DNA from: Citrobacter sp. On2M
GTDB taxonomy: Bacteria; Pseudomonadota; Gammaproteobacteria; Enterobacterales; Enterobacteriaceae
NCBI RefSeq assembly: GCF_018035235.1
Contig: NZ_WPCV01000002.1
Location: forward strand, 186,001 to 250,000
Length of the DNA: 64,000 bases
Direction: 5' to 3'
Shown: in pieces, positions 1-64,000 of the stretch
Position numbering within the stretch: position 1 is the stretch's first letter
Layout of the letters: every line of letters begins with the position of its first letter
The notes under the pieces: generated by a model
Seen by the model: the letters and a program-made list of their open reading frames with translations, nothing else
Told to the model about the DNA's origin: nothing
Database searches by the model: none
Translations under genes and position numbers: made by a program

Positions 1-896
1 ATCAGCAGCGTAATGCCGCTTATCGTCAGCAACGGCGGAAATTCCTGGCGTAGTATAAAGGTGTACAACAGGCCTGCCAGTGTTTCAAACACAATCAGCG
101 GACCGAGGATCACCGTCGGCAGCTTCTGGCTGGCGACGTTCCAGCACAGTGCGCCAACCCACGAACACAAGACCGCAATGGCTATCATCAGGCCGATAAA
201 CACGCCCGGACGCGGGCCGAAGGGCAGAGCGAAGTCCGGCGTTTGCCCGTTCAGCCAGAGGCAGGCGGCAATATAACCGAACAGGGATACAGGCAGCGTC
301 ACCAGTGCCTGGGCCGTCGCCCACATCATTGGGTGCTTATCCGGATTTTCGCGTAGCCAGCGGGCATTACGCAGTGCATACCACGCCCAACACACCACCG
401 AAATCAGCGCCAGCGCGATGCCAGAGCCATATCGCCAGCCGCTAAAGTCGGGGAGGCCCTGATTCAGCTCCGAAATATTCACGCACAGCAGACCCATGCC
501 AATTAACACCAGCGCAGGCGACAAACGCCACCATGATAATTTGCCGTCGCGTTGGCTATAGAGCAGGTTAGCGAAGATCGGGATCACCACCGGCAAGGTA
601 CCGATTATCATGGTTGAGACCGGTGCTCCGGTGCGCTGGATGGCGCTTGCCAGACAAACGTAATAGACCAGGTTACCCATCATCGTTAGTGCCAGCGCCG
701 TTATCCAGTCTTTACGCGTCAACTGGCGCAGGCGCACACGCCCCAGCCAGGCGATCGGCAACGCTATCAGCCCCAGCGCCAGATAACGCCCCATCGACTG
801 TAACACCGCCGGGTATGCCGGTACGATCAGCGGCCCAACAAAAATTAATCCCCACATCAGCCCAGCCAGCAGGGCATACAACACGCCGCTAATCAT
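1..896 (-). CDS. ytfF: EamA/DMT-family inner-membrane transporter YtfF (3' end cut by window edge)
   Basis: Reading the minus strand from the ATG at 896 gives a hydrophobic protein that begins MISGVLYALLAGLMWGLIF and stays open to base 1, about 298 codons. It shows the alternating hydrophobic helices of the drug/metabolite transporter superfamily and matches my memory of E. coli YtfF (about 321 residues) closely, so only the last 20 or so residues are missing. An upstream in-frame ATG at 905 would add three residues. Substrate is unknown; family members are small-molecule exporters or permeases of the inner membrane. The neighbour on the same strand is an AraC-type regulator. Confidence 0.9.
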   Translation of the reverse strand, partial: MISGVLYALLAGLMWGLIFVGPLIVPAYPAVLQSMGRYLALGLIALPIAWLGRVRLRQLTRKDWITALALTMMGNLVYYVCLASAIQRTGAPVSTMIIGTLPVVIPIFANLLYSQRDGKLSWWRLSPALVLIGMGLLCVNISELNQGLPDFSGWRYGSGIALALISVVCWAWYALRNARWLRENPDKHPMMWATAQALVTLPVSLFGYIAACLWLNGQTPDFALPFGPRPGVFIGLMIAIAVLCSWVGALCWNVASQKLPTVILGPLIVFETLAGLLYTFILRQEFPPLLTISGITLL

Positions 897-972
897 TTTT
901 GACATCCACATCGCTTAACAATAAGTCGAGTGTAGGCAGGAAAAATGCCGCGGTATTGTATGAGATTGCTGA

Positions 973-1797
973 TCAACGCCGGACGACTTGTTTCTGATAA
1001 CGCACCGGCGTAATGCCGTAGCGATGGGTAAACGCGCGGGTGAGATGCGACTGGTCGGTGAGGCCGGTTGCGGCGGCGACCTCTGCGGCGGGCATACCGT
1101 GAGTGAGAAAACCTTTAGCTCGCCACAGGCGGATCGCCATCAGCATCTGGTGCGGCGTGACGTGGAAATGCAATTTGAACTGGCGCTGAAAATGCCAGGG
1201 ACTCAGCGATGCCACCCGCGCCAGTTCGTCGAGCGTGACCGGGTGCATATAGTTATCGTGCAGATACTCGCGGACTCGTTCAAAGCGATGCGCCCCCTCC
1301 GGCAATACCGGCGCATGGCGGGCCAGCGGTTGGAACGTGTCGATCAGATCGAGTAATAATCCTTTTTGCGCCAGCGGATCTTCCGTGTTCCACAGACCGT
1401 GGATCAATGAACAGATCTGACGCGAGCGCAGCGGATCGTGACGGGTAACGTCATGGAACCACCAGTGGCGGATCCCGGTGACCTCCTCCAGAAGATCGGG
1501 TTCAAGATAGATCATCCGATAGCGCCAGCCGTCGGCGGTTTCGGCTTCGCCGGTGTGCAGCTCATCGGGATTCATGGTGACGACGGACTGGGCGGGGGCC
1601 ACGTACTGCGTGCCGCGATAGCGAAAGCGTTCGGCTCCGGCTTCTATCGCGCCGATACCAAACGCTTCATGAGTGTGCGGCTCAAAGGCGTAACGCGAGA
1701 TATGCGCATGATACAACTCAACGCCGGGCACCTGCGCCAGATGGCGAAAGCGGGCGCTGTCTTTCTCATCAATAAACTGCTCAGGTACACCTTGCAC
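973..1797 (-). CDS. AraC-family transcriptional regulator with cupin-like sensor domain
   Basis: A protein of about 274 residues. The N-terminal half has a cupin-type AraC ligand-binding pattern (HAHISRYAFEPHTHEAFGIG). The C-terminal ~100 residues carry two helix-turn-helix motifs (LDELARVASLSPWHFQRQFK and AEVAAATGLTDQSHLTRAFT). I prefer the GTG at 1797 because GGGGAGA lies 7 bases upstream; the GTG at 1812 adds five residues but has no spaced ribosome site. It lies between ytfF and qorB, where E. coli K-12 as I recall it has no gene, so it is an accessory insertion. It may control ytfF downstream on the same strand. The inducer is unknown. Confidence 0.85.
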   Translation of the reverse strand: MQGVPEQFIDEKDSARFRHLAQVPGVELYHAHISRYAFEPHTHEAFGIGAIEAGAERFRYRGTQYVAPAQSVVTMNPDELHTGEAETADGWRYRMIYLEPDLLEEVTGIRHWWFHDVTRHDPLRSRQICSLIHGLWNTEDPLAQKGLLLDLIDTFQPLARHAPVLPEGAHRFERVREYLHDNYMHPVTLDELARVASLSPWHFQRQFKLHFHVTPHQMLMAIRLWRAKGFLTHGMPAAEVAAATGLTDQSHLTRAFTHRYGITPVRYQKQVVRR

Positions 1798-1878
1798 GTT
1801 TTCTCTCCCCACGCATCATTCTGTCATTATCAGAGAGGATGCGCGGGGATGCCACCACAATTAACTAATTTTTAACAT

Positions 1879-2727
1879 TTACACGATGCCTTTGACGCTG
1901 TCAGCCAGCGATGTGGTCGGGCGACCAATCAGTTTGCTCAGCGTATGGCTGTCGTCGAACAGACCGCCTTTGGAGGCGCCAGTGTCTGAGTCAGCCAGCA
2001 TGTCCGCCAGTCCGGCAGGCAGACCTACACCTTTTAGCGTGGCGGCAAAATCAGCTTCGCTCAGGTTCTGATACACCACTTTTTTACCACTCTGTTTTGC
2101 CAGCTCGGCAGCCAACTGGCTCAGGATCCAGCCTGCGTCGCCCGCCAGCTCATAGGTTTTACCGGCGTGACCGTCTTCACTGATGACGCGCGCGGCGGCA
2201 GCGGCATAGTCGGCGCGGGTCGCTGAGGCAATTTTGCCTTCATCTGCAGCCCCGATAAACACGCCATGTTCCAGAGCAGCCGGTGCGCTGGCGAGATAGT
2301 TTTCGGTGTACCAGCCGTTACGCAGTAGCGCGTAGGCGATACCGGATTCAGCCAGCATCTGCTCGGTTGCCACATGCTCATCAGCCAGCCCCAGCGGGGA
2401 GGTGTCAGCGTGCAGCAGGCTGGTGTAGGCGATAAATTTCACGTGGGCAGCTTTTGCCGCGTTAATTACGTTGCGATGCTGTGGGGCGCGTTGTCCCACT
2501 TCGCTCGACGAGATCAGCAGTAGCTTGTCGATACCCTGTAGGGCAGTTGTAAAGGCGGCTTCATCGCTGTAATCCGCCTGACGAACGGTAATGCCCTGCT
2601 GGCTAAGCGCCGTCGCTTTCGCAGGGTTACGTACAATGGCCACAATGTGGCTGGCAGGAACGGTTTTCAGCAAAGTTTCAATAACGTGTTGGCCCAGTTG
2701 GCCGGTGGCGCCGGTAATCGCGATCAT
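1879..2727 (-). CDS. qorB: NAD(P)H:quinone oxidoreductase QorB
   Basis: 282 residues, close to the E. coli YtfG/QorB length. The N-terminus is an NmrA-type Rossmann fold with the dinucleotide motif MIAITGATGQLGQHV, followed by the atypical short-chain dehydrogenase fold of this family. It reduces quinones in the cytoplasm with NADPH, probably as protection from redox-cycling compounds. It is divergent from ytfH, whose product (QorR) is the expected repressor. The 84-base gap holds a perfect inverted repeat (2777-2793) suited to such a regulator. Confidence 0.95.
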   Translation of the reverse strand: MIAITGATGQLGQHVIETLLKTVPASHIVAIVRNPAKATALSQQGITVRQADYSDEAAFTTALQGIDKLLLISSSEVGQRAPQHRNVINAAKAAHVKFIAYTSLLHADTSPLGLADEHVATEQMLAESGIAYALLRNGWYTENYLASAPAALEHGVFIGAADEGKIASATRADYAAAAARVISEDGHAGKTYELAGDAGWILSQLAAELAKQSGKKVVYQNLSEADFAATLKGVGLPAGLADMLADSDTGASKGGLFDDSHTLSKLIGRPTTSLADSVKGIV

Positions 2728-2776
2728 GGGGTGACTCCTTGGTATTGGTCTTGTGTTTAATCACGCTAACACCTAA

Positions 2777-2793
2777 ACTTACTTTTAGTAAGT
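2777..2793. promoter_or_regulatory. Inverted-repeat operator candidate between qorB and ytfH
   Basis: ACTTAC-TTTTA-GTAAGT is a perfect 6-bp inverted repeat in the divergent intergenic region. A further GTAAG half-site overlaps the ytfH ribosome site. HxlR-type repressors bind such palindromes at divergent promoters, so autoregulation by YtfH/QorR is the natural reading. This is inferred from position and symmetry only. Confidence 0.55.
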
Positions 2794-2811
2794 ACGCACA
2801 AAAAGGTAAGT

Positions 2812-3198
2812 ATGAAAATGGCCACACCCACGCTTTCTCAGCAGTTACGCGATGGCAACTTGTTCGCCGAGCAGTGCCCCTCCCGCGAGGTGTTAAAACA
2901 CGTTACCAGCCGCTGGGGGGTGTTGATTCTGGTGGCGCTGCGCGACGGTACGCACCGTTTTAGCGATCTGCGCCGTAAGATGGGCGGCGTCAGTGAAAAG
3001 ATGCTGGCGCAATCCCTGCAGGCGCTGGAGCAGGACGGGTTTATCAACCGGGTATCGTATCCGGTTGTACCGCCGCATGTGGAGTATAGCCTGACGTCGT
3101 TGGGGGAGCAGGTGAGCGATAAAGTCGCCGCACTGGCGGACTGGATAGAACTGAATTTGCCGCAGGTGCTGGCGCAGCGGGAAGAGCGGGCGGCGTAA
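2812..3198 (+). CDS. ytfH: HxlR-family redox-type repressor YtfH/QorR
   Basis: 128 residues with the HxlR winged helix (CPSREVLKHVTSRWGVLILVALRDG, then the recognition helix SEKMLAQSLQALEQDGFI). It has a single cysteine, residue 22, just before the domain, in the position used for thiol sensing in HypR/QorR-like proteins. The ATG at 2812 follows AAAGGTA; an earlier in-frame start would run through the divergent promoter. It likely represses qorB and itself and responds to quinones or electrophiles; that is family knowledge, not visible here. Confidence 0.92.
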   Translation: MKMATPTLSQQLRDGNLFAEQCPSREVLKHVTSRWGVLILVALRDGTHRFSDLRRKMGGVSEKMLAQSLQALEQDGFINRVSYPVVPPHVEYSLTSLGEQVSDKVAALADWIELNLPQVLAQREERAA

Positions 3199-3204
3199 AG
3201 TATT

Positions 3205-3236
3205 GCCGGATAAGACGCAGTTGCGTCACATCCGGC
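3205..3236. repeat. REP-type palindrome
   Basis: GCCGGATAAGACGC facing GCGTCACATCCGGC between the convergent ytfH and cpdB ends is the classic enterobacterial REP sequence. It may also act as a transcript-stabilising or terminating hairpin for both genes. Confidence 0.8.
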
Positions 3237-3243
3237 ACGAAAA

Positions 3244-5187
3244 TTACTTACTCAAATCCAACTGATAAATCGCAAAACCAATGTCATCGGTCGCGACTTT
3301 TTTCAGCGGATATTGTCCTTTCTCTTTGATAAACGCGGCGGCCTTCTCGGTTGGTGATGTTTCAAAGCGAATATCCAGTTTGGTATCGCTGTGAATCGGC
3401 GCCAGACGCCAGTTGTTATCCGCTGCCGGATGTATTTCACCGGCGCGCTTCGTCTCGGCACCTATCCATGCCGCCAGCACCGATCGGTTTTCATCCGGTG
3501 ATGCAAATGCGATGTGGCTGTCGCCAGTTCCGGCAAACTTACCACCGTAGGCACGGTAGTTATTCGTCGCGACGAGGAAGGTGGCATTTGGATCGACAGG
3601 TTTGCCGTTGAAGGTCAGATTTTTAATACGCTCTGCTTGCGGATTGATGGTCTGGCATTCACCGTCATAGCGGGCGGGTTGCGACACATCAATCTGGTAA
3701 TTTACGCCGTCAATCACGTCGAAATTATAGGTACGGAAGCCGTCCCAGTTAATCAACGACTGTGGTTTGCTGCTGTGGATATCAATCTGATTGAACTGCC
3801 CGGCAGAACATTCCAGCCACTCTTTCACCTCTTTACCGCTGGCTTTCACCACCACCAGAGTGTTGGGATAGAGATACAAATCAGCGGCGTTACGGAAGGT
3901 TAACTGGCCTTTTTCGACTTCGACAAAGCTTGCCGGATCGTTCTTGCGTCCACCGACCTTAAACGGCGCGGCGGCGGAAAGTACCGGTAGTTTTGCCAGA
4001 TCCGGATCGCCCTGAATAAAGTGTTCCACATAGGCTTTCTGCGCGTTGTTCACCACCTGTACGGTCGGGTCATCCTGTACCAGCGCCAGATAGCTGTACA
4101 TATTGTCGGCGGATTTACCGATCGGTTTGCTGACAAACTCACGCGTGGCGTCGTGATCGGCTTTCAGGATCTCAACGATTTTTTTGTCTTCTGCTGCCAG
4201 TGATTTTTTCGCTGCCGCGTCATAAATCGGACGTGCTTCGGCTTTTGCCTGAGTGACCTGCCATTTACCGTTGTCGTTATTCAGCACTAAATCCACCACC
4301 CCCAGATGATCGCCCCACATGCCCGGCATCACCGCAGGAACGCCATTGAGTGTACCTTTTGTGATATCTGCGCCTTTGATGTTGGCAAAGTCTTTACTGG
4401 GGAAAACAGCGTGGGCGTGACCAAACATAATGGCATCCACGCCCGGGACTTCACTGAGGTAGTAAACGGAATTCTCTGCCATAGTCTGGTATGGGTCGGC
4501 AGAAAGCCCGGAGTGAGCAACCACCACCACCACATCGGCACCCTTGGCTCGCATTTCCGGCACGTATTTACGTGCGGTTTTGGTGATGTCATTCACCGTC
4601 ACTTTGCCGCTGAGGTTGGCTTTATCCCAGGTCATGATCTGCGGCGGTACAAAACCGATATAGCCTATCTTCAGCGTCTGCTTGTTCCCTTGCTGGTCGA
4701 CAACCTCAGTGTCTTTGATCAGATAAGGCGTAAATAGCGGTTTTTTGGTCTTAACGTCGATGATATTGGCGTTAACGTAAGGGAATTTCGCTCCGGCTAG
4801 TGCGTTGTGCAGATACTCAAGACCGTAGTTGAATTCATGGTTGCCGAGGTTACCCACCGCGTAATCCAGCGTGTTTAGCGCCTTATAGACCGGGTGAGTT
4901 TCGCCCGCTTTCAGCCCCTTGGCTGCCATATAATCCCCGAGTGGACTGCCCTGAATCAAATCGCCGTTATCAACCAGCACGCTGTTTTTGACTTCACCAC
5001 GCGCAGCGTTGATAAGGCTAGCCGTACGCACCAGGCCAAACTTTTCAGTCGGTGTATCTTTGTAATAATCGAAATCCATCATATTGCTATGTAAATCAGT
5101 GGTTTCCATTATCCGCAGATCGACGGTCGCGGCATTCACGCTGGCTGCAATCAGCGTGGCCAGAAGCGTTGCACTAAACTTAATCAT
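3244..5187 (-). CDS. cpdB: Periplasmic 2',3'-cyclic-nucleotide 2'-phosphodiesterase/3'-nucleotidase CpdB
   Basis: 647 residues from the ATG at 5187, matching E. coli CpdB. An upstream ATG at 5196 touches its own AGG ribosome site, so the later start is preferred. An N-terminal signal peptide ([19 protein letters not shown]) is followed by a metallophosphoesterase domain with TTDLHSN, VDNGD, LGNHEF and MFGHAH metal-binding motifs, then the C-terminal 5'-nucleotidase substrate domain. It hydrolyses 2',3'-cyclic nucleotides and 3'-nucleotides in the periplasm for scavenging. It is divergent from cysQ across about 190 bases. Confidence 0.97.
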
Positions 5188-5374
5188 CAGGGGCATCCTT
5201 TTAAGATCTAAGCCACAAAAGAAAATGTATATAAATCTTCTTGCTTACAGAACTGTGAATCATGACATGAATATAGCGTTTAAAACCGCAGACGCTATCA
5301 CAGTTGGCGGATCCCCTGGCGATCGGGTATAAGTAAAACAACGAGTTAACACCACGAAAGAAACGAGGTGGAGA

Positions 5375-6115
5375 ATGTTAGAACATGTATGCCAGCTTGC
5401 ACGGAACGCGGGCGATGCCATTATGCAGGTCTACGATGGAATCAAACCGATGGAGATTACCAGCAAGCAGGATGATTCTCCGGTCACGGCGGCGGATATC
5501 GCCGCGCATACGGTGATCCTCGAGGGATTATTGGCGCTGACGCCGGATATTCCCGTTCTGTCTGAAGAAGCACCTCCTGGCTGGGATGTCCGCCAGCACT
5601 GGCAGCGCTACTGGCTGGTAGACCCGCTGGACGGTACCAAAGAGTTTATTAAGCGTAACGGTGAATTCACCGTCAATATTGCGCTGATCGAGAACGGAAA
5701 GCCGGTACTGGGCGTGGTTTACGCCCCGGTAATGAAAGTAATGTACAGCGCGGCAGAAGGTAAAGCGTGGAAAGAAGAGTGCGGCGTGCGCAAACAAATC
5801 CAGGTTCGTGATGCGCGTCCGCCGCTGGTGGTGATTAGCCGCTCGCATACCGACAATGAGTTAAAAGAATATCTGCAACAGTTGGGTGAGCACCAGACCA
5901 CCTCGATTGGTTCCTCGCTGAAGTTCTGCCTGGTGGCGGAAGGGCACGCACAGCTGTACCCGCGTTTTGGGCCCACTAACGTATGGGATACCGCCGCAGG
6001 CCACGCGGTTGCCGCCGCAGCCGGAGCGCACGTTCACGACTGGCAGGGGAAACCTCTGGACTACACCCCACGTGAATCGTTCCTCAACCCCGGCTTCCGC
6101 GTTTCTATTTACTGA
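5375..6115 (+). CDS. cysQ: 3'(2'),5'-bisphosphate nucleotidase CysQ
   Basis: 246 residues, the E. coli length. It carries the inositol-monophosphatase-fold motifs DPLDGTKEF (Mg/Li-binding loop) and [15 protein letters not shown] near the C-terminus. It dephosphorylates 3'-phosphoadenosine 5'-phosphate to AMP, removing a by-product of sulfate assimilation. The ATG at 5375 follows GAGGTGGAG. Its last 11 bases overlap the 3' end of the convergent ytfJ. Confidence 0.97.
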
Positions 6116-6662
6116 GTAATTTGTGCAGCAGGGCAATCACCTGCTGCACCTCTTCCTGCGTTAATGCGCCATCTTTTGCCCACTGCACGCGTCCGTCCTT
6201 GTCGAGAACGACAATTGCTGAACTCTCTTCATCAAGTTGCCAGGCCTTACGCGCAATGCCATTGCTGTCGACAATAAATTGTGACCACGGGTAGAGCTTC
6301 TTATTACTCTCCAGACTGCTGCGCACAAACATTCCGGAGCCTGGGATGGCGTCATCGGTGTTGACGATCGTAGTGGTCTGGTATTTATCGTGCGGTAAAT
6401 TGGCCGCTTTGATGGCCTCGATCAGTGTCGCATTTTTCTCTTTGGCGGAGGTGCGCCCGGCGATGTGCTGCACAATACGGACTTTGCCGGGCAGTTGCGC
6501 GCTATTCCAGCTTTTGTAGCTAAACTTATCGTTATCGAGAATCAGTTCGCCGCGATCGGCGATTCCCACCGGCGGTAAGCGCTGGTTAGTTTCGAACGAA
6601 TGCGCGGAGGCAATCATCGGCAGCAGCAGGCACGATAGCGCCAGCAGTTTTCGTAAGGTCAT
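6105..6662 (-). CDS. ytfJ: YtfJ family periplasmic protein
   Basis: 185 residues from the ATG at 6662, which follows AAGGAAAACCC; a longer in-frame reading to 6749 lacks support and would disrupt the signal peptide. The N-terminus [22 protein letters not shown] is a cleavable signal sequence. The rest has a thioredoxin-like fold pattern ([39 protein letters not shown]) but no CxxC. The family is known in enterics as secreted or periplasmic and its role is not settled. Confidence 0.93.
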
Positions 6663-6987
6663 GGGTTTTCCTTTTTCTTTGTTTGCAGGTGATCCGACCA
6701 CTTGGGTCTGGAATTTAATCATATGTGCGATTGCTGCTTTTTCCCGCAAGCGCGATGCCAGTTTGCGGACGGGCGCACAAATCCTGCAAAAAATGAAGGC
6801 TTATACTGAAGACAGCGAAGCGTTGAAAAGATAATTCTGAATAATTGTAACCTGAAGGTAAATAAACTTATACACGCTGGAAACATCAACGAGATAGTCT
6901 ATAGTCATAGGGCATTAAAATTTGCGCCTGAGGATTGTCGGACCGATTGTGGTACCGCTAAGGCGTAATGCTCAGCAGGAGACAACA
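6663..6987. other. Divergent intergenic region ytfJ-ytfK
   Basis: About 325 bases holding the two divergent promoters. I see no convincing operator, RNA gene or small ORF. An AT-rich run around 6830-6915 is the likeliest place for the ytfK promoter, whose ribosome site (CAGGAG) is at about 6975-6981. Confidence 0.5.
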
Positions 6988-7194
6988 ATGAAAATTTTCC
7001 AACGATACAACCCGCTGCAGGTGGCGAAGTACGTGAAGATCCTGTTTCGTGGACGGTTATATATCAAGGATGTAGGCGCTTTTGAATTTGATAAGGGTAA
7101 GATTCTTATCCCAAAAGTGAAGGACAAACTGCATTTTTCCGTGATGTCCGAAGTTAACCGTCAGGTCTTGCGTCTGCAAACTGAGATGGCTTGA
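6988..7194 (+). CDS. ytfK: YtfK, small SpoT-stimulating stress protein
   Basis: 68 residues from the ATG at 6988, preceded by CAGGAGACAACA; an earlier start in the same frame has no ribosome site. It matches E. coli YtfK almost residue for residue ([20 protein letters not shown] at the start, QTEMA at the end). The E. coli protein is reported to tilt SpoT towards (p)ppGpp synthesis under phosphate and fatty-acid starvation. It is followed by a strong hairpin shared with ytfL. Confidence 0.95.
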
Positions 7195-7214
7195 TCAAGT
7201 GCTATGCGGTAGTT

Positions 7215-7250
7215 AAAAAAACGGCTCCTGGACAGGAGCCGTTGATGTTT
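7215..7250. terminator. Bidirectional terminator between ytfK and ytfL
   Basis: AACGGCTCCT (7220-7229) pairs perfectly with AGGAGCCGTT (7234-7243) around a GGAC loop. It is flanked by A6 on the left (T-tract for ytfL) and a T-rich run on the right (for ytfK). Confidence 0.85.
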
Positions 7251-7260
7251 TTGTCAGGCG

Positions 7261-8601
7261 TTAAGACGCCTTTGCCTCTTCTTTTGCATCCGGCAGCTTT
7301 GGTACCAGAACGGTAGGTTTGCTGTCCAGTCGCGTTACCAACAACTGATCGATCTTGTAGTTATCGATATCCACCACTTCAAATTTGTAGCCAGAATACT
7401 TCACCGAGTCGGTGCGTTTCGGGATTTTACGCAGCATGAACATCATAAAGCCGCCGATGGTTTCATAGTTGCCGGACTGCGGAAACTCGTCGATATCCAG
7501 TACGCGCATAACGTCATCAATCGGCGTACCGCCATCAACTAACCATGAGTTTTCATCGCGCGCCACAATCTGCTCTTCCAGACCCTGGCCAACTAAATCG
7601 CCCATCAGCGTGGTCATCACGTCATTGAGCGTGATAATTCCCACCACCAGCGCGTACTCGTTCATGATGACGGCAAAATCTTCGCCTGCGGTTTTGAAGC
7701 TTTCCAGCGCTTCCGAGAGCGTCAATGTATCCGGAACAATCAACGTATTGCGAATCTGTACGCCGCTGTTCAGCGCCATGCTTTGATTCGCCAGTACGCG
7801 GTTGAGGAGATCCTTTGAATCAACATAGCCAATGATGTGGTCGATATCTTCGTTACACACCAGGAACTTGGAGTGCGGATGTTCCGCCACCTTGTTCTTC
7901 AGGCTTTGCTCATCTTCGTGGAGATCGAACCAGATAATATTCTCGCGGGAGGTCATAGAAGACGGTACGGTACGCGATTCCAGTTCGAACACGTTTTCAA
8001 TCAGCTCATGTTCCTGCTTACGCAAAACACCTGCCAGCGCACCGGCTTCGACCACGGCGTAAATGTCGTCCGAAGTGATATCGTCTTTACGCACCATCGG
8101 GATCTTAAACAGGCGGAAAATGTTATTTGCCAGACCGTTGAAGAACCACACCAGCGGGCGGAAGACCAGCAAGCAGAAGCGCATCGGGTTGATGATACGC
8201 AAAGCCACAGCTTCTGGCGCAATCATACCGATGCGTTTCGGGGTTAAATCCGCGAACAGGATGAACAGGCCAGTAACCAGCGAGAACGACAGAATAAAGC
8301 TTAACTGTTCGGACAGCTCTGGGGCGAAGTATTTTGAGAACAGGCTGTGAAAAGCCGGGGAGAATGCCGCATCACCGACTATACCGCCGAGAATAGCGAC
8401 CGCGTTAAGGCCGATTTGCACGACGGTAAAAAACATGCCGGGGTTTTCCTGCATCTTCAAAACACGCTGTGCGTTCACGCTGCCTTCATCGGCAAGCAGT
8501 TTAAGTTTGATTTTGCGTGATGCAGCAAGCGAGATCTCTGATATCGAGAAAAACGCACTCACGGCGATCAGGCAGAGAATGACTAAAATACTGTTTAACA
8601 T
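7261..8601 (-). CDS. ytfL: CNNM/CorC-type inner-membrane protein YtfL (PaeA)
   Basis: 446 residues. An N-terminal DUF21/CNNM membrane domain (about residues 1-190, several helices starting MLNSILVILCLIAVSAFFSI) is followed by a CBS-domain pair (about 200-330) and a C-terminal CorC/HlyC transporter-associated domain. The E. coli orthologue is reported to protect against cadaverine/putrescine stress and is named PaeA. It is transcribed alone and ends at the shared terminator. Confidence 0.93.
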   Translation of the reverse strand: MLNSILVILCLIAVSAFFSISEISLAASRKIKLKLLADEGSVNAQRVLKMQENPGMFFTVVQIGLNAVAILGGIVGDAAFSPAFHSLFSKYFAPELSEQLSFILSFSLVTGLFILFADLTPKRIGMIAPEAVALRIINPMRFCLLVFRPLVWFFNGLANNIFRLFKIPMVRKDDITSDDIYAVVEAGALAGVLRKQEHELIENVFELESRTVPSSMTSRENIIWFDLHEDEQSLKNKVAEHPHSKFLVCNEDIDHIIGYVDSKDLLNRVLANQSMALNSGVQIRNTLIVPDTLTLSEALESFKTAGEDFAVIMNEYALVVGIITLNDVMTTLMGDLVGQGLEEQIVARDENSWLVDGGTPIDDVMRVLDIDEFPQSGNYETIGGFMMFMLRKIPKRTDSVKYSGYKFEVVDIDNYKIDQLLVTRLDSKPTVLVPKLPDAKEEAKAS

Positions 8602-8671
8602 ATCTTATCCGACCGTTAAGGCCAGATCCTCGGAAGGGATAAATTGATAAATCCGTGTGAAATACACATTG

Positions 8672-8698
8672 AAAACCGGTCCGAAGGGAGTGGACCGG
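8672..8698 (-). terminator. Terminator of the sugar-island operon
   Basis: On the minus strand CCGGTCC (8692-8698) and GGACCGG (8676-8682) form a stem followed by TTTTC. It lies about 60 bases after the last gene of the minus-strand island operon. Confidence 0.65.
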
Positions 8699-8759
8699 CA
8701 ATTTCAGAAGCTAGTATAGCGTAAGGTACTGTAAAGTCGCCAGAGGAGCTTTTTTGGCC

Positions 8760-9830
8760 TTATCCTGCGGCGTTAAGCCTGCGCACCATCTGCATCTCTT
8801 TTTCGCTATAAGGTGAGCCATCCGCCTTCAGCACATCATGGAACCATAGCTGCGCCGTCGTTTCGTTAAGCGGGATATCCGGCCACGGTAACCAGGTTTG
8901 TGTTTTCCCCTGTACCAGCCCCCAGTGAAAGCTGGAGACACGCTGAGCACGAAATAGCGGCAGTTGTTCTTCTATTCGGCTATTGACATGACGTGCCAGC
9001 CACTCGGTACAAAAGAGCGGCCTGCCAAATTCAGCCAACTGCGACAGAAGAGACCGCTGGCCAGGGGTATCGACATAGGCATGGTAGCTAATCACATCGG
9101 AAAGCCTCAGCGCGGCTATATCAACAGGATGCGTAAACGCACTCCCGCACGCCGCGCGATCGTCAATATGCCAGGCTGCTACGGTCAACGGTTGAGAGGG
9201 GGACTCCTGTCGAGCCCAGCCAAACAGATGGGTCATCAAGGTTAAGGCGTAGATTTCCAGCCTGTCGTCATAGCGGGAAAATTCGCCGGTATGACAAAAA
9301 ATCCCGCCGTTGCCAGGCTCATTATATAAATCCCAGACGCTGATGCGTGAGTCATGGCGAAAGTAACGGATGACATCTCTCACGTAAGCTTCAATTTGCG
9401 GCCAACAGCGTCGGTCCAGCACGCAGGCGCGCCCAGGGCTACCCGCTGCCTGGCTGTTGTGAATGCCGGGAACCGGCGGTTTTTGCTGACCGATAAACGG
9501 CTCATCGCCGGAAAAGGCGCAGTCGTCGAGCAGCGTCAGCATCACTTTTATACCGTGGCTATGGGCAATGCTCAGGAAGAGGTCGATGCGCCCGAGAAGG
9601 CCGTCACGGTCATGCTGCCAGACGGTAAACGGTAAATTTGTTCGTAGCTGGTTATAACCATACAAGCTGGCCCAGCCGAGTTCCTGATCGATAGTGTTGC
9701 TATCGAAACTCTCTGCTTGCCACATTTCGAGCCAGTTAACCGCGGTGCGCGGTAAGTAATTAAAACCGCAGCCCCAGGGTTGCTGTTGATACCAGCTTTG
9801 CGCCCGTGCTTTGTTCCATGGGTTATACAT
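8760..9830 (-). CDS. Clan-A-type (cellulase-like) glycoside hydrolase
   Basis: 356 residues from the ATG at 9830, which follows GGAGCGCATC ten bases after the stop of the transporter gene. The (beta/alpha)8-type signature WDLYNEPGN places a likely acid/base Glu at residue 171, and LFCTEWLAR a likely nucleophile Glu at 276; other hallmarks are GCGFNYLP at the N-terminus and YHAY near 250. There is no signal peptide, so it should act on an imported glycoside in the cytoplasm. The exact GH family (GH5-like) and substrate cannot be fixed by eye. It is last in an operon with a sugar transporter and four oxidoreductases. Confidence 0.75.
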
Positions 9831-9840
9831 GATGCGCTCC

Positions 9841-11385
9841 TTATTCTGCATCTGAGAGACTGACGCGTCCCATCGCACGTTGCGTAGCGCTGCCACCCCA
9901 AACTTCATCGTACTCGTAGCCAGTGAGTTGTTTGATCACCATCCGAGTTTCTTCATCGCAGTCGCGGTAGTTGCCACCCAGCTTGCGGCGGGCGATCTCT
10001 TTAAGCAGGACTTTGTGCGTTTCGCGGGTGAGTTTGAATTTGTAGGTAGTGTAGAAACTCACCGCCAGCAGTGCCGAGGTAGCAAAGATCATCAATCCGA
10101 TTATGGCGTGAAGCGCGCTTGCTGGCTGTGCGCCGCTGCCTTTTATAAAGCCAGACTCTTCCAGCACCATGCCGATAAGCAAAATAGCGATTGCCACGGT
10201 ACTTTTGCGGGTGAGTACCATAACACCTGCAAAAATCCCTTCTCGGCGCTGTTGGGTAACCATTTCGTCGATATCAGGAATAAAGCTGTAGATATTCCAT
10301 GGGATATAGTAAAGACCGGAACGCGCCATACCGAGTAGAATAAATACCGCCGAGAACAGAATATTGGATACCTGGGTTTCAGTGTAATAAATAATAAATA
10401 AAAATAGTAGTACGCTAAATATACAGGTGTAAGAAAGACGTAGTGCCGCTGACGGGGTGATATTGAGTTTGTTCAGTAATAGCATAAATCCATAGGTGCC
10501 AAACACTGAAGCAAAGGCGGCAATACTTAACCAGCCAGAAACGGAGGCTGCATCCTGGTTTAAACAATACACCACGTAATAGGTGAAAACCGAGCCGAAT
10601 ACATCCATGGCGGTAAATGAGAAAATATAAATAATGATATGCAGGCGGAATGCCCGAATGCGGAATGCCGAAAACAGATCGAGTACTAAATATTTAAGGT
10701 GATTCAGTAGACCGCTATTTCGTTGCAAGTCAGCCTGAAATGTCTCTTCCTGAACGTCTTTGGCTTCCCATGTACATCGCCAGGTTATAAACACGGCAAG
10801 ACAGAACACGGCGGAAAAAATCAGCCCGGTTAGCGTATAGGTAAAGGGATTATCTTTGCCGGTGAACTGCATCAGGATGCCGGGTACCGAGACGGCAAGA
10901 AATCCGCCCAACTGCGAGCAGATCATGCGCACACCGGAGAGGCGACTGCGTTCTTCGTAGCGATTGGTCATCTCTGCGGCGAGGGTTTCCCACGGCACCA
11001 GCACCATCGCTGACAGCAGCTCAATTGACAGATAGGTTCCCAGGTAATACCAGTAACCCATGTCGGTCAGCCACAGCAGGGCATAGAGAAACATTAAAGG
11101 AGAACTAAGTAATAAAAAGAAGCGACGGCGGCCAAATCGTCGACCCAGCCACGTGTTGCCAAAGTTATCGGTGATGTAACCCATAATTGGACTGAGTACG
11201 GCATCAATTACGCGGGCAATAGCAAATATTGAGCCTGCTTCCAGCACGCTTAAACCGCAGTAGGTGGTATAAAAAAATAAAAGCCAGGTTCCGATAATGG
11301 CGAAAGCACCGCCGCCAAATAAATCAGTAATGCCATAGCCGATCGCTACACCATAACTGACTCTGCGTTCAGTTGGTTTGACCAT
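9841..11385 (-). CDS. GPH-family (MelB-like) sugar:cation symporter
   Basis: 514 residues with about twelve membrane helices. It has the glycoside-pentoside-hexuronide family pattern: [13 protein letters not shown] at the start, [18 protein letters not shown] with the conserved Asp, and the RRFGRRRFF loop. Such proteins import glycosides with Na+ or H+. The gene follows the last oxidoreductase after an 80-base gap and precedes the hydrolase by about 10 bases. Its central part is AT-richer than the flanking genes. The most likely cargo is the substrate of the cluster. Confidence 0.82.
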
Positions 11386-11465
11386 AATATTTTCCAGTAT
11401 GTAGGGTATTTGTACTCCGGTATTATCCGGCTGATGTTATTTAATTCTGTAGCGTTAGGTTAATT

Positions 11466-12488
11466 TTAATTATTAATGGTTATCCATTGTCGGGTTTTAG
11501 ACGAATGATAAATAGCATCGACCATCGCCAGTGATTTGCGGGCGTCATTAATATTGATATATTCCGTTTGACCTCCATGAGTAATAGCATGATAAAACTG
11601 ACGAATGGCCTGCTGGTGGCCCAGGCCCCAGTAACTTTTACTGTGACCGTCCGGAGAACCGTCGCAATCCAGCTTCAGGCGACGATCCGTTGTAACGCGC
11701 CAGAGGGTGTTATCCGTGAGCTGCAGCATGCCGTGTTCGCAATGAATCTCCAGCTGTAGCGGTGAATCGAGGGTGTTGCAGTTACTGGCATAAAACAGAC
11801 CACGGGCGCCGTTGGCAAAGTGCAGAGTTGCCATCGCGCTGTCTTCGGCTTCGGTAACGTCTGCCAGTTCGCCGCTATCCACCACACCTTTTAAACGTGT
11901 CACACCGCCGGCGAACCACTGCATCAGATCGAGAGTGTGAATAGCCTGGTTGATCAGTAAACTGCCGCCTTCGCTGACAAAACGTCCACGCCACGGGCTT
12001 TCGCTGTAATACGCTTTAGAGCGTGACCAGGTCAAAACCGCTTTAATGCTTAACATTTTACCCAGCGTATTTTTCGCCAGTTCGTCGCGGATACGTAAGC
12101 TGGTTGGATTAAGCCGGTTTTGATAACACACGCCCAGCAAGCCTTGGGCAGACGCCGCTGCGTTAGCGATGTCCGCAACTTCTGTGCAATTCAACCCCAC
12201 CGGTTTTTCGCAAAACACATGTTTCCCGGCGGCAAGCGCGGCGGTAATCATGTTTTTGTGCTCGAAATGAGGTGTACAGATATGGACGACGTCGATGTCA
12301 TTATCCAGCAGCATTTCACGGTAATTCTGGTAATAGCGGCAGTTATACGCCATGGCCTGTTGCAAACCGTTGGCACTATCAATATCGACCAGCGCACGCA
12401 GCGTGACCCCCGGCAAAAGCCGGAGGGCGTTAACGTGGCTGCGGTGAATCGCCCCCGCGCCGATGATGGCGGCATTGATTGTTGTCAT
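11466..12488 (-). CDS. Gfo/Idh/MocA oxidoreductase (island copy D)
   Basis: 340 residues from the ATG at 12488, which sits after GGAGGTGAC. The Rossmann motif AAIIGAGAIHRSHVNAL and the family signature FCEKPVGLN are intact. The C-terminal half is the alpha/beta substrate domain with GGSLLINQAIHTLDLMQW, where the His-x3-Asp region is the usual catalytic site. It should oxidise or reduce a sugar or cyclitol with NAD(P). It is fourth in the operon; the specific substrate is not visible. Confidence 0.85.
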   Translation of the reverse strand: MTTINAAIIGAGAIHRSHVNALRLLPGVTLRALVDIDSANGLQQAMAYNCRYYQNYREMLLDNDIDVVHICTPHFEHKNMITAALAAGKHVFCEKPVGLNCTEVADIANAAASAQGLLGVCYQNRLNPTSLRIRDELAKNTLGKMLSIKAVLTWSRSKAYYSESPWRGRFVSEGGSLLINQAIHTLDLMQWFAGGVTRLKGVVDSGELADVTEAEDSAMATLHFANGARGLFYASNCNTLDSPLQLEIHCEHGMLQLTDNTLWRVTTDRRLKLDCDGSPDGHSKSYWGLGHQQAIRQFYHAITHGGQTEYININDARKSLAMVDAIYHSSKTRQWITINN

Positions 12489-12499
12489 GTCACCTCCGG

Positions 12500-13567
12500 T
12501 TATGTGCGGGCATTCGCCAGCATTTGCGCCTTCACGCACAGCTCTGCGGCTTTAAAGGCGTGGGCCTGAGTCATGGCGTTTTCCGTGCGATTCAGACAAT
12601 CGAGAATGAATTCACCGAAGAACGGGAAACCGACTTTTCCCGCGACCGGGAAACGAAATTCTCCTTCTTTATTCACCAGATACACCACGTCCTGTTCGCC
12701 CCGGGTGATATCCACATACTTGCGGATCTCAATGTAACCTTCGGTACCCAGTAACGTCAGGCGGCCATCCCCCCAGCTACTGAGCCCCTGCGGCGTGAAC
12801 CAGTCGCAGCGGAAGTAGCCAGTTGCACCGTTGTCGCCCGCCAGCATGGCATCGCCAAAATCTTCAAACTGCGAGTACTGCGGATGATTAACGTTACGCA
12901 CCTGGCTGGCGACGACGTGTGCCTCGCGGTTGCCGGTATAAAACAGGAATTGTTCGATTTGATGGCTACCGATGTCGCACAGAATGCCGCCAAAGTAGCG
13001 TTTGTCATAAAACCAGTCCGGGCGTCCGTCGCCTTCGCGATGCGGACCGGTACCCAGAGTTTGCATCACGCGCCCAATCGTCCCTTGCTGAATGAGCTGA
13101 CCGGCAAAGACAGCGCTTTCAACGTGCAGACGCTCGCTGTAATAGACTGCGTATTTGCGTCCGGTTTTCGCCACCATCGCTTTGGCGTCTTCCAGTTGTG
13201 CAAGCGTGGTTAACGGAGCCTTGTCAGTGAAGTAGTCTTTCCCAGCCGCCATTACCTTTAGCCCCAGCGGACAACGCTCAGACGGAATAGCTGCCCCGGC
13301 AACCAGCCGGACCTCGCGATCGTTCAGGATAGTCTCGAGCGAATCGGCCACCTGCGCCTGGGGATAATGCTGCAAAAATTGATCGATTTTGTGCGGATCG
13401 GGATCGTAAACCCATTTCAGCGTGGCGCCTGCTTCAATCAACCCGTTGCACATGCCGTAGATATGGCCGTGGTCGAGCGTGGCGGCGGCAATGACAAACT
13501 CGCCAGGCTTCACGACCGGTTGAGGCTTCCCGATAGGGGCGTAGTTCATTCCATCTTGTTTGTTCAT
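12500..13567 (-). CDS. Divergent Gfo/Idh/MocA-like protein (island copy C)
   Basis: 355 residues. Overall architecture follows the Gfo/Idh/MocA fold, including a substrate-domain segment with ILCDIGSHQIEQFLFY. The N-terminus reads FVIAAATLDHGHIYGMCNGL where a glycine-rich GxGxxG is expected, and the usual EKP signature is replaced by TDKAPLT. It may therefore bind cofactor differently, or act in isomerisation or hydrolysis of a keto-sugar rather than as a plain dehydrogenase; that is inference. The ATG at 13567 overlaps the previous stop by ATGA, so the genes are translationally coupled. Confidence 0.78.
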   Translation of the reverse strand: MNKQDGMNYAPIGKPQPVVKPGEFVIAAATLDHGHIYGMCNGLIEAGATLKWVYDPDPHKIDQFLQHYPQAQVADSLETILNDREVRLVAGAAIPSERCPLGLKVMAAGKDYFTDKAPLTTLAQLEDAKAMVAKTGRKYAVYYSERLHVESAVFAGQLIQQGTIGRVMQTLGTGPHREGDGRPDWFYDKRYFGGILCDIGSHQIEQFLFYTGNREAHVVASQVRNVNHPQYSQFEDFGDAMLAGDNGATGYFRCDWFTPQGLSSWGDGRLTLLGTEGYIEIRKYVDITRGEQDVVYLVNKEGEFRFPVAGKVGFPFFGEFILDCLNRTENAMTQAHAFKAAELCVKAQMLANART

Positions 13568-14748
13568 GGTTTAACTCCTGAATCTAAGTCTTTACCCAGA
13601 GGGATGGCGCCCACTTCCGTAAAATTGTTCACGGAGGCGGATTTCTCATAGAAATGCGGGGCGATTTCAATCAGGCCGCCGGTGCGATAAAACGCATCGG
13701 TGTGGTGGATGGGTAGCGTCACCACCGCGCGGGTGATGGCGGATTTATAGATAGCGGTGATCAGTTCCAGCGAACGTTTGCCCTGTTCGCCATCGACCAG
13801 CGGACGGGTTTGTCGTTCGATGGCGCTAAGCAGGTTGTCGATTTGCCCGGTATGCAGCGTCCATTGCAGCGCTGGCGTCGCGTGAAAAAGCGTATCCAGA
13901 CGCTGTTCCAGTTCGCCGTTATTTTCCGGTTGCGGAAAGCCGTTGTCCGCCGACTGGCTGGCATGCACTTGCCACGGCGCAGAAATTCGCGCCTTTTCGC
14001 CCTGAATAACCATTTTCTGATCTTCACCGTGATGCACAACTGAGGCGGTCAACTGCGTCAGTGCCCCGTGTGGGTATTTGAAAATAGCCGCGCTAAGATC
14101 CTCTACTTCGGCATTGTCGTGGGCGACGTTGGTCATCATTGCGACCACTTCGGCTGGGAAACCCAGTATCCATTGAATGGCATCAATGTGGTGCACCGCG
14201 TGATTCAGCGTGCAGCCGCCGCCTTCTTTCTGCCACGTGCCGCGCCACCACAAATCGTAATAGCAGTGTCCGCGCCACCAGAATGAATCCACCTGCGCAT
14301 GGCAAATCTTGCCCGCCAACCCGGAATCAACCACCGTTTTTAGACGCCAGAAGGCATCAGTAAAGCGATTTTGCGCGATGATCGATAAGGTCTTTCCGCT
14401 GCTCTTTTGCGCGGCGATCATGGCATCGCACTCTTCGAGCGAGGCGGCCATCGGCTTTTCGCACAGCACGTGTTTTCCGGCGTGCAGCGCATCAATGCTG
14501 ATGGCTGCATGTACGTACGGCGGCGTACAGACATCGACCACATCTACCGCAATGCCCGCGTTCAGCATCGCCTGATGGCTGCGGAAGACTTGCGCTTCGC
14601 TCAGGCCATAGCGTGATTTCTTTTCCTCTGCTTTCTCCGGGTAGATATCGACCAACGCGACAATCCGACAACGATCCGTGAACTGTAAATAGCCCTGAAT
14701 GTGGTTGTGGGAGATATTCCCGGTACCGACAATTGCAATGTTCAGCAT
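13564..14748 (-). CDS. Gfo/Idh/MocA oxidoreductase (island copy B)
   Basis: 394 residues from the ATG at 14748, behind CAGGAGAAAATC; longer in-frame readings overlap the upstream gene and lack support. The Rossmann motif IAIVGTGNISHNHIQGY and CEKPMAASLEECD are intact. A GGGCTLNHAVHHIDAIQW block marks the catalytic substrate domain. Second gene of the island operon, coupled to copy C. Confidence 0.85.
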   Translation of the reverse strand: MLNIAIVGTGNISHNHIQGYLQFTDRCRIVALVDIYPEKAEEKKSRYGLSEAQVFRSHQAMLNAGIAVDVVDVCTPPYVHAAISIDALHAGKHVLCEKPMAASLEECDAMIAAQKSSGKTLSIIAQNRFTDAFWRLKTVVDSGLAGKICHAQVDSFWWRGHCYYDLWWRGTWQKEGGGCTLNHAVHHIDAIQWILGFPAEVVAMMTNVAHDNAEVEDLSAAIFKYPHGALTQLTASVVHHGEDQKMVIQGEKARISAPWQVHASQSADNGFPQPENNGELEQRLDTLFHATPALQWTLHTGQIDNLLSAIERQTRPLVDGEQGKRSLELITAIYKSAITRAVVTLPIHHTDAFYRTGGLIEIAPHFYEKSASVNNFTEVGAIPLGKDLDSGVKP

Positions 14749-14764
14749 GATTTTCTCCTGCGCG

Positions 14765-15919
14765 TTACCAGCTACCGGAAGCGTCCAGCGTGCGGCTGGC
14801 CATATTTTTTTCCACTGAAGAGGCGATACGTTCCTGTAACAGCTGGAAGTAACGTTGCTCGTCAATCGGCAGCTCTACCCAGTCATCTGTCCAGGTAGAG
14901 AGGTGCATCGCATTGGAAAGCGTCAGGCCGCGAATGCCTTCCAGACCGGGGGCGATCAGCGGCTCATCGTGTAGGATCGCGGCGGTAAAATTGCGGGTAA
15001 TGACATAGTGCTCGCTGCATTCCGGTTCGGTAGGGATGGTCACTTCCCAGCATTCCGGCTCACCAAAACCGTTTTGCCAGCGGGCGTTGAAGTCGGTTTC
15101 GGATTCACGCAGTCGCCAGAAGCGCAGGCGACCTTCTTCTACCACCACCTTTCCCCTGCTGCCGACAATTTCGAGGCGGTTTGTGCCAGGCGTTTCGGCG
15201 ACGGTGGTGATGAACACCCCGGTTGCGCCGTTGGCGTATTCTGCGTAGGCCGTGACGTCATCTTCGACTTCAATCTGACGATGCTTGCCAAACTGGCAAA
15301 AAGCGCGCAAGCGTACCGGCATGCCGACCAGCCATTGCCATAAATCGAGTTGGTGCGGGTCCTGATTCAGCAGCACGCCGCCGCCTTCACCTTTCCAGGT
15401 CGCGCGCCACCCGCCGGAGTTGTAATAGCTTTGTGAACGATACCAGTTGGTAATGATCCAGTTAGATCGACGCAGCTCGCCGAGTTCGCCGCTGTCGATC
15501 AGATCTTTGACTTTCTGATACAGCGGATTGGGGCGCTGGTTGTACATCATGCTGAACACCACATTGCATTCGCGCGCACAGGCGTTCATCTCTTGTACCT
15601 GCGCGGTGTAGACCCCTGCGGGCTTCTCACATAGCGTATGAATACCAAGACGCATGGCCATCATCGATAAACCCGGATGGTCATAATGCGGCGTGGCGAC
15701 GATCACGGCATCGATCAGCCCACTTTCCAGCATCTCTCGCGCATCGCTGAACAATTTCACCTCTTCGCCGACCAGCCGGCGGATCGCCGGATGTTTATCC
15801 GGATTGTTATCGCACACTGCGGCGAGCACGGCTTCTTGTACCGTTCCGGTCAGCAGGTAGCGTGCGTGGACGGTACCAATGTTGCCAACCCCAATAATGC
15901 CAAAGCGTATTTTTTTCAT
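14765..15919 (-). CDS. Gfo/Idh/MocA oxidoreductase (island copy A)
   Basis: 384 residues, first gene of the minus-strand operon, starting MKKIRFGIIGVGNIGTVHARYL. It has the CEKPAG signature and the GGGVLLNQDPHQLDLWQW substrate-domain block typical of myo-inositol/glucose-type dehydrogenases. A 190-base divergent promoter region separates it from the LacI-type regulator gene. Confidence 0.85.
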   Translation of the reverse strand: MKKIRFGIIGVGNIGTVHARYLLTGTVQEAVLAAVCDNNPDKHPAIRRLVGEEVKLFSDAREMLESGLIDAVIVATPHYDHPGLSMMAMRLGIHTLCEKPAGVYTAQVQEMNACARECNVVFSMMYNQRPNPLYQKVKDLIDSGELGELRRSNWIITNWYRSQSYYNSGGWRATWKGEGGGVLLNQDPHQLDLWQWLVGMPVRLRAFCQFGKHRQIEVEDDVTAYAEYANGATGVFITTVAETPGTNRLEIVGSRGKVVVEEGRLRFWRLRESETDFNARWQNGFGEPECWEVTIPTEPECSEHYVITRNFTAAILHDEPLIAPGLEGIRGLTLSNAMHLSTWTDDWVELPIDEQRYFQLLQERIASSVEKNMASRTLDASGSW

Positions 15920-16031
15920 GTCGTGCCTTTTTCGTCAGAAATAAGGGATATGCGGAACATAAGAAACGCCTGGAATATCGACAATGTGATTTTGTGAGAA
16001 CGGTTGCAGGATGAAAAAGAAGTTTGTTCAG

Positions 16032-16084
16032 TCATTGAAAAAGTGTTTTAGAGTCAATGAACTGCGTTTGCAAAAAATTGCAAA
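16032..16084. promoter_or_regulatory. Two inverted repeats, candidate operators of the island regulator
   Basis: TTTGCAA-AAAA-TTGCAAA (16067-16084) is a perfect 7-bp inverted repeat ending 25 bases before the regulator start. A second pair, TCATTGA (16032-16038) and TCAATGA (16054-16060), is just upstream. LacI-type proteins bind palindromes of about this size, so autoregulation and control of the divergent operon are likely but unproven. Confidence 0.5.
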
Positions 16085-16109
16085 GATTGATTGCGAGTGA
16101 GGTCACAGA

Positions 16110-17165
16110 ATGTCTGGCAAGCTAAAAATGGACGAAATTGCTGCTCTGACGGGGTACTCGGTGAGTACGGTGTCGAGGGTGCTTAGCGGAAAGTCATACA
16201 CCAGTGATAAAGCACGTGAGGCGATTGTCAGTTGCGCGCGCGGACTGGGGGTTCTGGACTCGTTGTCCAGCGGACGGCTGTTGATTAACGGCATTGCTGT
16301 TTTCGCCCCGTTGCGCACCTTTACCGCTCGTGGCGATGCATTTTACCTCGAAGTGACGCGCGGTATTGCCGAGGCGATAGCGCCGCATGATGTCTACCTG
16401 AGTTACTGCGGACTGGATGAGCAGCGTGCGGACATCAAGGTCTTTCAGGAAAAGGCCAACAATAAGAATATTAATGCGATTATTCTTATCGGCATTGATG
16501 ACCCAACTGTGCATAAACTGGCGCAACTGTTGGATAAACCCTGCGTGTTGATTAATTCTCAGGACAAAGAAGGGTTACTGGATGCGGTATCCCCCGATCA
16601 TCGGGCGATTGGCAACCGTGCTGTGCAATATCTTTTTGATCAGGGGCACCGACGTATTCTCCATGTCACCAGCCTGCGCCGGGAAACGATGTACTGGCGT
16701 CTGGAGGGCATCAAGGAGGTCTACCGACAGTATCAAATACCGTTTGATGCCGGGCGCGATCTGCTGGTAACGGAGGGCTTTTCTGAGGAGGAATCAGACC
16801 GGGCGATGGACAACTGGCTACGTGAGACGCCCCGTGAAGCGTGGCCGGAAGTTATTTTCTGCGCCGGGGCATCAATGTCGACGGGCATCAGGCGGGTACT
16901 GGAAAACATTGGCGTGGAGATACCCGGTGAATTGTCGCTGATGACGACGGATGTTCAGGAACTGGACGCGCATATCGTTGCAGCAGTAACCAGTATCACT
17001 ATTCCTTGTCGGGCGTTGGGCGTGGAAGCGGTGCATTTGCTGCAGAACCGTCTTAATCGCCCCTCTGCGCCGGTGTTTAACCTGTTACTGAAAGGAAAGG
17101 TGACGGATCGAGGCACCGTGACCCACGCAACGCGCCATGCCGCGCGGGTGACGGTATCTCGTTAA
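16110..17165 (+). CDS. LacI-family regulator of the sugar island
   Basis: 351 residues. The N-terminal helix-turn-helix (KMDEIAALTGYSVSTVSRVLSGKSYTS) is followed by a hinge and a periplasmic-binding-like effector domain. It is divergent from the oxidoreductase operon and so is its likely local repressor. The C-terminal effector domain is rather divergent from GalR/LacI classics, and the inducer cannot be predicted. It ends 7 bases before the convergent msrA. Confidence 0.88.
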   Translation: MSGKLKMDEIAALTGYSVSTVSRVLSGKSYTSDKAREAIVSCARGLGVLDSLSSGRLLINGIAVFAPLRTFTARGDAFYLEVTRGIAEAIAPHDVYLSYCGLDEQRADIKVFQEKANNKNINAIILIGIDDPTVHKLAQLLDKPCVLINSQDKEGLLDAVSPDHRAIGNRAVQYLFDQGHRRILHVTSLRRETMYWRLEGIKEVYRQYQIPFDAGRDLLVTEGFSEEESDRAMDNWLRETPREAWPEVIFCAGASMSTGIRRVLENIGVEIPGELSLMTTDVQELDAHIVAAVTSITIPCRALGVEAVHLLQNRLNRPSAPVFNLLLKGKVTDRGTVTHATRHAARVTVSR

Positions 17166-17172
17166 TCGAGGA

Positions 17173-17811
17173 TTAACGTTCTGGCGGCAGGCAAACGCCT
17201 ATTCCACCAATCCCACAGTATCCATAAGGGTTTTTGTACAAATACTGCTGGTGATCGTCCTCGGCATAGTAGAACGGGGTTGCGGTAGTGATTTCCGTGG
17301 TAATAGTGCGTTCATCGCCTGCGGCGGTCATTGCTGCCTGAAAACGCTCAAGGCTGGCCTGTGCCGCGGCGGTTTGCTCCGGCGTTAACGGGTAAATGGC
17401 GGAGCGATACTGCGTACCCTGGTCGTTCCCCTGACGCATGCCCTGCGCCGGATCGTGATTTTCCCAGAACACCTGCAGCAGTTGTTCGTAGCTGATAACA
17501 TGCGGGTCATAGACGACGCGTACCGCTTCGGCGTGTCCGGTATCGCCGGAACAGACTTCCCGATAAGTTGGGTTTGGGGTATAGCCACCTGTGTATCCGG
17601 CTGCGGTGCTATATACGCCGGGTAATGACCAGAATAAACGTTCAACGCCCCAGAAGCATCCCATGGCGAAATAAGCTATCTCCATACCTTCGGGCACGTT
17701 GGTCATCGAATGTTGGTTAACCGCATGCAGCGTTGCCACTGGCATCGGGGTGTTGCGTCCAGGTAGGGCATCTGCTTGAGTAACAAGATGCTTTCTATCA
17801 AATAAACTCAT
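17173..17811 (-). CDS. msrA: Peptide methionine-(S)-sulfoxide reductase MsrA
   Basis: 212 residues from the ATG at 17811, the E. coli length and sequence start (MSLFDRKHL). The catalytic motif GCFWG has its Cys at residue 52. The C-terminal tail ([19 protein letters not shown]) carries the recycling cysteines. It repairs S-methionine sulfoxide in proteins and free methionine. In E. coli it adjoins ytfL; here the sugar island separates the two. Confidence 0.97.
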
Positions 17812-17951
17812 GGCCGTTCTCCCGAAATCAGTCATTTGGGTTAAGGTTGTAACGAGACGCGTCTTTGCCCACAATAAACAGCGTGAATGCGTCTAGAGTT
17901 AAACATAAGAAATATTTGGGTTGTCGTCTGTTTTTCAACTCTTATTGTTGA

Positions 17952-23530
<5,579 letters not shown>

Positions 23531-23532
23531 CA

Positions 23533-23877
23533 ATGCGAATATTTGTCTACGGCAGTTTACGAACCAAACAAGGCAACAGCCACTGGATGACCAATGCCCT
23601 GTTGCTGGGGAATTTCAGTATCGACAACTACCAGTTGTATAGCCTGGGCCACTATCCAGGCGCCGTTCCGGGAAAGGGAACAGTACACGGGGAAGTTTAT
23701 CGTATTGATAACGCCACGCTGGCAGAGCTTGATGCTCTGCGTACCCGTGGCGGTGAATACGCACGCCAGTTAATTCAAACGCCGTACGGAAGTGCATGGA
23801 TGTACGTGTACCAACGTCCGGTTGATGGCTTAACGCTGATTGAAAGCGGCAACTGGTTAGACAGAGACCAGTACTGA
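23533..23877 (+). CDS. ytfP: Gamma-glutamylcyclotransferase-family protein YtfP
   Basis: 114 residues starting MRIFVYGSLRTKQGNSHWM, the GGCT-fold signature (YGSL) at the N-terminus, with a conserved acidic centre in LAELDALRTRGGEYARQL. It starts two bases after tamB, so it is the third gene of the tam operon. The fold suggests a gamma-glutamyl or related cyclotransferase; activity of this subfamily is not firmly established. Confidence 0.94.
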   Translation: MRIFVYGSLRTKQGNSHWMTNALLLGNFSIDNYQLYSLGHYPGAVPGKGTVHGEVYRIDNATLAELDALRTRGGEYARQLIQTPYGSAWMYVYQRPVDGLTLIESGNWLDRDQY

Positions 23878-23884
23878 TGTGAAC

Positions 23885-23911
23885 ACGCCACCTTCGGGTG
23901 GCGTTGTTTTT
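23885..23911 (+). terminator. Terminator after ytfP
   Basis: ACGCCACC (23885-23892), TTCG loop, GGTGGCGT (23897-23904), then TGTTTTTTG: a textbook intrinsic terminator for the tamAB-ytfP operon. Confidence 0.9.
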
Positions 23912-23938
23912 TGTGCCAATCGTACTCGCATCAGGGCA

Positions 23939-23963
23939 TAAAAAAGCCCCGACATGCGGGGCT
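23939..23963 (-). terminator. Terminator after ppa
   Basis: On the minus strand AGCCCCG (complement of 23957-23963) pairs with CGGGGCT around a 5-base loop, followed by a T-tract (complement of the A-run ending at 23945). It sits about 20 bases after the ppa stop. Confidence 0.88.
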
Positions 23964-23981
23964 AAGCATCAAAAGTAAAAC

Positions 23982-24509
23982 TTACTTTTTCGCGCGCTCG
24001 AAGGAAGCAACGATTTCAGCTTTAGCGGCTTCAGCGTTGTCCCAACCGTCAACTTTTACCCATTTGCCTGCTTCGAGGTCTTTGTAGTGCTCGAAGAAGT
24101 GGGTAATCTGCGCTTTCAGCAGTTCCGGCAGGTCGGTCACATCTTTGATGTGGTCGTATTCTTTGCTCAGCTTGGTGTGCGGTACCGCAACCAGTTTCGC
24201 ATCTTCACCGGATTCGTCGGTCATTTTCAGTACGCCAACCGGACGGCAGCGGATCACTGAACCTGGTTCCAGCGGATACGGGGTCGGGACCAGAACGTCT
24301 ACCGGGTCACCGTCCAGAGACAGGGTGTGGTTGATGTAACCGTAGTTGCACGGATAGAACATCGCGGTGGACATGAAGCGGTCAACGAACAGGGCGCCGC
24401 TCTCTTTGTCAACTTCGTATTTGATCGGATCTGCGTTGGCAGGGATCTCGATAACAACGTAGATATCTTCCGGCAGATCTTTACCGGCAGGGACGTTGAG
24501 TAAGCTCAT
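23982..24509 (-). CDS. ppa: Inorganic pyrophosphatase
   Basis: 175 residues from the ATG at 24509 ([20 protein letters not shown]), the size of the hexameric family I enzyme of E. coli. The active-site signature DGDPVDVLV with its three metal-binding aspartates is present at about residues 66-74. It hydrolyses pyrophosphate to drive biosynthesis. E. coli K-12 has the chpSB toxin-antitoxin genes near here; they are absent in this window. Confidence 0.97.
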
Positions 24510-24728
24510 GTCTGTTTCCTTTAAATATGCTATGGCAAACAAGTGGCGGGTATTATAGCCAACTCGCGCTGAATGTCTCCGCTTGTTTTCGCTTTATCTA
24601 CGTGCATTTTCTTCTTTTTACCCCTCTCTGATGACAGAAAAATCCATATCTTCAGCCGCATTTTTCATAGCGAGATGAAAACGATTACAAAGTTGTGATT
24701 AACGTTTTATTTACTTTTTTGAAGTGTG

Positions 24729-24749
24729 ATGTAACGCAATCTGTTACAT
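24729..24749. promoter_or_regulatory. Inverted repeat in the ytfQ promoter region
   Basis: ATGTAAC (24729-24735) and GTTACAT (24743-24749) are perfect 7-bp inverted arms 7 bases apart, about 70 bases upstream of ytfQ. This looks like a regulator site of the galactofuranose transporter operon. The rest of the 308-base ppa-ytfQ gap is AT-rich promoter DNA with no other gene. Confidence 0.45.
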
Positions 24750-24817
24750 GCTCAATTGTCTATAGTTTTTCGCGACGGTTTATTAACCAACAATAATCAC
24801 CCTACGAGGACGCACTT

Positions 24818-25774
24818 ATGTGGAAGCGCTTACTTTTAGTCACAGCAGTTTCGGCAGCCATGTCGTCTATGGCAATGGCAGCCCCTTTAACCGTAGGATT
24901 TTCACAGGTTGGCTCTGAATCCGGCTGGCGCGCCGCAGAAACCAACGTTGCGAAAAGCGAGGCCGAAAAGCGGGGTATTACGCTGAAAATCGCTGACGGC
25001 CAGCAAAAGCAGGAAAACCAGATTAAGGCAGTCCGCTCATTCGTGGCGCAGGGCGTTGATGCCATCTTTATTGCCCCGGTCGTGGCAACGGGTTGGGAGC
25101 CGGTCTTAAAAGAAGCAAAAGATGCCGACATTCCCGTCTTTTTGCTCGATCGTTCCATCGATGTAAAAGACAAATCTCTCTATATGACCACCGTCACCGC
25201 TGACAACGTGCTGGAAGGTAAATTGATTGGCGACTGGCTAATTAAAGAAGTGAACGGCAAGCCGTGTAACGTTGTTGAGCTGCAAGGGACCGTCGGGGCA
25301 AGTGTAGCGATCGATCGTAAAAAAGGTTTTGCTGAAGCCATCGCTAACGCACCTAACATCAAAATTATCCGCTCACAGTCCGGTGACTTCACCCGCAGTA
25401 AAGGGAAAGAAGTGATGGAGAGCTTTATTAAAGCGGAAAACAACGGCAAGAACATCTGCATGGTTTACGCCCACAACGATGACATGGTGATCGGTGCGAT
25501 TCAGGCGATCAAAGAAGCGGGTCTGAAACCCGGTAAAGATATTCTTACCGGTTCCATCGACGGCGTACCGGATATCTACAAAGCGATGATTGATGGTGAA
25601 GCTAACGCCAGCGTCGAGCTGACGCCGAATATGGCAGGTCCGGCCTTCGATGCGCTGGAGAAATTCAAAAAAGACGGCACGATGCCTGAGAAGCTGACCA
25701 TCACCAAGTCGATCCTCTACCTGCCAGATACGGCGAAAGAAGAGTTAGAGAAGAAGAAAAACATGGGCTACTAG
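24818..25774 (+). CDS. ytfQ: Galactofuranose ABC transporter periplasmic binding protein YtfQ
   Basis: 318 residues. The signal peptide (MWKRLLLVTAVSAAMSSMAMAAP) is followed by a type I periplasmic-binding fold (PLTVGFSQVGSESGWRAAE, AIFIAPVVATGWEPVL, MVYAHNDDMVIGAIQAIKEAG). The E. coli orthologue binds galactofuranose. It heads the ytfQ-ytfR-ytfT-yjfF operon. Confidence 0.96.
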   Translation: MWKRLLLVTAVSAAMSSMAMAAPLTVGFSQVGSESGWRAAETNVAKSEAEKRGITLKIADGQQKQENQIKAVRSFVAQGVDAIFIAPVVATGWEPVLKEAKDADIPVFLLDRSIDVKDKSLYMTTVTADNVLEGKLIGDWLIKEVNGKPCNVVELQGTVGASVAIDRKKGFAEAIANAPNIKIIRSQSGDFTRSKGKEVMESFIKAENNGKNICMVYAHNDDMVIGAIQAIKEAGLKPGKDILTGSIDGVPDIYKAMIDGEANASVELTPNMAGPAFDALEKFKKDGTMPEKLTITKSILYLPDTAKEELEKKKNMGY

Positions 25775-25792
25775 TTTTGCTGTCGGTCTTCT

Positions 25793-25826
25793 GTAGGTCT
25801 GATGGCGCTGCGCTTATCAGGCCTAC
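25793..25826. repeat. REP-type palindrome between ytfQ and ytfR
   Basis: GTAGGTCTGAT...ATCAGGCCTAC around a GC-rich centre forms a REP-like hairpin. In binding-protein operons such an element protects the upstream mRNA, giving more binding protein than membrane subunits. Confidence 0.7.
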
Positions 25827-25858
25827 GAAACGCCGTGATTTCGCACCGGAGGAATGCC

Positions 25859-27361
25859 ATGACCACCGACCAACATCAGGAGATCCTCCGCACCGAAGGA
25901 TTAAGTAAATTTTTTCCCGGCGTCAAAGCACTGGATAACGTGGATTTTAGTTTGCGTCGTGGCGAGATTATGGCGCTGCTGGGTGAAAACGGAGCCGGTA
26001 AATCGACGCTAATCAAAGCGCTGACCGGTGTTTACCACGCCGATCGCGGCACTATCTGGCTCGAAGGCCAGCAGATTTCCCCGAAAAATACCGCCCATGC
26101 CCAGCAACTGGGGATTGGCACCGTGTATCAGGAAGTAAACCTGCTGCCCAATATGTCGGTCGCGGATAACCTGTTTATTGGCCGTGAACCACGGCGTTTT
26201 GGCCTGCTACAGCGTAAGCAGATGGAAAAACGCGCCACGGAGCTGATGGCGTCATACGGTTTTTCCCTCGACGTACGCGAGCCGCTGAACCGCTTTTCTG
26301 TGGCGATGCAGCAGATTGTCGCGATTTGCCGCGCGATCGATCTCTCCGCGAAAGTGCTGATCCTCGATGAACCCACAGCCAGCCTCGATACCCAGGAAGT
26401 TGAAATGCTGTTCGGCCTGATGCGCCATCTTCGCGATCGGGGCGTCAGTCTGATCTTCGTCACCCATTTCCTCGATCAGGTTTATCAGGTCAGCGATCGC
26501 ATCACCGTTCTGCGTAACGGCGGCTTCGTTGGCTGCCGCGAAACCCGCGAGTTGCCACAGATCGAACTGGTCAAAATGATGTTGGGCCGCGAACTGGATA
26601 CCCATGCGCTACAGCGTGCGGGACGCACGTTACTGAGCGATAAGCCGGTGGCGGCCTTTAGCGGTTTTGGCAAGAAAGGCACCATCGCGCCGTTTGATCT
26701 ACAGGTGCGTCCCGGAGAGATTGTTGGTCTTGCCGGATTGCTGGGATCCGGGCGCACGGAAACGGCGGAGGTGATCTTCGGTATTAAACCTGCCGATAGC
26801 GGTAGTGCGCTGATCAAAGGTAAACCGCAGATCTTACGATCCCCACATCAGGCTTCGTGCCTGGGGATCGGCTTCTGTCCGGAAGATCGTAAAACGGATG
26901 GTATTATCGCCGCCGCCTCGGTGCGGGAAAACATCATTCTGGCTTTGCAGGCGCAACGTGGCTGGCTGCGGCCTATTGCGAGGAAAGAACAAAACGAGAT
27001 TGCCGAGCGTTTTATCCGTCAGCTTGGAATTCGTACCCCCAACGCCGAGCAACCAATCGAGTTTCTCTCTGGCGGTAATCAGCAAAAAGTTTTGCTCTCG
27101 CGCTGGTTACTCACCAAACCGCAGTTCCTGATCCTCGATGAACCCACGCGGGGAATCGATGTCGGCGCACATGCTGAGATCATCCGCCTGATCGAAACGC
27201 TGTGCGCGGATGGCCTGGCGCTGCTGGTGATTTCATCCGAACTGGAGGAGTTAGTGGGTTATGCCGATCGCGTCATTATTATGCGCGATCGCAAACAGGT
27301 GGCCGAGATCCCGCTGGCTGAACTGTCCGTACCGGCGATCATGAATGCCATTGCGGCCTAA
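25859..27361 (+). CDS. ytfR: Galactofuranose ABC transporter ATP-binding protein YtfR
   Basis: 500 residues from the ATG at 25859 (after CGGAGGAATGCC), as in E. coli. It has two tandem ABC domains. The first has Walker A GENGAGKST and Walker B LILDEPTAS; the second has a degenerate Walker A (GLLGSGRTE), signature LSGGNQQK and Walker B LILDEPTRG, typical of the sugar CUT2 family. It powers import through YtfT/YjfF. Confidence 0.96.
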   Translation: MTTDQHQEILRTEGLSKFFPGVKALDNVDFSLRRGEIMALLGENGAGKSTLIKALTGVYHADRGTIWLEGQQISPKNTAHAQQLGIGTVYQEVNLLPNMSVADNLFIGREPRRFGLLQRKQMEKRATELMASYGFSLDVREPLNRFSVAMQQIVAICRAIDLSAKVLILDEPTASLDTQEVEMLFGLMRHLRDRGVSLIFVTHFLDQVYQVSDRITVLRNGGFVGCRETRELPQIELVKMMLGRELDTHALQRAGRTLLSDKPVAAFSGFGKKGTIAPFDLQVRPGEIVGLAGLLGSGRTETAEVIFGIKPADSGSALIKGKPQILRSPHQASCLGIGFCPEDRKTDGIIAAASVRENIILALQAQRGWLRPIARKEQNEIAERFIRQLGIRTPNAEQPIEFLSGGNQQKVLLSRWLLTKPQFLILDEPTRGIDVGAHAEIIRLIETLCADGLALLVISSELEELVGYADRVIIMRDRKQVAEIPLAELSVPAIMNAIAA

Positions 27362-27374
27362 GGAGACTATGGTG

Positions 27375-28397
27375 ATGCCTCAATCTCTCCCTCAATCCAA
27401 CACTGCGAAACGACGGTTCCGTTGGCCAAAAGGTATGCCGCAACTGGTGGCGCTACTGCTGGTGCTGCTGGTCGACAGCCTGGTGGCCCCACACTTCTAC
27501 CAGGTGATTTTGCAGGATGGACGCCTGTTCGGCAGCCCGATTGATATTCTCAACCGTGCCGCTCCCGTGGCGCTGTTGGCGATTGGTATGACGCTGGTGA
27601 TCGCCACCGGCGGTATTGATCTTTCCGTTGGCGCGGTGATGGCGATTGCCGGTGCGACCACCGCGGCGATGACGGTGGCCGGGCACAGTCTGCCGGTGGT
27701 GCTGCTTGCTGCCTTAGGTTCCGGCATTCTGGCCGGGCTGTGGAACGGGATTCTGGTGGCAATCCTCAAGATCCAGCCGTTTGTTGCGACGCTCATCCTG
27801 ATGGTGGCCGGGCGTGGAGTGGCGCAGCTTATCACGTCTGGCCAGATCGTCACCTTCAACTCGCCTGAGCTGTCGTGGTTTGGCAGCGGCTCGCTCTTTC
27901 TGTTCCCCACGCCGGTGATCATCGCGCTGCTGACGCTGGTCGCCTTTTGGCTGCTAACGCGTAAAACGGCGCTGGGCATGTTTATTGAAGCGGTGGGCAT
28001 TAACATTCGTGCGGCGAAAAATGCCGGGGTGAATACCCGCATCATTGTGATGCTCACTTATGTACTGAGCGGCCTGTGTGCGGCTATCGCCGGTATTATC
28101 GTCACGGCGGATATCCGTGGGGCAGATGCCAATAACGCCGGATTGTGGCTGGAACTGGATGCCATCCTGGCGGTGGTCATCGGTGGTGGCTCGCTGATGG
28201 GCGGGCGATTTAACCTGCTGCTGTCGGTGATCGGCGCATTGATTATTCAGGGAATGAACACCGGGATTTTACTGTCGGGCTTCCAGCCGGAGCTGAACCA
28301 GGTGGTCAAAGCCGTGGTGGTGTTGTGTGTACTGGTCGTGCAGTCACAACGCTTTATCAGCCTGATAAAAGGAGTGCGTGGTCATGATAAAACGTAA
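27375..28397 (+). CDS. ytfT: Galactofuranose ABC transporter permease YtfT
   Basis: 340 residues from the ATG at 27375, nine bases after GGAG; an in-frame ATG at 27369 is only three bases from it and less likely. CUT2-type permease with about ten helices and the family segment AIGMTLVIATGGIDLSVGAVMAIAG. It pairs with YjfF to form the membrane channel. Confidence 0.94.
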   Translation: MPQSLPQSNTAKRRFRWPKGMPQLVALLLVLLVDSLVAPHFYQVILQDGRLFGSPIDILNRAAPVALLAIGMTLVIATGGIDLSVGAVMAIAGATTAAMTVAGHSLPVVLLAALGSGILAGLWNGILVAILKIQPFVATLILMVAGRGVAQLITSGQIVTFNSPELSWFGSGSLFLFPTPVIIALLTLVAFWLLTRKTALGMFIEAVGINIRAAKNAGVNTRIIVMLTYVLSGLCAAIAGIIVTADIRGADANNAGLWLELDAILAVVIGGGSLMGGRFNLLLSVIGALIIQGMNTGILLSGFQPELNQVVKAVVVLCVLVVQSQRFISLIKGVRGHDKT

Positions 28398-29385
28398 TTT
28401 ACCGCTAATGATTACTCTCGGCGTGTTTGTGCTGGGGTATCTCTACTGCCTGACCCAGTTTCCGGCTTTTGCTTCAACTCGGGTAATCTGCAATATCCTG
28501 ACCGATAACGCTTTTTTAGGGATTATTGCCGTGGGCATGACCTTCGTGATCCTCTCTGGCGGGATCGACCTTTCCGTTGGCTCGGTGATCGCCTTTACTG
28601 GCGTATTTCTGGCGAAGGCTATTGGTTATTGGGGTATTTCCCCGCTGCTGGCGTTTCCCCTGATTTTGCTGATGGGTTGCGCGTTTGGCGCATTTATGGG
28701 GTTACTGATTGATGCGCTGAAGATCCCTGCGTTCATTATTACGCTGGCGGGAATGTTCTTCCTGCGTGGCGTCAGCTATCTGGTCTCTGAAGAGTCGATC
28801 CCAATTAACCATCCGATCTATGACACGCTCTCAAGCCTGGCATGGAAAATTCCCGGCGGCGGTCGCCTGAGCGCGATGGGGTTGTTAATGCTGGGCGTGG
28901 TGGTGATTGGCATCTTCCTTGCGCACCGTACGCGGTTTGGTAATCAGGTTTACGCCATTGGTGGCAACGCCACCTCGGCCAACCTGATGGGGATCTCAAC
29001 CCGTAGCACGACCATTCGTATCTATATGCTGTCTACCGGGCTTGCTACGCTGGCCGGCATTGTGTTTTCAATTTACACCCAGGCGGGTTATGCGTTGGCG
29101 GGCGTTGGCGTCGAGCTGGATGCGATTGCTTCGGTTGTTATCGGCGGAACGCTACTGAGCGGCGGGGTCGGTACGGTGTTAGGTACCTTGTTTGGCGTCG
29201 CTATTCAGGGATTAATTCAAACCTATATTAATTTTGACGGCACATTAAGTTCCTGGTGGACGAAGATTGCGATTGGTATTTTATTGTTTATTTTTATAGC
29301 GTTACAACGCGGTTTGACGGTGCTATGGGAAAATCGTCAAAGCTCGCCGGTAACCCGAGTGGGTACGACAGCAACACCAAAGTAA
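28384..29385 (+). CDS. yjfF: Galactofuranose ABC transporter permease YjfF
   Basis: 333 residues starting MIKRNLPLMITLGVFVLG at 28384, overlapping the end of ytfT by 14 bases. The family segment AVGMTFVILSGGIDLSVGSVIA is present. It is the second permease subunit and the last gene of the operon. Confidence 0.95.
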   Translation: MIKRNLPLMITLGVFVLGYLYCLTQFPAFASTRVICNILTDNAFLGIIAVGMTFVILSGGIDLSVGSVIAFTGVFLAKAIGYWGISPLLAFPLILLMGCAFGAFMGLLIDALKIPAFIITLAGMFFLRGVSYLVSEESIPINHPIYDTLSSLAWKIPGGGRLSAMGLLMLGVVVIGIFLAHRTRFGNQVYAIGGNATSANLMGISTRSTTIRIYMLSTGLATLAGIVFSIYTQAGYALAGVGVELDAIASVVIGGTLLSGGVGTVLGTLFGVAIQGLIQTYINFDGTLSSWWTKIAIGILLFIFIALQRGLTVLWENRQSSPVTRVGTTATPK

Positions 29386-29417
29386 CATCCTGATTTTACT
29401 AAAAACATTTAAATACC

Positions 29418-29444
29418 TAAACTTTTTCCGGTTGTAGTCGATAG
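29418..29444 (+). promoter_or_regulatory. Sigma-28 (FliA) type promoter of the chemoreceptor gene
   Basis: TAAACTTT (29418-29425), 11 bases, GTCGATAG (29437-29444) matches the FliA consensus TAAAGTTT-N11-GCCGATAA closely, about 45 bases before the chemoreceptor start. This ties the gene to flagellar class III expression. Confidence 0.75.
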
Positions 29445-29481
29445 GTTCTGTACAGGTCTGTTTTAACCCTACAACCGGAAA
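29425..29481. repeat. 13-bp perfect inverted repeat flanking the chemoreceptor transcription start
   Basis: The 13 bases at 29425-29437 are the exact reverse complement of 29469-29481. The left arm lies in the spacer of the sigma-28 promoter; the right arm ends in the GGAAA that precedes the ATG at 29489. It could be an operator, or a hairpin that hides the ribosome site in transcripts reading through from yjfF. Confidence 0.7.
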
Positions 29482-29488
29482 TATAACA

Positions 29489-30601
29489 ATGCCAAAATCC
29501 CTTTCAATTCGATCAAGTTTGTTGGTGTTATTGTCGCTGCTGACGTTCCTTCTGTTACTGACTGGAGGGATGGGGCTATATGCCTCTACTCGTATTATTA
29601 CTTCATTGATTTACCACGCTATTATGAGTGGGGCAATGTTGGCTGCTATCGCGCTACTGGCCGTGATTTGGTTCATGCTGCGAAATAAGTTTCTCAAGCC
29701 GCTGGATAGTATAGTGGAGCAACTGGAACGCCTGGCGACGGGGGATTTGTCGCCGGTTTCGGCGCTGTCGGCTAGCGCTGAATTCAACCGCCTGAGCGCA
29801 GCGATGGATGAAATGCGCCATTCGCTGGGCGACTCGGTACAACGCGTACGCGATGCCAGTTCGCAAATTGATATTGGTAGCCGTGAGCTGACTGCCGGAA
29901 ACCAGCATCTGGCGCAACGCACTGAATCGACCGCCACGTCGCTGGAGCAGACCGCCGCCAGCATGGAAGAACTCACGGCGACCGTGAAACAGAATGCGCA
30001 GAACGCGGAACAGGCGCATCAGTTGGCAAAATCGGTGTCGGATACCGCCGATCGCGGTAGCGAGATGGTGTGCTATGTGATCGAGAAAATGCGCGATATT
30101 TCAGGCAGTTCCAGCCGAATCGCCGACATCCTTAGCGTAATCGATGGTATTGCTTTCCAGACCAACATCCTGGCGCTTAATGCCTCCGTTGAAGCGGCGC
30201 GCGCCGGTGAGCAAGGGCGGGGCTTTGCGGTTGTCGCAGGTGAAGTCCGAAATCTGGCCAGCCGCAGTGCTGAAGCGGCAAAAGAGATCCGCACCTTAAT
30301 CAGCGATTCGCACACGCACGTGGGTGAAGGCAGTGAGCTGGCGCAGCAGGCGGGTGAAACCATGGATGAGATTGCGACCGAGGTCATGCGTATGACCAAA
30401 CTGATGCGTGAAATTGCCAGTGCGTCCCAGGAACAGAGTCGCGGCATTGAGCAGGTGAATATTGCGGTGATTCAGATGGATGAAACGGCGCAGCAAAATG
30501 CGGCGTTGGTACAGCAGTCGTCAGCAGCTACCCGCTCGCTGGAAGAGCAGTCACATGCGCTGCTTGAAGCAATGGCAGTGTTTAAAGTACAAACGGCGTA
30601 G
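29489..30601 (+). CDS. Methyl-accepting chemotaxis-type protein lacking a periplasmic sensor domain
   Basis: 370 residues. Two membrane helices (about 10-30 and 42-62) are separated by only about a dozen residues, so the usual 150-160-residue periplasmic domain is missing. A HAMP domain (about 62-115) and a complete MCP signalling domain follow, with the hairpin tip [40 protein letters not shown]. There is no C-terminal NWETF receptor tail. It probably senses an intracellular, membrane or partner-borne signal. It is inserted between yjfF and fbp, which are adjacent in E. coli. Confidence 0.88.
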
Positions 30602-30609
30602 CGGATAAA

Positions 30610-30648
30610 TTTGCCGGATGATGGGGTTAACACGTCTCATCCGGCAAA
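30610..30648. repeat. REP-like hairpin between the chemoreceptor gene and fbp
   Basis: TTTGCCGGATGA (30610-30621) and TCATCCGGCAAA (30637-30648) are perfect inverted arms between convergent genes, probably serving as a terminator or REP element for both. Confidence 0.75.
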
Positions 30649-30653
30649 ACGTA

Positions 30654-31652
30654 TTACGCGTCCGGGAACTCGCGGATAAAGCGTTCTACATCTTCAACCA
30701 TATGGTCGTTACCCACGAAGAAGGAGCGGCGCTGATGCAGGCTTTCCGGGATAATATCCAGAATACGATTTTTACCGTCGCTCGCCTTGCCGCCCGCTTG
30801 CTCTGCCAGCAGGGCCATTGGGTTGCATTCGTACAGCAGACGCAGTTTCCCTTCCGGGTGGCTGGCGGTGCTTGGGTACAGGTAGATTCCGCCTTTCAGC
30901 AGATTGCGATGGAAGTCCGCAACCAGAGAGCCAATGTAGCGCGAGGTGTACGGGCGCTGGGTTGACTTATCTTCTTCCTGGCAGAATTTAATGTACTTCT
31001 TCACGCCGTTCGGGAATTTAATGTAGTTGCCTTCGTTAATGGAGTATGTGCTGCCTTTCGCCGGGAAGCGCATACGTTCCTGGCTGAGGCAGAATACGCC
31101 CAGAGAAGGATCGTAGGTGAAGGCGTGTACGCCGCAGCCGGTGGTGTACACCAGCATGGTGGAAGAACCATAAACCACGTAACCTGCCGCAACCTGCTTG
31201 TTGCCCGGCTGCAGGAAATCCTCTTCCGTGACCGGCGTGCCGACGGGGGTTACGCGGCGATAAATAGAGAAAATCGTACCGACAGAGACGTTAACATCGA
31301 TGTTGGATGAGCCATCCAGCGGATCCATCAGCACAACATATTTTGCGTGTTCACAGCCTTCAAAGACGACGATTTCATCTTCTTCTTCCGAGGCAATGCC
31401 CGCCACAATGTCGCGCGCCTTCAGTGCAGCTTTCAGTTTTTCGTTCGCGAACAGATCGAGTTTTTGCTGAACCTCTCCCTGCACGTTCTCAGCACCGCTG
31501 GCACCCAGGATATCGACCAGACCGGCCTTATTGATATCGCGGTGGATGATCTTGGCGCCCAGCTTTATTGCCGACAACAAAGCAGTGAGTTCACCGGTAG
31601 CATGAGAAAACTCGTGCTGCTTTTCGACAATAAATTCACCTAACGTTTTCAT
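30654..31652 (-). CDS. fbp: Class I fructose-1,6-bisphosphatase
   Basis: 332 residues from the ATG at 31652 ([20 protein letters not shown]), identical in length to E. coli Fbp. The metal-binding motif [13 protein letters not shown] and the C-terminal substrate-binding segment are present. It catalyses the last irreversible step of gluconeogenesis. It is divergent from mpl. Confidence 0.98.
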
Positions 31653-31827
31653 AACACTTTCCCTGCAATTTATGTGGAGTAAAGCGACCGCAACAATATT
31701 AACAAATATTTCCATTGTTGCGCTTAGGTGAATCGCGCCAGCAAACTACGGAATATCCTGAAATGCGTTTCTCACTTGCCGGACATGTGCGTAAAATGGC
31801 CCCCAGATTAAAAAAGGATAGTGACGT

Positions 31828-33207
31828 ATGCGCATTCATATTTTGGGAATTTGTGGCACTTTCATGGGCGGTCTGGCGATGCTGGCGCGCTCGCTCGGTC
31901 ATGAAGTAACCGGTTCGGACGCCAATGTGTATCCGCCGATGAGTACCTTGCTTGAGAAGCAAGGTATTGATTTAATTCAGGGGTACGATGCCAGCCAGCT
32001 CGACCCGCAGCCGGACTTAGTGATCATCGGTAATGCCATGACCCGTGGTAATCCGTGCGTGGAAGCGGTGCTCGAGAAGAACATCCCGTACATGTCCGGC
32101 CCACAGTGGTTGCATGACTTTGTGCTGCGCGATCGCTGGGTACTGGCGGTTGCGGGCACGCATGGCAAAACCACCACCGCCGGAATGGCGACCTGGATCC
32201 TCGAAGCCTGCGGCTATAAGCCTGGCTTTGTGATCGGCGGCGTACCGGGTAACTTTGAGGTTTCTGCGCGTCTGGGCGAAAGCGACTTCTTCGTGATTGA
32301 AGCAGATGAGTACGACTGCGCCTTCTTCGACAAGCGTTCCAAATTCGTGCATTACTGCCCGCGTACGCTGATCCTCAACAACCTTGAGTTCGATCACGCG
32401 GACATCTTTGACGATCTGAAAGCGATCCAGAAACAGTTCCATCACCTGGTGCGTATCGTGCCGGGCCAGGGACGCATCATCTACCCGGAAAACGACATCA
32501 ATCTGAAACAGACGATGGCGATGGGCTGCTGGAGCGAACAAGAGCTGGTGGGCGAACAAGGCCACTGGCAGGCGAAAAAGCTGACCACCGATGCCTCCGA
32601 GTGGGAAGTGTGGCTGGACGGTGAAAAAGTCGGTGAGGTGAAGTGGGGCCTGGTGGGCGAGCACAATATGCATAACGGTCTGATGGCGATTGCGGCCGCG
32701 CGCCATGTGGGCGTCGTGCCTGCGGATGCGGCCAATGCGCTGGGCTCGTTCATCAACGCCCGTCGTCGTCTTGAGCTTCGCGGCGAAGCCAATGGCGTGA
32801 CGGTGTATGACGATTTTGCCCATCACCCGACGGCCATTCTGGCAACGCTTGCGGCGCTGCGCGGTAAAGTGGGTGGCACGGCGCGCATCATCGCGGTGCT
32901 GGAACCTCGCTCGAACACCATGAAAATGGGGCTGTGCAAAGATGACCTCGCGCCGTCGTTAGGGCGTGCGGACGAAGTGTTCCTGCTGCAACCCCCGCAT
33001 ATTCCGTGGCAAGTAGCAGAAGTTGCTGAAGCTTGCGTTCAGCCAGCCCACTGGAGTGGCGATGTGGATGCCCTGGCGGATATGGTGGTGAAAACCGCGC
33101 AGCCAGGCGATCACATTCTGGTGATGAGCAACGGCGGATTTGGTGGTATTCATCAAAAACTGCTGGATGGCCTGGCGAAGAAAGCTCAGGCAGAAGCGGA
33201 AGAGTAA
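31828..33207 (+). CDS. mpl: UDP-N-acetylmuramate:L-alanyl-gamma-D-glutamyl-meso-diaminopimelate ligase Mpl
   Basis: 459 residues with the Mur-ligase three-domain layout: an N-terminal Rossmann domain (MRIHILGICGTFMGGLAMLA), the ATP-binding loop AGTHGKTTT near 110, and a C-terminal domain with DDFAHHPTA. It ligates recycled murein tripeptide to UDP-MurNAc in the cytoplasm. Confidence 0.97.
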   Translation: MRIHILGICGTFMGGLAMLARSLGHEVTGSDANVYPPMSTLLEKQGIDLIQGYDASQLDPQPDLVIIGNAMTRGNPCVEAVLEKNIPYMSGPQWLHDFVLRDRWVLAVAGTHGKTTTAGMATWILEACGYKPGFVIGGVPGNFEVSARLGESDFFVIEADEYDCAFFDKRSKFVHYCPRTLILNNLEFDHADIFDDLKAIQKQFHHLVRIVPGQGRIIYPENDINLKQTMAMGCWSEQELVGEQGHWQAKKLTTDASEWEVWLDGEKVGEVKWGLVGEHNMHNGLMAIAAARHVGVVPADAANALGSFINARRRLELRGEANGVTVYDDFAHHPTAILATLAALRGKVGGTARIIAVLEPRSNTMKMGLCKDDLAPSLGRADEVFLLQPPHIPWQVAEVAEACVQPAHWSGDVDALADMVVKTAQPGDHILVMSNGGFGGIHQKLLDGLAKKAQAEAEE

Positions 33208-33212
33208 AAAAA

Positions 33213-33287
33213 TGCCCGGTGGCGCTACGCTTACCGGGCCTACAACGGATCATAGGCCGGATAAGGTATTTGCACCGCCATCCGGCA
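33213..33287. repeat. Pair of REP elements (BIME) after mpl
   Basis: TGCCCGGTGGCGCTACGCTTACCGGGC (33213-33239) and GCCGGATAAGG...CCATCCGGC (33256-33286) stand head to head between convergent mpl and yjgA. The first is nearly identical to the element after the TRAP operon at 57227. Confidence 0.8.
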
Positions 33288-33306
33288 CTTTCGGCAGATG
33301 AAGAGG

Positions 33307-33858
33307 TTACGCTTCGTTTTCCGCCAGTTCACGCAGATACTGGAAGATCTGGCGGGAAGATTTTGGCGGCTTGTTGCCCGCTTTTTCTTTCCTGGCGTTA
33401 CGCACCAGCGAACGTAGTTGCTGACGGTCGGCGTCAGGCCACAGGTTCATCACTTCTTCGATGGCTTCATCGCTACCGTCAACCATACGGTCACGCAGTT
33501 GCTCCAGCTTATGGAAGACAACGACCTGCTGGTTGTGACGGTTTTTCAGCTTATCCAGTGCCTGACGGATAGGATCAACATCGCGCTGGCGCAACATTTT
33601 GCCAATCAGCTGCAGCTGGCGGCGGCGACCTTCCATCTTAATACGCTGGGCCAGCTCAATCGCGGCACGTAAATCCGCATCGAGCGGGATTTTATCCAGC
33701 GCGTTTTTCCCCAGTTTTACCAGTTCCACACCCAGGTGTTTTAACTCCTCGGCGTCACGTTTTATTTCACTTTTACTGACCCAGATAATTTCATCGTCTT
33801 CGTCTTCGATGTCATCACCGGGAACGTCGTCGAGCCAGTCTTCGGGCTGCTTAGTCAT
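33307..33858 (-). CDS. yjgA: Ribosome-associated 50S maturation protein DarP (YjgA)
   Basis: 183 residues, starting [31 protein letters not shown], an acidic N-terminus followed by basic helical segments. It matches the UPF0307/YjgA family, which binds late 50S precursors and has been renamed DarP. It is divergent from pmbA. Confidence 0.95.
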
Positions 33859-33953
33859 GTCAGGCTCCTTAAAAAAAGAGGCTAATGTTACCAGTTAAGA
33901 TGCGCACTGAAAAACGGTTCTCTGTTAGACTTCAGAGAAACTCTCTCTACATT

Positions 33954-35306
33954 ATGGCATTTGCGATGAAAGTAATCTCACAAGTTGAAGCGCAGCGTAA
34001 GATTCTGGAAGAAGCGGTCTCGACGGCACTGGAATTAGCGTCAGGTAAGTCGGATGGCGCGGAAGTCGCTGTAAGCAAGACCACGGGTATTAGCGTCAGC
34101 ACCCGTTATGGTGAAGTGGAGAACGTAGAATTCAATAGCGATGGCGCGTTGGGGATTACGGTTTATCACCAGAACCGTAAGGGCAGCGCATCGTCCACCG
34201 ATTTAAGTCCGCAGGCGATTGCCCGTACCGTGCAGGCTGCGCTGGATATTGCGCGTTACACCTCACCGGACCCGTGCGCGGGCGTTGCAGATAAAGAATT
34301 ACTGGCCTTTGATGCGCCCGATCTGGATCTGTTCCACCCAGCGGAAGTCTCGCCTGACGAAGCTATCGAATTGGCTGCCCGCGCTGAACAGGCGGCGCTG
34401 CAGGCTGATAAGCGTATCACCAATACCGAAGGCGGCAGCTTTAACAGCCACTATGGCATCAAAGTATTTGGCAACAGCCACGGCATGCTGCAGGGCTACT
34501 GCTCCACTCGTCATTCCCTTTCCAGCTGTGTGATCGCGGAAGAAAATGGCGATATGGAACGCGATTACGCCTACACCATTGGTCGGGCGATGGGCGATCT
34601 GCAAACGCCGGAGTGGGTGGGGGCAGACTGTGCTCGCCGTACCTTATCTCGTTTGTCGCCGCGTAAGCTTTCCACCATGAAAGCGCCGGTGATTTTCGCC
34701 AACGAAGTGGCGACCGGACTGTTCGGACACCTGGTTGGCGCGATCGCCGGTGGTTCGGTGTACCGCAAATCCACCTTCCTGCTGGATTCGCTGGGCAAAC
34801 AAATTCTGCCGGAATGGCTGACTATTGAAGAACATCCGCACCTGCTGAAGGGACTGGCGTCATCGCCGTTCGACAGTGAAGGGGTACGGACTGAACGCCG
34901 CGACATCATTAAAGACGGCGTGCTGACTCAATGGCTGTTGACCAACTATTCCGCACGTAAGCTGGGGCTGAAGAGCACCGGGCATGCGGGGGGGATCCAC
35001 AACTGGCGAATTCCGGGACAAGGTCTAAGCTTCGAGCAGCTACTCAAAGAGATGGGTACAGGCCTTGTGGTTACCGAGCTGATGGGCCAGGGCGTAAGCG
35101 GCATTACCGGGGATTACTCGCGCGGTGCGGCGGGCTTCTGGGTCGAAAACGGCGAAATTCAGTATCCGGTGAGTGAAATTACCATCGCCGGGAACTTAAA
35201 AGAGATGTGGCGCAATATTGTGACCGTAGGGAACGATATTGAAACGCGCAGTAATATTCAGTGTGGTTCGGTATTGTTACCGGAGATGAAAATCGCCGGG
35301 CAATGA
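33954..35306 (+). CDS. pmbA: Metalloprotease subunit TldE/PmbA
   Basis: 450 residues from the ATG at 33954 ([17 protein letters not shown]), the E. coli length. It is the non-catalytic partner of TldD in the heterodimeric metalloprotease that matures microcin B17 and degrades the CcdA antitoxin. Conserved PmbA blocks such as [14 protein letters not shown] and [12 protein letters not shown] are present. Confidence 0.96.
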
Positions 35307-35353
35307 TACTCGTTAAGGCGTAAATTTTTTAATAATAAAAAAGGAAGTGAGCA

Positions 35354-35740
35354 ATGCGTAAACACCTGTTAGCGATCGTCGCGGCTTCAACGCTGGTTCT
35401 TGGTTCTTCTGCGTTTGCAGCCGATCTCGAAGATGACATGGGGATCCTCAACGACAACCTGAAGATCGTCGAAAAAACGGATAATGCGACTGAACTGAAA
35501 GATGCGTTAACCAAAATGCGTGCAGCCGCGCTGGACGCTCAAAAAGGAACACCGCCGAAGCTGGAAAGCAAATCCCCGGACAGCCCGGAGATGAAGGATT
35601 TCCGCCACGGTTTTGACACACTGATCGGTCAGATTGATGGCGCGCTTAAGCTGGCGAACGAAGGTAAAGTCAAAGAGGCGAAAGCCGTTGCGGAAGACAT
35701 GAAAACCACGCGCAACGAAAACCACAAGAAGTTCCGCTAA
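35354..35740 (+). CDS. cybC: Soluble cytochrome b562
   Basis: 128 residues. A signal peptide ([25 protein letters not shown]) precedes a four-helix bundle. The mature protein has the heme ligands Met7 (ADLEDDM) and a His in the C-terminal [11 protein letters not shown] segment. It is a periplasmic electron carrier of uncertain partner. The gene is intact here and follows pmbA by about 47 bases. Confidence 0.96.
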
Positions 35741-35747
35741 TCTACGC

Positions 35748-35777
35748 TATCCGGCCTGCATAACCGTGGGCCGGATA
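35748..35777. repeat. REP element after cybC
   Basis: TATCCGGCC (35748-35756) and GGCCGGATA (35769-35777) are inverted arms of a REP unit and likely mark the end of the cybC transcript. Confidence 0.75.
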
Positions 35778-35884
35778 AGACGCTGCGTCACAACACCCCA
35801 TAAGTAAACGCTATACCCATCACATTTTTTCATTTTTATCGTCCATTCATTGTTCGTATCGCCGTCCATTTTTCGGCTCACTCT

Positions 35885-35900
35885 TGCGATCTCAATCACA
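35885..35900. promoter_or_regulatory. CRP-type binding site upstream of the unknown operon
   Basis: TGCGA-TCTCAA-TCACA fits the TGTGA-N6-TCACA consensus with one mismatch, about 170 bases before the first gene. It suggests catabolite control, in keeping with a carbon-source operon. The surrounding 330-base gap (35741-36070) otherwise holds only the REP element and the palindrome at 35965. Confidence 0.55.
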
Positions 35901-35964
35901 TTCTTCCAGTGATAAATCGTGAACCCGACCCATTTTGCGGCGCAGATCACTAACGCTGACCCCC

Positions 35965-35984
35965 TTTCCACTTCGAAGTGGAAA
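35965..35984. promoter_or_regulatory. Perfect 20-bp palindrome, candidate operator of the unknown operon
   Basis: TTTCCACTTC followed by its exact reverse complement, with no spacer, lies about 87 bases before the first gene. This is the best candidate binding site for the PRD/EIIA regulator encoded at the end of the cluster. It could also form an RNA hairpin, but no T-tract follows. Confidence 0.6.
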
Positions 35985-36070
35985 ACAACTCGCTACAAAC
36001 TTTTAACCCCCACCGCTAATTTATCCCCAGAGCCATTAGTGGGGTAAGACGAGTGAATAACGGAGCTGTA

Positions 36071-36379
36071 ATGAATGACATGGGGGAATCGGTGGAACTG
36101 GCCGACCGCATGCTGGCACAGGTGTATGCCTTGCTGCGTGAACGCCACATTATTCCCAACGCTGTACAGGAACAGATGCTGACGTCGCATGTTCGCGCCA
36201 TGGCGCACCGCTCGGTAACGGGTGAACCCTTACCTGAAGTCGATGCCAGCTTGTTTGATGAAATTTCTGCCGAATCAATGGCGCTTGCCCGCGACGTGGT
36301 TGCCGAGTTTGGCAACCTTCCTGAGGAAGAGGCCTGGCTGCTGTCGGTGCACTTCGAAGTCGCAAAAGACAACCTTTAA
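36071..36379 (+). CDS. Stand-alone PRD-domain protein, first gene of the unknown operon
   Basis: 102 residues from the ATG at 36071 (CGGAG upstream); a GTG at 36053 would add six residues. The whole protein is one PTS-regulation domain, with both typical histidine contexts: MLTSHVRAMAHR and EEAWLLSVHFEVAKDN. PRDs are phosphorylated by PTS proteins to report sugar flux. With no DNA-binding part it probably works by protein contact with the operon's transporter proteins or regulator. This is inference; the domain call is firm. Confidence 0.82.
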   Translation: MNDMGESVELADRMLAQVYALLRERHIIPNAVQEQMLTSHVRAMAHRSVTGEPLPEVDASLFDEISAESMALARDVVAEFGNLPEEEAWLLSVHFEVAKDNL

Positions 36380-36389
36380 GGAGCAAAAG

Positions 36390-36752
36390 ATGGAACAGAT
36401 TACCGTAGTGATTGGCGATCGTCTGGGTAAAGGCCAGAAAGTGGCGGCAGGCGTTGAGAAAGCGGGTGGCCGTGCGGTTGTGGTACCAGGCGTTGCGGCT
36501 GACATGAAGCTGGGTGACGTAATGAAAGCGGAAAACGCCACCTTTGGTATCTCGTTTTGCGGCAGCGGTGGGGCGGGGGCAATTACCGCGCAGAACAAAT
36601 ACGGCTACAAGGCGAAATACGGCATGCGCTCGGTTGATGAAGGCGTCACCGCCATCAACGAAGGTTGCAACGTGCTGGGGTTCGGTTTTATGGACAAAGA
36701 AGAGCTCGGTGAACGCCTGGTTCAGGCGTGGCAAAAGAAACACGGCGCTTAA
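36390..36752 (+). CDS. Small glycine-rich 'SFCGS' family protein of unknown function
   Basis: 120 residues starting MEQITVVIGDRLGKGQKVAAG behind AAGGAGCAAAAG. The hallmark is FGISFCGSGGAGAIT with Cys57, followed by a KYGYKAKYGMRSVDEGV block. I recognise it as the family found next to DUF4310-4312 genes (Enterococcus EF_0830 type). The beta-strand, CGSG loop, helix layout recalls the phosphocysteine loop of PTS EIIB proteins, but this similarity is only by eye. Function unknown. Confidence 0.8.
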   Translation: MEQITVVIGDRLGKGQKVAAGVEKAGGRAVVVPGVAADMKLGDVMKAENATFGISFCGSGGAGAITAQNKYGYKAKYGMRSVDEGVTAINEGCNVLGFGFMDKEELGERLVQAWQKKHGA

Positions 36753-36754
36753 GC

Positions 36755-37054
36755 ATGAAAGAGCAATTCACCACCACGGTGAGAGTCACTGGCAAGGGCG
36801 AGGCAAAAGCGCGCGCCTTTGCCGACGCCCTGAACCACGTTCAGGCTGCGGTGATGAAAGCGTCGCCGCATATCTTACTGCGTATTGAGCCACAGGATGT
36901 GCAGGTTGTTCAAGCGCGTGAAACGGTGCGCAAAGAGGCGTTTTTATTTCTCTTTCTGCGCCGGGAAAGACGCACCTTCAGCGTGGAGCTGGATGTGACC
37001 GTCAACGTGACTGCCATCAATCTCGACAAGGTGGATTTCGTTACGCAACGCTGA
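36755..37054 (+). CDS. DUF4312-type small cytoplasmic protein
   Basis: 99 residues from the ATG at 36755, two bases after the previous stop. It has a ferredoxin-like alternation (TTTVRVTGKGEAKARAFADALNHVQAAVM) and a basic centre (FLFLRRERRTFSVELDVTVNV). It belongs to the conserved gene set of EF_0831 type; no function is known. Tight spacing argues for a complex with the SFCGS protein and the membrane subunits. Confidence 0.78.
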   Translation: MKEQFTTTVRVTGKGEAKARAFADALNHVQAAVMKASPHILLRIEPQDVQVVQARETVRKEAFLFLFLRRERRTFSVELDVTVNVTAINLDKVDFVTQR

Positions 37055-37076
37055 TTCTTTATTAAAAGGCATAAAT

Positions 37077-37853
37077 ATGTTCCTGATAATATTAATAAAA
37101 TCGCTCATCATTGGTGGCCTGGTTGGCGTCGGTGTCGGCGCTGGGGCTGCACGCATGTTTCATGCGCCTACCACTCAAGGGATGGGCGCGTTTCGTACTC
37201 TGGGAGAACTGAATTCCTGTGAAGGGGATCCGGCTTCTCACTTCTCGTTCGGCCTGGGCTTCTTCTTTAACGCCTGGGCTTCTTCCGTTGCGGCGGGAGC
37301 GTTCACGCAGGACGTTGACCATCGCATCATCCCCAACTGGGGCGCCGCCGCGCTGATGGTTAAAAACCGCAACGTCGGCGAAACGCTGCACGATCCCAAA
37401 CGCATGGCGATTGCCTGTGGCGTTATCGGGATGATTGTCGTGACCTTCCTGAACCTCACCGCGTCATCCGTACCGGAAGCGCTGCAAGTTACTGCCGTCA
37501 AGGTACTGGTGCCTGCGGCTAACCTGCTGGTTAACACCGTGATGCCAGTGATTTTCTGGCTGGCGGCGATCGATGCCGGTAAGAAATCAGGTTTCTGGGC
37601 CACCGTTTTTGGCGGCGCGGCGCAACTGATTATGGGCAACGCCGTCCCGGGTCTGGTCCTTGGTATTTTGATCGGTAAAGGCGTGGAAGAAAGCGGCTGG
37701 AACCACGTTACCAAAGTCATGATGGTGGCTATTGTTGCACTGTTTGTCCTGAGCGGCTTCTTCCGCGGCTTCGATATGAAGATGATCGAATCCTTCCATC
37801 TGACTGTGCCTGGCTGGTTGGAACTTATCCATAACTCACTCAGCGGCAAATAA
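37077..37853 (+). CDS. DUF4311-type polytopic membrane protein
   Basis: 258 residues with about six to seven hydrophobic helices. The start MFLIILIKSLIIGGLVGVGVGAGAARMFHAP is followed by the loop HFSFGLGFFFNAWASSVAAGAFTQDVDHRIIPNWGAAALM. It is the EF_0832-type protein of the conserved cluster. I find no resemblance to classical PTS EIIC/EIID, ABC permeases or MFS proteins. It is a likely channel or transporter subunit of an uncharacterised system. Confidence 0.8.
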   Translation: MFLIILIKSLIIGGLVGVGVGAGAARMFHAPTTQGMGAFRTLGELNSCEGDPASHFSFGLGFFFNAWASSVAAGAFTQDVDHRIIPNWGAAALMVKNRNVGETLHDPKRMAIACGVIGMIVVTFLNLTASSVPEALQVTAVKVLVPAANLLVNTVMPVIFWLAAIDAGKKSGFWATVFGGAAQLIMGNAVPGLVLGILIGKGVEESGWNHVTKVMMVAIVALFVLSGFFRGFDMKMIESFHLTVPGWLELIHNSLSGK

Positions 37854-37864
37854 CGGAGGCCATC

Positions 37865-38509
37865 ATGGAACAGAATAAAGGTTTTTGGTTCGCTGACTGG
37901 TCGTTCCCGATCTTCGTTGGCCTGCTCTCCTCTGGCGTATTTGCCGGAACGCACATGTACTACCTGTACGGTATCGGCGCATTTAACGAAGTCGCTTTTG
38001 TGGCGATGCTAAAGGCGGGAATGGACACCGGCTCTTACGGAGCGGTGGCGGCATTTGGCGCAAGCTTCCTGTTTGCCCGCATCATTGAAGGTTCGCTGGT
38101 GGGGATTCTGGATATCGGCGGCGCGATTCAGACCGGAGTCGGGTTAGGTGTTCCGGCGCTGTTGCTGGGCGCGGGCATTATCTTCCCGGTCGCCAACTTC
38201 GCCGCCTCTCTGGTCACCGGCCTGGTGATTGGCCTGGCGATTGGCTACATCATCATCCTGGCGCGTAAGTTCACCATCAATCAGAGCGATTCAACCTACG
38301 GGGCGGACGTCATGATGGGGGCCGGTAACGCCTCTGGCCGCTTCCTCGGGCCATTGATTATCCTCAGCGCGATGACCGCTTCTATCCCTATCGGCATCGG
38401 TTCGCTGGCAGGTGCGCTGCTGTTTTACCTGTGGCAAAAACCGATCACCGGCGGGGCGATCCTTGGGGCAATGATCCTCGGTTCAATCTTCCCGATTGCC
38501 ATTAGCTAA
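37865..38509 (+). CDS. DUF4310-type polytopic membrane protein
   Basis: 214 residues with about six helices, starting MEQNKGFWFADWSFPIFVGLLSSGVFAGTHMYYLYGIGAFNEVAF and ending in hydrophobic ILGAMILGSIFPIAIS. It follows the DUF4311 gene by 11 bases behind ACGGAGG. Glycine-rich helices such as GASFLFARIIEGSLVGILDIGGAIQTGVG suggest close helix packing. It is the likely second membrane subunit of the same complex (EF_0833 type). Confidence 0.8.
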   Translation: MEQNKGFWFADWSFPIFVGLLSSGVFAGTHMYYLYGIGAFNEVAFVAMLKAGMDTGSYGAVAAFGASFLFARIIEGSLVGILDIGGAIQTGVGLGVPALLLGAGIIFPVANFAASLVTGLVIGLAIGYIIILARKFTINQSDSTYGADVMMGAGNASGRFLGPLIILSAMTASIPIGIGSLAGALLFYLWQKPITGGAILGAMILGSIFPIAIS

Positions 38510-38519
38510 CTGTTGATTT

Positions 38520-38555
38520 GTAGGCCGGATAAGGCGGTTACGCCGCCATCCGGCA
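38520..38555. repeat. REP element inside the unknown operon
   Basis: GTAGGCCGGATAAGGCGG...CCGCCATCCGGC lies between the DUF4310 gene and the amidohydrolase gene. It divides the transport half of the operon from the enzyme half and may set their relative expression. Confidence 0.8.
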
Positions 38556-38567
38556 AAGGAGAGAGCG

Positions 38568-39701
38568 ATGTTTGATTTACTCCTGCGCCGTGCGCGCCTC
38601 GTTGACGATACGGTGAGCGATATTGCGCTGAAAGACGGCAAAATTGCGGCGTTGGGCAACGTTGATGGCCCAGCGCTGAAAACCATTGAGCTCGGCGGCG
38701 AGTGCTACGTCAGCGCAGGCTGGATTGATTCCCACGTTCACTGTTACCCGAAATCCCCGATTTATCACGACCAGCCGGACAGCGTCGGTATTGCGACTGG
38801 CGTCACCACGGTCGTGGATGCGGGCAGTACCGGGGCGGATGATATCGACGATTTTTACACCTTGACCCGGGAAGCGACGACTGAAGTGTATGCGCTGCTG
38901 AACATCTCCCGTGTTGGGCTTATTGCCCAGAATGAGCTGGCTAACATGGCCAATATTGACGCCGATGCGGTGCGGCAGGCAGTGAAACGCTATCCTGATT
39001 TTATCGTCGGCCTGAAGGCACGCATGAGCAGCAGCGTGGTCGGTGAAAACGGCATCACCCCGCTGGATCGTGCCAAAGAGATGCAAAAAGAGAATGGCGA
39101 CCTGCCGCTGATGGTGCACATCGGCAACAACCCGCCGAATCTCGATGAGATCGCCGAACGCCTGAGTGCGGGCGACATTATTACCCACTGCTACAACGGT
39201 AAGCCGAACCGCATTCTGACGCCGCAAGGCGAGCTGCGCGCATCTGTCACGCGGGCGCTGCAACGTGGAGTCCGTCTGGACGTTGGCCACGGCACCGCCA
39301 GCCTGAGCTTTGCGGTGGCAAAACGCGCTATCGGTCTTGGCATTTTGCCGCACACCATCAGCTCCGATATTTATTGCCGCAACCGTATCAGCGGTCCTGT
39401 GTATTCCCTGGCGAATGTGATGTCGAAATTTCTCGCCATTGGGATGTCGCTCCCGCAGGTCATCGAGTGCGTGACCGCCAATGCCGCTGACGGCCTGCGT
39501 CTGAAACAGAAAGGGCGACTGCAGGTTGGTCTGGATGCTGATTTGACCCTCTTTACGCTTAAGCGCCAGCCAACCGTGCTGGTAGATGCAGAAAACGACA
39601 GCCTGCAGGCTGAACAACTGCTGGTGCCGCTTGCCGCAATACGTGCGGGCAAGGGCTATATGACCGAACAAGGGAGCGCGGAACATGCCTTCGATTTTTG
39701 A
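38568..39701 (+). CDS. Metal-dependent amidohydrolase/deacetylase of the unknown operon
   Basis: 377 residues of the dihydroorotase-like amidohydrolase superfamily. The visible metal ligands are H56 and H58 (WIDSHVHCY), K150 (FIVGLKAR, position of the carbamylated lysine), H184 (LMVHIGNNPP), H207 (DIITHCYNG) and D267 (ISSDIY). It should hydrolyse an amide, acetamide or cyclic imide/lactam of the imported compound before the PLP enzyme acts. Related proteins are annotated as the EF_0837 family with no proven substrate. The start at 38568 follows GGAGAGCG. Confidence 0.85.
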   Translation: MFDLLLRRARLVDDTVSDIALKDGKIAALGNVDGPALKTIELGGECYVSAGWIDSHVHCYPKSPIYHDQPDSVGIATGVTTVVDAGSTGADDIDDFYTLTREATTEVYALLNISRVGLIAQNELANMANIDADAVRQAVKRYPDFIVGLKARMSSSVVGENGITPLDRAKEMQKENGDLPLMVHIGNNPPNLDEIAERLSAGDIITHCYNGKPNRILTPQGELRASVTRALQRGVRLDVGHGTASLSFAVAKRAIGLGILPHTISSDIYCRNRISGPVYSLANVMSKFLAIGMSLPQVIECVTANAADGLRLKQKGRLQVGLDADLTLFTLKRQPTVLVDAENDSLQAEQLLVPLAAIRAGKGYMTEQGSAEHAFDF

Positions 39702-40803
39702 GAAATACGATTTAAAACAGGTAATTAACACATCAGGCCGTATGACGGCACTTGGCGTCTCCACGCCGCGACCAGAAGTGGTTCAGGTCGCGATGGCGGG
39801 AATGAATCAGTACTTCGAAATGAAAGATCTGGTCAATAAAACCGGCGACTACATCGCGAAATTACTGGAAGTGGAAGGGGCGACAGTCGTTTCCTGCGCG
39901 TCGGCGGGAATCGCCCAGTCGGTGGCTGCGGTGCTGGTTAAAGATAGCGACTGGCTGCTGGAAAATCTGCACGTTACGCCCATCGAGAACAACGAAATCG
40001 TGCTGCCCAGAGGCCACAACGTCAACTTTGGCGCACCGGTAGGCACTATGGTGGCGCTCGGCGGCGGTAAGCTGGTGGAAGCGGGCTATGCCAATGAATG
40101 TTCCGCGGCACAGCTGGCGGCGGCCATTACGCCGCGCACGGCGGCGATTCTTTATATCAAATCTCACCACTGTGTACAGAAAAGTATGCTCAGCGTGGAG
40201 CAGGCCGCGGTGGTGGCGCGCACGCATAATCTGCCGCTGATTGTGGACGCAGCGGCGGAAGAAGATTTGCAGTGCTACTACCGCCTTGGTGCGGACCTGG
40301 TGATTTACAGCGGCGCAAAGGCGATTGAAGGGCCAACCAGCGGTCTGGTGATCGGCAAAACCCAGTACGTTGAGTGGGTGAAGCGCCAGACGGCGGGGAT
40401 TGGCCGGGCGATGAAGGTGGGCAAAGAGGGTATTCTTGGCCTGACCTGCGCTATCGAACTGTATCTGAACGCGCAAAAAGAGAGTGGCGCGGAGATGGTC
40501 GAGAAAATGACGCCGTTCATTAATGCGCTGAATACCTTTAATGGCGTCAGTGCCCGCGTGGTGTGGGATGGCGCTGGGCGCGACATCGCCCGTACGGAAA
40601 TTAAGTTTGACGAAGCGGTAACCGGTATCGCCACGGGCGAACTGGTTGAAGCCCTGAAACAAGGCGAGTACGCGATTTACTTCCGTGGTTACAAAGCCAA
40701 CGAAGGCATTATCGAGGCCGATGTGCGCAGCGTCGATCGCGCGCAACTGGAAATTGTGGCCCGTCGAATTGGTGAAGTGATTTCACAGGAGAAAAACGCA
40801 TGA
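39685..40803 (+). CDS. SelA-like PLP enzyme related to D-glucosaminate-6-phosphate ammonia-lyase (DgaE)
   Basis: 372 residues, overlapping the amidohydrolase gene by 17 bases. Fold-type I PLP pattern: CASAGIAQSVAAV loop, Asp in PLIVDAAAEEDL, and the Schiff-base lysine K212 in DLVIYSGAKAIEGPTSG. It belongs to the family containing Salmonella DgaE, which removes ammonia from D-glucosaminate-6-phosphate to give 2-keto-3-deoxygluconate-6-phosphate. An equivalent elimination on a related amino-sugar acid is the best guess. Confidence 0.8.
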   Translation: MPSIFEKYDLKQVINTSGRMTALGVSTPRPEVVQVAMAGMNQYFEMKDLVNKTGDYIAKLLEVEGATVVSCASAGIAQSVAAVLVKDSDWLLENLHVTPIENNEIVLPRGHNVNFGAPVGTMVALGGGKLVEAGYANECSAAQLAAAITPRTAAILYIKSHHCVQKSMLSVEQAAVVARTHNLPLIVDAAAEEDLQCYYRLGADLVIYSGAKAIEGPTSGLVIGKTQYVEWVKRQTAGIGRAMKVGKEGILGLTCAIELYLNAQKESGAEMVEKMTPFINALNTFNGVSARVVWDGAGRDIARTEIKFDEAVTGIATGELVEALKQGEYAIYFRGYKANEGIIEADVRSVDRAQLEIVARRIGEVISQEKNA

Positions 40804-41540
40804 AACTGACCCCTAACTTTTATCGCGACCGCGTCTGCCTGAACGTGCTGGCGGGCTCCAAAGAAAATGCGCGGGAGATTTACGCGGCAGCGGAAGGACA
40901 CGTGCTGGTCGGCGTGTTGTCAAAAAATTATCCGGATGTCGCAAGCGCGGTCGCGGATATGCGTGAATACGCAGCGCTTATCGACAATGCGCTCTCCGTG
41001 GGATTGGGGGCAGGCGACCCAAACCAGTCGGCGATGGTCAGTGAGATCTCTCGTCAGGTACAGCCGCAGCATGTTAATCAAGTCTTTACCGGTGTGGCAA
41101 CCAGTCGTGCGCTGTTGGGCCAGCAGGAGACGGTAGTCAACGGTCTGGTCTCGCCAACGGGTACGCCGGGGATGGTGAAAATCTCCACCGGTCCGCTGAG
41201 CAGCCAGACATCGGACGGTATTGTACCGGTAGAAACCGCGATTGCGTTGCTCAAAGATATGGGTGGTAGCTCGATTAAATACTTCCCGATGGGCGGCCTG
41301 AAATGCCGTGATGAGTACATTGCCGTAGCGCAGGCCTGTGCCCGGCATGACTTCTGGCTGGAGCCTACCGGGGGTATCGATCTGGATAATTTCACTGAAA
41401 TCCTGCAGATCGCTCTGGATGCCGGAGTGAGCAAAATCATTCCTCACATCTATAGTTCGATTATTGATAAGGTGAGTGGTAACACCCGCCCGGATGACGT
41501 GCGCCAGTTGATGGCGATGACCCGGGCTTGCGTAGGCTAA
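40800..41540 (+). CDS. KDPG-aldolase-like enzyme related to DgaF
   Basis: 246 residues; the ATG overlaps the previous stop by ATGA. It is a TIM-barrel class I aldolase-like protein of the DgaF/EF_0839 type, with GGSSIKYFPMGGLKCRDEYIAV carrying the probable Schiff-base lysine and FWLEPTGGIDLDNFTEIL the phosphate-binding region. The DgaF relative cleaves 2-keto-3-deoxygluconate-6-phosphate to pyruvate and glyceraldehyde-3-phosphate, so the operon probably feeds lower glycolysis. Confidence 0.82.
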   Translation: MKLTPNFYRDRVCLNVLAGSKENAREIYAAAEGHVLVGVLSKNYPDVASAVADMREYAALIDNALSVGLGAGDPNQSAMVSEISRQVQPQHVNQVFTGVATSRALLGQQETVVNGLVSPTGTPGMVKISTGPLSSQTSDGIVPVETAIALLKDMGGSSIKYFPMGGLKCRDEYIAVAQACARHDFWLEPTGGIDLDNFTEILQIALDAGVSKIIPHIYSSIIDKVSGNTRPDDVRQLMAMTRACVG

Positions 41541-41561
41541 CTGACAGATGAGGAGACTGAC

Positions 41562-43475
41562 GTGCGATTCCCCAACCAACGTTTAGCGCAGCTGTTTGGC
41601 ATGCTGCAAAACGAAGCGCTTCCACAGGACGAGCTGGCGCAGCGGTTGTCGGTTTCCACACGCACCGTACGAGCTGACATCACTGCGCTAAACGCGCTGC
41701 TCACCCAGTACGGCGCGCAGTTTGTCCTCAGCCGGGGCAACGGTTATCAGCTCAAAATTGACGATCCGGCAAGTTATCATACCCTGCAAACGCAGCAGCC
41801 TGATGGGTTGCTGCGCATCCCGCGAACCAGCCAGGAACGGATACACTGGCTGGTGGTTCGTTTTCTGACGTCGGCCTTCTCGCTAAAGCTTGAAGATTTG
41901 GCTGATGAATGGTTTATCAGCCGTGCGACGCTGCAAAACGATATGGCTGAGGTACGTGAACATTTGCAACGTTATCATCTCACGCTGGAAACGCGCCCCC
42001 GTCACGGCATGAAGCTGTTTGGCAGCGAGATGGCGATCCGCGCCTGTCTGACCGATCTGCTGTGGACGCTGGCGCAGCAGGATCCGCAGCACCCATTAGT
42101 GATGCAAGAGGCGCTGAATGCCGGGATCCCTGAGCAGCTACAGCCCGTTTTACAGGATATTTTTGCTCGTTTTCATATTCGCCTGACCGATGAGGGCGAG
42201 CTATTTTTGCGGTTGTACAGCGCAGTAGCGGTACGGCGGATTAGCGAAGGGTATCCATTGCCGGAGTTTGCCGCAGAAGAAACGGATCAATCGGTATGCC
42301 TTGCCGCGCGTGAGATTGCGGCGGTCCTGCACCGACTGGCAGACAAACCGCTTTCTGTTTTCGAAGAGAACTGGCTACAGGTGCACATCGCCGCCCGTCA
42401 GGTACAAGAGATCGCCCCCAGCGCCATCAATGCGGATGATGACGAAGCGCTGGTTAATTACATCCTGCGTTTTATCAACACGCAGTACAACTACAACCTG
42501 TTGAATGACAAACAGTTACATGCCGATCTGCTGACGCATATTAAGACGATGATCACCCGCGTACGTTACCAGATAATGATCCCCAATCCGCTGCTGGAAA
42601 ATATTAAACAGCACTATCCTATGGCGTGGGATATGACGCTGGCCGCCGTCTCGGGATGGGGGAAATATACGCCATATGCCATCAGTGAAAATGAGATTGG
42701 CTTTCTGGTCCTGCATATTGGCGTTGGATTGGAACGTAGTTACAACATCGGTTACCAGAGACAGCCGAAAGTTCTGCTGGTATGCGATGCCGGAAACGCG
42801 ATGGCGCGGATGATTGAAGCGGTGCTGGCGCGTAAGTATCCGCAGATAGAAATTGTCGATACCGTCACGCTGCGTGACTACGAACAGCGGGAAAGCATTA
42901 GCGAGGATTTTGTTATCTCTACCGCGCGGATCGGGGAAAAAGATAAGCCTGTAGCGATGATTGCGCCGTTCCCGACCGATTATCAACTGGAGCAAATTGG
43001 CAAACTGGTGCTGGTGGACAGAACTCGTCCGTGGATGCTGAATAAATTTTTCGATGCCGCCCATTTTCGTGTGATCGACGGTCCTATGGATCAACAAACG
43101 CTGTTCACCACGCTATGTCGGCAGTTGCAGAATGAAGGCTTTGTCGATGTAGAGTTTCTTGATTCGGTGGTTGAACGTGAGGCCATCGTCAGCACGATGC
43201 TGGGCGACGGCATCGCGTTGCCGCACGCCCTCGGTCTGCTGGCAAAGAAAACGGTGGTCTACACTATCCTCGCTCCGCAGGGTATTGCCTGGGGCGATGA
43301 AACGGCGCACGTGATCTTTCTCCTCGCCATCAGTAAAAGCGAGTACGAAGAAGCGATGGCGATCTACGATATTTTCGTCACCTTCCTGCGCGAGCGCGCC
43401 ATGACGCGGCTCTGCGCATGTCAGAATTTCAGCGAGTTCAAAACCGTCGCCATGGAGTGCGTGAGCCGTTTTTGA
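41562..43475 (+). CDS. BglG/MtlR-type regulator with HTH, two PRDs, EIIB-like and EIIA domains
   Basis: 637 residues from a GTG at 41562 behind GAGGAGACTGAC. Domains in order: an N-terminal winged HTH (DELAQRLSVSTRTVRADITAL), a second HTH-like segment, two PRDs (about 170-390), an EIIB-galactitol-like domain (KVLLVCDAGNAMARMIEAVL) and a C-terminal fructose-type EIIA domain (GDGIALPHALGLLAKK, with the phosphorylatable His). This is the layout of DNA-binding PTS-controlled activators such as MtlR. Last in the cluster, it likely regulates the operon in response to PTS phosphorylation. Confidence 0.88.
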   Translation: MRFPNQRLAQLFGMLQNEALPQDELAQRLSVSTRTVRADITALNALLTQYGAQFVLSRGNGYQLKIDDPASYHTLQTQQPDGLLRIPRTSQERIHWLVVRFLTSAFSLKLEDLADEWFISRATLQNDMAEVREHLQRYHLTLETRPRHGMKLFGSEMAIRACLTDLLWTLAQQDPQHPLVMQEALNAGIPEQLQPVLQDIFARFHIRLTDEGELFLRLYSAVAVRRISEGYPLPEFAAEETDQSVCLAAREIAAVLHRLADKPLSVFEENWLQVHIAARQVQEIAPSAINADDDEALVNYILRFINTQYNYNLLNDKQLHADLLTHIKTMITRVRYQIMIPNPLLENIKQHYPMAWDMTLAAVSGWGKYTPYAISENEIGFLVLHIGVGLERSYNIGYQRQPKVLLVCDAGNAMARMIEAVLARKYPQIEIVDTVTLRDYEQRESISEDFVISTARIGEKDKPVAMIAPFPTDYQLEQIGKLVLVDRTRPWMLNKFFDAAHFRVIDGPMDQQTLFTTLCRQLQNEGFVDVEFLDSVVEREAIVSTMLGDGIALPHALGLLAKKTVVYTILAPQGIAWGDETAHVIFLLAISKSEYEEAMAIYDIFVTFLRERAMTRLCACQNFSEFKTVAMECVSRF

Positions 43476-43508
43476 GAGGTGGATAACAGAATGTTTACCG
43501 CCTGAAAA

Positions 43509-43973
43509 TTAACGCAAACGATGTACGACCTGGTTGCTGCTGCCGCGCCAGATTAGCGCCGGGTCTTTGAGATCCAGCACGTATTTGCCATCGACCAGCA
43601 CGTTGATGAGGTCGACAACCTGCATTTGCGTGGCGTTGAGTTCATCGAGCTTGTAGCCGGTCCACACCCAGATATCTTTCCCAGGGCACTCAGCGCGAAT
43701 GCGCTGTACCAGTTTCAGGATATCCGGCACGTTTTGCGGATGTAGCGGATCGCCACCGGAGAGCGAGATCCCCTGACGCTTGATTCGCGTATCGTTCAGA
43801 TCGGCAATGATCTTGTCTTCCATCTCTTTGGTAAATGGCTCGCCGGAATTGAGCCGCCAGGTGCTTTTGTTATAGCAGCCGGGGCATTCATGCACGCATC
43901 CGGAAACAAACAGCGTACAGCGGGTTCCGGGGCCGTTAACGATGTCGACGGGATAGTATTGGTGAAAGTTCAT
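43509..43973 (-). CDS. nrdG: Anaerobic ribonucleotide reductase activating protein NrdG
   Basis: 154 residues, the E. coli length. The radical-SAM cysteine motif CVHECPGC is at about residues 26-33, followed by YNKSTW and the SGGDPL SAM-binding segment. It installs the glycyl radical on NrdD. It lies downstream of nrdD on the same strand with a 184-base spacer. Confidence 0.98.
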   Translation of the reverse strand: MNFHQYYPVDIVNGPGTRCTLFVSGCVHECPGCYNKSTWRLNSGEPFTKEMEDKIIADLNDTRIKRQGISLSGGDPLHPQNVPDILKLVQRIRAECPGKDIWVWTGYKLDELNATQMQVVDLINVLVDGKYVLDLKDPALIWRGSSNQVVHRLR

Positions 43974-44157
43974 TTTCGCTTCTCATCCGCTTATCAATTC
44001 GCGCCATAGCTGCGTTAGCTGCATTCGTGCGCCCGAGTCACTTACTTATGTAAGCTCCCCGGGACCCACTCATTTGCTGCCTTGCTATGACGTGAATTGC
44101 GTTGCGGAAAAAATGGCCCGAAAAGCATCGCATTGCCGGGCAATAATACTGTCGAAA

Positions 44158-46296
44158 TTAACCTATCTGCCCATTACCCAAATGCTTAACGCGGCGCTTC
44201 ACTTCTTCCTGCTTACCGGCGTTAAACGGACGGGCGTCCGGGCTGCCTAAATAACCGCAGACGCGGCGGGTGACCGACACGCGCGCGGCGTCGTGGTTAC
44301 CACATTTCGGGCAAGTGAAGCCTTTGCTGGTGCATTCGAACTCACCGGTAAAGCCGCACTCGTAGCATTCATCGATTGGCGTGTTGGTGCCGTAATACGG
44401 CACGTGCTGATAGCTGTAATCCCAGACATCTTCCAGCGCTTTCAGGTTGTGCTGAATATTCGGGTATTCGCCGTAGCAAATGAAGCCTCCACTCGCCAGC
44501 GGCGGATACGGCGCTTCGAAATCGATCTTGTCGTACGGGTTAACCTTCTTCTCCACGTCGAGGTGGAAGCTGTTGGTGTAGTAACCTTTGTCGGTGACGC
44601 CCGGCACCACGCCAAACTCGGCGGTATCCAGACGGCAGAAACGATCGCACAGGTTTTCGCTCGGCGTGCTGTACAGGCTGAAGCCGTAGCCGGTCTCGTT
44701 TTTCCACTGATCAACGGCCTGACGCAGACGTTCCACAATGGCGATACCCTTGGCGCGCAGCTCCTCGCTGTCGTACAGATGTTTGTCACCAAACAGCGCG
44801 TTAATGGTTTCGTGAATACCGATGTAACCCAGCGAGATAGACGCGCGGCCATTTTTAAAGATTTCTGACACGTCATCGTCCGCTTTCAGACGCACGCCGC
44901 AGGCCCCTTCCATATACAGAATTGGCGCCACGCGAGCTTTCACGCCTTCCAGACGCGCAATGCGGGTCATCAGCGCTTTACGCGCCAGCACCAGGCGATC
45001 GTCAAGCAGTTTCCAGAAGGTGGCTTCATCACCGTGTGCTTCCAGCGCGATACGCGGCAGGTTGAGGCTGATAACGCCGAGGTTGTTACGCCCGTCGTGA
45101 ATCTGTTCGCCGTTCTCATTTTCCCACACGCCGAGGAAGCTGCGACAGCCCATCGGTGTTTTGAACGAACCGGTCACTTTCACTACCTGATCGTAGTTCA
45201 GGATATCCGGATACATGCGCTTGCTTGCGCACTCCAGCGCAAGCTGTTTGATGTCGTAGTTCGGATCGCCAAACTTATGGTTCAGACCGTCACGAATCGC
45301 GAACACCAGTTTCGGGAACACCGCGGTTTTGCGATTTTTACCGAGGCCCGCAATGCGATTACGCAGAATAGATTGCTGGATCAAACGTGATTCCCAGCTG
45401 GTTCCCAGACCAAAACCAAAAGTGACGAACGGCGTCTGGCCGTTGGCGGTATGCAAGGTGTTCACTTCATACTCAAGGGACTGGAATGCGTCGTAGCACT
45501 CTTTCTCGGTACGAGAATGTGCATAGCCGTCGGCATCCGGGATCTGCCACTCTTCAGCGGTTTTACGATGCTTATTAAAGCTCTCGGTAACGAACGGCGC
45601 GAGGACTTCATCAATACGGTTAATGGTGGTGCCGCCATAAATGTGGCTGGCAACCTGCGCGATAATTTGCGCGGTCACGGCGGTCGCGGTAGAGATGGAT
45701 TTTGGCGGCTCAATCTCCGCGTTACCCATCTTAAAGCCCTGCGTCAGCATGCCTTTGAGGTCGATCAGCATGCAGTTGAACATTGGGAAGAACGGCGAGT
45801 AATCGAGGTCGTGATAGTGAATATCACCACGCTCGTGCGCCTGAACCACATCGCGCGGCAGCAGGTGCTGACGTGCATAGTGTTTGGCAACGATACCGGC
45901 CAGCAGGTCGCGCTGGGTTGGGATCACTTTACTGTCTTTGTTGGCGTTTTCATTCAGCAGTGCGGAGTTGGTTTGCTCAACCAGACCACGAATTTCCTGG
46001 TTCAGACGGCCACGTTTTTCACGCTGGATATCACGGTCGTGGCGATATTCGATGTACGCGCGGGCGAGTTGTTTGTACGGGCCAGACATCAGCTGGTTTT
46101 CTACCGCTGTCTGGATCTCGTTGATATCGACCTTGCTGCGCTCATTCATCTGGCTACTAACGACTTCTGCGACGGTGGCACAGTAATCTGCGTCATCGAC
46201 TCCCGCTGCTTTAGCTGCACGCAGAATGGCTTCTTTGATGCGCTCTGATTTAAACGGCACTTTACAGCCATCTCGTTTCATCACATGCGGTGTCAT
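44158..46296 (-). CDS. nrdD: Anaerobic ribonucleoside-triphosphate reductase NrdD
   Basis: 712 residues from the ATG at 46296 (GGAG upstream), as in E. coli. An N-terminal ATP-cone (KRDGCKVPFKSERIKEAIL) is followed by the 10-stranded barrel. Near the C-terminus come a zinc site with two CxxC pairs (CYECG, CPKCG) and the glycyl-radical loop RVCGYLGSPDARPF. It reduces NTPs to dNTPs under anaerobiosis. Confidence 0.98.
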   Translation of the reverse strand: MTPHVMKRDGCKVPFKSERIKEAILRAAKAAGVDDADYCATVAEVVSSQMNERSKVDINEIQTAVENQLMSGPYKQLARAYIEYRHDRDIQREKRGRLNQEIRGLVEQTNSALLNENANKDSKVIPTQRDLLAGIVAKHYARQHLLPRDVVQAHERGDIHYHDLDYSPFFPMFNCMLIDLKGMLTQGFKMGNAEIEPPKSISTATAVTAQIIAQVASHIYGGTTINRIDEVLAPFVTESFNKHRKTAEEWQIPDADGYAHSRTEKECYDAFQSLEYEVNTLHTANGQTPFVTFGFGLGTSWESRLIQQSILRNRIAGLGKNRKTAVFPKLVFAIRDGLNHKFGDPNYDIKQLALECASKRMYPDILNYDQVVKVTGSFKTPMGCRSFLGVWENENGEQIHDGRNNLGVISLNLPRIALEAHGDEATFWKLLDDRLVLARKALMTRIARLEGVKARVAPILYMEGACGVRLKADDDVSEIFKNGRASISLGYIGIHETINALFGDKHLYDSEELRAKGIAIVERLRQAVDQWKNETGYGFSLYSTPSENLCDRFCRLDTAEFGVVPGVTDKGYYTNSFHLDVEKKVNPYDKIDFEAPYPPLASGGFICYGEYPNIQHNLKALEDVWDYSYQHVPYYGTNTPIDECYECGFTGEFECTSKGFTCPKCGNHDAARVSVTRRVCGYLGSPDARPFNAGKQEEVKRRVKHLGNGQIG

Positions 46297-46322
46297 GATC
46301 ACTCCATATTTATAAGAACAGG

Positions 46323-46409
46323 TTATCCACAGAGGTTGGGGAAGCGGACATGGCTTTATTCATCTCTATTGCCAATGACTTCCCGCAATCCTGACCCACT
46401 TTATCCACA
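46323..46409. promoter_or_regulatory. Two perfect DnaA boxes upstream of nrdD
   Basis: TTATCCACA occurs exactly at 46323-46331 and again at 46401-46409, both on the plus strand, within 115 bases of the nrdD start. DnaA regulation is known for the aerobic nrdAB operon; here it is suggested by sequence only. Confidence 0.55.
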
Positions 46410-46489
46410 ATTTCTCCGTTAAACGGTGCATTGTAGTTGTAGCAATTGTAGTCGATTAATACAACATGTTGGGTCGGCGTGCATTTTAA

Positions 46490-46546
46490 GTTCTATATGT
46501 AGTGATTTGCATCAAGGATGTTTACGATTTATTTGATGTAGCGCAA
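46490..46546. promoter_or_regulatory. FNR-type sites of the nrdDG promoter
   Basis: GTGAT-TTGC-ATCAA (46502-46515) is one mismatch from the FNR consensus TTGAT-N4-ATCAA. TTGAT-GTAG-CGCAA (46533-46546) is a second, weaker match. Both lie about 200-250 bases upstream of nrdD, as expected for anaerobic activation. The ATATGTAGTG at 46496-46505 resembles half an NrdR box. The rest of the 46297-46704 gap shows no gene. Confidence 0.55.
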
Positions 46547-46661
46547 AGTAAAAATCGGAGCGTACAGATGACGGGCAGTACAGCGATTGTAAATTGTAGG
46601 CAGAAAATTCTGATTAATTATTCAACAAAAACAGTAGGGTAAACGTAGTGTCAGCAGTGAA

Positions 46662-46687
46662 GCCCGGCAACACTACATGAACCGGGC
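46662..46687. terminator. Hairpin downstream of treC
   Basis: GCCCGG (46662-46667) and CCGGGC (46682-46687) form a stem with a 14-base loop just after the treC stop, a REP-like or terminator structure ending the trehalose operon. Confidence 0.5.
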
Positions 46688-46704
46688 CTGACGCCAATTG
46701 CAAG

Positions 46705-48357
46705 CTATTTTTGCAACCACCAGACGGCCTCAAAAGGACGCAGTGTCATGTCCCCAGGTTGGCTGGCGACCTCGGCATAGTTGTGCATCAGCACCTGCCA
46801 GTTTCCATCGGTCTGGGCTGGCTGCCAGCTCTGAAAGGTATCGCTCAGATTGGCAATGACCAGCAGCCGCTGCCCTTGCCACTCGCGTTGGTAACACCAC
46901 AGATGCGAGCTGTCCGGTAACAGATCCTGATAGTCGCCCCAGGTAATAACTGGCTCCGCTTTGCGCAATGCGATCAGCTTCTGATAGGTGTAGAACACTG
47001 AGTCGGCATTGCTCAGCGCTGCCGCCACGTTGATCTCCACCGCGTTGTCACACAGATTGATCCATGGCTCGCCCTTGGTAAAGCCCGCGTGTTGGCTGGC
47101 ATCCCACTGCATCGGCGTGCGGCTGTTATCGCGGGATTTACTGGCGAGGATCGCCAGCAATTCGTCGGCATCTCGCCCCTGACCGTTCAGTTCGGCAAAC
47201 ATGTTATGGCTTTCTACATCGCGATAATCGGTAATCTGGCGGAAGTGCGGGTTGGTCATGCCGATCTCTTCACCCTGATAGATATAGGGCGTGCCCTGCA
47301 TGCCATGCAGCACCATCGCCAGCATTTTAGCTGCTGGGACACGGTATTTACCTTCATCGCCAAAACGCGACACGATGCGTGGCTGGTCGTGGTTACACCA
47401 GAACAATGCGTTCCACGCTTGATTATGCATGCCCTGTTGCCAGTGGCGGAACAGAGTTTTCAGCGCCACATAGTCGGGTTTGGCTAACGTCCACTTCTCA
47501 CCATTGGGGTAATCCACTTTCAGGTGGTGAAAGTTAAAGGTCATCGACAGTTCACTGCCATCGAGCGCGGCGTACTGCTGGCAGTTTTCCAGTGTGGTGG
47601 AAGACATCTCGCCTACCGTCATCAGGCCGCGTGGCGTGAAGACGTCGCGGTTCATCTCGCGTAAAAACGCATGCGCGCGCGGGCCATCGGTATAAAAACG
47701 CCGCCCATCGCCGTCGGGATCATTCGGGAAGTCCTGATCTTTAGAGATAAGATTCACCACGTCGAGTCGCAAGCCGTCCACGCCGCGATCGGCCCAGAAC
47801 TCACAGACTTTTTTTAGCTCGGCGCGGACCGCCGGGTTCTCCCAGTTCAGGTCTGCCTGCTCCGGAGCGAAGAGGTGCAGATAATACTGCTCGCTTGCGG
47901 CGTGCCAGCCCCAGGCGCTACCGCCAAATTTGGAGCGCCAGTTATTCGGCGGGCTGTCTGGCGTGCCGTCGCGCCAGAGATAAAACTGACGATACGGGCT
48001 GTCTTTATCCAGCGCTTCGCGAAACCAGGCGTGCTGGGTTGAGGTGTGGTTAAACACCATATCGAGAATAATACGGATGCCGCGCGCTTTCGCCTGTGCC
48101 ACCAGTTCGTCAAAGTCTTCCAGCGTACCGTAGGCCGGATCGACAGACAGGTAATCCGCGACGTCGTAGCCGTTATCAACCTGCGGTGAAACATAGAACG
48201 GCGTCAGCCAGATGGCATCAACGCCCAGTTTTTGTAGATAGTCGAGACGCTGCGTCACGCCGCGTAAATCGCCGGTGCCGCTGCCGGTGGTATCCTGAAA
48301 ACTCTTGGGGTAAACCTGATAGATAACGCCGTTTTGCCACCAGTGGGGAATAGTCAT
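46705..48357 (-). CDS. treC: Trehalose-6-phosphate hydrolase TreC
   Basis: 550 residues from the ATG at 48357 (MTIPHWWQNGVIYQVYPKSF). It is a GH13 alpha-amylase-family enzyme with DGLRLDVVNLI (nucleophile Asp), TVGEMSST (acid/base Glu) and the NHDQPR transition-state Asp. It splits trehalose-6-phosphate to glucose and glucose-6-phosphate in the cytoplasm. Second gene of treBC. Confidence 0.97.
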   Translation of the reverse strand: MTIPHWWQNGVIYQVYPKSFQDTTGSGTGDLRGVTQRLDYLQKLGVDAIWLTPFYVSPQVDNGYDVADYLSVDPAYGTLEDFDELVAQAKARGIRIILDMVFNHTSTQHAWFREALDKDSPYRQFYLWRDGTPDSPPNNWRSKFGGSAWGWHAASEQYYLHLFAPEQADLNWENPAVRAELKKVCEFWADRGVDGLRLDVVNLISKDQDFPNDPDGDGRRFYTDGPRAHAFLREMNRDVFTPRGLMTVGEMSSTTLENCQQYAALDGSELSMTFNFHHLKVDYPNGEKWTLAKPDYVALKTLFRHWQQGMHNQAWNALFWCNHDQPRIVSRFGDEGKYRVPAAKMLAMVLHGMQGTPYIYQGEEIGMTNPHFRQITDYRDVESHNMFAELNGQGRDADELLAILASKSRDNSRTPMQWDASQHAGFTKGEPWINLCDNAVEINVAAALSNADSVFYTYQKLIALRKAEPVITWGDYQDLLPDSSHLWCYQREWQGQRLLVIANLSDTFQSWQPAQTDGNWQVLMHNYAEVASQPGDMTLRPFEAVWWLQK

Positions 48358-48406
48358 GGTTGTTTCCTGGAAATACGTTGGGGCGCAACTGCACCCCGAA
48401 GAAAAG

Positions 48407-49825
48407 TTAGATAATTTGTAATGTGCCCAGACGATATTTTCTCTGGTAAACAAATGAGGTCAGTACCATCGGGATAACAATCGCAATGGCCATCGCCATA
48501 CCAAATACCTGCCAGTAAGTCGGCTGGATGGAGAGGATGCCCGGCAAACCGCCGACACCAATCCCGTTTGCCAACACACCGTTCAGGCCGCACAGCAGTC
48601 CGGCGAGACCGGAGCCGATCATCGCGCACAGCATCGGGAAACGGTATTTCAGGTTGATGCCGTACATTGCCGGTTCAGTGACCCCGAGATAAGCGGAGAT
48701 GGCAGCAGGGACTGAGATTTCACGTTCATTGTGTTTGCGACTGGAGATAATGATGCCCACCACCGCAGAGGCCTGAGCGATATTCGACAGTGCGATCAGC
48801 GGCCATACCGGTGTGCCACCCATGCTCTGAATCATCTGCATGTCGATGGCTAGCGTGGTCTGATGCACGCCGGTGATCACCAACGGGGCGTACAGGAAGC
48901 CGAACAACGCCGCGCCGATCGGGGCAAAGCTGCCGGTCAGCAGATGACGGACCGCAAACGCGACACCGTCGCCGATCATGCGACCAAACGGACCGATGAA
49001 GGCATGCGCGAGAAACACTGCAAGGATCAGCGAGCACACCGGGACGATCACCAGATACAGATAATCTGGCACGATGCGTTTCATGCGCGTTTCAATAAAC
49101 CCGAGCGCCAGACCGGCCAGCAACGCTGGAATAACCTGTGCCTGGTAACCCACTTTCTCAATACTGAACAGGCCGAAGTTCCACACTTCCGGCACCTGCT
49201 GACCGAGCAAATAGGCGTTCATCAGCTGCGGTGAAACCAGGGTTACGCCCAGCACAATACCGAGGATTGGCGTACCTCCCATTTTCTTCACTGCCGACCA
49301 GCAGATCCCGACTGGCAGATAGAAGAAGATTGCTTCGCCAATCAGCCACAGGAAGTCGTAAAGGGTTTTCAGCGAAGGATGCATCTGTGCCAGCGTCTGG
49401 CCGTTGCTCATGGGCAGATCGCCGATCACGTTACGAAAACCTAAGATCAAGCCGCCGCTAATCAGCGCGGGCAGCAGCGGGAAGAAGATCTCCGCAAAAT
49501 GAGAAATCAGCTGTTCGTGCCATTTCATATTCTGCCGCGCCGCTTTTTTCGCCTGCTCTTTGTCGGCGCTGGCTTGTCCGGTAGTCGCCAACAGCGCTTT
49601 GTAGTAATCGCCCACCTCGGTGCCAATCACCACCTGAAACTGTCCGGCGTTGGTGAAGCAGCCTTTGACCATCGGTAACTGTTCGATCTCTTTCGGCCTG
49701 GCGTTAGCAGGCTGATTCAGCACAAAACGCAGGCGAGTAATGCAGTGACTCACCGTGGCGATATTGTCGCGCCCGCCTACCAGCTCAATCAGCCGGTCGA
49801 TGTCTGCTTGTTTAATTTTGCTCAT
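48407..49825 (-). CDS. treB: Trehalose-specific PTS EIIBC permease TreB
   Basis: 472 residues. An N-terminal EIIB domain has its phosphorylatable Cys in IATVSHCITRLRFVL; a linker and a glucose-superfamily EIIC domain of about ten helices follow. It lacks its own EIIA, so it uses the glucose EIIA (Crr). It imports trehalose as the 6-phosphate for TreC. Confidence 0.97.
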   Translation of the reverse strand: MSKIKQADIDRLIELVGGRDNIATVSHCITRLRFVLNQPANARPKEIEQLPMVKGCFTNAGQFQVVIGTEVGDYYKALLATTGQASADKEQAKKAARQNMKWHEQLISHFAEIFFPLLPALISGGLILGFRNVIGDLPMSNGQTLAQMHPSLKTLYDFLWLIGEAIFFYLPVGICWSAVKKMGGTPILGIVLGVTLVSPQLMNAYLLGQQVPEVWNFGLFSIEKVGYQAQVIPALLAGLALGFIETRMKRIVPDYLYLVIVPVCSLILAVFLAHAFIGPFGRMIGDGVAFAVRHLLTGSFAPIGAALFGFLYAPLVITGVHQTTLAIDMQMIQSMGGTPVWPLIALSNIAQASAVVGIIISSRKHNEREISVPAAISAYLGVTEPAMYGINLKYRFPMLCAMIGSGLAGLLCGLNGVLANGIGVGGLPGILSIQPTYWQVFGMAMAIAIVIPMVLTSFVYQRKYRLGTLQII

Positions 49826-49883
49826 TATTAAGCCCTATTGTTGACCTGCCGCCAGAGTATATCGTCGATGAAAATTTAAAAAT

Positions 49884-49895
49884 GGGAACGTTCCC
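49884..49895. promoter_or_regulatory. TreR operator upstream of treB
   Basis: GGGAACGTTCCC is a perfect 12-bp palindrome 59 bases before the treB start and corresponds to the known TreR box of enteric trehalose operons. Confidence 0.8.
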
Positions 49896-49935
49896 GAAAC
49901 GCAGCGAAGATCACAAATTGACGCTCAGAAAGCAA

Positions 49936-50883
49936 TCAGGAGAGGCTGGAGGGAATAACGATTTGTCGTGGTTTGCTACGGCCGTTGATCTGCTCGATCA
50001 GCTGTGAGGCCGCTTGTCGTCCGGCTTCGGCGTATCCTGGATCGACGGTGATAATTTCCGGATGGAGGAATTTCATCAGCGGCGTGCTGCCCACGCTTGC
50101 CAATTGCAGGTTCTCAATTCGCTGCTCCTGCAGGTATTTGCTGACCCCAAGGGCGAGGGTGTCTGTCGCGCAGACTAATGCGGTGGTTTCCGGGGTGATA
50201 ACACTGGCGGCCTGCTCATAACCCTGCTTCATGGCCAGACCCGGCAGCGCGGCGACGGGGTGCAATTTATGTTTCTTACAGAATGCCAGATAGGCTTCAT
50301 GGCGGCGCTTCCCGGTGGTCACGTCGCTATGGGGAACGCCAAGAAAACTGATCTGGCGATGCTCGCGATCGTACAGACGTTGCATCAGGGTAAGAATGGC
50401 GCCCTCATCGTCATAGCAGACGGAGGCAATGCCTTTGGCATCTCTTGCCAGCAGCACCAGCGAATCTTGCCAGGTGGCGAGCATGGATTCAGTAATGCCG
50501 GTAAAACCAAACAGCACCACGCCGTCAATATTACGGCGTCTGAGCATACCCAGATGCTCCTCTACCAGCTCAGGCGAGAACTGACTTTCCATCATGATCG
50601 GGTCGTAACCCTGCTCATAAAAGGCGGGCAGCATGGTTTGGACGGCGAGATTTTCCGAAAGCGAGTCCAGACGCGTGACGATAATCGCCACCACTTTGTC
50701 ACTTTGTCCGCGCATGGCGCGTGCGGAGCGGGAAGGAGAGAATCCGTGCTGATTCATCACGGCTTCAACGCGTTCGCGGGTGCGTTCGCTCACGCCGCTT
50801 TCGTTGTTGAGAACGCGGGAAACGGTTGATTTTCCCACGCCGCTTAAGCGGGCGATGTCTTTAATTGTCAGCCGGTTTTGCAT
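49936..50883 (-). CDS. treR: Trehalose operon repressor TreR
   Basis: 315 residues, the E. coli length. LacI-family HTH (LTIKDIARLSGVGKSTVSRVLNNESGVS) followed by the sugar-binding-fold domain. It represses treBC and is relieved by trehalose-6-phosphate. It lies upstream of treB on the same strand. Confidence 0.97.
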   Translation of the reverse strand: MQNRLTIKDIARLSGVGKSTVSRVLNNESGVSERTRERVEAVMNQHGFSPSRSARAMRGQSDKVVAIIVTRLDSLSENLAVQTMLPAFYEQGYDPIMMESQFSPELVEEHLGMLRRRNIDGVVLFGFTGITESMLATWQDSLVLLARDAKGIASVCYDDEGAILTLMQRLYDREHRQISFLGVPHSDVTTGKRRHEAYLAFCKKHKLHPVAALPGLAMKQGYEQAASVITPETTALVCATDTLALGVSKYLQEQRIENLQLASVGSTPLMKFLHPEIITVDPGYAEAGRQAASQLIEQINGRSKPRQIVIPSSLS

Positions 50884-50973
50884 CCTGTTTTCCCGTGTTG
50901 CGTGCGAAGTTATGCCAAAGAAAGAATAACTTTACTCACGCGCAGTGCAATGGGCAAAGTCTGGTATACGTTT

Positions 50974-51008
50974 GGTTTAGTTTCCATGGTTTATCATACC
51001 GCCATAAT
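50974..51008 (+). promoter_or_regulatory. mgtA promoter with PhoP-box-like repeats
   Basis: GGTTTA occurs at 50974-50979 and 50988-50993, followed by a CATAAT -10 candidate at 51003-51008. The GGTTTA direct repeat is the PhoP recognition motif, but the spacing here (14 bases start to start) is wider than the usual 11, so the exact box is uncertain. Confidence 0.5.
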
Positions 51009-51059
51009 TGCCACAAACCTTATGGTTTTCTGCGTATAATCCGCGGCGCAAATCATTCA

Positions 51060-51167
51060 CTTACCGGAGGCTATATGGATCCCGATCCCACCCCTCTCCC
51101 TAAATGGAGAAACAACCCTTTCCGGTAAGCTTGTCTTTCACTGTCTTACCGGAACAGTAAGACAGTG
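51060..51167 (+). promoter_or_regulatory. mgtA leader with mutually exclusive hairpins (Mg2+/proline-responsive)
   Basis: CTTACCGGA occurs at 51060-51068 and again at 51145-51153; each can pair with TCCGGTAAG at 51121-51129, the end of mgtL. A competing stem pairs CACTGTCTTAC (51139-51149) with GTAAGACAGTG (51157-51167). This is the layout of the known mgtA leader, in which translation of mgtL and Mg2+ decide between structures that allow or stop transcription. Confidence 0.8.
51075..51128 (+). CDS. mgtL: MgtL leader peptide
   Basis: 17 codons reading MDPDPTPLPKWRNNPFR with ribosome site CGGAGG upstream. Four prolines fall within the first nine residues and a fifth near the end, the feature that couples proline levels and Mg2+ to mgtA expression in Salmonella. 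The coding end overlaps the switching hairpin. Confidence 0.93.
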   Translation: MDPDPTPLPKWRNNPFR

Positions 51168-51271
51168 ACGTTCTGACGTCCCTGTTACGATTATTAGATT
51201 GCCATCAGGCAAGGATTTGCCACGCCTGAAGGATTTACTGCCCTGTTTATACGGGGGCAGAGGGACTGCCT

Positions 51272-53980
51272 ATGTTCAAAAATATTACTCGCCAGCTGTT
51301 TGCCCGGCTAAACCGACATTTACCGTATCGTTTGGTGCATCGCGATCCGCTACCCAATGCGCAGACCGTTGCCAGCACGCCGATCCCGCCTTCGCTGAGC
51401 GAACATTGCCTGAAAATGGCGCTGATGGACGAAGAAGCGTTGTGGAAAACGTTCGGCACGCACCCGGAAGGGTTGAACGCTGCAGAAGTGGAAAACGCTC
51501 GCGAGTTACATGGCGAGAACCAGCTACCGGCGCAGAAGCCGTCGCCATGGTGGGTACATCTGTGGGTCTGCTACCGCAACCCGTTTAATATTCTGCTGAC
51601 TATCCTCGGTGCGATTTCCTATGCCACCGAGGATCTGTTTGCTGCGGGCGTCATCGCGCTGATGGTTATCATCTCCACGCTGCTGAATTTTGTGCAGGAA
51701 GCGCGTTCCACCAAAGCGGCGGATGCGTTGAAAGCAATGGTCAGTAACACCGCGACGGTGCTACGCGTCATCAACGAGAAAGGGGAGAACGGCTGGGTTG
51801 AACTGCCGATCGACCAGCTGGTCCCTGGTGATATTCTCAAACTGGCAGCAGGGGATATGATCCCAGCCGATCTGCGTGTGGTGCAGGCTCGTGATCTGTT
51901 TGTGGCACAGGCTTCGCTGACCGGCGAATCGCTGCCGGTGGAGAAAGTCGCCACCAGCCGCGACCCGCAGCAAAGCAACCCGCTGGAATGCGATACCCTG
52001 TGCTTTATGGGCACTAACGTGGTGAGCGGTACGGCGCAGGCCATCGTGATTGCGACCGGCGCTAATACCTGGTTCGGGCAACTGGCGGGCCGCGTCAGCG
52101 AGCAAGAAAGCGAGCAGAATGCCTTCCAGAAAGGGATCAGCCGCGTCAGTATGCTGCTGATCCGCTTTATGCTGGTGATGGCGCCGATTGTGCTGATCAT
52201 CAACGGTTATACCAAAGGCGATTGGTGGGAAGCGGCGCTGTTTGCGCTGTCTGTGGCGGTGGGATTGACCCCAGAGATGTTGCCGATGATCGTCACCTCA
52301 ACGCTGGCACGCGGGGCGGTGAAGCTGTCAAAACAAAAGGTCATCGTCAAACACCTCGACGCCATCCAGAATTTTGGTGCGATGGATATTCTGTGTACCG
52401 ATAAAACCGGCACGCTGACGCAAGATAAAATTGTGCTGGAGAATCATACCGATATCTCCGGCAAGCCCAGTGAACACGTCCTGCATTCTGCGTGGCTGAA
52501 CAGCCATTACCAGACCGGGCTGAAGAATCTGCTGGATACGGCGGTGCTGGAAGGCGTGGACGAAGAATCCGCCCGCCGTCTCTCTACCCGCTGGCAAAAA
52601 ATCGACGAGATCCCGTTTGATTTCGAACGCCGCCGCATGTCGGTGGTGGTCGCTGAAGAAACCGATGTACATCAACTGGTGTGTAAAGGCGCGCTGCAGG
52701 AGATCCTTAGCGTCTGCACCCAGGTACGCCACAATGGTGAGATTGTTCCGTTAGACGACAACATGCTGCGTCGGGTGAAACGCGTCACGGACACGCTGAA
52801 CCGTCAGGGGCTGCGCGTAGTGGCGGTGGCAACGAAGTATCTGCCCGCGCGTGAGGGCGATTACCAGCGTATTGATGAATCCGATCTGATCCTCGAAGGC
52901 TATATCGCGTTCCTCGATCCGCCGAAAGAGACCACCGCACCGGCGCTTAAAGCGCTGAAAGCCAGCGGTATTACGGTGAAAATCCTCACCGGCGATAGCG
53001 AGCTGGTGGCGGCGAAAGTGTGTCATGAAGTGGGACTGGATGCGGGCGATGTGGTGATTGGCAGCAGCATTGAAGGGTTAAGCGATGACGAACTGGCAAA
53101 ACTGGCCCAGCGCACCACGCTGTTTGCCCGCCTGACGCCAATGCACAAAGAGCGCATTGTTACGCTGCTCAAGCGTGAAGGTCATGTGGTCGGCTTTATG
53201 GGGGATGGCATTAACGACGCTCCGGCGCTGCGCGCGGCGGACATCGGTATCTCTGTTGATGGCGCGGTCGATATTGCGCGTGAAGCGGCAGATATTATCC
53301 TGCTGGAAAAGAGCCTGATGGTGCTGGAAGAAGGGGTGATCGAAGGACGCCGTACCTTTTCTAACATGTTGAAGTACATCAAAATGACCGCCAGTTCTAA
53401 CTTCGGTAACGTATTTAGTGTGCTGGTGGCGAGTGCCTTTTTACCGTTCCTGCCAATGTTGCCGCTGCACTTACTGATTCAGAACCTGCTGTACGATGTA
53501 TCCCAGGTGGCGATTCCGTTTGATAACGTTGACGAAGAGCAGATCAAAAAGCCACAGCGCTGGAATCCCGCCGATCTGGGCCGCTTTATGCTCTTCTTTG
53601 GGCCGATCAGCTCCATTTTCGACATTCTGACATTTTGCCTGATGTGGTTCGTCTTCCATGCGAATACGCCAGAACATCAGACGTTGTTCCAGTCGGGCTG
53701 GTTCGTGGTGGGGCTGCTGTCGCAAACGCTGATTGTGCATATGATCCGTACCCGTCGCGTGCCGTTTATCCAAAGCCGCGCCGCATGGCCGCTGATGCTG
53801 ATGACGCTGGTGGTGATGGTGGTGGGTATTGCATTGCCATTCTCGCCGCTGGCCAGCTACCTGCAATTGCAGGCGCTGCCGCTGAGCTACTTCCCGTGGC
53901 TGATTGCGATTCTGGCGGGTTACATGACATTGACCCAATTAGTGAAAGGTTTTTATAGCCGCCGCTACGGCTGGCAGTAA
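51272..53980 (+). CDS. mgtA: Magnesium-translocating P-type ATPase MgtA
   Basis: 902 residues, the Salmonella length. P-type ATPase hallmarks in order: the actuator motif LTGESLPVEK, the phosphorylation site DILCTDKTGTLTQ and the hinge GDGINDAPALRAADIG, with membrane helices grouped around residues 95-155, 285-350 and the C-terminal 200. It imports Mg2+ across the inner membrane under Mg2+ starvation. Confidence 0.98.
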   Translation: MFKNITRQLFARLNRHLPYRLVHRDPLPNAQTVASTPIPPSLSEHCLKMALMDEEALWKTFGTHPEGLNAAEVENARELHGENQLPAQKPSPWWVHLWVCYRNPFNILLTILGAISYATEDLFAAGVIALMVIISTLLNFVQEARSTKAADALKAMVSNTATVLRVINEKGENGWVELPIDQLVPGDILKLAAGDMIPADLRVVQARDLFVAQASLTGESLPVEKVATSRDPQQSNPLECDTLCFMGTNVVSGTAQAIVIATGANTWFGQLAGRVSEQESEQNAFQKGISRVSMLLIRFMLVMAPIVLIINGYTKGDWWEAALFALSVAVGLTPEMLPMIVTSTLARGAVKLSKQKVIVKHLDAIQNFGAMDILCTDKTGTLTQDKIVLENHTDISGKPSEHVLHSAWLNSHYQTGLKNLLDTAVLEGVDEESARRLSTRWQKIDEIPFDFERRRMSVVVAEETDVHQLVCKGALQEILSVCTQVRHNGEIVPLDDNMLRRVKRVTDTLNRQGLRVVAVATKYLPAREGDYQRIDESDLILEGYIAFLDPPKETTAPALKALKASGITVKILTGDSELVAAKVCHEVGLDAGDVVIGSSIEGLSDDELAKLAQRTTLFARLTPMHKERIVTLLKREGHVVGFMGDGINDAPALRAADIGISVDGAVDIAREAADIILLEKSLMVLEEGVIEGRRTFSNMLKYIKMTASSNFGNVFSVLVASAFLPFLPMLPLHLLIQNLLYDVSQVAIPFDNVDEEQIKKPQRWNPADLGRFMLFFGPISSIFDILTFCLMWFVFHANTPEHQTLFQSGWFVVGLLSQTLIVHMIRTRRVPFIQSRAAWPLMLMTLVVMVVGIALPFSPLASYLQLQALPLSYFPWLIAILAGYMTLTQLVKGFYSRRYGWQ

Positions 53981-53994
53981 TCCTCAACATCTCT

Positions 53995-54032
53995 GCAGGA
54001 TGGTGTTAATACCATCCTGCATTTCACTTTTT
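53995..54032 (+). terminator. Terminator after mgtA
   Basis: GCAGGATGGT (53995-54004) pairs with ACCATCCTGC (54011-54020) around GTTAAT, followed by a T-rich stretch. Confidence 0.8.
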
Positions 54033-54355
54033 CATTCGAAAGATATTCTCCCGAAATATTGGTGTTTTATTTTTATTGAAATGCTAACGCGGGTTGTTAG
54101 TATCAAATCGCCATCCTTGCGTTGTTTATTTATCAATAAAACGATCTGCATTGCAAAAATGAAACAGTGTGCTAAAAATTTTAAGTGTCTGCGATTTTTT
54201 GTGAACGTAGTCATCGAAATAAATTGTTACACCAGTTAGTCTGCGCAGGTAACGTCGGTAAGAAAGTTTCTCGCTGCCCGTTTTTAATTCCGGCAGTCAT
54301 TTGCTCTGCAAGCTATTCCTGTTAATGGATATTATGAACTTCTGGAGAAGGACAA
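54033..54355. other. AT-rich gap between mgtA and the TRAP operon
   Basis: About 320 bases without a credible gene; short ORFs here lack ribosome sites. TGTGA-ACGTAG-TCATC at 54200-54215 is a weak CRP-like site about 140 bases before the TRAP operon. The ribosome site GGAGAAGG precedes the dctP-type ATG. Confidence 0.4.
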
Positions 54356-55333
54356 ATGAAACTGACAAAAAACCTGTTAAGTCTGTGTATTGGCGCGTCT
54401 GTATTACTGGCGAGTCATGCAACGCTGGCACAAACCTTTCGCGCCGCAGATGTGCATCCGGCTGATTACCCGAACGTTGTTGCCGTGAAACATATGGGGG
54501 AAAAACTTAGCGCTGCCACCGACGGTCGTTTGGAGATTAAAACCTTTCCCGGTGGCGTGTTAGGCGACGAAAAGCAGATGATTGAGCAGGCGCAATTAGG
54601 TGCTATCGATATTATTCGTGTCTCAATGACGCCAGTCGCCGCTATTCTCCCTGAAATTAACGTGTTTACCCTGCCATACATTTTCCGTGATGAAGACCAT
54701 CTGCATAAGGTTCTCGACGGCATGATTGGTCAGGAGATTGGCGACCGCCTGACGGCCAACACCAAATCGCGGCTGGTGTTCCTCGGCTGGATGGATGCCG
54801 GAACGCGCAACCTGATCACCAAAAATCCGGTGGTGAAACCGGAAGATTTACACGGTATGAAAATCCGTGTTCAAGGGAGTCCGATAGCGCTGGATACCCT
54901 GAAAGCGATGGGCGCTAATTCCGTTGTCATGGGCGTTAGTGAAGTATTTAGCGGTATGCAGACCGGCGTTATTGATGGCACGGAAAATAACCCGCCAACG
55001 TTTGTTGCGCATAACTATTTGCCGGTCGTGAAAAACTATACCTGGAGCAAACACTTTATTATTCCTGAGCTTTTTCTGTTCTCGAAAGCCAAATGGGATA
55101 AGTTGAAAAAAGAAGACCAGGACCTCATTATTAAACTCGCCAAAGAAGCACAGGTAGAGCAACGAAAACTTTGGCAGGATTATAATGCGAAATCGCTGGA
55201 GACCATGAAAGCCAATGGCGTTCAGTTCCACGATATTGATACGGACTATTTCTATAAAGCCACGCAGTCAGTGCGGGATAATTACGGTAAAGACCACCAG
55301 GATTTGATCAAACGAATTCAGGATGTGAAGTAA
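54356..55333 (+). CDS. TRAP transporter substrate-binding protein (DctP family)
   Basis: 325 residues. The signal peptide (MKLTKNLLSLCIGASVLLASHATLAQ) precedes a DctP/P-type binding fold. The carboxylate-binding Arg context MKIRVQGSPIALDTLKAMGA and the SEVFSGMQTGVIDGTENNPPTF segment are conserved. The cargo is an organic or sugar acid; by resemblance a hexuronate- or keto-acid-type ligand is plausible but unproven. First gene of a three-gene operon with no enzymes beside it. Confidence 0.88.
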   Translation: MKLTKNLLSLCIGASVLLASHATLAQTFRAADVHPADYPNVVAVKHMGEKLSAATDGRLEIKTFPGGVLGDEKQMIEQAQLGAIDIIRVSMTPVAAILPEINVFTLPYIFRDEDHLHKVLDGMIGQEIGDRLTANTKSRLVFLGWMDAGTRNLITKNPVVKPEDLHGMKIRVQGSPIALDTLKAMGANSVVMGVSEVFSGMQTGVIDGTENNPPTFVAHNYLPVVKNYTWSKHFIIPELFLFSKAKWDKLKKEDQDLIIKLAKEAQVEQRKLWQDYNAKSLETMKANGVQFHDIDTDYFYKATQSVRDNYGKDHQDLIKRIQDVK

Positions 55334-55395
55334 TTCATCAGGTGGAGGATATCAACCCTCTGCCTGAATCTTTTGATTAATTCGAGGTGATGATT

Positions 55396-55905
55396 ATGGG
55401 TGAATGCTATTCATCGGTAATGGATTTTCTTTATCGGGTGTCAATGTGGATTGCCGGTATCGCATTATTGGTCATGGTCGCCATTATCCCCATTGGTATA
55501 TTCGCGCGTTATGTTCTGAATAACGCCCTGTCATGGCCTGAACCCGTCGCTATTCTGTGTATGGTGACATTCACCTTTATTGGCGCGGCGGTGAGCTATC
55601 GTGCAGGCTCGCATATTGCGGTAAGTATGGTGATTGACCGTCTGGGTGAGGCTTCCCGCCGTTATTGCTCGGTAATCGCTGACGTTATGTTAGTGGCGAT
55701 AAGCCTTTTTATCCTCTGGTACGGAACCAATCTCTGTCTTGAACTGTGGGGCCAGCCCGTGGCCGAATTCCCGCTTTTAAGCGCCGGGCAAAACTACCTT
55801 CCATTGCCGCTTGGCTCTGCCATAACGCTGCTGTTTATCGCAGAAAAGATTTTCCGTGGTCCGCAATACCAACGTCCTGTTGTCATGCTGGGATCGACCA
55901 GCTAG
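55396..55905 (+). CDS. TRAP transporter small membrane subunit (DctQ family)
   Basis: 169 residues from the ATG at 55396, eight bases after GAGG; in-frame GTG/ATG codons at 55387 and 55390 overlap that site. Four helices with the conserved FARYVLNNALSWPEPVA segment. It couples the binding protein to the DctM channel. Confidence 0.88.
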   Translation: MGECYSSVMDFLYRVSMWIAGIALLVMVAIIPIGIFARYVLNNALSWPEPVAILCMVTFTFIGAAVSYRAGSHIAVSMVIDRLGEASRRYCSVIADVMLVAISLFILWYGTNLCLELWGQPVAEFPLLSAGQNYLPLPLGSAITLLFIAEKIFRGPQYQRPVVMLGSTS

Positions 55906-55935
55906 TTACCGCCCCCATTTCAGAAAGGAAAGCAG

Positions 55936-57222
55936 ATGGATGCATTTATTCTCGTCTTTACGCTCGGCATTATGCTGGCAATTGGGGTACCGGTAGCGTA
56001 TGCGGTTGGCATTAGCGCCATCATTGGGGCCTGGTACATAGATATTCCGCTGGAAGCGGTAATGATCCAACTGACCAGCGGGGTGAATAAGTTTTCGCTG
56101 CTGGCGATCCCATTCTTTATTCTGGCTGGGGCTATTATGGCCGAAGGGGGAATTGCGCGGCGACTGGTGAACTTTGCCTATATTTTTGTTGGCTTTATTC
56201 GCGGCGGACTGTCGCTGGTAAACATTGTGGCATCAACCTTTTTTGGCGCTATTTCTGGATCGTCTGTAGCTGATACCGCATCCATTGGTTCGGTAATGAT
56301 CCCGGAAATGGATAAAAAAGGTTATCCGCGCGACTTTGCCGCGGCGGTAACGGCCAGTGGTTCGGTGCAGGCGATTCTTACGCCGCCCAGCCATAACTCG
56401 GTTATCTATTCGCTGGCTACAGGCGGCACGGTGTCGATTGCCGCACTGTTCATCGCCGGGATCCTGCCGGGCCTGCTGTTAAGCCTCAGCCTGATGGTGA
56501 TGTGCGTGGCTTTTGCGCACAAGCGCGGTTATCCAAAAGGGGAACGCGTACCGTTTCGCCAGGCGCTGAAGATTTTCGTCGATACGCTGTGGGGCTTGAT
56601 GACGGTTGTGATCATCATGGGCGGCATTTTGTCAGGTATCTTTACCGCGACGGAGTCTGCGGCGATTGCCTGTCTTTGGGCCTTCTTTGTCACCATGTTT
56701 ATCTATCGTGACTATAAATGGTCTGAGCTGCCGAAGCTGATGTTCCGCACGGTGAAAACGGTCACCATCGTGATGATCCTGATAGGCTTTGCCGCCGCGT
56801 TTGGGGCCGTCATGACCTATATGCAGTTGCCGATGCGTATCACCGAAGCCTTCACCAGTATTTCGGACAACAAATACGTCATTCTGATGTGCATTAACAT
56901 CATGCTGCTGCTGATCGGTACGCTGATGGACATGGCGCCGCTGATCCTGATCCTGACGCCGGTGCTACTACCGGTGACCAACGCGCTCGGCATTGATCCG
57001 GTCCATTTTGGCATGATCATGCTGGTGAACTTAGGGATTGGCCTGATTACGCCACCGGTAGGGTCGGTGCTGTTTGTGGCCAGTGCGGTGAGTAAGCAGA
57101 AAATAGAGCAGGTGGTAAAGGCGATGCTGCCATTCTACCTCGTGCTATTCCTGGTGCTGATGCTCGTGACATACATTCCGGCGATTTCGCTATTCCTGCC
57201 GAAACTGTTTGGTGTAATGTGA
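55936..57222 (+). CDS. TRAP transporter large permease (DctM family)
   Basis: 428 residues with about twelve helices. Family features include FFILAGAIMAEGGIARRL, FFGAISGSSVADTASIGSVMIPEM and LGIGLITPPVGSVLFVA. It is a Na+-coupled symporter subunit, third in the operon, 30 bases after the DctQ gene behind AGAAAGGAAAGC. Confidence 0.9.
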   Translation: MDAFILVFTLGIMLAIGVPVAYAVGISAIIGAWYIDIPLEAVMIQLTSGVNKFSLLAIPFFILAGAIMAEGGIARRLVNFAYIFVGFIRGGLSLVNIVASTFFGAISGSSVADTASIGSVMIPEMDKKGYPRDFAAAVTASGSVQAILTPPSHNSVIYSLATGGTVSIAALFIAGILPGLLLSLSLMVMCVAFAHKRGYPKGERVPFRQALKIFVDTLWGLMTVVIIMGGILSGIFTATESAAIACLWAFFVTMFIYRDYKWSELPKLMFRTVKTVTIVMILIGFAAAFGAVMTYMQLPMRITEAFTSISDNKYVILMCINIMLLLIGTLMDMAPLILILTPVLLPVTNALGIDPVHFGMIMLVNLGIGLITPPVGSVLFVASAVSKQKIEQVVKAMLPFYLVLFLVLMLVTYIPAISLFLPKLFGVM

Positions 57223-57226
57223 TAAA

Positions 57227-57255
57227 TGCCCGGTGGCGCTCACGCTTACCGGGCC
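57227..57255. repeat. REP element after the TRAP operon
   Basis: TGCCCGGTGGCGCTCACGCTTACCGGGCC, almost the same unit as the one after mpl at 33213, directly follows the DctM stop. Confidence 0.8.
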
Positions 57256-57413
57256 AACCTAAATTCACTCCGGGCTTCCATGCCCGTTTTTTTGTCTTTC
57301 GCCCAATACAGCTAAATATTTTCTGAATTATGGCATTGCCAGTGTCTTCCAACAGAATACGCCAGATTATAAATGTTAATATCTTGTCATGTTAATTATT
57401 CTTAGGCGGTATT

Positions 57414-58088
57414 ATGAACGGTTATATATTGGGGAGAGATGATCCTGAATATAGTATTGATGTTGGAAGTGGTGAATGGTGCAGTGCGGGGAATTTTTCA
57501 GATCAATTTTATTATTATAAATATTACCTGGAACAGTTGATTGATGGGAGCTTATATTTAAAGTATCGCTATCCTTTTGCTCGAGAAAATTTACTGCATT
57601 ATTTGCAAAATACGGGTGAAGACATACATATTAACTTAACTGATATGATGGGAAAATCAGCCCAGTTAAAGGATAATTATGTGCAATTATTGGATGCAGC
57701 AAAGAGTTTTTGTAAAACATTATCGCCAGGCCAGCATGAGTTTACTTCTGAGCATGTTAATACTGATGATTTTATTTCTAGCGATCCAGACTTGTTTTAT
57801 GCTATAGGAGGTTATCAATACTGGGGCAAAGGTCAGGTGCAAATTACCGAAGATAAGTATAAAAATACGATGAGCAATGGTAGTAGATTATGTAGTTATG
57901 ATTTGACATTTCAGTTTAAGTTTTTTGACAGGTATAACTGGAATATTAGTGTCGCAAATTCTGGCGTTCGTTTAGGTAGTATCGTTCCGGTGAATGATAC
58001 TTTTATGGGGAGGTTTCATCAGGAGTGTCTGGCCAGAGAGTACAATATTTTTGGTGCCATTGAGTCAGAGGTAAAATGGCATGACTGA
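57414..58088 (+). CDS. Unknown 224-residue protein, first gene of an AT-rich cassette
   Basis: Not recognised with confidence. The protein is soluble-looking, with no signal peptide or membrane helix, and rich in Tyr, Asp and Asn. Notable segments are FYAIGGYQYWGKGQVQIT, RLCSYDLTFQFKFFDRYNWN and the C-terminal FMGRFHQECLAREYNIFGAI, which vaguely recalls C-terminal toxin domains of secreted polymorphic effectors. Codon use and base composition are far more AT-rich than the flanks, a sign of recent acquisition. It overlaps the next gene by 8 bases. An effector/immunity role is speculative. Confidence 0.7.
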   Translation: MNGYILGRDDPEYSIDVGSGEWCSAGNFSDQFYYYKYYLEQLIDGSLYLKYRYPFARENLLHYLQNTGEDIHINLTDMMGKSAQLKDNYVQLLDAAKSFCKTLSPGQHEFTSEHVNTDDFISSDPDLFYAIGGYQYWGKGQVQITEDKYKNTMSNGSRLCSYDLTFQFKFFDRYNWNISVANSGVRLGSIVPVNDTFMGRFHQECLAREYNIFGAIESEVKWHD

Positions 58089-58500
58089 GCATAGCACTCT
58101 ATTTTACATGGAAAAAATACTTACTTTCGCTTTAGTTTGTGCCTTTTGTTATATGCTGTATATTATTTCGGTTTGCTGGTTACCCGTGCGTGAAAGTCAC
58201 TATCTTCTGGTTGTACAATGGTGCCGTAACGATGATTCAAATACCCACTATGCAAAGAATTTATCCTGGCATGGTTTATATGTTTATTTGGAGAAATCGT
58301 CTGGGGATATTATTGTAAGGGAAATGAACACTCCTCTACACGATCCATTTCAGTCTTACCGGTACGTTTACCGTAAAATTGCACATGAAAATGATATATC
58401 CTTGGTCGCAGAGAAATGGGGGGTAATTAAGTGTCAGGAAAAAAATAAAGCGCTCATTGGTTCATCTGGTTATTCTTTTTTATGGAGACATGACCAATGA
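58081..58500 (+). CDS. Unknown small membrane-anchored protein, second gene of the AT-rich cassette
   Basis: 139 residues. One N-terminal membrane helix (about residues 12-34, ILTFALVCAFCYMLYIISVCW) is followed by a polar domain probably exposed to the periplasm. It overlaps the first gene by 8 bases and the third by 4, so all three are co-translated. No family recognised. A membrane-tethered partner of a periplasm-active effector would look like this, but that is conjecture. Confidence 0.68.
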   Translation: MTEHSTLFYMEKILTFALVCAFCYMLYIISVCWLPVRESHYLLVVQWCRNDDSNTHYAKNLSWHGLYVYLEKSSGDIIVREMNTPLHDPFQSYRYVYRKIAHENDISLVAEKWGVIKCQEKNKALIGSSGYSFLWRHDQ

Positions 58501-58865
58501 ACACTTTTATAAGACGAGCTACTATAAAAACATTTTGTTTACTAATTATAATGTTTATCTGTATTTTTTCTATTAATTCAGTTGAAAGATATAACAATAT
58601 TGTTAGTTTTAAAATTCACAATAAGATAGTTTATACATTGGAAAAGATGAAAAATGATAATGATGATGATCTCAAAATTAATGTTTATAGTTCAAGGTTG
58701 TACTGGGTTTTAGGACAAACCTGTTTCTCAGAGAATATAGAATCACAGCAAAAAGGGGAAATGGAATTATATAATTGGGGAGTGGGGATAATCGAAAATG
58801 AAACCATCACCTTAAAGAATAATGGAAGAGAATTGATTTTTTCAGTTATAGGCTGCAATACTTAA
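58497..58865 (+). CDS. Unknown small membrane-anchored protein, third gene of the AT-rich cassette
   Basis: 122 residues starting at the ATG overlapping the previous stop (ATGA). One N-terminal hydrophobic helix (about 11-27, TFCLLIIMFICIFSIN) and a polar periplasm-type domain of about 90 residues, with two late cysteines that could form a disulfide. Very AT-rich. It resembles the second gene's product in design, not in sequence. Function unknown. Confidence 0.66.
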   Translation: MNTFIRRATIKTFCLLIIMFICIFSINSVERYNNIVSFKIHNKIVYTLEKMKNDNDDDLKINVYSSRLYWVLGQTCFSENIESQQKGEMELYNWGVGIIENETITLKNNGRELIFSVIGCNT

Positions 58866-58869
58866 GGAA

Positions 58870-58885
58870 CCCTGCCAGAGCAGGG
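58870..58885. terminator. Hairpin between the AT-rich cassette and ridA
   Basis: CCCTGC-CAGA-GCAGGG forms a short stem between convergent genes. No long T-tract follows on either side, so it is a moderate terminator candidate. Confidence 0.5.
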
Positions 58886-58899
58886 CTCTCTAATAAGAT

Positions 58900-59286
58900 T
58901 TAGCGACGAACGGCGATCGCTTCAATCTCGATTTTCACGTCTTTCGGCAGACGGGCAACTTCCACGCAAGAACGCGCCGGGAAGGTCGCGTTGTGCTCGG
59001 TGAAGAACGCTTCGTAGGTGGCGTTGACGGTGGCGAAATCGTTCAGGTCTTTAACGAAAACGGTCGTTTTTACGATGTCGCCCACTTTCAGACCAGCTGC
59101 TTCAACGATAGCTTTTACGTTTTCCAGCGACTGACGTGCCTGAGCGGACACGTCTTCCGCTACGGCACCGGTTTTCGGATCGACCGGGATCTGACCGGAA
59201 GTGATTACCATGCTACCCAGGTCAACGCCCTGAACGTATGGGCCGATTGCTGCTGGTGCATTTTCCGTCGCGATAGTCTTGCTCAT
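58900..59286 (-). CDS. ridA: 2-iminobutanoate/2-iminopropanoate deaminase RidA
   Basis: 128 residues starting MSKTIATENAPAAIGPYVQG. The catalytic arginine context FPARSCVEVARLPKDVKIEIEAIA is intact. RidA hydrolyses reactive 2-aminoacrylate and related imines released by PLP enzymes. It follows pyrI on the same strand after about 200 bases. Confidence 0.97.
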   Translation of the reverse strand: MSKTIATENAPAAIGPYVQGVDLGSMVITSGQIPVDPKTGAVAEDVSAQARQSLENVKAIVEAAGLKVGDIVKTTVFVKDLNDFATVNATYEAFFTEHNATFPARSCVEVARLPKDVKIEIEAIAVRR

Positions 59287-59485
59287 GATTTCTCCTGAAT
59301 TACAGCGGTAGTAGAATGTTCCCGCCCATTATACACGTCATCCTTCACACTGCCTCTTCGTTGGCTACGTCCTCTTACCCTGGTCACATAGTTTACTATG
59401 CTCCCAGTGATAATCGGACTTGCCGCCTCGATGCATTGCGAATGCTTATGTGTAACGGGAGCCGGGATCTCATAACCAACCCCAA

Positions 59486-59947
59486 TTAGTTGGCCAGCAC
59501 CACATAATGCGAAAACTCTTTTTCACAGTATTTGCATTTGAGTGCGATATCATCAGCGCGTTTTTTCACTGCAAAACTGGAAGAAACCGGCTCAGCATGG
59601 CTGATGCAGTTGCTGTTCGGGCACACCAGTACGTTGTCGATGCGCTCCGGCAGGCTAGGGCGTGATTTACCCACCACGTCGTAATCATCAATGCGGTTTA
59701 CCGTTGCCTGCGGAGCGTACAGGGAGAGCTGGTTGACCTGCTCGTCGGTCAGGAACGTATTTTCGATTTTAATCAGGTCTTTACGGCCCATCTCACCAGA
59801 CGGCAGGTTCAGTCCGATGGTGATGCGCTGATCGGTTTCAGTCAGTTTGAACAGCGTCAGTAGCTTAAAACCAACCTGTGCGGGAATGTGGTCAATCACG
59901 GTGCCACGTTTGATGGCTTCAACCTGCAGTTTGTTATCGTGTGTCAT
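59486..59947 (-). CDS. pyrI: Aspartate carbamoyltransferase regulatory subunit PyrI
   Basis: 153 residues. An N-terminal nucleotide-binding domain and a C-terminal zinc domain with four cysteines (CPNSNC and CKYC) that bind the catalytic subunit. It mediates CTP inhibition and ATP activation. Thirteen bases separate it from pyrB. Confidence 0.98.
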
Positions 59948-59960
59948 CTCTTTTTCTCCC

Positions 59961-60896
59961 TTACAGTGCCAGTTCGCTATTCAGTACCAGTGCCAGTAAC
60001 GCCTGGCGGGCGAAGATGCCGTTGCCAGCCTGCTGGAAATACCAGGCGTGCGGCGTCTTGTCGACGTCGGTGGTGATTTCATCGATGCGCGGCAGCGGAT
60101 GCAGCACCTTCATGTTCTCTCTGGCTCCCGCCAGATCGCTGGCACGCAGAACAAACTGTGCTTTTACGTTGGCGTATTCGGATGGGTCCAGACGCTCTTT
60201 CTGCACGCGGGTCATGTAGAGAATGTCGACCTCCGCCATCACTTCTTCAATCGTGCCGTGCAGGCTCCAGGCAATACCTTTTTCATTCAGCATATCCAGA
60301 ATGTACTGCGGCATCGCCAGCGCGTCCGGGGCGATGAAGTAGAAACGGTTACCTTCGAACTTCGCCAGCGCCTGAGTCAGGGAGTGGACGGTACGGCCAT
60401 ATTTCAGGTCACCCACCATGGCGATGTGCAGATTGTCCAGGCGGCCCTGTGTCTCCTGGATGGTAAACAGATCCAGCAGCGTTTGGGTCGGGTGTTGGTT
60501 GGAGCCGTCGCCCGCGTTAAGAACCGGAACGTTACCAGAGAATTCTGTTGCCAGACGCGCGGCACCTTCCTGTGGATGACGCATCACGATGGCGTCGACG
60601 TAGGTGCTGATGACGGAAATGGTGTCGGCCAGCGTTTCGCCTTTTTTACCCAGCGAGGTGTTGGCACTGTCAGAGAAACCCACCACGCTGGCACCCAGGC
60701 GGTGCATCGATGTTTCAAAGGATAAACGGGTGCGGGTCGACGCCTCAAAGAAGCAACTGGCGATGACCTTATGCTTTAACAGCTCTGGCTGCGGGTTGGC
60801 TTTTAATTTCGCCGCTGTCGCGAGAACCAGATTGAGGTCATCGCGGCTGAGGTCGTTTATGGAAATGATGTGTTTTTGATAGAGCGGGTTAGCCAT
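59961..60896 (-). CDS. pyrB: Aspartate carbamoyltransferase catalytic subunit PyrB
   Basis: 311 residues from the ATG at 60896. Carbamoyl-phosphate loop [12 protein letters not shown], catalytic His in [10 protein letters not shown] / [15 protein letters not shown], and aspartate-binding HPLPR. It catalyses the first committed step of pyrimidine synthesis. Expression is controlled by the upstream attenuator. Confidence 0.98.
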
Positions 60897-60918
60897 GTTT
60901 ATCTCCTGACGCCTGGGC

Positions 60919-60946
60919 AAAAAAAAAGCCCCTCAATTGAGGGGCT
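60919..60946 (-). terminator. pyrBI attenuator terminator
   Basis: A perfect 20-base palindrome (60927-60946, arms AGCCCCTCAA/TTGAGGGGCT) followed on the minus strand by nine Ts. The pyrL stop codon lies inside it, so a ribosome following RNA polymerase closely prevents the hairpin when UTP is low. Confidence 0.93.
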
Positions 60947-61034
60947 CGGAATGGGTGATCAACGGAAAGAAAAACGGCAGGCCAGCGTCCTTTTTCAGAC
61001 GCGGTAAGACAAAATGTCGTACACACTGAACCAT
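60933..61034 (-). CDS. pyrL: PyrL leader peptide
   Basis: 33 codons starting MVQCVRHFVLPRLKKDAGLP behind GGGAGG and ending SEPLN within the attenuator hairpin. Its sequence matches E. coli PyrL for the first 29 residues, but it is shorter (33 rather than 44 residues, as I recall for Salmonella). Its translation couples UTP level to pyrBI read-through. Confidence 0.92.
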   Translation of the reverse strand: MVQCVRHFVLPRLKKDAGLPFFFPLITHSEPLN

Positions 61035-61046
61035 ACATCCTCCCGG

Positions 61047-61065
61047 CAAATTGTCCGCGATTATA
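61047..61065 (-). promoter_or_regulatory. pyrBI promoter -10 and initially transcribed AATTTG
   Basis: On the minus strand TATAAT (complement of 61060-61065) is followed by CGCGGAC and AATTTG (complement of 61047-61052). The run of three Ts at the start is the site of UTP-dependent reiterative transcription known for E. coli pyrBI. Confidence 0.75.
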
Positions 61066-61124
61066 CTCAGCTCCGTTATGGGATCAAGCGAAAAATGCAC
61101 AATTTATTCATCGCAAACGGTTCT

Positions 61125-61163
61125 TATGAATTTTAATTCATTTTAAATAGATAATTAATCTGT
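61125..61163. promoter_or_regulatory. ARG-box pair at the 3' end of the argR-type gene, facing pyrBI
   Basis: TGAAT-TTTA-ATTCA (61127-61140) fits the ArgR consensus TGAATWWWWATTCA exactly. A weaker palindrome AGATAATTAATCT follows with the usual spacing of ARG-box pairs. The site lies about 75 bases upstream of the pyrBI start and overlaps the end of the repressor gene. Confidence 0.55.
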
Positions 61164-61612
61164 TTGTGAACCAGGGCTGTTCGCTGTACAACCCGCGGTG
61201 CGACCCAGACAATACTGCTACCGGCAATGACGCCGAGAATTTCTGGCAACGCGTGATAATCGAGGATTCTGGCAACGGCACGGCCATAGCCTGCCGCCGT
61301 GTGGATGAGGATAAATTCGCTATTGTGTTCCACGCTGACCACCATTTCAGCAATCGAGCGGGCAGCATCAGGAGCGGGTCGCGATTGCGGATTTACAGAA
61401 TAAATTTTTTGCCCTTTTGTATTTCTTATTTTTATCGCACCCAGCAGTTTTAGCAGACGAGATACCGTTGACTGGCTAATCCCGGTAAAACCATGCTGTT
61501 GTAGATCGCGGCGAAGCGCTTCCTGGGACAGGTAGCTTTTTTCGCTAATCAGGCGCTGACAAATCGCCAGCTGTTTCTGCTCTTTGGTCGAGTAATCATC
61601 GAGTTCCTTCAT
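61133..61612 (-). CDS. ArgR-family arginine-dependent repressor (second copy type)
   Basis: 159 residues. The N-terminal winged helix has SQEALRRDLQQHGFTGISQSTVSRLLKLLG. The C-terminal oligomerisation and arginine-binding domain has VVSVEHNSEFILIHTAAGYGRAVARILD and EILGVIAGSSIVWVAPR. It is similar to, but distinct from, chromosomal ArgR. Its position beside a permease and a catabolic-type ornithine carbamoyltransferase suggests it controls an arginine deiminase operon, as in Salmonella and Citrobacter. Confidence 0.88.
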   Translation of the reverse strand: MKELDDYSTKEQKQLAICQRLISEKSYLSQEALRRDLQQHGFTGISQSTVSRLLKLLGAIKIRNTKGQKIYSVNPQSRPAPDAARSIAEMVVSVEHNSEFILIHTAAGYGRAVARILDYHALPEILGVIAGSSIVWVAPRVVQRTALVHKQINYLFKMN

Positions 61613-61723
61613 AAAAACACCCTAAATTTATCATTTGTATCAATGTGATGGCGAAATTCACCACATTTGCAGTATCAATAACGGCTCAAACGGGCGGTTG
61701 TGCAGAAAAACGAGAGCACGCAC

Positions 61724-61748
61724 AAAAAAGCCGTCGGGATCCGACGGC
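61724..61748 (-). terminator. Terminator after the YfcC-family permease gene
   Basis: GCCGTCGG (61730-61737), GAT loop, CCGACGGC (61741-61748), followed on the minus strand by CTTTTTTG: an intrinsic terminator 8 bases after the permease stop. Confidence 0.9.
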
Positions 61749-61756
61749 CAAAACGG

Positions 61757-63160
61757 CTACAGCATCGCGCCGATACTCAGGACGACCATGTTCAGCACCG
61801 TCAGAACCAGCAGCAGCGGGGCGACCCATTTCAGGTAGCGCACATAAGGAACGCGAGCGATGGCCAACCCTCCCATCACGACGGCTGAAGTAGGGGTGAT
61901 CAGATTCACAATGCCGGAAGCGGATTGGTACGCGGTGACGACCAAATCCCTTTGCACATGGGCGAAGTCGGCCAGTGGGGCCATAATGGGCATCGTGAGC
62001 ACCGCCAGGCCAGACGAGGAAGGGACCAGGAAGGAGAGCAACACTTCCAGCCAGTAGGTCACATTGATAAAAATGGTGGTGGACAGACCGGAGACTAAAT
62101 TTTCGGCGCTGTGCAGAATGGTGTGGGTAATCATACCGTTATCCATCACCACGACGATACCGCGCGCAATGCCGATAATCAGCGCCACGCCGAGCAGATC
62201 CCGCGCGCCGTCAATGAATGTGCTGGTGAAGCCCTCTTCACTCATACGGGCAATCACGCCGACGATAATCGCTGAGGCCAGAAAGACTGCGGATATTTCT
62301 GCCATCCACCATCCGAGTACCGCGACGCCATAAATCATTACCGCAAAGGCGGCGGCGAATATCAGCAGGATCCACTTACGCGTAGCCGTGAATTCAAGGT
62401 TAGCATTGCCGCGATTACCGAGAAAATGGGCGCGGTTTTCCTCCATTTTATCCGCCACAATCGACAACTCCGGGTGATTACGGACTTTGCGCGCATAACG
62501 CATGACCCACACCACGCAGATAACATAGCCGATGACCAGCAGCAGAATGCGCATCAGCATTCCCTGCGTGAAAGGGATCCCGGCGGCGTTTGCGGCGATG
62601 ACCGTCGCAAAAGGGTTGATGGTCGAACCGAGCGTGCCGATGCCTGCGCCGAGTAGCACGGTTGCAGCAGCAACCAGTGGATCAAAGCGCGCGGCCATCA
62701 TGACCGGAACCAGCAATGTGTAGAATGGGAGTGATTCCTCCGCCATGCCGTAAATCGTGCCTCCGGCGGCGAAAAGCCCCATCAGAATGGGGATCATCCA
62801 CTCTTCTTTTCCGTTCAGCCTGACCGTCACGCGTTCGATGCCGGCATCAATGGCGCCCGTTTTGTTTACCACGCCGAGAAACCCACCGATGATCAGGACA
62901 AACAGCGCAACATCAATTGCGCCTGCGGTGTAGGTTTCGTGGTTATAAAGCCCGTCAATCGGTGCCAGCAGGACAGCGGTTATGCCTTGCGGATGCGCCT
63001 CTGTAGGGGCATAGGTACCGGCAACCGGCACTTCTTTGCCGAGGGTAGCATTCATCGCCATCTGGTATTTCCCTGCCGGGACAATCCAGGTCATAACGGC
63101 GACGAGCGCAATAAGAATAAACAGGATGGTATACGCGCTGGGAAATTTGAATTTGCCCAT
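61757..63160 (-). CDS. YfcC-family permease, probable arginine/ornithine-type transporter
   Basis: 467 residues from the ATG at 63160 (GGAGAACATC upstream). About twelve helices, with FPSAYTILFILIALVAVMTWIVPAGKYQ at the start and GGTIYGMAEESLPFYTLLVPVM typical of the YfcC/C4-dicarboxylate anaerobic carrier-like family. It occupies the place of an ArcD antiporter downstream of an ornithine carbamoyltransferase, so arginine/ornithine exchange is the likely role; that is inference from context. Confidence 0.85.
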   Translation of the reverse strand: MGKFKFPSAYTILFILIALVAVMTWIVPAGKYQMAMNATLGKEVPVAGTYAPTEAHPQGITAVLLAPIDGLYNHETYTAGAIDVALFVLIIGGFLGVVNKTGAIDAGIERVTVRLNGKEEWMIPILMGLFAAGGTIYGMAEESLPFYTLLVPVMMAARFDPLVAAATVLLGAGIGTLGSTINPFATVIAANAAGIPFTQGMLMRILLLVIGYVICVVWVMRYARKVRNHPELSIVADKMEENRAHFLGNRGNANLEFTATRKWILLIFAAAFAVMIYGVAVLGWWMAEISAVFLASAIIVGVIARMSEEGFTSTFIDGARDLLGVALIIGIARGIVVVMDNGMITHTILHSAENLVSGLSTTIFINVTYWLEVLLSFLVPSSSGLAVLTMPIMAPLADFAHVQRDLVVTAYQSASGIVNLITPTSAVVMGGLAIARVPYVRYLKWVAPLLLVLTVLNMVVLSIGAML

Positions 63161-63215
63161 GATGTTCTCCGGATAGCTTGGGCATATGCCGCCAGGCGAC
63201 ACATGCCCGCAGGGG

Positions 63216-64000
63216 TTAGTCGCCGAGTGTCGCTACCATGACCGCTTTAATGGTATGCATCCGGTTTTCCGCTTCGTCGAAGACGATGGAATGTGCTGAC
63301 TCAAATACCTCTTCCGTGACTTCAAGCCCTTTCAGGCCGTAAGCCGCTTCGATTTCACGGCCCACCTTGGTGTGCTCATTATGGAAAGCGGGCAGGCAGT
63401 GCATGAATTTCACGTTAGGATTGCCGGTCGCATTGATGACCTGCTGGTTAATTTGATAAGGCGTCATCAGGCTGACGCGTTCTGCCCACGCTTCTTTAGG
63501 TTCGCCCATCGAAACCCAGACATCGGTGTAGAGAAAATCTACGTCGTATACCCCTTCCGCAACATCGTCCGTGAGCGTAATGCGTGCGCCTGTTACGCTG
63601 GCGATTTCGCGGCATTCGGCAACCAGCGCCTCGTCAGGCCAAAAGGACTTCGGCGCGACCAGACGAATATCCATCCCCATTTTCGCCGCGCCGACCATCA
63701 GTGAATTGCCCATGTTGTTGCGAGCGTCACCAAGATAAGCGAAGCTCAGTTCGGGTAAGGTTTTCCCTGGAGCGTGTTCAAGCATGGTCATCAGATCGGC
63801 AAGGATCTGCGTAGGGTGGAATTCATTCGTCAGCCCGTTCCAGACCGGCACGCCAGCAAATTCACCCAATTCTTCAACGATCTCCTGGCCGTAGCCGCGG
63901 TATTCGATGCCGTCATACATGCGACCCAGCACGCGAGCGGTATCTTTCATCGACTCTTTATGACCGATCTGCGAGCCGCTTGGACCGAGGTAGGTCACCT
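63216..64000 (-). CDS. Ornithine carbamoyltransferase, N-terminus beyond window (ArcB-type)
   Basis: The frame is open to base 64000, leaving about 261 codons of the C-terminal three quarters. Diagnostic blocks are [53 protein letters not shown] and FMHCLPAFH (ornithine-binding HCLP). Next to an ArgR-type regulator and a permease it fits the catabolic enzyme of the arginine deiminase pathway rather than biosynthetic ArgI; by sequence alone the two are hard to separate. It starts the visible operon 55 bases before the permease gene. Confidence 0.88.

What the first reader, a model, noticed from the sequence alone, without database searches (positions are those of the whole stretch)
36071..43475. 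Complete uncharacterised uptake-and-breakdown operon (PRD, SFCGS, DUF4312, DUF4311, DUF4310, amidohydrolase, SelA-like, aldolase, PRD regulator)
Nine plus-strand genes in tight order include four proteins of unknown function, two of them polytopic membrane proteins that look like no classical permease. They are fixed to three sugar-acid-type enzymes and two PTS-controlled PRD proteins. I recognise the set as the Enterococcus EF_0830-EF_0839-like conserved cluster, whose function is not known to me. Tight co-occurrence across distant phyla would mean one functional machine, probably a new transporter class with its catabolic route.
Basis: partly seen in the sequence, partly recalled or inferred. 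Interest (0 to 1): 0.88.

Follow-up and report, generated by a model that had tools for sequence, protein, structure and literature searches.

The report
Amino-sugar-acid uptake and breakdown operon
A nine-gene bacterial operon most likely imports an acylated amino-sugar acid (best guess N-acetylglucosaminic acid) and breaks it down to pyruvate, using a membrane importer that matched no permease family tested but appears related to an equally mysterious E. coli gene set.

Summary
In detail: nine plus-strand genes at 36071-43475 match the NCBIfam EF_0829-EF_0839/AHA_391x cluster. The same nine stand in the same order in 80 of 80 Enterobacterales loci found through DUF4310. The five-gene transport set also occurs in Enterococcus and two Bartonella plasmids, and with a truncated DUF4310 in Aeromonas.

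New here: (1) The enzymes are a deacetylase-type amidohydrolase, a DgaE-type ammonia lyase and a KDPG aldolase, so the substrate is probably an N-acyl-2-amino-2-deoxy-aldonate. (2) In three Bacillota loci the same enzymes stand with ordinary transporters (PTS EIIC plus MupG twice, GntP once) and a kinase; no such kinase was found beside operons that have only the DUF431x set. (3) PRD, SFCGS and joined DUF4311-DUF4310 look like distant relatives of E. coli YhfY, YhfU and YhfT. (4) Both Bartonella copies carry an HPr-EI gene, which suggests dependence on the PTS. (5) A conserved 20-bp palindrome and a CRP-like site precede the operon.

The membrane proteins gave no convincing match to the EIIC/EIID families tested. 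Whether import is coupled to phosphorylation is unresolved; the substrate is inferred, not shown.

The parts
35936..35951 (.). CRP-like site (TGnG..TCAC type; weak in the window)
   Evidence: TGnG-N6-8-TCAC lies within 60 bases upstream of the palindrome in 75 of 78 Enterobacterales loci that have the palindrome; GATCAC at one fixed distance in 71 of 78, 0 in control windows 2 kb downstream. Window coordinates read by eye. CRP consensus recalled.
35965..35984 (.). 20-bp perfect palindrome, predicted operator of the PRD regulator
   Evidence: Only match in the window even at 3 mismatches, 0 expected; exact (centre Y/R) in 78 of the 80 Enterobacterales loci L011-L090, missing from L067 and L085; a 2-mismatch copy upstream of the Aeromonas PRD gene; none in Bartonella L009.
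36071..36379 (+). small PRD protein (EF_0829 family), YhfY relative; His40 and His94 invariant
   Evidence: TIGR03582 4e-41; H40 and H94 in 78 of 78 distinct sequences; hhalign to YhfY E 3.3e-6
36390..36752 (+). glycine-rich SFCGS protein (EF_0830), YhfU/DUF2620 relative with invariant Cys57
   Evidence: PF14272 5e-60, TIGR03577; Cys57 in 61 of 61 distinct sequences; hhalign to YhfU E 6e-4, nearly full length, Cys on Cys
36755..37054 (+). DUF4312 (EF_0831), small soluble-looking protein, role unknown
   Evidence: PF14189 8e-33; TIGR03578
37077..37853 (+). DUF4311 (EF_0832) membrane protein; proposed N-terminal half of a split YhfT-type protein
   Evidence: PF14188 7e-122; 5 hydrophobic segments by a crude hydropathy count; aligns with YhfT when joined to DUF4310, not alone
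37865..38509 (+). DUF4310 (EF_0833) membrane protein; proposed C-terminal half of a split YhfT-type protein
   Evidence: PF14187 7e-107; 4 hydrophobic segments; hhalign to YhfT E 0.0035, 0 of 150 block shuffles as high
38568..39701 (+). amidohydrolase/deacetylase (EF_0837 family), predicted N-deacylase
   Evidence: TIGR03583 8e-177; PDB 8wzy, 2ics, 2ogj; HxH, Lys, His, His, Asp set in 88 of 88 distinct sequences
39685..40803 (+). DgaE-type PLP ammonia lyase
   Evidence: TIGR01437 4e-181; PDB 7lc0/7lce E 3.6e-85; equivalents of His163, Arg301, Arg332 in 88 of 88, His162 and Arg346 in 87 of 88 distinct sequences
40800..41540 (+). KDGP (2-keto-3-deoxy-6-phosphogluconate) aldolase, DgaF-like
   Evidence: PF07071 4e-111; TIGR03581 and NF047796 both over cut-off; PDB 3m0z 3e-142
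41562..43475 (+). PRD transcription regulator (HTH, Mga HTH, two PRD stretches, EIIA-2 domain), GTG start
   Evidence: PF08279, PF05043, PF00874, PF00359 over cut-off; last gene of the nine in 80 of 80 loci

Best explanation
The operon takes up and breaks down an N-acylated 2-amino-2-deoxy-aldonic acid, most likely N-acetyl-D-glucosaminate (oxidised N-acetylglucosamine). The PRD protein, SFCGS, DUF4312, DUF4311 and DUF4310 form the importer: DUF4311+DUF4310 are the two halves of a YhfT-type membrane protein, SFCGS is a soluble protein with an invariant cysteine, and the PRD protein links the set to the PTS. Inside the cell the amidohydrolase removes the acyl group, the DgaE-type enzyme eliminates ammonia to give 2-keto-3-deoxygluconate or its 6-phosphate, and the aldolase cleaves the 6-phosphate to pyruvate and glyceraldehyde-3-phosphate. 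The PRD regulator, reading PTS phosphorylation, probably binds the palindrome at 35965-35984; a CRP-like site adds catabolite control. Shown by sequence: gene set, order, family membership, active-site residues, conserved upstream sites. Statistically supported: YhfTUY kinship. Inferred: substrate, transport, coupling, operator function. I lean slightly (about 45%) to import being coupled to phosphorylation.
For: DgaE-family residues for catalysis and 6-phosphate binding kept; KDGP aldolase over cut-off; intact amidohydrolase centre. In 3 Bacillota loci without the DUF431x set the same three enzymes stand with a PTS EIIC and MupG (L091, L093) or a GntP symporter (L092), each with a PfkB kinase whose best models are KDPG-aldolase/kinase fusions and KDG kinases, all below cut-off: the triad follows sugar and sugar-acid transporters, and the DUF431x set stands in the transporter's place. 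A lactonase-family gene lies between aldolase and regulator in 45 of 80 Enterobacterales loci (family from the Klebsiella copy), as expected for an aldonic acid that arises as a lactone. A published pathway for N-acetylglucosaminate runs through the same intermediates with other enzyme families (PMC9537276, passages). HPr-EI gene in 2 of 2 Bartonella copies. Module similarity to YhfTUY. The own genome also has a dga-like cluster with mannose-type EIIC/EIID, so this operon's extra deacetylase points to an acylated substrate.
Against: No substrate, transport or enzyme activity was measured. The phosphate-site arginines are also kept in the 4 kinase-linked DgaE proteins checked, so they do not tell 6-phosphate from free substrate; Bartonella has Ala in place of His162, which PMC9529869 calls conserved in all DGL. 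Kinase presence is confounded with phylum: the kinase-bearing loci are all Bacillota and the kinase-free ones all Pseudomonadota, and E. faecalis has both the module and a kinase, plus an EIIC. Enterobacteria can supply KDG kinase from elsewhere (recalled). HPr-EI in Bartonella could serve only the regulator. An Aeromonas proteomics paper could not confirm the N-acetylglucosaminate route in its strains (PMC11653859, passages). AlphaFold models of DUF4310/DUF4311 were too poor to use. A crude hydropathy count gives 5+4 segments for DUF4311+DUF4310 but 12 for YhfT, which does not favour the split-YhfT claim.
Confidence: 0.5

Rival explanations
1. Same pathway, but the importer is a plain secondary (ion-coupled) transporter. 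The substrate enters unphosphorylated, 2-keto-3-deoxygluconate is phosphorylated by a kinase encoded elsewhere, and the PRD proteins and the Bartonella HPr-EI serve regulation only.
For: A GntP symporter plus kinase stand beside the same triad in Priestia (L092); the published N-acetylglucosaminate pathway phosphorylates only at the KDG stage and uses an SSS symporter (PMC9537276, passages); no convincing match of the membrane proteins to the PTS permeases tested. In E. coli K-12 the small PRD gene yhfY lies beside the regulator gene yhfZ, away from yhfTU.
Against: Does not explain the invariant cysteine of SFCGS and YhfU, nor why the PRD gene directly precedes SFCGS in 80 of 80 loci and DUF2620 in Cetobacterium.
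Confidence: 0.35
2. The importer and triad act on a different acylated compound: another N-acyl amino-aldonate (galactosaminate or mannosaminate type), a muramic-acid-derived or disaccharide acid, or an O-acyl (ester) acid.
For: A MupG (6-phospho-N-acetylmuramidase family) gene beside the triad in 3 loci (L008, L091, L093; family named for the E. faecalis copy) points to a disaccharide with a wall-sugar part in Bacillota; relatives of the amidohydrolase were reported to hydrolyse an alpha-acetoxy acid (recalled, not seen in a call).
Against: The characterised DgaE and DgaF act on the D-gluco series (PMC9529869); the DgaE residues named there are nearly all kept.
Confidence: 0.3
3. The PRD-SFCGS-DUF431x set is not a transporter but a membrane-bound sensor or enzyme complex (SFCGS being an isomerase of the RpiB/LacAB fold).
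For: SFCGS and YhfU give weak hits to the RpiB/LacAB isomerase family over the cysteine motif (PF02502 E 0.006 to 0.23; two of the six weak PDB hits of the YhfU profile are named ribose/galactose isomerases; SFCGS to E. coli RpiB E 0.33).
Against: The RpiB likeness is weak in the shuffle control (10 of 150 shuffles as high); no other transporter gene is annotated inside the Klebsiella and Bartonella operons or listed among the nine in the window.
Confidence: 0.1

Closest known systems
NCBIfam cluster EF_0829-EF_0839 / AHA_3910-3917 (TIGR03577-03583)
   Same: Eight of nine window proteins score over the cut-offs of these models or of TIGR01437; same gene order as in E. faecalis for the transport set.
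   Different: E. faecalis has the regulator first, inserts EIIC, a 99-aa ORF and MupG before the enzymes and has a kinase after them; the models assign no function.
D-glucosaminate (dga) operon of Salmonella (DgaABCDEF)
   Same: Ammonia lyase and aldolase of the same families; the own genome has a 43% identical DgaE relative next to mannose-type EIIC/EIID.
   Different: The window operon has the DUF431x set in place of a mannose-family PTS and adds a deacetylase; its lyase is below the cut-off of the specific DgaE model NF047797 (367 against 600 bits).
E. coli yhf operon (yhfSTUVWXYZ), uncharacterised
   Same: Small PRD protein, DUF2620 protein with invariant Cys (10 of 10) and membrane YhfT; in Cetobacterium they stand as PRD-DUF2620-YhfT in a row.
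   Different: YhfT is one protein, not two; no DUF4312; other enzymes (aminotransferase YhfS, hydrolase Php, mutase YhfW, YhfX); in K-12 yhfY is not next to yhfU.
Oxidative chitin (ong) pathway of Pseudoalteromonas
   Same: Deacetylation, deamination to KDG, KDG kinase, KDPG (PMC9537276, passages).
   Different: [quoted passage not shown] the importer is an SSS symporter.

Membership tests
EF_0829-EF_0839 conserved cluster | Members score over the curated cut-offs | tested here: met
   Eight of nine proteins over NCBIfam cut-offs; the regulator has no such model
[quoted passage not shown]
   367.2 bits against 600; over the broader DgaE subfamily TIGR01437
[quoted passage not shown]
   All five kept in the window protein; over 88 distinct sequences 87, 88, 88, 88, 87 (residues from PMC9529869). 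Exceptions: Ala for His162 in Bartonella L009, Cys for Arg346 in the distant L094.
KDPG aldolase of the DgaF type | Over cut-off of NF047796 and PF07071 | tested here: met
   393.9 against 300 bits; 370.7 against 26.7
Known PTS permease (Man, Gat/Ula, glucose superfamilies) | EIIC/EIID homology of the membrane proteins | tested here: not met
   hhalign E 0.02 to 0.7; best DUF4311 to EIIC-Gat E 0.022 over only 15 columns, though above its reversed controls (0.25, 0.36); DUF4311 to EIIC-Man is below a reversed control; no PTS family among Pfam hits. Glucitol and Dha types not tested.
PTS (works like) | Phosphoryl transfer from HPr to the transport proteins | not testable with these tools
   Only indirect: HPr-EI beside the operon in 2 of 2 Bartonella plasmids, invariant PRD histidines and SFCGS cysteine
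YhfTUY-type module | PRD, Cys protein and membrane protein homologous to YhfY, YhfU, YhfT | tested here: met
   hhalign E 3.3e-6, 6e-4, 1.7e-4 (joined DUF4311-DUF4310); shuffles as high 3/150, 1/150, 0/150; swapped order drops the score from 40.5 to 30.5. Distant; DUF4311 alone gives nothing (E 0.11), hydropathy counts differ, no structure.
N-acetylglucosaminate deacetylase | Activity on N-acetylglucosaminate | not testable with these tools
   Family name and intact metal centre only

The most novel reading that the evidence does not exclude
The PRD-SFCGS-DUF4311/DUF4310 set, together with YhfY-YhfU-YhfT of E. coli, is a previously unrecognised class of PTS permease built from parts outside the known classes: a PRD histidine takes the place of EIIA, an RpiB-like cysteine protein that of EIIB, and a YhfT-type membrane protein that of EIIC, phosphorylating amino-sugar acids as they enter.
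Probability: 0.25. Interest if true: 0.88.

Novelty: new variant of a known kind. Interest (0 to 1): 0.62.

Why it matters
Four families of unknown function and E. coli K-12's own uncharacterised yhfTUY genes would be explained by one transport module, which can then be tested in a laboratory strain. If import is coupled to phosphorylation it would be a new class of PTS permease. The pathway would give gut and soil bacteria a second, separately evolved route for oxidised amino sugars such as those that lytic polysaccharide monooxygenases release from chitin.

Tried and rejected
Structure prediction of DUF4310 and DUF4311: mean pLDDT 38 and 48, alignments too uniform (47 and 46 rows: the window plus Enterobacterales); no fold search was run on them. 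Mannose-type EIIC/EIID, galactitol-type EIIC, glucose-type EIIC (3 sequences) and GntP (1 sequence) as relatives of the membrane proteins: no convincing signal (the one hint, DUF4311 to EIIC-Gat, covers 15 columns). DUF4311 alone against YhfT: no signal (E 0.11, equal to reversed controls); the kinship rests on DUF4310 and on the joined order. SFCGS as an RpiB/LacAB isomerase: recurrent weak hits, but 10 of 150 shuffles score as high, kept only as a fold hint. DUF4312: no relative found outside its family. No relatives in viral contigs (279, 32 and 32 pattern matches, none confirmed). No match in 'near' DNA mode in the E. coli collection of 5,426 genomes. DUF4310 in 7 of 299 sampled Pseudomonadota genomes, all in the window's own family; 0 of 394 in a family taken as that of Rhizobium (nothing rang in the controls either, so it does not prove absence); SFCGS in 1 of 369 sampled Gammaproteobacteria, the window's own. 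Rows dropped: proteins under 80% coverage, on the minus strand of a locus or with a stop were left out (83 to 88 kept per family, from 100 loci then held, of which some never held the operon). Searches counted some rows twice; one search recounts over distinct sequences and its numbers are used here.
Full report
What is there. The window lies in a 5.04-Mb genome that is Citrobacter-like: the closest named loci, nine Citrobacter species, have an identical DUF4310. Nine intact plus-strand genes fill 36071-43475 between cybC upstream and nrdG/nrdD downstream (neighbours named from the Klebsiella annotation). Pfam and NCBIfam give: a small PRD protein (TIGR03582), glycine-rich SFCGS protein (PF14272, TIGR03577), DUF4312 (TIGR03578), DUF4311 (TIGR03580 = EF_0832), DUF4310 (TIGR03579 = EF_0833), an amidohydrolase/deacetylase (TIGR03583), a DgaE-family ammonia lyase (TIGR01437), a KDGP aldolase (PF07071, TIGR03581, NF047796) and a regulator with HTH, PRD and EIIA-2 domains.

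Conservation. A search of contigs from 84,980 species with a four-sequence DUF4310 alignment found 468 relatives and kept the best 80, all Enterobacterales. All nine genes stand in the same order on one strand in 80 of 80. Between the window and Klebsiella the membrane proteins (96% and 94%) and SFCGS (93%) are as conserved as pmbA (92%) and far more than cybC (67%). In an even sample DUF4310 occurs in 7 of 299 Pseudomonadota genomes, all in the window's own family. Outside the order the transport set was found in Enterococcus faecalis, two Bartonella plasmids and, with a truncated DUF4310, Aeromonas caviae, so it does cross phyla, patchily.

The enzymes. [quoted passage not shown] His162 and His163, and Arg301, 332 and 346, near which the FEBS Letters 2022 paper (PMC9529869; part 1 of 3 and passages) docks the 6-phosphate by hand, are all kept in the window protein, and in 87, 88, 88, 88 and 87 of 88 distinct sequences. 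The exceptions are Ala for His162 in Bartonella L009 and Cys for Arg346 in the distant L094. The aldolase matches PDB 3m0z at 3e-142. The amidohydrolase is closest to PDB 8wzy (called dihydroorotase) and 2ics (called adenine deaminase; the E. faecalis protein of L008 by its sequence); its HxH, Lys, His, His, Asp set is invariant in 88 of 88. The chain deacylation, deamination, aldol cleavage therefore points to an N-acyl-2-amino-2-deoxy-aldonate. A published route for N-acetylglucosaminate uses the same intermediates with other enzyme families (PMC9537276 and PMC12017989, passages). The window's genome also holds a dga-like cluster with mannose-type EIIC/EIID beside a 43% identical DgaE relative.

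Swapped transporters. The same three enzymes stand with a Lac-type PTS, MupG and a PfkB kinase on a Clostridioides difficile plasmid, with a PTS EIIC, MupG and kinase in Niallia, and with GntP and kinase in Priestia. E. faecalis has the DUF431x set plus EIIC, MupG and kinase. The four kinases score best against a KDPG-aldolase/kinase fusion model and KDG kinases, all below cut-off. By tblastn no such kinase lies in 80 of 80 Enterobacterales loci, nor in the Klebsiella, Bartonella (L009) and Aeromonas stretches (flanks up to 10 kb); none is annotated in the second Bartonella stretch. So the DUF431x set stands where a transporter is expected, and a kinase is present where import is, or may be, non-phosphorylating for the acid. 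This second point is confounded with phylum and weak by itself. A lactonase-family gene lies between aldolase and regulator in 45 of 80 loci (Klebsiella copy PF10282).

PTS link. Both Bartonella plasmids carry, directly after the regulator, a gene for an HPr-EI fusion (HPr, PEP-utiliser N, mobile and C domains in both), and no other PTS gene is annotated on plasmid HY406, apart from the PRD proteins. This suggests that the system is phosphorylated by the PTS at some point, in the regulator, the PRD protein or the transport proteins; it does not say which.

Kinship with yhf. E. faecalis SFCGS hits DUF2620 weakly (E 0.034) and Cetobacterium DUF2620 hits SFCGS weakly (E 0.09). DUF2620 is YhfU of E. 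coli K-12, whose operon also holds a small PRD protein (YhfY) and a membrane protein (YhfT); in Cetobacterium they stand as PRD-DUF2620-YhfT in a row, as PRD-SFCGS-(DUF4312)-DUF4311-DUF4310 does here, while in K-12 yhfY lies apart from yhfU. Profile comparison (single-comparison E-values): PRD-YhfY 3.3e-6; SFCGS-YhfU 6e-4 over nearly the full length with the invariant cysteines aligned; joined DUF4311-DUF4310 against YhfT 1.7e-4, collinear. Reversed controls gave 0.08 to 0.78. Block shuffles reached the score in 3, 1 and 0 of 150; with the halves swapped the score fell from 40.5 to 30.5. Against it: plain BLASTP of window SFCGS and YhfU gives nothing (E 0.10 on another stretch), hhalign on the first small alignments gave only PRD-YhfY, DUF4311 alone gives nothing, and a crude hydropathy count finds 5+4 segments against 12 in YhfT. 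I take the module kinship as likely (about 0.75). A Lactobacillus rhamnosus paper lists PRD, DUF2620, membrane and phosphotriesterase-related proteins, the first three with neighbouring accession numbers (PMC7513527, passages), which fits the same module.

Control region. A 20-bp perfect palindrome at 35965-35984 is present in 78 of 80 Enterobacterales loci and, with 2 mismatches, in Aeromonas, not in Bartonella L009; it is unexpected by chance. GATCAC of a CRP-like site sits at one fixed distance before it in 71 of 78.

Against my reading. Nothing was measured. The phosphate-site arginines do not separate the kinase-linked DgaE proteins from the others. The structure models failed. Shuffle frequencies of 1 and 3 in 150 for the two small proteins are modest; the case rests on three pairs plus gene order. 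Searches for a published function: (DUF and SFCGS names; 7 of 7 listed titles off topic; 40 of 2,481 listed, mostly unrelated 'dgae' matches; listings) and passages of PMC9007349 (nothing on it). [quoted passage not shown] Most subscription journals are not held, so an unseen report is possible.

Noticed in passing
L172 (E. coli K-12 3498000-3514000, yhfS-yhfZ); own genome G000:C1:377097-378374: The uncharacterised yhf operon carries the same kind of PRD/Cys-protein/membrane module; the window's genome has a YhfT copy too.
   Followed up: partly
L096:10425-11036: In Aeromonas caviae KAM479 a deletion joins the start of DUF4310 in frame to the end of the aldolase; amidohydrolase and DgaE genes are missing from the locus.
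   Followed up: no
L008:17717-18471: In the E. faecalis IDRL-9065 record the aldolase reading frame is interrupted and no gene is annotated there: damaged gene or sequencing error.
   Followed up: no
window 38515-38562: REP-like palindromic repeat between DUF4310 and the amidohydrolase, i.e. between transport and enzyme genes; could set different expression levels (by eye).
   Followed up: no
L091, L093, L008: MupG-family gene beside the deacetylase-DgaE-aldolase triad in three Bacillota loci suggests a phosphorylated disaccharide whose second half is the acid.
   Followed up: partly
L096:13060-14706: The Aeromonas operon lies next to genes that read like npr, rapZ and ptsN of the nitrogen PTS (by eye from ORF translations).
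   Followed up: no
L010:16954-17470: Klebsiella has a RelB/RelE-type toxin-antitoxin pair between the regulator and nrdG.
   Followed up: no
control: The SFCGS profile rings below cut-off in Lactococcus lactis, possibly the LacA/LacB isomerases; not resolved.
   Followed up: no
L009:4081-5193: The Bartonella DgaE-type protein has Ala where His162 of the characterised enzyme stands, while His163 is kept.
   Followed up: no
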